Part shown: one piece after another, positions 1-24,496 of the stretch | Position numbering within the stretch: the stretch's first letter is position 1 | How the letters are laid out: the number at the start of each line of letters is the position of its first letter | Source of the DNA: a virus | Virus record (IMG/VR): IMGVR_UViG_3300037587_000401 | Location: 1-24,496 of that record | Reading direction: 5' to 3' (one strand) | Length of the DNA stretch: 24,496 nt | Translations under genes and position numbers: made by a program | Notes under the pieces: model-generated | Told to the model about the DNA's origin: nothing | Seen by the model: the letters and a program-made list of their open reading frames with translations, nothing else | The model's database searches: none

Positions 1-123
1 TCTTGTTAAGCCTCTGTTTAGTGCCGCTCTTGCGATAAACGATTCGCTTAGCCCCGTCTTCTGCGAGATAGATTTTATCTCTGCCTTAGTGCCATCATTA
101 AATCTAACATTTAGCTTTTCCAT
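1..123 (-). CDS. Ribbon-helix-helix (Arc/CopG-like) repressor, partial
   Basis: The first 41 codons of a leftward gene that runs off the window. The protein starts MEKLNVRFNDGTKAEIKSIS and continues with KTGLSESFIARAALNRGL. A short basic strand followed by a helix, a turn and a second helix is the layout of ribbon-helix-helix DNA-binding proteins of the Arc/CopG type, which act as dimers. A good ribosome site (AAGGAA) lies 7 bases before the ATG. It is transcribed away from the Tad2-like gene out of a promoter flanked by two TGTGTACAC boxes, so autoregulation is likely (inference). The family call rests on pattern alone and the C-terminus is unseen. Confidence 0.7.
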   Translation of the reverse strand, partial: MEKLNVRFNDGTKAEIKSISQKTGLSESFIARAALNRGLTR

Positions 124-143
124 ACCGATTCCTTTATTTAAGC

Positions 144-181
144 TGTGTACACATTATTGATTATATTTGTGTACACGTCAA
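144..181 (-). promoter_or_regulatory. Leftward promoter with two TGTGTACAC operator boxes
   Basis: On the minus strand TTGACG (181-176) and AATAAT (158-153) are separated by exactly 17 bases, a near-consensus sigma70 promoter for the ribbon-helix-helix gene. The perfect palindrome TGTGTACACA (144-153) touches the -10, and a second copy TGTGTACAC (168-176) sits over the spacer next to the -35. Their centres are about 24 bases apart. The placement is that expected for repressor sites; which protein binds is inference. Confidence 0.6.
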
Positions 182-215
182 CACTTTGATTGATTTATTT
201 TGGTCGTAAAAAGTG

Positions 216-242
216 TGGTATAATTAACGGGTCAACGTTGAC
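216..242 (+). promoter_or_regulatory. Extended -10 promoter and palindromic operator for the Tad2-like gene
   Basis: TGG followed by TATAAT (219-224) is a consensus extended -10 element; the -35 region is weak. Seven bases downstream lies the perfect 12-base palindrome GTCAACGTTGAC (231-242), near the expected transcription start and so positioned as an operator. A second copy of the same GTGGTATAATT core occurs at 11056-11066 before the small RNA candidate. Confidence 0.6.
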
Positions 243-262
243 AAATCTATGGAGATTTAATT

Positions 263-559
263 ATGAGTGCACAAAAGCTAAATTCAAACCTGAATTTTGG
301 TGATGCTATCGAGGCATTAAAGAGCGGCAATAAAGTCGCTCGATTGGGCTGGAATGGTCGAGGCATGTGGTTATTGCTAGTTGCCGGATCAAAGGGCATT
401 CGTCCGGTGGCTGGTACGCCATACAGCAACGCGGGGTTAACTGATAAGGTTGATATTGAGGCGCATATCGATATGCATACCGCACAAGGTAATATGCAGC
501 CTGGTTGGTTAGCGAGCCAAACGGATATGTTGGCCGACGACTGGATGGTTATTGATTAA
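263..559 (+). CDS. DUF2829 / Tad2-like protein
   Basis: A 98-residue protein with the hallmarks of the DUF2829 family, now grouped as Thoeris anti-defence 2 (Tad2)-like: NFGDAIEALKSGNKVARLGW near the N-terminus (residues 11-30), then NGRGMWLLLV, a variable middle, and a C-terminal DMLADDWMVID. Studied Tad2 proteins sequester the cyclic ADP-ribose signal made by Thoeris defence systems, but many DUF2829 members are untested. GGAGA precedes the ATG. The gene stands alone on its own promoter, convergent with the leftward operon. The family assignment is strong; an anti-defence role here is inference. Confidence 0.8.
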   Translation: MSAQKLNSNLNFGDAIEALKSGNKVARLGWNGRGMWLLLVAGSKGIRPVAGTPYSNAGLTDKVDIEAHIDMHTAQGNMQPGWLASQTDMLADDWMVID

Positions 560-565
560 CCACGC

Positions 566-590
566 AATAAAAAGCCCGACAAGCGGGCAA
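566..590 (-). terminator. Rho-independent terminator of the leftward operon
   Basis: GCCCG (574-578) and CGGGC (584-588) form a hairpin with a 5-base loop. Read leftward it is followed by TTTTTATT. It lies just past the stop of the last leftward gene (612). There is no T-run on the plus side, so it serves mainly the minus strand. Confidence 0.7.
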
Positions 591-611
591 TTGGTAATCA
601 GTTAAGTGGTG

Positions 612-848
612 TTAAATAATAAGCGTGGTTGACTTGCTCTTTCTTTCGGTAAACTCCTTAAATGATATCCTTTCCTCGTTGAATGAGTAATCATAGCTCT
701 TCCTGTCCCATCCGTCGGGATCCATAATCACAACATCAAGATGCTTGCACCACTCTGCGCTGGTCTTTTTAGTTTTTTCTTCCCAGTATTTAGATACGCG
801 CCTTCGCTGTGATTCGGCCCTGTCTTTAGCTGTTTCGTAAAACATCAT
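612..848 (-). CDS. Small conserved-type phage protein
   Basis: 78 residues, last gene of the leftward operon. The second half has a pattern common in short phage proteins of unknown role: DPDGWDR, then a YSFNEERIS stretch, then EFTERKSKSTT at the end. The N-terminus is charged and helical. AGGGGA precedes two adjacent ATG codons, so the start is 848 or 845. No enzymatic motif is visible and no function is assigned. Confidence 0.6.
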   Translation of the reverse strand: MMFYETAKDRAESQRRRVSKYWEEKTKKTSAEWCKHLDVVIMDPDGWDRKSYDYSFNEERISFKEFTERKSKSTTLII

Positions 849-885
849 TCATTCCCCTTTATCGGTCATAGTTTAGTGGTGGTTA

Positions 886-1194
886 TTAATTAACGATTAC
901 TGGTCTTGCTGGTGAGCGCTTCCAACATTGCTTATCGTAACAAGTAAACTCAACCTCCATGTCCATGCAAAATAAATTATCCGAGAAACGTTCGCATTTA
1001 TAAAGCCAATCTTCCGGCTCTTCGTCAGACTTGGGATTTGCATTTTTAATGCACTGAAGTATAAAGGTTGCTCGCTTGTCGCTATCTGCCGAGTCACATA
1101 CCTTTGTGGTTTCCATTTTTGTGAACTCCTCAAATGGCTTGCTGCATCCAGATAGTGCAACCACGATTATTGCTGCTGTTAATATTTGTTTCAT
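886..1194 (-). CDS. Small predicted lipoprotein
   Basis: 102 residues beginning MKQILTAAIIVVALSGCSK. A lysine, a hydrophobic run and the lipobox LSGC predict export and lipid anchoring at Cys17. The mature part has several further cysteines (VCDSAD, LQCIK, YKCERF, LFCMD, FTCYDKQCW), suggesting disulfides in the periplasm. An in-frame TTG lies five codons upstream, but GAGGAA at the right spacing favours the ATG at 1194. Phage lipoproteins can act in superinfection exclusion or lysis; nothing here decides between them. Confidence 0.65.
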   Translation of the reverse strand: MKQILTAAIIVVALSGCSKPFEEFTKMETTKVCDSADSDKRATFILQCIKNANPKSDEEPEDWLYKCERFSDNLFCMDMEVEFTCYDKQCWKRSPARPVIVN

Positions 1195-1243
1195 TTTTTC
1201 ATTCCTCAATATGTGTTAGTAGTGGTTGTCATTTCCACCCGCA

Positions 1244-1369
1244 TTAACGAGCGGTTTTTTTATTCATTCGCATAGGGGTAGTCATTGATCGCGCTGTGCT
1301 TTTCTCGCCGCAACGCTCAAAGACTATGTTGTAATACCCAAATGTGTGCTTGCGCTTAGGTTTAGGCAT
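1244..1369 (-). CDS. 41-residue basic small protein
   Basis: A short leftward reading frame starting MPKPKRKHTFGYYNIVFER, two bases after the stop of the gene before it, so translation is probably coupled. It is rich in lysine and arginine. The ribosome site is weak (GGGA). It is kept because it fills the operon gap exactly and shows coding-like composition. No family recognised. Confidence 0.45.
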   Translation of the reverse strand: MPKPKRKHTFGYYNIVFERCGEKSTARSMTTPMRMNKKTAR

Positions 1370-1371
1370 GA

Positions 1372-1581
1372 TTAGTCCCAAACTTCCCTAAGGCTCTCGC
1401 GCAACAGAGCCGCGTTTTCAGCCTTAACTCTGCGCTTATGCACCTCACAGCCAATCTTTGTTTTGATCGACTTGTTAGCTTCGTGAATGCGTTTGAGCGA
1501 TTTATCAGCCAGGCTTTGAGATTCTTTCTTGCTGATTTTGACCTTCTTATCCTTGGTTAAGTTCATTGGGAAATCTGCCAT
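1372..1581 (-). CDS. 69-residue basic, helical protein
   Basis: The protein begins MADFPMNLTKDKKVKISKKE and is mostly charged helix (lysine/arginine and glutamate alternating). There is one base between the upstream gene's stop and this ATG, so it is co-translated with the XRE-type repressor. GGGGG lies before the start. Such small basic partners of phage repressors are common but not characterised; no function assigned. Confidence 0.55.
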   Translation of the reverse strand: MADFPMNLTKDKKVKISKKESQSLADKSLKRIHEANKSIKTKIGCEVHKRRVKAENAALLRESLREVWD

Positions 1582-1582
1582 G

Positions 1583-1783
1583 TTAGCCCCCTTTGCTGAT
1601 AAATTTAATTTCTAAATTAAGCGTATGCGCCAACTGCGCGATATCAATTAGCCTTGAGCTGCTATCACCATTAAGAGCGCGAATAGTCTTGCCATAAGAT
1701 ATGCCAGACGCTTCTGATAAGTGTTTGGCGCCATTAATGCCACTATCTACCATTGCTTTCTTTAGTTCATTTCCTAATTTCAT
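1583..1783 (-). CDS. XRE/Cro-type helix-turn-helix regulator
   Basis: 66 residues. Residues about 18-45 (GAKHLSEASGISYGKTIRALNG) read as a helix-turn-helix of the lambda-repressor class: recognition helix after GIS, then a helix through IAQLAHTLNL. It is the first gene of the leftward operon and diverges from the recombination operon across a 150-base control region, the classic place for a phage switch regulator. It has no cleavage or dimerisation domain, so it is Cro-like in size. AAAGG precedes the ATG. Confidence 0.75.
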   Translation of the reverse strand: MKLGNELKKAMVDSGINGAKHLSEASGISYGKTIRALNGDSSSRLIDIAQLAHTLNLEIKFISKGG

Positions 1784-1811
1784 GTTTGTTACCTTTCTAT
1801 TTAAGTTAACG

Positions 1812-1842
1812 CCAATTTAGCACCAATTATCACGCATTGCAA
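1812..1842 (-). promoter_or_regulatory. Leftward repressor promoter with CCAATT direct repeats
   Basis: Minus-strand TTGCAA (1842-1837), a 17-base spacer and TAAATT (1819-1814) make a plausible promoter for the XRE-type gene. CCAATT occurs at 1812-1817 and again 11 bases on at 1823-1828, about one helical turn apart and overlapping the -10 and spacer, so these may be operator half-sites. Confidence 0.45.
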
Positions 1843-1860
1843 ATATATTTCATAAAAGGG

Positions 1861-1888
1861 TTTACAATTAGTTTTGAGGTGGTAAGCT
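1861..1888 (+). promoter_or_regulatory. Possible rightward promoter for the recombination operon
   Basis: TTTACA (1861-1866), a 16-base spacer and TGG-TAAGCT (extended -10, hexamer 1883-1888) lie 48 bases before the first gene. The -10 hexamer is poor. The call is supported mainly by position opposite the repressor promoter. Confidence 0.35.
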
Positions 1889-1935
1889 TTAAGGCATCAA
1901 AAACATTTAATCGAAAAACAATTAAGGTGACTAAC

Positions 1936-2184
1936 ATGCAAGCAATTACAGGTGAGAGCGTAACGATAGAAATCAACGGTCATTCATATGACGCAGTGGT
2001 TAACGGTTATCACTACCCAAGGCTGGCGCCAAACTTTGAAGATCAAGGTGAGCCTGAGCAATTCGATTTAGACGGACTATCAATAGAGGTTAACGACAAC
2101 TGGATTGATGTTTCTCAGATGTTAGCAATCGAAACTGTTTACGACGACATCTTAAGTCAGCTAAAAAAAGCTAAGGAAGGTTAA
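1936..2184 (+). CDS. 82-residue acidic protein ahead of recT
   Basis: First gene of the rightward recombination operon, starting MQAITGESVTIEINGHSYDA. Beta-rich N-terminal half, acidic middle (EDQGEPEQFDLDG), helical end. An open frame extends upstream to 1837, but AAGGTG correctly spaced before the ATG at 1936 decides the start. recT begins two bases after its stop. Small partners of RecT are frequent in phage operons; no family recognised. Confidence 0.65.
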   Translation: MQAITGESVTIEINGHSYDAVVNGYHYPRLAPNFEDQGEPEQFDLDGLSIEVNDNWIDVSQMLAIETVYDDILSQLKKAKEG

Positions 2185-2186
2185 CT

Positions 2187-3086
2187 ATGAGCATGGACTT
2201 AGCAACAATTCAAAATCAGTTAAATAACTCTCTGGTTGCCGCTGGTATTCAGTCAATGTTGCCCAAGGGCACAACAATGGATCAATTCGTTCGTTGCGCC
2301 TCAATCGCCATGGTTCAAAGCAAGGACTTAGGCGAGGCAAATCAAGACTCGGTGATCATGGCGTTAACTATGTGCGCTAAAGATGGGCTGGTACCAGATA
2401 ACAAAGAGGCGGCTCTAGTTACCTTCAACACCAAAATTAAAGGCTCAAACGGCCAGCGTGACGGGTGGGTTAAGAAAGCGCAATACTTACCAATGATTGA
2501 TGGCGTACTTAAGCGCGCTCGAATGTCAGGACAGATTGCATCAATGTCAGCCAAGACCGTTTATCAAAATGATGCGTTTGATTACTGGATGGATGAAAAC
2601 GGCGAACATTATAAATACGTCCCGGACCTTAACGGCGATCGAGGCGAATTAAAATTGTGTTTCGCATACGCCAGGTTAACCAACGGCGAGTTATTAATTG
2701 AAGTAATGACCAAGGCAGATATCAACAAGGTTAAGGGAGCAAGTAAAACCAGCTCTTATGGCCCTTGGGTTGATTGGTACGATCGCATGGGTTGTAAAGC
2801 TGTTATGCACCGATTGTGTCGCCGACTTCCTAACGCCTCTGAAATGGTCCAGATGTGCGAGCAAGGAATGAATATGGCTTTCGATCCCGCAACTGAAAAA
2901 GATATCACACCGGCACCGGCAGAAAACTACGGTGATAAATTAATTAGTTTATTTGCTGATAAACCTAGTGATAAATATTTGCCATGGCTAACACAAAAAT
3001 TAGGCCGCGAAGTTTTAGCGCTTGAAGACATCACCGCCGACGAGTCGGTAAAAGTAATTGAAGTTATGGAGAATGCGAAATCATGA
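2187..3086 (+). CDS. recT: RecT-family single-strand annealing protein
   Basis: 299 residues, typical length. RecT proteins coat single-stranded DNA exposed by a 5'-3' exonuclease and pair it with a complementary strand. Diagnostic blocks are visible: CAKDGLVPDNKEAALVTF (63-80), AQYLPMIDGVLKRARMSG (98-115), and GPWVDWYDRMGCKAVMHRL (192-210) leading into CRRLP. The poorly conserved acidic C-terminal part (about 230-299) matches the family. AAGGAAGG precedes the ATG. It is operonic with the YqaJ exonuclease 300 bases downstream, the standard exonuclease/annealase pair. Confidence 0.95.
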   Translation: MSMDLATIQNQLNNSLVAAGIQSMLPKGTTMDQFVRCASIAMVQSKDLGEANQDSVIMALTMCAKDGLVPDNKEAALVTFNTKIKGSNGQRDGWVKKAQYLPMIDGVLKRARMSGQIASMSAKTVYQNDAFDYWMDENGEHYKYVPDLNGDRGELKLCFAYARLTNGELLIEVMTKADINKVKGASKTSSYGPWVDWYDRMGCKAVMHRLCRRLPNASEMVQMCEQGMNMAFDPATEKDITPAPAENYGDKLISLFADKPSDKYLPWLTQKLGREVLALEDITADESVKVIEVMENAKS

Positions 3087-3394
3087 ATAATTCAGATATA
3101 GAAAATATGAATAAATTTTTGCTAGATGGCGATTACTTACCTGAGTTCTTAAAGGACTTTCATGATCAAAAAGATTTCTTCAAGTCGTTACATCACTTGT
3201 ACCAAGATAGCGAAGGGGCAGAGGACAAGCCTAACTGGCGAGACGGGCAGATTTATACTATCGATTGGTTTTTGTGGTTCACGGCTAGCAGGGGTTATAC
3301 GTTGCAAAAATGCAGAAAAAAGAACGTACCATTTAAAGACCTACCAAATTGGCGCGAGATTCAAGCAGCAGAATTAAGGAACCAAAAATCATGA
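3083..3394 (+). CDS. 103-residue protein between recT and yqaJ
   Basis: Its ATG overlaps the recT stop (ATGA), and its own stop overlaps the exonuclease start in the same way, so the three are translationally coupled. The protein is aromatic and acidic (FLKDFHDQKDFFKSLHHLYQ; DWFLWFTASRGYTL) with a basic end. The tight coupling suggests a role with the recombination pair, but no family is recognised. Confidence 0.65.
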   Translation: MNNSDIENMNKFLLDGDYLPEFLKDFHDQKDFFKSLHHLYQDSEGAEDKPNWRDGQIYTIDWFLWFTASRGYTLQKCRKKNVPFKDLPNWREIQAAELRNQKS

Positions 3395-4071
3395 GAGATT
3401 TTAAAAAAGAAATGGAATTACACTCGGAAACATTGGGCTTTGATTTATCAAAGGTTGAGCAGGGATCACCGGATTGGCATCGTTCGAGAGCTGGCGTCGT
3501 TTCAGCCTCAAAAGCTCATTATTTGCTAATGGGTAGAAAAACCGCTGGCCGCCAAACATATCTTAATGAATTGGTAGCATCTATCGCCACCGGGCTACTG
3601 CCAGAAGAAATAAAAGCCAAGCCCTTACAATGGGGCAAAGACAACGAAGATGACGCGAGGGAGGCTTACAGCGCCGCCACGTTTGAAAGCGTTGAAGATG
3701 TTGCGTTTATCTATCGTGATGAGTCAATGCGCGGCGGGTGTAGTCCTGATGGGCTCATTGTTGGCGAAGAAAAAGGCCTTGAATTAAAATCACCTTGGTC
3801 TAGCGCTGTTTTTATTGCCTTCGCTGCTGCTGGCACAATCAAAAAAGAAGAAGTTGTTCAGTGCCAGTTTTCCATGTGGGTTACCGGGTATCACTCATGG
3901 GCCTTTGCCAAGTTCGATCCCCGAAATGTGAACTGTAAAAAGCTTCATCATGTAGTTGTTGAGCGTGACGAGGAAATGATGGGAAAAATCGAATCACGCT
4001 ACAACGATTTTATCGAAGACATGGACGATATGCTTAAAAACCTTGGCTTAGAATTCGGGATGCAGTGGTAA
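3391..4071 (+). CDS. YqaJ-family phage exonuclease
   Basis: 226 residues. YqaJ/lambda-exonuclease-type nucleases resect double-stranded ends 5'-3' to feed the annealing protein. Motifs in order: GSPDWHRSRAGVVSASKA (25-42, N-terminal block with W, R and S), WGKDNEDDAREAY (81-93, acidic), GGCSPDGLI (115-123, catalytic Asp), GLELKSPW (129-136, catalytic Glu-X-Lys), and QCQFSMWVTG (157-166, conserved glutamine). The frame is open 14 codons further upstream, but the ATGA overlap and AAGGAACC favour the ATG at 3391. Partner: RecT. Confidence 0.93.
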   Translation: MRDFKKEMELHSETLGFDLSKVEQGSPDWHRSRAGVVSASKAHYLLMGRKTAGRQTYLNELVASIATGLLPEEIKAKPLQWGKDNEDDAREAYSAATFESVEDVAFIYRDESMRGGCSPDGLIVGEEKGLELKSPWSSAVFIAFAAAGTIKKEEVVQCQFSMWVTGYHSWAFAKFDPRNVNCKKLHHVVVERDEEMMGKIESRYNDFIEDMDDMLKNLGLEFGMQW

Positions 4072-4418
4072 TGATTGGCCTAGCTGGACTATGTAACAGC
4101 ATATTAAACCCTATTGATTTGTCTCATAAGTTAACCGATGGCGCAAAGCCAGTTACCAAGGCAAAAGTAAAATCAAGGCTAGGCCCGGAGCCAAAGCCAT
4201 TCTATAGCCCGCTATGGACCGAAAACAAAACCGGTCCTGGGCGTCGGATTATGAGTATTAAATTTGAAGGTGGCGAAAGGCTAAAGCGGTGCCCGCAATG
4301 CGAGACGTGGAAGTCTGCCGACACGGAGAGTTTTAGTATAGACCCGCACCAGCTAATAGGCATATCTTCAAGGTGTAGATGCTGCACAAGAAAAAACCAA
4401 CGTAAGACTAACGTCTAA
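4071..4418 (+). CDS. Zinc-ribbon protein
   Basis: 115 residues, start fused to the exonuclease stop (TAATG). The N-terminal half is proline- and lysine-rich and probably flexible. The C-terminal part has CPQCETWKSADTESF (C-X2-C) and, about 26 residues on, CRCCTRKNQR, giving four ligands for one zinc site flanked by basic residues. The layout CPxC..WK..F....CxxC..R occurs in small phage DNA- or RNA-binding proteins. Likely nucleic-acid binding; the exact role is unknown. Confidence 0.6.
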   Translation: MIGLAGLCNSILNPIDLSHKLTDGAKPVTKAKVKSRLGPEPKPFYSPLWTENKTGPGRRIMSIKFEGGERLKRCPQCETWKSADTESFSIDPHQLIGISSRCRCCTRKNQRKTNV

Positions 4419-4435
4419 CATACAAAACAATAATA

Positions 4436-4458
4436 AGCCTCTAATATGATTGGAGGCT
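4436..4458 (+). terminator. Intergenic hairpin without U-run
   Basis: AGCCTC (4436-4441) pairs with GAGGCT (4453-4458) across an 11-base loop. No T-run follows, so it may be an attenuator, an RNA-processing site or a weak terminator between the recombination module and the next gene. Confidence 0.35.
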
Positions 4459-4480
4459 AACAAACTAACTGGTGGATGAA

Positions 4481-4912
4481 ATGAACATTGATTTAAGATC
4501 GGCGGTAGTTGGTGATAAGTTTGATACAAATGATAACCAGTCATGCGTTATTGTCGCTAAGACTAATTACAACCTATGCTTTGAGCTTCTCGATGGGGCG
4601 GAGCTTTTATTTATTACAGGTGAAGATGGCGTACCCGAGAGATCAAACTACAAGCATCTAGCTATCAAATCAAAATACGAACCCCGCCATTGGCTAAAGG
4701 ATTTGCCGGATGCTGGTTTGCTTGCTATTTACGGCACGGAATTTATTGAGCTAAATGAGTTTGGTAAATGGTTTGCTGTAAATAAGCATCAATGTACCGC
4801 GCTATGTAACGACCTAATGCCCACCCTAACCGGCGACGAGTGGCGCAACTCAAAGATTAGCATTGACGAGCTTAAGGCTTGGCAGAAAGAAAACAAGACT
4901 CGCGGCGAATGA
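4481..4912 (+). CDS. 143-residue phage protein of unknown function
   Basis: It starts MNIDLRSAVVGDKFDTNDNQ. The first half looks like a small beta-barrel module (VGDKFDTNDNQSCVIVAKTN); the second half is mixed with WLKDLPDAGLLAIYG and ends helical. A GTG three codons earlier is possible, but GGTGG spaced five bases before the ATG at 4481 is better. Its stop overlaps the next ATG (ATGA). No function assigned. Confidence 0.6.
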   Translation: MNIDLRSAVVGDKFDTNDNQSCVIVAKTNYNLCFELLDGAELLFITGEDGVPERSNYKHLAIKSKYEPRHWLKDLPDAGLLAIYGTEFIELNEFGKWFAVNKHQCTALCNDLMPTLTGDEWRNSKISIDELKAWQKENKTRGE

Positions 4913-5172
4913 AAAGCCTACTAGCTGGATGCGAAAGAGCAGAAAGATTCGAGCTGCTGATTAAGCTTACTAAAATTAAAAGCGAGGGGATATTAAACGC
5001 ACTTGAAGATCACCTAGTTAGAGGCTTTACTGAGGATTTGGCATCTATAAAAAACGGAGTGCCTCAGTCAAACTTTAACCGGGCGCTAACTTCTCTCGAA
5101 GCGGCTAATGAAATTGTTGAGGCAATCAAAGCGCTGGATTGGGCTCACATTAATAACAAGTCACTTAACTGA
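4909..5172 (+). CDS. PapB-like helix-turn-helix regulator
   Basis: 87 residues. The stretch FELLIKLTKIKSEGILNALE followed by DHLVRGFTEDLASIKNGVPQ and SNFNRALTSLEAANEIVEAI resembles the PapB/FocB family: a helix counting signal, then GVPQSNFNRAL as a helix-turn-helix with the recognition helix on SNFNRAL. In bacteria these control adhesin operons; phage copies are presumed local regulators. The ATG overlaps the previous stop. The frame extends 10 codons upstream, but coupling supports 4909. Confidence 0.6.
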   Translation: MKSLLAGCERAERFELLIKLTKIKSEGILNALEDHLVRGFTEDLASIKNGVPQSNFNRALTSLEAANEIVEAIKALDWAHINNKSLN

Positions 5173-5190
5173 TATAAAACGGAGAAAACC

Positions 5191-5280
5191 ATGCAACACA
5201 TAATCATAGCAATGCAAAAAGACGCGATTCAGCCATTTAATTGTTGGTTGCCACTTGAACCAGGAGTCGAACAGGACTAA
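5191..5280 (+). CDS. 29-residue small ORF
   Basis: MQHIIIAMQKDAIQPFNCWL and nine more residues, preceded by an excellent CGGAGA site and followed at once by a hairpin. It could be a real micro-protein or a translated leader of the structured region that follows. Confidence 0.4.
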   Translation: MQHIIIAMQKDAIQPFNCWLPLEPGVEQD

Positions 5281-5470
5281 CCAAGCCGGCCCGTTGATTC
5301 GGGCTTTGTGGGTGCCAAGATATGAAATATTAAACAACCAGAGAATAAGACAATGCAAGCGCAGGGGGAAAGCCCTTAGAGATTAATCTCCGCAGCCGCT
5401 TAATTGGGGTTAAGTCGGTAGTAGTACCCTTTAATTAATTATTTTAACAATGTGAAAAAGGAAAGTGAAA
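5281..5470 (+). other. Structured, gene-free leader region
   Basis: No convincing gene. Hairpins occur in series: GCCCG/CGGGC (5289-5304, loop TTGATT, then TTT); AGGG/CCCT (5363-5376); the 12-base palindrome GAGATTAATCTC (5379-5390); CCGCTTAA/TTAAG-T-CGG (5396-5418, one bulge); GGTA/TACC (5417-5428), which shares bases with the one before and so competes with it. The first may be a terminator; the rest could be a regulatory leader for the gene at 5471. Confidence 0.4.
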
Positions 5471-5746
5471 ATGTCTGATAATAATGCCTGCAGCATGGAA
5501 ATGCCTAGATATAAATCCCATAAAACTGTGTGGGCGCTGAAAATTGAAAACATCAAAGCTGATGTTGTTTCTGAAATTTACGAACTTGAATTTTATGATA
5601 AACGATATTCAAAGAGAGAAGTAACACTTGAATGGTTGGAGAAGCACGAACCTGTACCTGGTGGTTATTTTGTTGTTTATAAAGGTGGGTACAGCAGCTT
5701 CTCACCTGCTGATGCATTTGAAAGCGGCAATTCTTTGATAGAATAA
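5471..5746 (+). CDS. Conserved-type phage protein (KSHKTVWALKI / SFSPADAFE)
   Basis: 91 residues. It contains YKSHKTVWALKIENIK near the N-terminus and EWLEKHEPVPGGYFVVYKGG, then YSSFSPADAFESGNSLI at the end, a signature of a widespread short protein in siphophage small-gene regions. Its function is not known. AAGGAAAG lies at proper distance from the ATG at 5471; a GTG two codons earlier overlaps the ribosome site and is rejected. Confidence 0.7.
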   Translation: MSDNNACSMEMPRYKSHKTVWALKIENIKADVVSEIYELEFYDKRYSKREVTLEWLEKHEPVPGGYFVVYKGGYSSFSPADAFESGNSLIE

Positions 5747-5768
5747 CGACTGTAATTAAGTGCCACCT

Positions 5769-5788
5769 AGCCGCTTAGTTGCGGCTTT
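5769..5788 (+). terminator. Intergenic hairpin, loop TTAGTT
   Basis: AGCCGC (5769-5774) pairs with GCGGCT (5781-5786), followed by only TTG. Member of the recurring hairpin set with a TTRATY-like loop; at best a weak terminator. Confidence 0.45.
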
Positions 5789-5817
5789 GCCAGTAGTAAA
5801 ACAACAAAGGAGCTAAC

Positions 5818-6033
5818 ATGAGTGACTTTCAACTAATTCACATGTCGTTTGCAGATGTCTTTTTGTACAAAGGTGTAACGATAGACTGGCATAATTATTT
5901 AGGCCCCACAATTTTACGAAAAAACACGGATGAGGAGCGAAATTATAGAAATATATCGCTAAGAATTTGGGGCCTTGTAAATCAATTCTCTCGACTCTCT
6001 AAAGAAGAAAGAGAAAAATACAGAATATTTTAA
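5818..6033 (+). CDS. 71-residue small phage protein
   Basis: It starts MSDFQLIHMSFADVFLYKGV and ends in a basic helix (SRLSKEEREKYRIF). An ideal AAAGGAGCTAAC precedes the ATG. It is soluble and unrecognised. Confidence 0.6.
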   Translation: MSDFQLIHMSFADVFLYKGVTIDWHNYLGPTILRKNTDEERNYRNISLRIWGLVNQFSRLSKEEREKYRIF

Positions 6034-6042
6034 GGAACTAAC

Positions 6043-6240
6043 ATGACACAACACGAATTAAACATTATCAAGCTGGTCGATTTGATACATGACATCGAAA
6101 ACACTAATTGCCACGTTAACAGCGCTGAGAGTTTAAAATTGCTAAATGGGCTGGTAAGGGTTCACTCTTGCGCCCAAGGGTCCAGACATGAGCCTTACAG
6201 CCAAAAAGCAGTTGGCCCGGCAAAAGATTATGTGGGTTGA
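6043..6240 (+). CDS. 65-residue small phage protein
   Basis: It starts MTQHELNIIKLVDLIHDIEN; helical N-terminal half, polar C-terminal half. AAGGAACTAAC precedes the ATG. Its 3' end overlaps the next gene by about 50 bases in another frame, so the last residues may be poorly constrained. Confidence 0.5.
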   Translation: MTQHELNIIKLVDLIHDIENTNCHVNSAESLKLLNGLVRVHSCAQGSRHEPYSQKAVGPAKDYVG

Positions 6241-6340
6241 GGTCGCACTAACAATACTAGCCATGTCGGCTGGCGTTATCGGTATAGCGTCTGTGCTTGG
6301 CGCTTTGATTAATTATTATTTTGGAGGCGATCATGAATAG
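6188..6340 (+). CDS. 50-residue single-pass membrane protein
   Basis: MSLTAKKQLARQKIMWVEVA followed by a hydrophobic stretch through IGIASVLGALI and a short tail. Positive N-terminus, one membrane helix (about residues 16-42). AAGGG is 7 bases from the ATG. It overlaps the next small membrane gene by eight bases; the pair could form a holin-like or envelope-modifying unit, which is speculative. Confidence 0.5.
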   Translation: MSLTAKKQLARQKIMWVEVALTILAMSAGVIGIASVLGALINYYFGGDHE

Positions 6341-6449
6341 CATAACGCTTGAGCACGTTGCGTACGCGCTAGCTTTAACCATTGGCGCAATATCTATGCT
6401 GGGTATTGGCGCTGTTTTAGTTATATGTTTAGTTAAAAAATTTGGATAG
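6333..6449 (+). CDS. 38-residue membrane protein
   Basis: MNSITLEHVAYALALTIGAI continuing to a hydrophobic LVICLVKKFG end. One transmembrane helix with a lysine-capped C-terminus. GGAGG five bases before the ATG is strong. It overlaps the preceding membrane gene's stop. Confidence 0.5.
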   Translation: MNSITLEHVAYALALTIGAISMLGIGAVLVICLVKKFG

Positions 6450-6467
6450 ATGACGAGCAATTAACTA

Positions 6468-6509
6468 TTGACACGATGGCGAATAGTATTACTATGGTTG
6501 TTGTGTCAT
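6468..6509 (+). promoter_or_regulatory. Promoter with GACAC/GTGTC inverted repeat
   Basis: TTGACA (6468-6473), 16 bases, TACTAT (6490-6495) drives the TetR-like gene at 6532. TGACAC within the -35 is matched by GTGTCA at 6504-6509, downstream of the -10, an inverted pair flanking the start. The spacer beginning CACGATGGCGAATA resembles the other TTGAC promoters at 7990 and 13567. Confidence 0.6.
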
Positions 6510-6531
6510 TAATTAATTTTTAAGGAAAACC

Positions 6532-6861
6532 ATGTCAAACAACGAAAAATCAATGCGTACCCGAAAGGAGCCTCACGCTCGCAAATCTGATATTTTGGAG
6601 GCCGCATTAGTTGAAGCCTCTGAATCTGGATTTAACAACATAACCAGGAAAGGCATTGCGGAACGAGCTGGTGTATCTGATTCGCTGGTTAATAAATACA
6701 TGGGTACGCTTTCACAATTACGCCGTACCGTTATGCGCCAAGCTGTTAAGCACGAACATTTAACCATCATTGCCCAGGGCATTGTCACTAGAAATCCTTA
6801 TGCATTAAAAGCCAGTGACGAACTCCAAGCGCGAGCCCTAGCCTCATTCAATAAGGTGTGA
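6532..6861 (+). CDS. Short TetR-type DNA-binding protein
   Basis: 109 residues. Residues about 18-65 form a TetR N-terminal domain: KSDILEAALVEASESGFNNI, then TRKGIAERAGVSDSLVNKYM, where RKGIAERAGV-SDSLVNKYMG is the helix-turn-helix. The usual TetR ligand domain (another 100 residues) is missing, so it is either a dedicated DNA-binding protein or dimerises by its short tail. AAGGAAAACC precedes the ATG. The inverted repeat in its promoter makes autoregulation plausible (inference). Confidence 0.7.
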   Translation: MSNNEKSMRTRKEPHARKSDILEAALVEASESGFNNITRKGIAERAGVSDSLVNKYMGTLSQLRRTVMRQAVKHEHLTIIAQGIVTRNPYALKASDELQARALASFNKV

Positions 6862-6864
6862 TTT

Positions 6865-7269
6865 ATGCAAACCATAACCAAAGAGCATTTTGAAAATTTA
6901 CTCAAGCGATCGGATGTGACAATCAATCAATATCCGCTCATCTTGAAAGACATAACCGACATCCTCATAGATAAAACCCTGATTGCCACGCGAACATTAA
7001 CCGCATCAACTGCTGTTCAGCGTGGCCCCGCTCATATTGATAGCGACTTGGCCATGAGGTTGACCAATAGCAAAACGCCAGGCGAATTAAACGATCTAAT
7101 CGATAAGAATGGATTGGTTTATGACCTAATACCACCAAACACAAAAGGCGAACCACGGGCCGTTTTCTCATGCGGTAAAGTATTGTCGCTTAATGTTGAG
7201 GCGCTTAATCATGAGTGGCAAACAATTTATACAAGATTCCAAGTCGGATCTATTCAAACAAAAAGTTAA
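6865..7269 (+). CDS. 134-residue phage protein of unknown function
   Basis: It starts MQTITKEHFENLLKRSDVTI, three bases after the TetR-like gene, with AAGGTG as ribosome site overlapping that gene's end. The N-terminal half is helical; a threonine-rich segment (IATRTLTASTAVQ) precedes a mixed C-terminal half with PPNTKGEPRAVFSCGK. Co-expressed with the regulator; no family recognised. Confidence 0.55.
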   Translation: MQTITKEHFENLLKRSDVTINQYPLILKDITDILIDKTLIATRTLTASTAVQRGPAHIDSDLAMRLTNSKTPGELNDLIDKNGLVYDLIPPNTKGEPRAVFSCGKVLSLNVEALNHEWQTIYTRFQVGSIQTKS

Positions 7270-7426
7270 GTCTGATTATAATTGCCCATCTTGCGGAGGA
7301 GAGCTTTATTATTATTTGCAGGGATTTGTTGTGGAAGGCGAGTTTCCAGAAATAGCCAGAGTATTGGTTTGTTGCGAAAAATGCAAAACGCAGGTAACAA
7401 ACAACAATCTCCGTAAGTTTTATTAA
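7211..7426 (+). CDS. Small zinc-ribbon protein
   Basis: 71 residues from the ATG at 7211. CPSCGGELYYYLQGF and, about 28 residues on, CCEKCKTQV give a C-X2-C ... C-X2-C zinc ribbon on two beta hairpins. It overlaps the end of the previous gene by 59 bases in another frame. GAGG lies 9 bases before the ATG; a TTG six codons earlier is the alternative. Probably a nucleic-acid or protein-binding ribbon. Confidence 0.6.
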   Translation: MSGKQFIQDSKSDLFKQKVKSDYNCPSCGGELYYYLQGFVVEGEFPEIARVLVCCEKCKTQVTNNNLRKFY

Positions 7427-7435
7427 GGAAAAATC

Positions 7436-7651
7436 ATGAGCAATTCAAGAGAAATGATGAACCTAGGAACTACGACTTATTATCAGCCTTATTGTGATAC
7501 GATCACAACACATGTAATTTATGCTGGCAGGGCCGTAATCAATGAAGTCGAGCCCGCCGGCCCGCAAATCCACCTTGCGCCAAATCACCAGGAATTCACA
7601 CCACCGCACAAGAAGAATCGACGCGGGAAACATAAAAGGAGTGGGCGCTAA
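7436..7651 (+). CDS. 71-residue small phage protein with basic tail
   Basis: It starts MSNSREMMNLGTTTYYQPYC; the end is strongly basic (HKKNRRGKHKRSGR), which suggests nucleic-acid contact. AAGGAAAAATC precedes the ATG. Not recognised. Confidence 0.5.
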   Translation: MSNSREMMNLGTTTYYQPYCDTITTHVIYAGRAVINEVEPAGPQIHLAPNHQEFTPPHKKNRRGKHKRSGR

Positions 7652-7662
7652 TTTCAGGCTCA

Positions 7663-7752
7663 ATGGGCGAAGTGTTTTATAGAGGTGAGCTAAAGGTTGA
7701 AATACAGGATACACAAGGCGCAGAGCTGCCTATCAGCAACACAAAGCATTAA
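7663..7752 (+). CDS. 29-residue small ORF
   Basis: MGEVFYRGELKVEIQDTQGA plus nine residues, filling the gap before the next gene. The ribosome site is weak (AGG four bases away). Retained with low confidence because it ends just before the next start. Confidence 0.3.
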   Translation: MGEVFYRGELKVEIQDTQGAELPISNTKH

Positions 7753-7761
7753 GGCATGCAG

Positions 7762-8001
7762 ATGCGCGGCTTAGTCGGTAGGAAGTATTTTAGCCACGAT
7801 TACGGCCACATGACAGTAATCAAAGTGTCACATGTATTCCAAGAGGTCACCCTACAAATCGATCATGACGGTTCGACATTTATTCGGCCACTTCGTTACC
7901 TTAAAAAACTTGAGTATTTACCAAGCGACCATATGAAAATAGCTCGGTTTATAATTGTTGGGTTGCTTATCTTATGTGCAATAATATTGTTGACACGGTA
8001 G
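7762..8001 (+). CDS. 79-residue C-terminally anchored membrane protein
   Basis: A soluble beta-rich head (GRKYFSHDYGHMTVIKVSHV) is followed by a hydrophobic tail, IARFIIVGLLILCAIILLTR, predicted as a single C-terminal membrane anchor. The ATG at 7762 is preferred because AAGG is seven bases away; the ATG at 7756 is only one base from it. The 3' end contains the -35 of the next promoter. Confidence 0.55.
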   Translation: MRGLVGRKYFSHDYGHMTVIKVSHVFQEVTLQIDHDGSTFIRPLRYLKKLEYLPSDHMKIARFIIVGLLILCAIILLTR

Positions 8002-8018
8002 GGAATAAGGCGTAAGTT
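7990..8018 (+). promoter_or_regulatory. TTGACA promoter, repeated spacer family
   Basis: TTGACA (7990-7995), 17 bases, TAAGTT (8013-8018). The spacer contains GTAGGGAATAAGG (7998-8010), identical to that of the promoter at 13567. It overlaps the stop of the upstream gene and precedes the small membrane gene at 8048. Confidence 0.55.
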
Positions 8019-8047
8019 GATTATAAAGCAACAACGGAGCAATCAAC

Positions 8048-8173
8048 ATGTTCTTACATCCGAAAAAATTAGAAGATTACCCACCAAAAGAAGATATTAT
8101 TGTTCTTGCTGTAGCTGGCTTTTTAATCAAAGTCATTATTTGTATTATTTTATGGAGACTAACCTATGCTTAA
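8048..8173 (+). CDS. 41-residue membrane protein
   Basis: MFLHPKKLEDYPPKEDIIVL then a membrane helix (AVAGFLIKVIICIILW) and a short tail. CGGAGC eight bases before the ATG. Its stop overlaps the next gene's start by eight bases. Confidence 0.5.
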   Translation: MFLHPKKLEDYPPKEDIIVLAVAGFLIKVIICIILWRLTYA

Positions 8174-8492
8174 ATTATTAATTGAATTTGTATTGTTGAT
8201 GATTTTGTTCCAGCAGGTAACCGATTTAAACCAGTCCGTATTATTTGCTTTGATGGGCACTTTAATATTTACAATTAGCAACTGGATCCTCACTGAGTCG
8301 AAAGGCAACACAATGTCACGCGACGAAGCACTAAAGTGGTGTGATAAAGCGCTAAGCACTTGGCCCGGTAATGGTGCGTTGCCTATGCCGCCCGATGGTT
8401 GGTCTTGGATGAAAACAAACCTCCATCAAAAGCCGGTCCTTATATCAAATAACGGATTAATAACTAACGGAGATTGGTACGATGGCTTTTAA
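8166..8492 (+). CDS. Two-part protein: membrane helices plus soluble tail
   Basis: 108 residues. Residues 1-42 are hydrophobic (LLIEFVLLMILFQQV; VLFALMGTLIFTISNWIL), two membrane segments. Residues 50-108 form a soluble, tryptophan-rich module (DEALKWCDKALSTWPGNGAL; PDGWSWMKTNLHQKPVLISN). GGAGA seven bases before 8166 supports the full start. An internal ATG at 8313 also has AAAGG at fair spacing, so the tail may be made separately as a 59-residue protein. Confidence 0.55.
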   Translation: MLKLLIEFVLLMILFQQVTDLNQSVLFALMGTLIFTISNWILTESKGNTMSRDEALKWCDKALSTWPGNGALPMPPDGWSWMKTNLHQKPVLISNNGLITNGDWYDGF

Positions 8493-8549
8493 AAACCGAT
8501 AGGTTAGTATGTAATCATTGTTTTATTAACTTAACCAAGGAGACACACC

Positions 8550-8612
8550 ATGCAAGAATACGAACGCTTTACCGAAGGCTTTATCCCTGGCGCTATTGCC
8601 GACGAAATGTAA
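8550..8612 (+). CDS. 20-residue ORF, possibly stop-truncated
   Basis: An optimal AAGGAG site leads MQEYERFTEGFIPGAIADEM, then TAA. The same frame continues open for 28 more codons after the stop (LGALAKRGYSANINYSVINE and eight more) to a TAA at 8697-8699. Either this is a micro-protein, or the TAA (one change from GAA) has cut a roughly 49-residue gene. Confidence 0.4.
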   Translation: MQEYERFTEGFIPGAIADEM

Positions 8613-8634
8613 CTGGGCGCACTTGCAAAGCGAG

Positions 8635-8770
8635 GCTATAGTGCTAATATTAACTATAGCGTAATTAACGAATACCCCCGACGAGGTAGATACTCCTAAA
8701 CTAGAGGGAGGTGAAAAGCGTCACTCGCAAGAATGAATTAGCACTGTCGAAGGATAGATTTAATTCTCCC
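8635..8770 (+). ncRNA. Candidate structured RNA upstream of a terminator
   Basis: There is no supported gene across this stretch, but complementary segments occur in series: GCTATAG/CTATAGC (8635-8641 with 8654-8660), TACC/GGTA (8673-8676 with 8685-8688), an outer GGGA/TCCC (8706-8709 with 8767-8770) enclosing GTGA/TCAC (8711-8714 with 8721-8724) and GAATTA/TAATTC (8735-8740 with 8761-8766). A rho-independent terminator follows four bases later. This could be a small RNA 3' domain or an attenuator. It matches no RNA family I can name; helices of 4-7 bp may be chance. Confidence 0.3.
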
Positions 8771-8774
8771 AAGC

Positions 8775-8803
8775 AAAAAGCCACTTTAATCGGTGGCTTT
8801 TTA
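8775..8803 (+). terminator. Strong rho-independent terminator
   Basis: AAAAAGCCAC (8775-8784) and GTGGCTTTTT (8793-8802) form a 10-bp stem with the loop TTTAATCG, running straight into the T-run. It ends the transcription unit begun around 7990. Confidence 0.85.
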
Positions 8804-8814
8804 TTGCCATTAAA

Positions 8815-8864
8815 TTAACAAAAGCGTTGCATGTGTCATAAATGTAATATAAGGTAGTTGTGTC
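8815..8864 (+). promoter_or_regulatory. Probable promoter before the small helix-turn-helix operon
   Basis: TTAACA (8815-8820), 16 bases, then TGT-CATAAA (extended -10, hexamer 8837-8842). An alternative -10, TAATAT, lies at 8845-8850. It is followed by GGTAGTTGTGTC (8853-8864), which matches GGTTGTTGTGTC just after the -10 of the 6468 promoter at 11 of 12 positions. Confidence 0.45.
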
Positions 8865-8897
8865 GAAGCGAAACAATTAAGAAAAGGACACCGAATC

Positions 8898-9014
8898 ATG
8901 AAACGCATGGACGACAACAACAAAGCAGAGCGTTATTTTTACATGGCTGAATATGCCGCAATTGCAATAGGCGCATTAACTTATTTTATCTCTAAGGTGG
9001 CAGTATGGATTTAG
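8898..9014 (+). CDS. 38-residue small protein with a hydrophobic helix
   Basis: MKRMDDNNKAERYFYMAEYA then AAIAIGALTYFISKVAVWI, a probable membrane helix. AAGGACACC precedes the ATG. It overlaps the next start by ten bases. Confidence 0.45.
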   Translation: MKRMDDNNKAERYFYMAEYAAIAIGALTYFISKVAVWI

Positions 9015-9175
9015 AAGACTACATAAAAGAAAACCACAACGGCAGCAAGCGAGCATTTGCCAAATTCCTTGGTACATCCAGAACGCAAGTCTATCGTTAC
9101 ATCAAAATGGGTTGTTTCTGGTATGACGGCGATGTGTGCCAGCGCAAAACGAATATGAATAAGGGCAAATCATGA
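9005..9175 (+). CDS. Small helix-turn-helix protein (Cro-like)
   Basis: 56 residues: MDLEDYIKENHNGSKRAFAK followed by FLGTSRTQVYRYIKMGCFWY and a basic tail. KRAFAKFLGTSRTQVYRYI is a helix-turn-helix, and the sequence resembles small phage proteins with the pattern YIKENxGGxKxAFA...QVxRWI. AAGGTGG precedes the ATG. Coupled to the deformylase gene by an ATGA overlap. Confidence 0.65.
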   Translation: MDLEDYIKENHNGSKRAFAKFLGTSRTQVYRYIKMGCFWYDGDVCQRKTNMNKGKS

Positions 9176-9591
9176 TCGAACTAAAGAAAGGCAACTTTGC
9201 AACGCTTCATCAAAGGGCTATCGACGTTGAATTTGGCAGCGATGTGAAAGAGCTTATTTCTGAAATGTGGAAAATCATGGCAGATAATAACGGCATCGGG
9301 CTTGCTGCTAATCAAGTTGGCGTATTAAAGCGGGTGATAGTTGTCCACACTAACGGCTTTTCTACGGCCATTATCAACCCTGTAATAACAAAGCTATCCG
9401 GTAAGGTAAAGAATAGCAAAGAAGGCTGCTTATCGTTCCCAGGCAAGCTATCAACAATGAAGCGAGATAATATTGTTGTGGTCGAAGGTTTCGATGAAAA
9501 CTGGAATCCGATTAAAAAGAAAGTTCGCGCCCTATCTGCTTTTTGCGTTCAGCATGAGATAGACCATTTAAACGGTATTAACATTAATTAA
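9172..9591 (+). CDS. def: Peptide deformylase
   Basis: 139 residues. It removes the formyl group from the N-terminal methionine of new proteins, using a metal held by Cys and two His. All three family motifs are present: GIGLAANQVG (41-50), EGCLS (84-88, Cys86) and HEIDH (128-132, His128, His132, catalytic Glu129). The protein stops nine residues after the last motif, so it lacks the C-terminal extension of bacterial enzymes (about 165-170 residues), as in other phage deformylases. The ATG overlaps the previous stop. Probably active, since every ligand is intact. Confidence 0.95.
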   Translation: MIELKKGNFATLHQRAIDVEFGSDVKELISEMWKIMADNNGIGLAANQVGVLKRVIVVHTNGFSTAIINPVITKLSGKVKNSKEGCLSFPGKLSTMKRDNIVVVEGFDENWNPIKKKVRALSAFCVQHEIDHLNGININ

Positions 9592-9620
9592 TCAATAAAA
9601 CATAACAAGAGGAAATGAAA

Positions 9621-9899
9621 ATGTTTAAAGAATATAGCAAGATTATGGGGTATACGATTTTAACTATAATCGTATTAAGCGCTGTTGGTGCGGGACTTAG
9701 ATTCGCTGGCGTTTTTGGTGAGCGAGTTGTTTTTGAAAATAGCTTTCAATACAAAAAAGGCATGGAGTCTCGCGCCTTGGTGTTACAGGCTCAAATCGCA
9801 GAGGTTGATATGAGCATTTATAAAAACCCAGAAATGCGCGCTCAGCTAATGGCGCAAAGAAAAGTATTAGAAATCCAACTTCAAGCAACACAACTTTAA
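9621..9899 (+). CDS. Membrane-anchored coiled-coil phage protein
   Basis: 92 residues. An N-terminal membrane helix (IMGYTILTIIVLSAVGAGL) is followed by VFENSFQYKKGMESRALVLQ and a predicted coiled coil to the end. ENSFQYKxGM is a recurring signature of a short phage protein family without known function. The ATG at 9621 is chosen because GAGGAA lies six bases upstream; the ATG at 9615 abuts the ribosome site. Upstream neighbour of a lipoprotein, so an envelope-associated pair is possible. Confidence 0.65.
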   Translation: MFKEYSKIMGYTILTIIVLSAVGAGLRFAGVFGERVVFENSFQYKKGMESRALVLQAQIAEVDMSIYKNPEMRAQLMAQRKVLEIQLQATQL

Positions 9900-9908
9900 G
9901 GGTCTATC

Positions 9909-10463
9909 ATGAAAAAATTATTATTAATATCAATACTTTCGGTCGCTGTTCTTTCTGGGTGTGGGCAGGTAACTCAAAACGACAAGGACTCTCGCGCATC
10001 AGAGCAGCAGCAATCGCAGTACGCAAAGTCTCAGCCACTACCAGTGTATAACTGGAGCCTTGAGCGCCACATGGTCATTGAGCTTTACAATGCAAGAAAC
10101 TTAAGGGCTGCAACTCATTCAGTTTGGCGTAGCGACTTAGGGTCGATAGAAGGTGATTGCGCATCAATTGGCTTTGGCATTCCTTACGACACTAGCCTAA
10201 CCAACCCCTTATCCATAGAGGCTAAAAGGTTTGGTGGTCTAGGTCGGATGGTTGACGTTGTAGAACAAGCAGAGCCCAATGGTATTTTTGCATCGAAGAA
10301 TACCGCAGCAACATGGGTTATGTGTGCTGGCGACAATGGAGCTATGGAGCCAGTTTATGTCGAAACAAAGGTCACCGTATACCCTTACCCTGTTAAAGTT
10401 GATTACGACAAGAACAGAGTCATTAAGGCTGGCAAGTCAACCGTAACAATAAGCGTTAATTAA
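9909..10463 (+). CDS. Phage lipoprotein
   Basis: 184 residues starting MKKLLLISILSVAVLSGCGQ; the lipobox LSGC gives a lipidated Cys18. A polar glutamine-rich linker (about 20-45) leads to a globular periplasmic domain with YDTSLTNPLSIEAKRFG and FASKNTAATWVMCAGDNG. Phage lipoproteins with an SIGFGIPYDTSLTNPL-like block are frequent in siphophage and T7-like genomes; their function is not established, with exclusion of competing phages one proposal. Cys residues at GDCASIG and VMCAGD may form a disulfide. Confidence 0.75.
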   Translation: MKKLLLISILSVAVLSGCGQVTQNDKDSRASEQQQSQYAKSQPLPVYNWSLERHMVIELYNARNLRAATHSVWRSDLGSIEGDCASIGFGIPYDTSLTNPLSIEAKRFGGLGRMVDVVEQAEPNGIFASKNTAATWVMCAGDNGAMEPVYVETKVTVYPYPVKVDYDKNRVIKAGKSTVTISVN

Positions 10464-10472
10464 ATAAAACCC

Positions 10473-10498
10473 CACCGGCTTTGATTAATCGGCCGGTG
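10473..10498 (+). terminator. Intergenic hairpin, 7-bp GC stem
   Basis: CACCGGC (10473-10479) pairs with GCCGGTG (10492-10498). The loop TTTGATTAATCG belongs to the recurring loop type. No T-run follows and the next ribosome site is 4 bases on, so it may modulate rather than stop transcription. Confidence 0.45.
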
Positions 10499-10514
10499 CA
10501 ATAAGGAAATGACG

Positions 10515-11063
10515 ATGAACGAAATACCGAAGTTTTTAATTGAAATGTCTGAGCAGATGAATAAAGAAAACAACCGATGCACAGCCGATCCAGTATGGCA
10601 AGTTAGATGCAAAAGGACAAGAATAACAAGCGAAGACCAAACGGATAGGTTCCAATTAATCGATCACGATGAAGGGTATCTAGTTGCTGACAGTCACATA
10701 GAGCAGGAGTTTAACGAGCAAATAGTTGAACACCTTGATTGCGATCCAGATGACCTACCGGTAACTTTCGAGAATTGGGTAAACTCCGAAGTGGTGGATG
10801 GCCTAACTGGTCAGGAAAAAATTGATTACTTCATAGAAAATTTTGATTGTGAGATTGACGACCTTGAAGGATTTAGGCTGATATGGGTTGAGGAGTACGA
10901 AGATATCATAATGGGCGCGTTCCTCACTGAGCAAGATGCTAATTGGTTCATCAATCGAAAACAGCACGACTACCCCAAGCTATACACCTACGTCACGTCG
11001 ATGTATTTTAGCGTGCAAATGAAAGAGCTTAGAAATTGGATTAAAAGTTTAACCGTGGTATAA
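10515..11063 (+). CDS. Conserved-type acidic phage protein
   Basis: 182 residues, strongly acidic. It has WQVRCKRTRI near the N-terminus and, near the C-terminus, ANWFINRKQHDYPKLYTYVT followed by SMYFSVQMKELRNWI, a pattern (aYI..N.H....LR.YV.S.....E....R) shared by a common phage protein of unknown role. The ATG at 10515 has AAGGAA six bases upstream; the ATG at 10509 abuts it. Its last codons hold the promoter of the small RNA candidate. Confidence 0.65.
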   Translation: MNEIPKFLIEMSEQMNKENNRCTADPVWQVRCKRTRITSEDQTDRFQLIDHDEGYLVADSHIEQEFNEQIVEHLDCDPDDLPVTFENWVNSEVVDGLTGQEKIDYFIENFDCEIDDLEGFRLIWVEEYEDIIMGAFLTEQDANWFINRKQHDYPKLYTYVTSMYFSVQMKELRNWIKSLTVV

Positions 11064-11064
11064 T
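11036..11064 (+). promoter_or_regulatory. Promoter of the small RNA candidate
   Basis: TTGGAT (11036-11041), a 17-base spacer and TGG-TATAAT (11059-11064; a perfect -10 with extended TGn) overlap the end of the upstream gene. The start is expected near 11071. No reading frame begins for about 380 bases downstream, so the product is presumably RNA. Confidence 0.65.
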
Positions 11065-11070
11065 TGTTTT

Positions 11071-11173
11071 GTTGATTGGCGTCGGAACCAAAAGACACTA
11101 GATAGGGTTTAGTTAGTAACTGTGATGATTCAACATCATCATTCCGACCAGTTACTAGACTAAGCCTTTTTTA
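11071..11173 (+). ncRNA. Candidate pseudoknotted small RNA
   Basis: About 100 nucleotides between a consensus extended -10 promoter and a T6 terminator, with no reading frame. A 17-bp helix (11106-11122 with 11149-11166, one bulged G at 11158 and one G-T pair) continues on its 5' side without a gap into a 7-bp inner stem (11123-11129 with 11135-11141, loop TCAAC). This leaves a 3'-side bulge of exactly seven bases, TTCCGAC (11142-11148). GTCGGAA at 11081-11087 is its perfect complement, giving either a pseudoknot or a competing structure during transcription. I cannot name a matching RNA family. Confidence 0.6.
11106..11173 (+). terminator. Long-stem rho-independent terminator
   Basis: Stem GGGTTTAGT-TAGTAACTG against CAGTTACTA-G-ACTAAGCC, immediately followed by TTTTTTA (11167-11173). 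It closes the small RNA and also blocks read-through from the upstream operon. Confidence 0.8.
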
Positions 11174-11453
11174 TTGCCTCAGTTTTACGTCAAGATTCAT
11201 CCTAGCTACACACTTCATCAACAAAACGTGATTATTCATGCAGAATAAAAATAGCACTTTGCACACCTTTACATAAGACAGCGTTTAAGGCCGCGTTTCA
11301 GCGCAATTAAGGGTCGAGTTTGGGCAGCTCAATGGATTAAAATGCTAGCTGATATCTGTATTATGTATTTGTATTAGAAGTATCGTTAAGGCTCTATCCC
11401 TTTAATAACGGTCTTATTGATACTATTCTTTAAATTAAATAGAGGTTTAAGTA
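11174..11453 (+). other. Gene-free AT-rich stretch
   Basis: 280 bases without a credible gene on either strand (the best minus-strand frame, 22 codons, lacks a ribosome site). It contains a tandem TGTATTA-TGTATT-TGTATTAG cluster and a CAGCT/AGCTG inverted pair around 11334-11360. A promoter for the gene at 11454 is expected near its right end, but no good -35/-10 pair was found. Confidence 0.4.
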
Positions 11454-11633
11454 ATGAAAGAATTAACGCTAGCATCCGTATTGTTAAAAGCTATAAATGA
11501 GATTGGTGATTATTTTGAATACGCTCACGAATCAGAGAAGGATAAAAAAGTTGTCATGGGAATAATTGATGACTTAACGGCTAAGTTAAAAGAAGATGCT
11601 GCACCTATTCAAGCAGTGAAGAGCGACTTGTAA
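11454..11633 (+). CDS. 59-residue helical acidic protein
   Basis: MKELTLASVLLKAINEIGDY then FEYAHESEKDKKVVMGIIDD and a polar end. All helical, probably a small alpha bundle or dimer. AGAGG eight bases before the ATG. It stands alone between the gene-free stretch and the AP2 genes. Not recognised. Confidence 0.5.
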   Translation: MKELTLASVLLKAINEIGDYFEYAHESEKDKKVVMGIIDDLTAKLKEDAAPIQAVKSDL

Positions 11634-11714
11634 CACTTTATAGTTAAAATTACGTTGAACTAATATTGTTTATCCGTTACGGTGGTTAGGTGATAAATAA
11701 TTAATGGTGTAAAT

Positions 11715-12191
11715 ATGAAAGATCTAAGCGAGGCCGGAAAGATATTTTACTTTGATGACGGCCTCTTAAAGAGATACGACAAAAAGCCTGTCAGACTTAG
11801 TGTGGTTTCAGGTTATCTATGCGTGAGCCTGTTAAGAAAGAAGATCGCCATACACAGGCTTATTTTTTGGCTAACTAATGGTGATTTTAGTGGAGAGATT
11901 GATCACAGGGATAGAAACAAGTTCAATAACTCTCCGTCAAATCTTCGCCTTGCTAGCAGGGGTGATAACTGTAGGAACGTAGGAATTCCAAAGACAAATA
12001 CTAGTGGATATAAAGGGGTAACTTGGCACAAAGGGGCTAAAAAGTGGGTAGCTCAAATAAGATTCAATAAGAAAAGATTTTATTTGGGTTTGTTTGACGA
12101 TGCTTTAGACGCGGCCAAGGCTCATGATAAAAAATGTATTGAGCTTCACGGTGAGTTTGCGCTAACTAACAAAATGCTAATGCTTTACTAA
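11715..12191 (+). CDS. HNH homing-type endonuclease with AP2 domain
   Basis: 158 residues. The HNH part (about 45-88) has AIHRLIFWLTNG (His47), EIDHRDRNKFNNSPSNLRLA (Asp63, His64, Asn71/Asn76) and NCRNVG. An AP2 DNA-binding domain follows (about 98-150): SGYKGVTWHKGAKKWVAQIR then YLGLFDDALDAAKAHDKKCI. HNH-AP2 proteins are mobile homing endonucleases common in phages. The ribosome site is weak. It starts after an 80-base gap and is followed by a second AP2-bearing gene, as if the two were inserted together. Confidence 0.88.
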   Translation: MKDLSEAGKIFYFDDGLLKRYDKKPVRLSVVSGYLCVSLLRKKIAIHRLIFWLTNGDFSGEIDHRDRNKFNNSPSNLRLASRGDNCRNVGIPKTNTSGYKGVTWHKGAKKWVAQIRFNKKRFYLGLFDDALDAAKAHDKKCIELHGEFALTNKMLMLY

Positions 12192-12263
12192 CGTTTGTAT
12201 TGGCCTCGCAGGTAATCCCTGACAAGCGTATCTAATGCCCGCTATTAAAATTAAGGGGAGATT

Positions 12264-12881
12264 ATGTTTATTGAGCAGCTAGCAAATAAAATGTCATTAG
12301 CAAAACGAGGATTAACTTACGGAATTGGGGTTAATGACTCTGATTATTTAACTAGCTATACGGTGAGCAGCAAGGAGCTTCGTTGTCCGTATTATACGGC
12401 GTGGTGCAACATGCTAAGGCGTTGTTACTATGAATCGTTCCTTGTTAAAAATCCAACATATAAAGGCTGTGCCGTTTGTGATGAGTGGCTTATTTTTAGT
12501 AATTTTAAGTCATGGGTTAAAACCCAAAGCTGGGAAGGGAAACATTTAGATAAAGACATCTTAGCTCAAGGCAATAAAATATATTCGCCGGAATTTTGCA
12601 TTTTTGTACCTACAGCCATAAATGTTTTATTTGTTGATCGTAGATCGAAGCGAGGAAAGTACCCGATTGGAGTTACAAGGATTAGAGGCAAATATAGATC
12701 ACGATGCCGATCAAATGGGAAGTACGAATATCTAGGGCTCTTTGATGCGCAAGAGCAGGCGTTTGATAAGTATAAAATATTTAAACTTAACGTAATAAAA
12801 GAAGCGGCGATGAAGCAGCCAGGGCCTTTAAGAAGCGCAATGCTTAACTACAAGATAGAGCCTTATCCGAAAATGGCTTAA
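12264..12881 (+). CDS. AP2-containing endonuclease-like phage protein
   Basis: 205 residues. The N-terminal two thirds match a common phage protein pattern: YGIGVNDSDY, CPYYTAWCNMLRRCY (41-55), NPTYKGCAVCDEWLIFSNFK, EGKHLDKDILAQGNKIYSPE and CIFVPTAINVLF. The C-terminal part (about 147-180) has YPIGVTRIRGKYRSRC and YEYLGLFDAQEQAFDKYK, a degenerate AP2 fold like that of its neighbour. Members are often labelled HNH endonuclease, but no clean HNH triad is visible, so nuclease activity is unproven. AAGGGGAG precedes the ATG. Confidence 0.65.
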   Translation: MFIEQLANKMSLAKRGLTYGIGVNDSDYLTSYTVSSKELRCPYYTAWCNMLRRCYYESFLVKNPTYKGCAVCDEWLIFSNFKSWVKTQSWEGKHLDKDILAQGNKIYSPEFCIFVPTAINVLFVDRRSKRGKYPIGVTRIRGKYRSRCRSNGKYEYLGLFDAQEQAFDKYKIFKLNVIKEAAMKQPGPLRSAMLNYKIEPYPKMA

Positions 12882-12912
12882 CTATGTCTAAAATTAATTA
12901 TTGGGGAATAAA

Positions 12913-13155
12913 ATGATGAATGACAAAAAACGATTAGTTGAAGTTTGTGCCGAATGCGGAGACGCCTGCTGTTGGCATGGTGAGCATATGTGCTGGGAAT
13001 CTAAAAACGCTGGCACCGTAAAGAAAACAGTTGAGGAATTAGATCGTGCCAACTCGGAACGCAAAGAACATTATTCGAAAGAAACAATGGTAAGAATTTA
13101 TGGAGAAGAAGCCCCGCACGGATATGAAGCGGAACAACCAATTATAGAGGGATAG
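12913..13155 (+). CDS. Cysteine-rich small phage protein
   Basis: 80 residues. VCAECGDACCWHGEHMCWES near the N-terminus supplies four to five cysteines and two histidines, a probable zinc site. A helical part with TVEELDRANSERKEHYSKET and a tail with YGEEAPHGYEAE follow, a combination shared by a widespread short phage family of unknown function. GGGGA six bases before the ATG at 12913; the TTG at 12901 is rejected. Confidence 0.65.
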   Translation: MMNDKKRLVEVCAECGDACCWHGEHMCWESKNAGTVKKTVEELDRANSERKEHYSKETMVRIYGEEAPHGYEAEQPIIEG

Positions 13156-13158
13156 ATC

Positions 13159-13335
13159 ATGGAAACTGTTTATTTATATTTAGCATTTAGCTACTTATTT
13201 ATGTTCGGACTAACTTTTGAGTTTGATGGGCCATGGTGGCTTGATGTTGTGTTTATTGCTTTGGCTCCGTTAATAATGCCAGTATTTATTGGTAAGTTTC
13301 ATGGCTCTATGTCTTTTTACAAAGGTGGTAAATAA
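13159..13335 (+). CDS. 58-residue membrane protein
   Basis: METVYLYLAFSYLFMFGLTF, then EFDGPWWLDVVFIALAPLIM and a basic tail. Two membrane helices with a short acidic loop. GAGGGA six bases before the ATG. Its stop fuses with the next start (TAATG). Confidence 0.5.
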   Translation: METVYLYLAFSYLFMFGLTFEFDGPWWLDVVFIALAPLIMPVFIGKFHGSMSFYKGGK

Positions 13336-13496
13336 TGGAAACTCTCAACAATAAAGAGCTAGATTCTGCAATAGAAAAGCAAGCAATAGAGCGTAACGCA
13401 AGAAAGGCATCAAAGATAACCGGCAATCGAATCTGGGACATTGCCACGCGCAATAACCTTAAGCCAAAAGTGATTAAACTTAAAAAGATGTATTAA
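13335..13496 (+). CDS. 53-residue basic protein
   Basis: METLNNKELDSAIEKQAIER then NARKASKITGNRIWDIATRN and a lysine-rich end. Helical and basic, possibly DNA- or RNA-binding. Translation is coupled to the membrane gene; AAAGGTGG lies upstream. Confidence 0.5.
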   Translation: METLNNKELDSAIEKQAIERNARKASKITGNRIWDIATRNNLKPKVIKLKKMY

Positions 13497-13504
13497 AACC
13501 AAGG

Positions 13505-13520
13505 CCGCTTAATCGCGGTT
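13505..13520 (+). terminator. Intergenic hairpin, loop TTAATC
   Basis: CCGC (13505-13508) pairs with GCGG (13515-13518), followed by TTT. A short stem; weak terminator or processing signal of the recurring loop family. Confidence 0.4.
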
Positions 13521-13541
13521 TAATAAATAAAGGGGTAAATA

Positions 13542-13592
13542 ATGAAGCTATTCCATATAAAGCCTATTGACGCCGTAGGGAATAAGGTTTAA
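13542..13592 (+). CDS. 16-residue micro-ORF over a promoter
   Basis: MKLFHIKPIDAVGNKV with AAAGGGG eight bases upstream. The coding stretch overlaps the repeated promoter at 13567, so the frame may be incidental. Confidence 0.2.
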   Translation: MKLFHIKPIDAVGNKV

Positions 13593-13595
13593 TGT
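13567..13595 (+). promoter_or_regulatory. TTGACG promoter, repeated spacer family
   Basis: TTGACG (13567-13572), 17 bases, TAATGT (13590-13595). GTAGGGAATAAGG (13575-13587) is identical to, and identically placed as, that of the promoter at 7990. It drives the 13663 gene and the block after it. Confidence 0.55.
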
Positions 13596-13662
13596 GATTA
13601 GATAAACAACAATTAGCCCTAAACACTAAAGCCATAACTATCAATACAAGTAGGAATAAATT

Positions 13663-14781
13663 ATGAACAACGAAAAACTTAAAGTCGGGCAGGTATGGAC
13701 TCCGAATGATGATCGTAAATACTTCACTAAAGGTCAAGGGTATGAAATAACAAAAGACCTTGGTAATGGTGATTTCTATATTGAGGATAATGACGAGTCA
13801 CAACCTCACTCGATTGATGAGCGGTGGATTAATGACAACTTTACATTAATGCCTCAAAAAGAAACCGAAATGAACACAAAAAAAATGATACCAATCGATT
13901 GCGCGAACAACATCACCCCAATAGTTATTGGTGACGGGTATTACAATAGCGGTCAAAAATTCAATAAATTTGTTGATCAAGCCATTCTTGATAGAATTAA
14001 TAATGCCAGCGGTGAAAGCCTAAGCAATGATCATTTGTTTATAACGTCATTCGCAGACCGCCCAAACACTGGTAAGCAGCCAGTGGGTGATGATGTAATA
14101 ATTGATACAGGGCGTTATACAGATGAAGCTAAGAATATTAATTGGAAATACATTGATAATTGGAAGCCAAACCACGCCGCCATGCTAAAACAATACCAAG
14201 CAGAGCAACTAGCAGAGGAAGCTAAACGAATGGATAACATAACTATGCTTAACAATATCGACATAAACGAAATAACCAGCAAGGTAATCCACAAAACCAA
14301 CTCAGCAGTAAAAACCCTTGAGCAGTTAAACTATTCATACAATGGCGCCGAACTATGGAAGCCACCAATTGGCAAGAAGCCTGATTATATTAAAACTCCA
14401 ACATTCACGCAGGCAATGGCTGATGATTGGGAGTTGCCGCCTATTGGGTATGTAGGCGTAATGCTGAGCGATTCGGTTGAATTGAACGTTAAGATCCAGT
14501 GGAGTAGAGGCGATAAGATTGAGATTATAGCTAACGTTAAAGGGTCTGATTTCAGAAACGGCCTTGGTACTGTCGCTTACAACATAACAAAGCAAGAGGT
14601 TAATACTTTTAACGCGGTTAAACTTTTATCAAAAACACCAATCCAGACAGATGAAGATAAAGCGATTGATGATTTAGATGTGGCTTTAAGCGCCAACCGA
14701 GAACTTTTAAGTGTGTTTACGGATGTCATTAACGCAATCAAGGGCGGTAAAATTCACGACGTTAAATGGGTAGGTAAGTAA
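13663..14781 (+). CDS. 372-residue modular phage protein
   Basis: Residues 1-65 form a small beta module starting LKVGQVWTPNDDRKYFTKG and ending DESQPHSIDERWINDNF; a related GQVW module occurs at the C-terminus of the 15579 gene. After a linker, residues 70-190 (PIDCANNITPIVIGDGYYNS; WKYIDNWKPNHAAMLKQYQA), a coiled segment and a C-terminal domain (GYVGVMLSDSVELNVKIQWS, about 265-315) follow. The largest gene in the small-gene region, with the ribosome site AGGAATAAATT. An internal ATG at 13870 lacks a ribosome site. No function assigned. Confidence 0.65.
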   Translation: MNNEKLKVGQVWTPNDDRKYFTKGQGYEITKDLGNGDFYIEDNDESQPHSIDERWINDNFTLMPQKETEMNTKKMIPIDCANNITPIVIGDGYYNSGQKFNKFVDQAILDRINNASGESLSNDHLFITSFADRPNTGKQPVGDDVIIDTGRYTDEAKNINWKYIDNWKPNHAAMLKQYQAEQLAEEAKRMDNITMLNNIDINEITSKVIHKTNSAVKTLEQLNYSYNGAELWKPPIGKKPDYIKTPTFTQAMADDWELPPIGYVGVMLSDSVELNVKIQWSRGDKIEIIANVKGSDFRNGLGTVAYNITKQEVNTFNAVKLLSKTPIQTDEDKAIDDLDVALSANRELLSVFTDVINAIKGGKIHDVKWVGK

Positions 14782-15077
14782 TGACCAAGCCACAATACAA
14801 AGGCCACCAAATCGAAACTAACATTAATGGTGATTTTGTTTACTCGGATAATAAGCAGTTGGTATCTGATGAAGTTTGGCGGTCATGCGGTCATTGTGGG
14901 CTTGAAATAACTAAAGAAAAGCACGACGGCTGTCTGGGTGAATTACCCGGCGTTATGAATGCTTGTTGTGGTCATGGGTTAACTTCAGCTGCTTATGTTC
15001 AATTACCGACTAGTCGCATCATCAATGGTCGACTAGCCAAGAAGCGTATCAAGAAGCTAAAGGATCAAAACAGATGA
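14781..15077 (+). CDS. Cysteine/histidine-rich phage protein
   Basis: 98 residues, start fused to the previous stop (TAATG). CGHCGLEITKEKHDGCLGEL then PGVMNACCGHGLTSAAYVQL provides six cysteines and several histidines, likely one or two zinc sites. HDGCLGELPGVMNACCGHG is a block I associate with a short family found in many phages; function unknown. Confidence 0.65.
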   Translation: MTKPQYKGHQIETNINGDFVYSDNKQLVSDEVWRSCGHCGLEITKEKHDGCLGELPGVMNACCGHGLTSAAYVQLPTSRIINGRLAKKRIKKLKDQNR

Positions 15078-15259
15078 TTAATTCACCGAATATAAGCACC
15101 TTGGTTGTGGAGTTAATGGTAAGAAAAGAAGTCATAATGACACTTGAATATTATCTTTACGGATCGCTACTATTGCTTATTGGATTTATAGCGGGCTTGG
15201 TAGCGGTCCCATTTTTACATTGGATTATGGTCGGGAGAAATAATGGAAAAATTAAATGA
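15074..15259 (+). CDS. 61-residue membrane protein
   Basis: One membrane helix (YYLYGSLLLLIGFIAGLVAV) with a basic C-terminus. The ATG at 15074 overlaps the previous stop (ATGA) with AAAGGA upstream. Starts at 15116 and 15137 are alternatives that keep the helix. Confidence 0.5.
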   Translation: MINSPNISTLVVELMVRKEVIMTLEYYLYGSLLLLIGFIAGLVAVPFLHWIMVGRNNGKIK

Positions 15260-15572
15260 TTTAGAGTTAGAAAAGAGTATCGCTGAAATTGAGGGCATCG
15301 AAGTTAGTGAATCAGTGATGATGCTTAGAGGCAATCCAATCCCAACTGGCAGGGGGTTAATTACCGATGAATACATCGAATACGACCCACTAACCAACTG
15401 GTTATTACTTGGGCCATTAATGCTAAAGTATGAGGTTCAGATTTCGTATGATAGCGGATTCGCTGTGATTCATCGCAAAAACGTTAAAGCTTGGGGCGTT
15501 ACCGCGATAAAATCAGATAAGGCTGGCATACCCCGAGCTATACTAGAATGCATCATTAAAGCCAATGAGTAG
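15243..15572 (+). CDS. NinX / DUF2591-like phage protein
   Basis: 109 residues. The signature YDPLTNWLLLGPLMLKYEVQ then SDKAGIPRAILECIIKAN matches the pattern of the P22 NinX/DUF2591 family (NP..D.WPI...I...; NPLRA....), found in lambdoid nin regions and many other phages. It has no known activity. GGGAGAAATA precedes the ATG, which lies 17 bases inside the preceding gene. Confidence 0.6.
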   Translation: MEKLNDLELEKSIAEIEGIEVSESVMMLRGNPIPTGRGLITDEYIEYDPLTNWLLLGPLMLKYEVQISYDSGFAVIHRKNVKAWGVTAIKSDKAGIPRAILECIIKANE

Positions 15573-15578
15573 GTGAAT

Positions 15579-15902
15579 ATGTCTTGCCAAAAGATGTCAT
15601 TCGCTAGCAAAGGTGAAGCGGCTAATTTTTGCAGAGGAAACAACACCAGCAGGCATAAGGGCATAAGGGGTAAAGTAAGGTTTTATGTCTGCGATAAATG
15701 CAATAATTGGCACATTACTTCAAGTTCGAAAAAACAACAAAGATCGATAAGGAAGAAATTAAAAAGTATCGGTATTAGAACTGGTCAAGTTTGGGAAAAC
15801 CAACACGGCCAAACAATAGAAGTTATCGAGCCGCCCACTAACTTTAACGGGTTACGCCAGTGGCTTATGGATTTTAGATTGGTTAACAACAAGAGAGGGT
15901 AA
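15579..15902 (+). CDS. Zinc-finger plus GQVW-module protein
   Basis: 107 residues. The N-terminal half has SCQKMSFASKGEAANFC and, after a basic loop, FYVCDKCNNWHITS: Cys, C-X2-C and His ligands like small phage zinc fingers ending CxxCxxWHLT. The C-terminal half (from about 64) begins IRTGQVWENQHGQTIEVIEP, the same module type as the N-terminus of the 13663 gene. A GTG two codons earlier is less well placed; AGGTG five bases before 15579 decides the start. Confidence 0.6.
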   Translation: MSCQKMSFASKGEAANFCRGNNTSRHKGIRGKVRFYVCDKCNNWHITSSSKKQQRSIRKKLKSIGIRTGQVWENQHGQTIEVIEPPTNFNGLRQWLMDFRLVNNKRG

Positions 15903-15903
15903 G

Positions 15904-16101
15904 ATGGATATTGAAGATACAAAAAGCGTAATAGTATACATTGGTCTCACGGTGTTAGTTACTGTTGCTATCTGGTGGGTGGGCAGTTTCTTTGCCAAAA
16001 GCGTAAGTGATTACGAAGTAATAACACCAAAGCAAGGTGTTGAATGCGTAGTTGTCAGCCGCATGTTTAACACTAGCGTTGATTGCTGGAAGTCAGACTA
16101 G
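15904..16101 (+). CDS. 65-residue membrane-anchored protein
   Basis: N-terminal membrane helix (VIVYIGLTVLVTVAIWWVG), then a short extracytoplasmic or cytoplasmic tail with PKQGVECVVVSRMFNTSVDCW. The tail block is a recognisable recurring phage sequence with two cysteines. GAGGGTAAG precedes the ATG, two bases after the previous stop. Confidence 0.6.
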   Translation: MDIEDTKSVIVYIGLTVLVTVAIWWVGSFFAKSVSDYEVITPKQGVECVVVSRMFNTSVDCWKSD

Positions 16102-16220
16102 TGAATAAGAAAATGATATACACAGCGCTTTGCATTGCTTTAGCTTTAATTGGTTCTGAGTATAATTCAGGATGGGCTCTCGCCGGCTCATTTATTACTT
16201 TCTTTATTATTATTGATTAG
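16101..16220 (+). CDS. 39-residue membrane protein, GTG start
   Basis: MNKKMIYTALCIALALIGSE then YNSGWALAGSFITFFIIIID-like hydrophobic end. Two membrane stretches. The GTG overlaps the upstream TAG, with GGAAG eight bases before; the ATG at 16113 is the alternative. Confidence 0.5.
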   Translation: MNKKMIYTALCIALALIGSEYNSGWALAGSFITFFIIID

Positions 16221-16228
16221 GGGGATTT

Positions 16229-16507
16229 ATGATTAAAGCAAAGCAAGGCCAAACTCTTTACTATGTTGATCCACAATTACAAAAAGGGAAATATGCTAAA
16301 CCGGTAGTTAGAAGCTATTTTATACATAGCCAGAAAACAGAATTACCACCAGAATATTGCGTTATAGAACGTATGCCTGTAACGCTTGCTAATGAATTAA
16401 TCGATCTTGGTAATCAGTTCTTTTTATCGAGAAGAAAAGCAGAATCTCACAGAGCAATGACAGAAAGATACTGGATGATATATTGGAAGCCAATAAAGAC
16501 AAACTAA
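16229..16507 (+). CDS. 92-residue basic phage protein
   Basis: MIKAKQGQTLYYVDPQLQKG, then RSYFIHSQKTELPPEYCVIE and a helical LSRRKAESHRAMTERYWM near the end. Basic throughout, no membrane segment. GGGGG four bases before the ATG. Not recognised. Confidence 0.6.
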   Translation: MIKAKQGQTLYYVDPQLQKGKYAKPVVRSYFIHSQKTELPPEYCVIERMPVTLANELIDLGNQFFLSRRKAESHRAMTERYWMIYWKPIKTN

Positions 16508-16534
16508 CAACTTAAACAAGAGAGAGGAATCATT

Positions 16535-16666
16535 ATGTACGGGCAAAATATGGAGTATTTAATTTATTTTATGATGGGGATCATTTGCGTATCAGTACCA
16601 CTGGGGTTGTGGAAGCTTGCAGATATCGTTTTATGGCTGTGGGATAGTTTTAATTACGTTGGCTAG
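16535..16666 (+). CDS. 43-residue membrane protein
   Basis: MYGQNMEYLIYFMMGIICVS then VPLGLWKLADIVLWLWDSFN. One or two membrane helices, tryptophan-rich. GAGGAA six bases before the ATG. Last gene before a terminator. Confidence 0.5.
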   Translation: MYGQNMEYLIYFMMGIICVSVPLGLWKLADIVLWLWDSFNYVG

Positions 16667-16678
16667 CATGACTGTCTT

Positions 16679-16704
16679 AAAGCCACTTTAACTAGTGGCT
16701 TTTC
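16679..16704 (+). terminator. Rho-independent terminator
   Basis: AAAGCCACT (16679-16687) pairs with AGTGGCTTT (16694-16702), loop TTAACT, then a short T-run. It ends the 13663-16666 unit. The stem resembles that at 8775. Confidence 0.75.
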
Positions 16705-16819
16705 GCTTTACCAAATAATAATTACAAATATCTAATGCAGCATTGATAAAATAACTAATTTAATTTAACAATAAGATGCCAACTAAAATTGGTAAACAAA
16801 CCCACTGGGAGTAACACTA

Positions 16820-17149
16820 ATGAAGATTAAACGCATAGCATTTGCTGTAATCGGATTAGCCCTAGCGGCATCAGTAAGCGCCACACCGATTCAAAGTGAT
16901 GGAACTTTAACCCTAACACCAAACGCTGCCTTTGATGGTCGCGTTGACGTTACGGAAAAAGACAACCAAGCCACTTTATCAATTAGCCGTGATTCCGTAA
17001 TGGTTATTACCATTGCAACGCTCGATTTCCGAAGTCCGAAATTTACATTGTCAAGCACTGACGATAAACAGGCATTAGAATTAACCTCTATCGATAGTGA
17101 GTTGACTGAGTTGACTGATTTGATTTATGAGGTTGGCTGGCAATCTTAA
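16820..17149 (+). CDS. Exported (Sec-signal) small protein
   Basis: 109 residues. MKIKRIAFAVIGLALAASVS then ATPIQ: a classical signal peptide with cleavage predicted after SVSA. The mature 85 residues are beta-rich (GRVDVTEKDNQATLSISRDS) with the internal repeat ELTELTDL encoded by a tandem GAGTTGACT. No lipobox, so periplasmic or secreted. GGGAG precedes the ATG and it is bounded by terminators on both sides, so it is its own transcription unit. No family recognised. Confidence 0.65.
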   Translation: MKIKRIAFAVIGLALAASVSATPIQSDGTLTLTPNAAFDGRVDVTEKDNQATLSISRDSVMVITIATLDFRSPKFTLSSTDDKQALELTSIDSELTELTDLIYEVGWQS

Positions 17150-17184
17150 CCAACTTATAAAAACTGCATTAATACAGAAAAATA

Positions 17185-17210
17185 AAAAACCTCACTAGTT
17201 GGGGTTTTTT
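17185..17210 (+). terminator. Rho-independent terminator
   Basis: AAAACCTCA pairs with TGGGGTTTT (one G-T pair), loop CTAGT, then TTATT. It separates the exported-protein gene from the CCA-adding enzyme unit. Confidence 0.8.
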
Positions 17211-17255
17211 ATTGTCTGAAACTTAATGAGCAAAACAGCTTTTTATAAAATGGAC

Positions 17256-17310
17256 TTGCTTTAGTGCAAAAGGTGCAATACTATGCATTCAGTCAGTGCA
17301 AACAATGCAA
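17256..17310 (+). promoter_or_regulatory. Promoter with paired GTGCAA repeats
   Basis: TTGCTT (17256-17261), 17 bases, TACTAT (17279-17284). GTGCAA occurs at 17264-17269 and 17273-17278 inside the spacer, and again as GTGCAA/ATGCAA at 17296-17301 and 17305-17310 downstream of the start. Within each pair the units are 9 bases apart, and the pairs are 32 bases apart (about three helical turns). This looks like two operators flanking the start site. Confidence 0.6.
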
Positions 17311-17325
17311 ATATAGCGAGGATAT

Positions 17326-18579
17326 ATGAATATTTACTTGGTTGGTGGGGCTGTTCGCGATGAGCTTCTAGGGCTAAAGCCTAAAGATTTAGATTACGTT
17401 GTTGTTGGCAGTACGCCCGAGGATATGTTGTCAAAAGGATTTAAACAGGTCGGGTCTAACTTCCCTGTATTTCTACACCCTGAGTCTGGCGATGAATATG
17501 CGCTAGCTAGAACAGAAGAAAGCACAGGTGATAAATACCAAGATTTCGATTGTTATTTTGGCAAAGACGTAACTCTTGTGGATGATTTATTCCGTAGAGA
17601 TTTAACTATTAACGCCATAGCTAAAAATATAGAAACTGGTGAGTATATAGATCCATTTCAAGGAATCTCAGATATTAACGATAAAATCATCAGGCATGTA
17701 TCGGATGCATTTAATGATGATCCTGTTCGAGTTCTTAGGGCGTTTAGGTTTCAATCTACACTAAATGGATACTGGTCTATTGATGGTCAGACTATGCTTA
17801 AAATTGAAAGTATGGCTAGTCAAGGCGATCTGGATAGCTTAACGCCAGAAAGGGTATGGAAGGAAATGGAGAAGGCGCTAGGCGGGCACAGAGCTGGTTT
17901 GTTTTTTACTAACCTGTCGGAGCTTGGTTTATTCCCTGAGATAGATGACCTATGGGTTACCCCTCAAAACAAGGATCATCACCCAGAAGGTAACGTTGGC
18001 ATACATACAAGTATGGTTGTTAATTACGCTGCAAATAACTTCGGGCAATACGTGGCTTTTGCTGGTCTGTGTCATGACTTTGGAAAGCCGATTTCTCACG
18101 GCGAAACTAGCAACGCTTTGCAGCATGAGATAAAAGGGCTTGATGTGATTAGGTCTTTTTGTGAGAAATGGAAGGTGCCTAATAGTTATCGCGATCTTGC
18201 ATTGATTACATGTGAATATCATACAAAGGTTCACGGGTGTTTAGGTAGAGGAGCAAACAAAGCCATGCGCCCAAAATCAATAATGAACTTATTTACGGCA
18301 ACCAATGCGATAGATAAGAAGGCAAGGTTTTATCATTTCCTAGAAGCTTGCGAGGCTGACGCTAAAGGGCGCGGCGGCGATTACCCCAATAAGCATTACC
18401 CGCAAAAAGATTATATGTGGGATTGCATAATGGCAGTTAAGCGAGTTGATACAAAAGAAATATCAATCGCCATGCTTGAAAAAGGTAAGTCAGGAATTGA
18501 TATTGGAGAAGCCATAAGAGTTGCCAGAATTGACGCCATAAGAAAGGTTTATAATGAATACACTAACGCGAAAGATTAA
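17326..18579 (+). CDS. cca: CCA-adding tRNA nucleotidyltransferase with HD domain
   Basis: 417 residues, full length for the bacterial type with a C-terminal HD domain. It adds or repairs the 3' CCA of tRNAs using CTP and ATP without a template. Blocks: LVGGAVRD (5-12), DLDYVVVG (21-28, catalytic Asp21/Asp23), FRRDLTINAIA (89-99), DDPVRVLRAFRF (131-142), then an HD phosphohydrolase with IHTSMVV (His227) and CHDFGKP (His250/Asp251) and a HEIKGL helix. All polymerase residues are intact. GAGGA precedes the ATG. Own promoter with repeat operators. No tRNA gene is visible in the window, so the substrates are presumably host tRNAs or phage tRNAs elsewhere. Confidence 0.95.
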   Translation: MNIYLVGGAVRDELLGLKPKDLDYVVVGSTPEDMLSKGFKQVGSNFPVFLHPESGDEYALARTEESTGDKYQDFDCYFGKDVTLVDDLFRRDLTINAIAKNIETGEYIDPFQGISDINDKIIRHVSDAFNDDPVRVLRAFRFQSTLNGYWSIDGQTMLKIESMASQGDLDSLTPERVWKEMEKALGGHRAGLFFTNLSELGLFPEIDDLWVTPQNKDHHPEGNVGIHTSMVVNYAANNFGQYVAFAGLCHDFGKPISHGETSNALQHEIKGLDVIRSFCEKWKVPNSYRDLALITCEYHTKVHGCLGRGANKAMRPKSIMNLFTATNAIDKKARFYHFLEACEADAKGRGGDYPNKHYPQKDYMWDCIMAVKRVDTKEISIAMLEKGKSGIDIGEAIRVARIDAIRKVYNEYTNAKD

Positions 18580-18718
18580 AAACAAGGGCTACAACCTTAA
18601 TGAGTTCTGCAAGCTTCAGGATATAGCATTAAGGACTTATCGGGCGCGAGAAAAGCCAAGCCACCCAAAGCACGAAACGCTAGTTAATCAGGTTGATGAA
18701 TTGGAGCAAAAACCATGA
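18554..18718 (+). CDS. Small helix-turn-helix-like protein
   Basis: 54 residues overlapping the cca 3' end: MNTLTRKIKNKGYNLNEFCK then LQDIALRTYRAREKPSHPKH and a helical tail ending TLVNQVDELEQKP. NLNEFCKLQDIALRTYRAR reads as a helix-turn-helix as in small phage regulators. AAAGG six bases before the ATG; the stop overlaps the next ATG. A remnant of a similar tail lies at 19281-19323. Confidence 0.55.
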   Translation: MNTLTRKIKNKGYNLNEFCKLQDIALRTYRAREKPSHPKHETLVNQVDELEQKP

Positions 18719-19011
18719 GCGATATAGTTAACAAGTGGATTCATGATCACTCGCTTGACTCTATAAGCATAAGCGACGAGGAACTTAAGGCGACTTACTT
18801 GGGTGAATGGAAGGTTGACGATCGATATAACGCACTCGTTGAGCGGTTAGCCAAGTATTACATCGACACAGAAAGCGTTAGCAATAAGGTAGCGATGGGG
18901 CTATGGAAAGAGTTTAAGCGATGGGCTAATTGCTGTGGTTACTCTAGCGAAGAAATAAGCTGTGCCAAGCGAAATAACCAATTTAGAATTAATATTAAGG
19001 ATGAATCATGA
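18715..19011 (+). CDS. 98-residue phage protein of unknown function
   Basis: MSDIVNKWIHDHSLDSISIS; the second half has YYIDTESVSNKVAMGLWKEF then KRWANCCGYSSEEISCAKRN, a helical pattern seen in short phage proteins. It overlaps both neighbours (ATGA at each end), so translation is coupled. No function assigned. Confidence 0.6.
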   Translation: MSDIVNKWIHDHSLDSISISDEELKATYLGEWKVDDRYNALVERLAKYYIDTESVSNKVAMGLWKEFKRWANCCGYSSEEISCAKRNNQFRINIKDES

Positions 19012-19277
19012 AAAAATATGAAAACAAAATCATCCCCGAGTCAGTAAAGAAAGTCCTAGTTAAAACAACGTGTGACATGTGCGGTGGTGAAATAAAAACA
19101 AACGGCTTTGACTATGATGAAGTTGAAATAAGCCGTGAGCATGGTTCTGTATATCCTGAAGGTGGATTTACAGACACGGATTTCATTGATTTATGCGGCA
19201 AGTGTTTTCAAGAAAAACTAATCCCTTGGCTTAAGAGTCAAGGCTGTGAAATACAAACTAAAGACACCGGATTTTAG
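19008..19277 (+). CDS. Zinc-binding small phage protein
   Basis: 89 residues. CDMCGGEIKTNGFDYDEVEI and later DLCGKCFQEKLIPWL give two C-X2-C pairs about 40 residues apart, with an acidic beta-rich insert (SREHGSVYPEGGF). Typical of rubredoxin-like phage zinc proteins that bind one metal. Translation is coupled to the preceding gene. Confidence 0.65.
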   Translation: MKKYENKIIPESVKKVLVKTTCDMCGGEIKTNGFDYDEVEISREHGSVYPEGGFTDTDFIDLCGKCFQEKLIPWLKSQGCEIQTKDTGF

Positions 19278-19280
19278 CGA

Positions 19281-19323
19281 GGCGTTAGTTAGTCAGGTTA
19301 ATGAATTGGAGGATAAATTGTGA
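19281..19323 (+). pseudogene. Remnant tail of a duplicated helix-turn-helix gene
   Basis: This frame reads ALVSQVNELEDKL then TGA, nearly the same as the end of the 18554 gene (TLVNQVDELEQKP then TGA). The DNA matches too (GTTAGTCAGGTTAATGAATT against GTTAATCAGGTTGATGAATT). No start or helix-turn-helix part is present. The TGA overlaps the GTG of the TOPRIM gene, so the tail still supplies that gene's ribosome site. Confidence 0.55.
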
Positions 19324-19910
19324 TCGTTGAACACTTAAAGCAAAGAAGGTTAACTCCAGAATTGTACTCGGGGGTTTGGTTGAATGAATATGAGGACATT
19401 TGTACCTTTGGTTTATGGAACCTTTCAGGTCAGCTCGTAGGCTTTCAACAATACCGACCTCTTGCGTTAAAAAAGATTAACGGACGGCCTTCAAAAGCAA
19501 AATATTTCACGCTATTAAGTAAAGTTGACGGCAAAGCAAAACTTGGAGTCTTTGGTTTGGATAAATTGGACCCTCTAAATCGTATAGTGTTTTTAGTCGA
19601 AGGTATCTTTGACGCCGCACCCTTGCATCAAAAGGGTGCGAATGCCCTTGCTACTTTAACAAATAACCCTAAGCACCTCGCATCTTGGCTAAAAAGTCTC
19701 GGTTACTGGACAGTGGCGTTATGTGAGGGCGACAATGCAGGAAAGAAACTTGCTACGGTTGCTGATCAAGCAATCTTTCTGCCTGAGGGTCTTGACCCAG
19801 GTGACATGCCAGACAGTTGGTTTGATCAACTGCTGGCCGTAACACGCAACACTTGTAAAGCGAAGCCCGAACATGACGTGGCTGGTTTTTTATTATCCCC
19901 AATAAAGTGA
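19320..19910 (+). CDS. TOPRIM-domain, primase-like protein
   Basis: 196 residues. The N-terminal part (15-66) has GVWLNEYEDICTFGLWNLSG, GFQQYRP and KYFTLLSK, as in phage primase-related proteins that start with a degenerate zinc or substrate fold. The TOPRIM core follows: FLVEGIFDAAPLH (91-103, Glu94), ANALATLTNNPKHLASWLK, then VALCEGDNAGKKLA (132-145, Glu136 and Asp138) and LPEGLDPGDMPD. No helicase or RNA-polymerase domain is attached, so it is a stand-alone protein. GTG start with GGAGG seven bases upstream. Role in replication priming is inferred. Confidence 0.8.
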   Translation: MIVEHLKQRRLTPELYSGVWLNEYEDICTFGLWNLSGQLVGFQQYRPLALKKINGRPSKAKYFTLLSKVDGKAKLGVFGLDKLDPLNRIVFLVEGIFDAAPLHQKGANALATLTNNPKHLASWLKSLGYWTVALCEGDNAGKKLATVADQAIFLPEGLDPGDMPDSWFDQLLAVTRNTCKAKPEHDVAGFLLSPIK

Positions 19911-19944
19911 TACACTAACCATTAATAATCAATGAGGGTTTGTT

Positions 19945-20079
19945 ATGTCTAAAGTAACCACAGCAATTAAATCTATCGATGTTGAACCGCCAATCTTAAA
20001 TGAAGGCATGGGCGTTATAAGTGACGGCTATATGGATATTGGTGGCGGCAGTTCTAACGGCGAAATGACCGGACCTTAA
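19945..20079 (+). CDS. 44-residue glycine-rich small protein
   Basis: MSKVTTAIKSIDVEPPILNE then GMGVISDGYMDIGGGSSNGE and MTGP. Flexible and acidic. GAGGG seven bases before the ATG. It begins the packaging transcription unit. Not recognised. Confidence 0.5.
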   Translation: MSKVTTAIKSIDVEPPILNEGMGVISDGYMDIGGGSSNGEMTGP

Positions 20080-20088
20080 GGATAACTA

Positions 20089-20127
20089 ATGGCAAATACA
20101 AAACTAACAGATAAACAGGTGACGTGA
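20089..20127 (+). CDS. 12-residue micro-ORF
   Basis: MANTKLTDKQVT with AAGGA upstream; its stop is two bases before the next ATG. Possibly only a translational link in the chain to the terminase gene. Confidence 0.25.
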   Translation: MANTKLTDKQVT

Positions 20128-20128
20128 T

Positions 20129-20212
20129 ATGAGCCAATCACACCCAACCAAATCAGAAGTCGACACTTACGCCGGTCATTATGTGCTTTATGGTGATTTA
20201 TGTTTGAAATGA
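20129..20212 (+). CDS. 27-residue small ORF overlapping terminase start
   Basis: MSQSHPTKSEVDTYAGHYVL then YGDLCLK, with AGGTGA six bases upstream. Its end overlaps the terminase small subunit start by 13 bases, suggesting coupled translation. Confidence 0.35.
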   Translation: MSQSHPTKSEVDTYAGHYVLYGDLCLK

Positions 20213-20817
20213 ATTGCAATCAAAAAGTTTTATTTGAAGAGCTAACCCCTTTACAGAAAGAAATAGCTCTAAATTCCATATCGGGAATGAATGATATTGA
20301 CGCTTACAAGGCGTCAAAAGGTAAAGCTAAAACCGTTAAAGCAATGGAGGCTAGTGTAAATCAAATCTTAGGGAATCTTGGGGTGAAAGCTTTTATTGAT
20401 TCTATGGCTAATCATATCGTTAATCCTGCTATTATGAGCCGTGACGAGATGATGAAGGAGCTTACTTTAATTGCTCGTACAAATAGTAATGATTTGCTTG
20501 ATTGGGGCTACAGAGATGTAGAGGCGGTCAACAAAGAAACAGGTGAAACAGAAATTGTTCAACAATCCTTTTGGACGCTTCGCACTGTTGATGAAATAAA
20601 ACCTGAACACATGAGCGCAATTGAAGAGGTTTCTGTAGGTAAGGACGGTCTTAAGTTCAAAAGAACATCTAAATTATCGGCCATGAAACAACTTGCTGAT
20701 CTTGGCGGTTATGAAGCACCGAAGAAAATAGAAACAAAATCGGCAATTCTTGAAATTCCAGCTGATGCATCACCAGAGGATGCAGCAAAGATATACAACG
20801 AATTAATGAATAGTTAG
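20200..20817 (+). CDS. terS: Terminase small subunit
   Basis: 205 residues. Small terminase proteins form a ring that recognises the packaging site and hands DNA to the large subunit. LTPLQKEIALNSISGMNDID then AYKASKGKAKT and LGNLGVKAFIDSM (residues 15-68) is the helix-turn-helix DNA-recognition region of the Terminase_2 type; IMSRDEMMKELTLIARTNSN and LKFKRTSKLSAMKQLADLGG are the usual later blocks. The start is 20200 or 20209; the ribosome site is weak in both, consistent with coupling to the upstream small ORF. It lies 79 bases before the large subunit. Confidence 0.85.
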   Translation: MFEMNCNQKVLFEELTPLQKEIALNSISGMNDIDAYKASKGKAKTVKAMEASVNQILGNLGVKAFIDSMANHIVNPAIMSRDEMMKELTLIARTNSNDLLDWGYRDVEAVNKETGETEIVQQSFWTLRTVDEIKPEHMSAIEEVSVGKDGLKFKRTSKLSAMKQLADLGGYEAPKKIETKSAILEIPADASPEDAAKIYNELMNS

Positions 20818-20896
20818 TGCGTAAGCTATGAATAAACGAATAAAATTACAGATATTCACGGCAATGTATTATTAATTATGACTAAATGGTGAATAA

Positions 20897-22519
20897 GTGC
20901 CTATTCCGTTTGATTTCGATTTTAAAAACCCTGATTACACAGCGGTATTTGTTCATCGGCAAAAAATACTCAAGGCGTTAAGGGCTAACCCTGAAAAGCT
21001 ACCAATGATAAAAGCGTTTTACAAAATGAATCCAGCGCAATTTATTATTGATTGGGGTTGTACCTTTGATCCTCGTAATGTTGAGCGTGGCCTTCCTGCT
21101 GTAATTCCTTTTTTGCTATTTGAAAGGCAGGAAGAATGGATCAACTTCACAATTGAAAACTGGAAAAATCAAGAGCCAATGTTAACCGTCAAAAGTCGCG
21201 ACATGGGTCTTAGTTGGTTATCCATTGGTTTGGCCTCGACCCTGTGCATGTTCAACAAGGAAATGGTTATCGGATTTGGATCACGTAAAGAAGAATACGT
21301 TGATAAAATTGGTGCGCCAAAATCGCTTTTTTACAAAGCAAGAATGTTTTCTAAAATGGTTCCTCATGAGTTCAGATCTGGCTTTGACGATGCAAAAACA
21401 GCACCGCACATGCGAATAATGTTTCCGGGTACTGGCTCGGCCATCATCGGCGAGTCTGGCGATGGTATCGGGCGTGGTGATAGAGCATCGATTTATTTCG
21501 TTGATGAATCAGCATTCCTTGAGCGGCCACAGCTAGTAGAAGCCTCGCTCTCTCAAACCACAAATTGCCGATCGGACATTTCAACGCCTAACGGATCAAA
21601 TAACCCCTTTGCCATAAAAATTGCCGCTGGAAAAATAAAACAATTCGCTTTTCACTGGCGTGACGATCCGAGAAAAGATGACGCTTGGTACGAGAAGCAA
21701 AAAAGACAGCTTGATCAGGTCACTATAGCGCAAGAGATCGATATTGATTTCAATGCGTCGGTCGAGGGCGTTCTGATTCCATCAGCATGGGTACAATCTG
21801 CAATAGACGCTCATATAAAACTGAACATCGATGTTAGCGGCGAAAAGAAATCGGCGCTCGACGTGGCAGACAGAGGTAAAGATCATAACGCTCAGTCATT
21901 CAGAGATGGAATGCTATTAACCGACATTGATATTTGGCACGGCACAACCGTCGAGGACATATTCGGCACGACACAGCGAGCGATAGACAATTGTGAGTCC
22001 AGCCGCCACGACTCCTTTAGCTTTGATTCAGATGGTCTTGGCGTTGGTTGCCGAGGTGACGCTCGGGTTATTAATGAGATTAGAGAATCGGAAGGTCTGC
22101 ACAAAATCGCCGCAATTCCATTTAATGGTTCTGGTGCTGTCATAAACAAATTGGACTACATAATCGAGCCGGACGGCGACTCGACTGGGCGAACTAACGA
22201 GTCGTTTTTTGCGAACTACAAGGCTCAATGCTGGTGGCATCTGCGCGAATTATTCAAAGAAACTCACGAGGCGGTGGTAAACGGCAAGAGGGTAAATTCT
22301 GATAATATCATCTCGATATCATCGCAATGCAAAAACCTAACGATTGTCACGACTGAGCTGTCACAGCCGACATATAAAAAAGACAATCGAGGAAAGGTAC
22401 TGATCAACAAAGCGCCTGATGATGCGAAATCTCCAAACGCGGCGGATAGTGTTATGATGGTTTACGCACCGCCGGAAGAAAAAAAGAAGGCGAGAAATGT
22501 TAGAGTTATGGTTATATAA
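20897..22519 (+). CDS. terL: Terminase large subunit
   Basis: 540 residues. The packaging motor: an ATPase that pumps DNA into the procapsid, and a nuclease that cuts it. ATPase: TVKSRDMGLSWLSIGLAS (97-114), a deviant Walker A of the type common in terminases, then ASIYFVDESAF (197-207, Walker B with Asp203/Glu204) and STPNGSNNPF (coupling motif). Nuclease: ALDVADRGKDHNAQSF (Asp-X2-Asp type) and FDSDGLGVG. GTG start with GGTGA five bases upstream; no ATG is available near. The stretch 20818-20896 holds only a doubtful 15-codon frame. Confidence 0.93.
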   Translation: MPIPFDFDFKNPDYTAVFVHRQKILKALRANPEKLPMIKAFYKMNPAQFIIDWGCTFDPRNVERGLPAVIPFLLFERQEEWINFTIENWKNQEPMLTVKSRDMGLSWLSIGLASTLCMFNKEMVIGFGSRKEEYVDKIGAPKSLFYKARMFSKMVPHEFRSGFDDAKTAPHMRIMFPGTGSAIIGESGDGIGRGDRASIYFVDESAFLERPQLVEASLSQTTNCRSDISTPNGSNNPFAIKIAAGKIKQFAFHWRDDPRKDDAWYEKQKRQLDQVTIAQEIDIDFNASVEGVLIPSAWVQSAIDAHIKLNIDVSGEKKSALDVADRGKDHNAQSFRDGMLLTDIDIWHGTTVEDIFGTTQRAIDNCESSRHDSFSFDSDGLGVGCRGDARVINEIRESEGLHKIAAIPFNGSGAVINKLDYIIEPDGDSTGRTNESFFANYKAQCWWHLRELFKETHEAVVNGKRVNSDNIISISSQCKNLTIVTTELSQPTYKKDNRGKVLINKAPDDAKSPNAADSVMMVYAPPEEKKKARNVRVMVI

Positions 22520-22523
22520 TTCG

Positions 22524-22540
22524 TGTTACTATCGTTAACA
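22524..22540 (+). promoter_or_regulatory. Possible promoter with TGTTA/TAACA inverted repeat
   Basis: TGT-TACTAT (hexamer 22527-22532) is an extended -10 with the same hexamer as the promoters at 6490 and 17279. The inverted pair TGTTA (22524-22528) and TAACA (22536-22540) overlaps it. No clear -35. Confidence 0.3.
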
Positions 22541-22565
22541 TAAAACAGATCGAAAGGGGAAGACC

Positions 22566-22853
22566 TTGCTTTCAGGAATATTAGAAATAACTTCATGTAT
22601 CATCGCCGCAATATTTGGGATTGTTGGGGTTTTTTATGGGATGTCGATTGATAACTACAATATATCGCCGTCTTATTTCGTCGCGGTTAGTGGGTTGCTT
22701 GTTGTCATTGTTGTTGTTTACCTATCCCAACTAGCAGAAGTAATGCAAAAACCAGAAAAAATCAATGTAATAATCTGCAAAGTGCTGAATAAATTAATCT
22801 ATGTTATTATTATAATTCAAGTCATCACTGCGGTCTTAACGGTAAATAATTAA
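22566..22853 (+). CDS. 95-residue three-helix membrane protein, TTG start
   Basis: Hydrophobic segments at about 8-25 (ITSCIIAAIFGIVGVFYG), 37-55 (YFVAVSGLLVVIVVVYLS) and 70-92 (LNKLIYVIIIIQVITAVLTV). AAGGGGA six bases before TTG at 22566 is strong, and the first in-frame ATG is inside the first helix, so the TTG start is accepted. Its stop fuses with the portal start (TAATG). A membrane protein between terminase and portal is out of place for structural genes; it could be a lysis or exclusion factor (speculative). Confidence 0.6.
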   Translation: MLSGILEITSCIIAAIFGIVGVFYGMSIDNYNISPSYFVAVSGLLVVIVVVYLSQLAEVMQKPEKINVIICKVLNKLIYVIIIIQVITAVLTVNN

Positions 22854-24196
22854 TGATATATCCAGATGGTTACTTATCAAAACAACACGACGTTACGCTA
22901 GAAAAAAAGAGTAATAATATTATTACCTCTCAACTGGCGTTTGCTGATTTTCTAATGAATGGCAATAACGGCGATCTATCAGCGTTTGCTGCTATTCAAA
23001 TGTACTCTGATTCGATGCCATTCTATAATGCTGTTGACATGCGAGCCAGGCACTACTCTCAAATACCCATTAGACTTTTCGATAAAGTTAAAGATGAGTT
23101 TATCGATAACCACCCCGTTTTAGATCTGTTAAAAAACCCAAATGCAGACATTTCGGGGCTTGAGTTTTCCTATTCGTATGTGAGCTTTTTTGATATTACC
23201 GGAAACAATTTCATACTAGCAACGGGCAGAGTTGATCGGCCGCCGTTGGAGCTGATTAACATTCCCCCACAAAACATTACCTTTGGCACCAGCACAAAAT
23301 TTAGTATTTTAAATGTGCCTGATTGGATCCAGATGACGGCCACATCGAGCGGTATCTCAGACATGTTTTTTGCCGAGGAAGTAAGGGAGGGCAACCAAAC
23401 GTCTATCCGATTCTACAATGTGGGCCGTGACCGCGAACTGTGGCATATGCGCCTATTCAACCCTAAACGTAACTCTGGTAATTTCTGGGGAATGAGCAGG
23501 GCTAAACCTATCTTTCTTGAGATTCAGCAGTATCTATCTGGAAACAATAACAACTGGAGTATTTTAAAGCGCGGATCAAGAATGTCAGTTGCCTGGGTGA
23601 ACAATCGAGGTGAAGAATTAACCGAGGTTCAATGGAACAGACTTCAAGAGCAAGCGGACAAATACAAAGGCGATACTAACGCTGGCGGCACACCTATTCT
23701 TGACGGCATGGATATAAAGGATATTCAATCCAAAAATACCGACATGCAATTTAAAGAGCTACAAGAGGCAATGCTAAGTAGAATATCGGTAGTTTATGGC
23801 ATTCCGTTAGCGATGCTGTTAGACAAGTCAATGACATTAAATAATTTGGAAACCAGCGGTTTGTTACTCTACGATAATGCGGTCATGCCTTTAGCCGTAT
23901 ATCTCTATGATGAATTGACCAGATTTCTACTGCCCCGGTACAAAGACACTGAAAACTTAATATTCAAATTTTCTGAAAGTGACGTCCCGGTCCTGCGGCC
24001 GCGCGTACTTGAAAACGCAAAGCGCCAGCGTGAATTGAACGTTAATACTATCAACGAAATCAGAACAGCGATCGGCGATCAGCCTCTTGACGAAGGTGGT
24101 GATGTTGTATTCATTAGTGCCACTTTAGTTCCTGCCGGTGTTGATCTCGGTGAAGATGACGAGCCTACTGATTCTTTATTGGATGATGAAGAATAA
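22853..24196 (+). CDS. HK97-type portal protein
   Basis: 447 residues, usual length. Portal proteins form the dodecameric DNA entry ring at one capsid vertex. Visible blocks: MPFYNAVDMRARHYSQIPIR (55-74), HPVLDLLKNPNADISGLEF, ITGNNFILATG, FWGMSRAKPIFLEIQQYL, NNWSILKRGSRMSVAW, the wing and stem region LDGMDIKDIQSKNTDMQFKE, then ISVVYGIPLAMLLDKSMTLN and RLLLPRY-like FLLPRYKDT, with an acidic tail (GEDDEPTDSLLDDEE). It follows terminase and is fused by TAATG to the head-morphogenesis gene. Confidence 0.9.
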   Translation: MIYPDGYLSKQHDVTLEKKSNNIITSQLAFADFLMNGNNGDLSAFAAIQMYSDSMPFYNAVDMRARHYSQIPIRLFDKVKDEFIDNHPVLDLLKNPNADISGLEFSYSYVSFFDITGNNFILATGRVDRPPLELINIPPQNITFGTSTKFSILNVPDWIQMTATSSGISDMFFAEEVREGNQTSIRFYNVGRDRELWHMRLFNPKRNSGNFWGMSRAKPIFLEIQQYLSGNNNNWSILKRGSRMSVAWVNNRGEELTEVQWNRLQEQADKYKGDTNAGGTPILDGMDIKDIQSKNTDMQFKELQEAMLSRISVVYGIPLAMLLDKSMTLNNLETSGLLLYDNAVMPLAVYLYDELTRFLLPRYKDTENLIFKFSESDVPVLRPRVLENAKRQRELNVNTINEIRTAIGDQPLDEGGDVVFISATLVPAGVDLGEDDEPTDSLLDDEE

Positions 24197-24496
24197 TGGC
24201 AGCTAGCGAGGCAGCAAGAAATCAAGCTCGAGAGGATCTACGGTCCAAGATTAAACTCGAAAAAGATTTCATTCGCAAGCTGACTCGTTTAAATAATCAA
24301 ATGATCAAAAAAACAGTGTTGGACTTTGGGCGTGATGGTGTGGTGCTCAATGCGAGAGAGTTTGAGTCTGAGCTAGCCGAGTTGTTAGATAATCAATATG
24401 ATCGAGCATCAAAAGAGTTCAGCAGTCAAATTAGAGACATTCTGCCAGAAGATTTAGAATCGACTGAAAAAGAAAACTCATTGATAACTGATGCTC
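24196..24496 (+). CDS. Head-morphogenesis (minor head) protein, partial
   Basis: The first 100 codons of a gene that runs off the right edge: MAASEAARNQAREDLRSKIK, then helical charged sequence with KLTRLNNQMIKKTVLDFG and SELAELLDNQYDRASKEF. Translation is coupled to the portal stop (TAATG). A charged, helical N-terminus directly after an HK97 portal is typical of minor head proteins; the identifying C-terminal domain is outside the window. Confidence 0.6.
   Translation, partial: MAASEAARNQAREDLRSKIKLEKDFIRKLTRLNNQMIKKTVLDFGRDGVVLNAREFESELAELLDNQYDRASKEFSSQIRDILPEDLESTEKENSLITDA

Follow-up and report, generated by a model that had tools for sequence, protein, structure and literature searches.

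An RNA family from uncultured viruses whose hypervariable hairpin loop retains complementarity to a terminator-hairpin bulge

The question raised by this locus is whether a gene-free stretch of about 100 bases (11071..11172), situated in IMG/VR virus record IMGVR_UViG_3300037587_000401 (24,496 bases, the whole of which is referred to as the window), specifies a genuine RNA and, if so, whether two seven-base segments within it pair with each other and what such an RNA might do. A first-pass annotation had described a promoter-RNA-terminator unit here that it could not match to a known family, and had suggested that a seven-base bulge of the terminator stem, TTCCGAC, forms a pseudoknot with its exact complement GTCGGAA in the 5' region. 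We found the elements of this unit, i.e. the extended -10 element, the ~102-nt RNA, the terminator hairpin and the T6 tract, where the annotation had placed them (Table 1), and likewise both seven-base segments, each of which occurs only once in the entire window. The stem length of 17 bp that it gave is close, but the outer helix has ~18-19 bp and contains one unpaired base near 11157. The annotation did not mention that GTCGGAA constitutes the loop of a small hairpin; with GTCGGAA in a hairpin loop and TTCCGAC in a bulge, the proposed interaction is therefore a loop-bulge pairing.

Table 1. Predicted features of the RNA locus in the window
Feature	Position	Strand	Basis or remark
-35-like hexamer TTGGAT	11036..11041	+	weak consensus match (3/6); 17-nt spacer
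Extended -10 element TGGTATAAT	11056..11064	+	TG 11056-11057, TATAAT 11059-11064; the TAA stop of the upstream ORF falls within it
Predicted ~102-nt RNA	11071..11172	+	limits predicted without transcript data, from the -10 element (start) and from T6 (end)
5' hairpin	11070..11097	+	TGTT 11070-11073/GACA 11094-11097, GA/AA internal loop, TTGG 11076-11079/CCAA 11088-11091, loop CGTCGGAA
Pseudoknot strand 1, GTCGGAA (hairpin loop)	11081..11087	+	covaries with 11142-11148
Outer terminator helix, 5' strand	11104..11122	+	fold and structure-based pair counts
Inner hairpin TGATGAT-TCAAC-ATCATCA	11123..11141	+	compensatory changes in L215
Pseudoknot strand 2, TTCCGAC (bulge)	11142..11148	+	fold and covariation
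Outer terminator helix, 3' strand	11149..11166	+	fold and structure-based pair counts
T6 tract of the terminator	11167..11172	+	seen in the sequence; T run is part of the search pattern
281-nt non-coding spacer ahead of the next ORF	11173..11453	+	a few compensatory changes in the window's own spacer type

Folding of positions 11070-11180 gives -35.6 kcal/mol (z -4.9), which none of 200 shuffled sequences equalled, and leaves unpaired the bulge that separates the 7-bp inner helix from the longer outer one. The bases of both seven-base segments are 87-100% unpaired in the pseudoknot-free ensemble, and loop and bulge would lie 54 nt apart in one molecule. A stable hairpin followed by T6, as an intrinsic terminator would need, is present; that it ends transcription is inferred. 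A simple promoter/terminator scan of the window listed neither the promoter nor the terminator of the RNA, because the -35 hexamer matches the consensus poorly and the terminator helix is interrupted, and the hits of such scanning at this locus were not above chance. Shuffling 30 nt of the 5' end produced GTCGGAA with p ~0.003 for the window alone, which is modest by itself. The case therefore rests on homologues.

Consistent with the view that no known family is involved, Rfam 15 returned no family match to the window RNA at either gathering or relaxed thresholds. BLAST found no relative of the region among phage and plasmid records, nor of the L281 unit among phages. An initial pattern scan restricted to the two 7-mers gave at least 120 matches and was uninformative, and a scan of genome contigs with the exact loop and bulge gave 19 matches, apparently due to chance, none of which had the full architecture when examined by a motif scan. 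The upstream ORF used as bait retrieved nothing, and the terminase retrieved 65 relatives, of which those with records searched lacked the RNA. Two relatives in IMG/VR (L215 and L221) were detected with a 15-base pattern covering the 5' hairpin; they are 96-97% identical to the window across 150 bases beginning at the -10 element, their upstream DNA is unrelated, and the inner hairpin of L215 differs on both sides. The whole records of these relatives each contain a second copy that is merely 74-75% identical. Most further copies came from the pattern TTGTTGATTGG + CTTTTTTA, in which loop, bulge and helices were left free, and one additional copy came from a covariance model, R1, that includes the 5' hairpin, the terminator hairpin with its bulge and the T run, and no pseudoknot. 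Counting the window, the resulting set holds 16 copies on 13 contigs, 15 of these copies being from 12 other viral contigs, and the near-full-length contigs G041, G042 and G051 carry two copies each.

It should be noted that this set has limitations. Its 16 copies are mutually related and stem from a single collection. Most of them were used to build R1, so their scores of 63-126 bits are matches by construction, the copy at L380 being an independent find. The first strand of the 5' hairpin and the T run were part of the search patterns, and their conservation is thus partly a consequence of selection by the search. All members come from uncultured viruses whose host is unknown; the closest protein matches are to phages of Vibrio, Pseudoalteromonas, Salicola, Acinetobacter, Rhizobium and other Proteobacteria. 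Against 369 Gammaproteobacteria genomes, R1 gave only weak matches (<31 bits), of which the inspected ones proved to be ordinary terminators or chance similarities, and a pattern scan of these genomes gave only chance-looking matches; seven cultured phage records contained no convincing member according to R1. A gap near the connector genes of a Salicola phage was considered and rejected: it holds other repeats and not this ~100-nt RNA. We found no description of this loop-bulge RNA in the open-access literature, which does not prove that none exists. Unrelated terminators picked by R1 (L392, L393, L446 and L447) often continue with TTTTTTATTGCC or similar, as do most family copies; perhaps this is a common terminator tail in Gammaproteobacteria, although R1 itself selects for such a tail.

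The 16 copies contain 11 different loop/bulge pairs: GTCGGAA:TTCCGAC (window, G041, G042), GCGGG:CCCGC (G041, G049, G055), TGAAGC:GCTTCA (G042), TTCGAGC:GCTCGAA and GTCGAAT:ATTCGAC (both in G051), GTGGAAT:ATTCCAC (G056), GTGGTTT:AAACCAC (G047), GTGGATT:AATCCAC (G052), TCCGACC:GGTCGGA (G054), TGGGGA:TCCCCA (G050, G053) and GTCGAAG:CTTCGAC (G048). The complementarity of each loop to its own bulge is exact over 5-8 nt (mostly 7) in 11 out of 11 distinct members, and 94 of 110 cross-combinations have just 3-4 complementary nt; the corresponding duplexes average -8.2 kcal/mol for self versus -2.1 kcal/mol for cross pairing. Given only the alignment and no structure, RNAalifold picked the pseudoknot helix (columns 13-19/83-89), all seven pairs of which show changes on both sides, with 91% of their cells paired. 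For the whole named structure, 88% of the cells are paired (79% in shuffles), 17 pairs have double changes (10 in shuffles) and 48 cells have double changes (17 in shuffles); none of 500 shuffles reached any of these values. Support collapses on shifting the partner by a single base. The copy at L257 is displaced by one base in the automatic alignment, and some of its pairs consequently seem broken; inspected directly, it has a 5-bp loop-bulge pairing. Kinship or the search pattern is an unlikely source of the covariation, because the pattern contained neither loop nor bulge and swapped loops mostly lose their fit. None of 18 unrelated loci with the same 5'-hairpin pattern has the architecture, and one has a chance 7-base complement, without hairpin and T run. 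The terminator hairpin contains 38 G-U versus 14 A-C cells, which is the bias that an RNA from the + strand would give.

The first-pass annotation had proposed a covariance-model search for compensatory changes in homologues, and independent variation of the two segments would have refuted it. The opposite was found, namely that loop and bulge change together, which supports GTCGGAA as a real pseudoknot partner. As far as sequence comparison can establish it, we are highly confident that loop and bulge pair within, or between, copies of one RNA, and the comparison shows that this pairing is under selection and its sequence is not. Covariation alone cannot tell intramolecular from intermolecular pairing. 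Judged by these homologues, the ~100-base stretch is a real RNA family without a match in Rfam and of unknown function; what is new is the family itself and its anatomy, in which a hypervariable loop is kept complementary to the bulge of a terminator hairpin.

What such an RNA would do is less clear. The reading that we prefer, and to which we give even chances in the absence of transcript, probing and binding data, is that of a new phage small-RNA family, self-terminating and compact, that shows its nearly invariant 5' hairpin to a partner. It is preferred because there is no competing fold, the core is autonomous, the letters of the loop are free, and no antisense target is found in the contigs tested. 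The consensus fold obtained with RNAalifold contains no competing antiterminator-like pairing. An extended -10 element (TGN plus a TATAAT-like hexamer) precedes the RNA at a near-constant distance in 15 of the 16 copies, so that the promoter claimed for the window is conserved, and the -35 hexamers vary. Every copy has a strong hairpin and a T run (for most, the T run was in the search pattern), and G041, G049 and G055 share an identical ~100-nt core whose flanking sequences differ on both sides. In a comparison of five close members, 0-4 of the 7 positions (mostly 3-4) vary in the pseudoknot strands and 0-4 of 25 in the outer helix (5' strand), while the stems of the 5' hairpin do not vary. 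We read this as weak constraint on the letters of the pairing strands and strong constraint on their complementarity.

According to this small-RNA reading, RNA polymerase would start at ~11071 from the extended -10 promoter, and the 5' hairpin would fold first. Its loop is inferred to dock in the bulge once the inner hairpin and the bulge have emerged, the outer helix would close alongside, its 3' strand running on directly from the pseudoknot strand, and T6 would bring transcription to an end. The outcome would be a compact RNA of ~100 nt whose 5' hairpin, with the GA/AA internal loop, is exposed to a partner (a host or phage protein being the most likely candidate), and only read-through transcripts would reach the following leader and gene. 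The identity of the partner and the biological effect are unknown. A stand-alone small RNA leaves one observation unexplained, namely a spacer of 260-390 nt, which favours a role in cis.

A cis role in termination is a close second because this spacer is recurrent. The RNA would then head a downstream leader as a conditional terminator or antitermination element, the loop-bulge pairing tuning passage past T6; we hold this to be possible rather than probable. A gene-free stretch of 260-390 nt follows nearly all copies, a feature that stands out because these genomes are compact and their remaining gaps mostly short; after the second copy in G041, the next co-oriented ORF is more distant and small opposite ORFs lie in between. 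The copies are mostly located among genes of the same orientation and usually share their strand with the gene that follows. The window-type position is upstream of HNH and early/middle genes; copies in G041, G042 and G051 lie between the major head protein and head-tail connector genes, that in G048 immediately before a connector gene, and the second copy in G051 and the copy in G055 upstream of a replication O-like gene. The recurrent spacer, the strand of the following gene and the positions before early/middle genes or between major head protein and connector genes would suit a leader, as would compensatory changes in one spacer type. The spacers comprise several sequence types, of which types 2 and 8 have hairpins preserved by compensatory substitution, and they may represent a second RNA domain or a leader. 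However, we found no conserved pairing that would compete, the pseudoknot can coexist with the terminator and does not exclude it, the same RNA core occurs with different spacers, and no motif common to spacers of different types rises above shuffled sequences; as a set, the spacers fold no better than shuffled sequence. An attenuator would require two mutually exclusive conserved folds, and only one compatible fold is seen, which does not exclude a protein-dependent switch. The roles suggested earlier, i.e. small RNA, decoy or conditional terminator, are not separated, and none is proven.

Two further readings concern the changing letters. The loop and bulge together could be a self-matching identity tag under diversifying selection, so that pairing is restricted to the same copy, either within the RNA (termination) or between RNAs (assemblies); we regard this as rather unlikely, and diversifying selection on loop and bulge is possible and not shown. 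Distinctly unlikely, in our opinion, is homotypic kissing, in which the loop of one molecule pairs with the bulge of a second molecule of that RNA to give dimers or larger forms, and the changing letters prevent mixing. Copies in one genome indeed cross-pair poorly (-3.6/-4.4, -0.7/-0.3 and -4.0/-3.9 versus self values of -6.3 to -11.4 kcal/mol), and the pairing strands change faster than the adjoining helices. There is also a precedent in the ROOL and GOLLD phage RNAs, of which pairings first found by covariation proved to be intermolecular (PMC12286853). However, the short distance between loop and bulge in one molecule implies a high local concentration, the length of the bulge fits the loop, and there are no association data.

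The loop could also be the seed of a base-pairing regulatory RNA, with the bulge as its built-in lid. Its 7-nt length and the U tail recall Hfq-type small RNAs, which have such features, but the loop sequence is not conserved even among nearly identical RNAs, and its longest complement elsewhere in those of its own contigs that were tested is no longer than that of shuffled seeds (host targets were outside this test). We consider this reading very unlikely. A CsrA/RsmA sponge was rejected, as a conserved GGA in the loop is absent (TTCGAGC, GTCGAAT and TGAAGC lack it). Finally, the view that this is merely an intrinsic terminator whose 7-base match arose by coincidence, or else an inverted repeat acting at the DNA level, deserves almost no credence: the chance estimate from the window alone left room for it, but exact complements with different letters in all distinct members and the G-U pairs on the transcribed strand speak against it, and the homologues, as sequences, already refute the coincidence.

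Several known systems resemble this RNA in part. Like ordinary small RNAs of phages that end at intrinsic terminators, it has its own sigma-70-type promoter, is short, and ends in a terminator hairpin with a U tail; the difference is that a bulge of the hairpin covaries with the loop of a 5' hairpin. The put antitermination RNA of phage HK022 is also short and structured, lies near the head of phage transcripts and is present in more than one copy per genome, but it consists of two stem-loops and is not known to have a loop-bulge pseudoknot with a terminator (sequences were not compared). The packaging pRNA of phi29 (~120 nt) has two loops that pair, their letters being free as long as complementarity is kept; this pairing is intermolecular and serves the packaging ATPase. 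Unlike the RNA described here, for which Rfam has no match, pRNA is not known to have a bulge in a terminator hairpin. ToxI, a type III antitoxin RNA, is pseudoknotted as well, but it consists of ~36-nt tandem repeats beside a toxin gene, whereas no repeats were noticed by eye here and the neighbours vary between copies. A phage-borne RNA mimic of ToxI that escapes ToxIN is reported (PMC3475682). ROOL and GOLLD are likewise phage-encoded, of unknown function and endowed with covarying tertiary loop pairings (PMC12286853), but those RNAs extend over several hundred nt, assemble into cages and differ in secondary structure, whereas ours has ~100 nt and a terminator-type end; their covariance models in Rfam gave no match to the window RNA.

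The family adds to phages of uncultured bacteria an RNA that is not listed in Rfam, with an anatomy that we could match to no known family: a terminator-hairpin bulge locks the loop of a 5' hairpin, and their letters change fast but together. The RNA is short and easily synthesised, and its single 7-bp tertiary helix can be broken and restored, which makes its possible contribution to termination, stability or assembly accessible to experiment. It also carries a warning that terminators annotated by simple scanners can belong to larger folds.

The distribution of the RNA does not follow that of the terminase. G041 and G042 share the RNA with the window at 96-97% identity, yet have no terminase similar to that of the window, and phages whose terminases are 76-82% identical to it lack the RNA where searched. 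This is strong mosaicism. Inverted repeats around TTTGATTAAT (CCGGC...GCCGG, CACCGC...GCGGTGG) are present at 10460-10518 of the window, at 3790-3842 of L215 and at 6705-6764 of L221; they also precede some copies in G041, G042 and G051, and in some copies overlap the RNA promoter, and they could be the terminator of the preceding gene or an operator. Shortly past the RNA and its spacer, the window contains two HNH endonuclease genes (11715-12191 and 12264-12881), one with an AP2 domain, and HNH genes recur near several copies. In G054, a tRNA gene (L373, 1405-1478) ends just upstream of the RNA promoter, and the window contains genes for a peptide deformylase (9172-9591) and for the CCA-adding enzyme tRNA nucleotidyltransferase (17326-18579).
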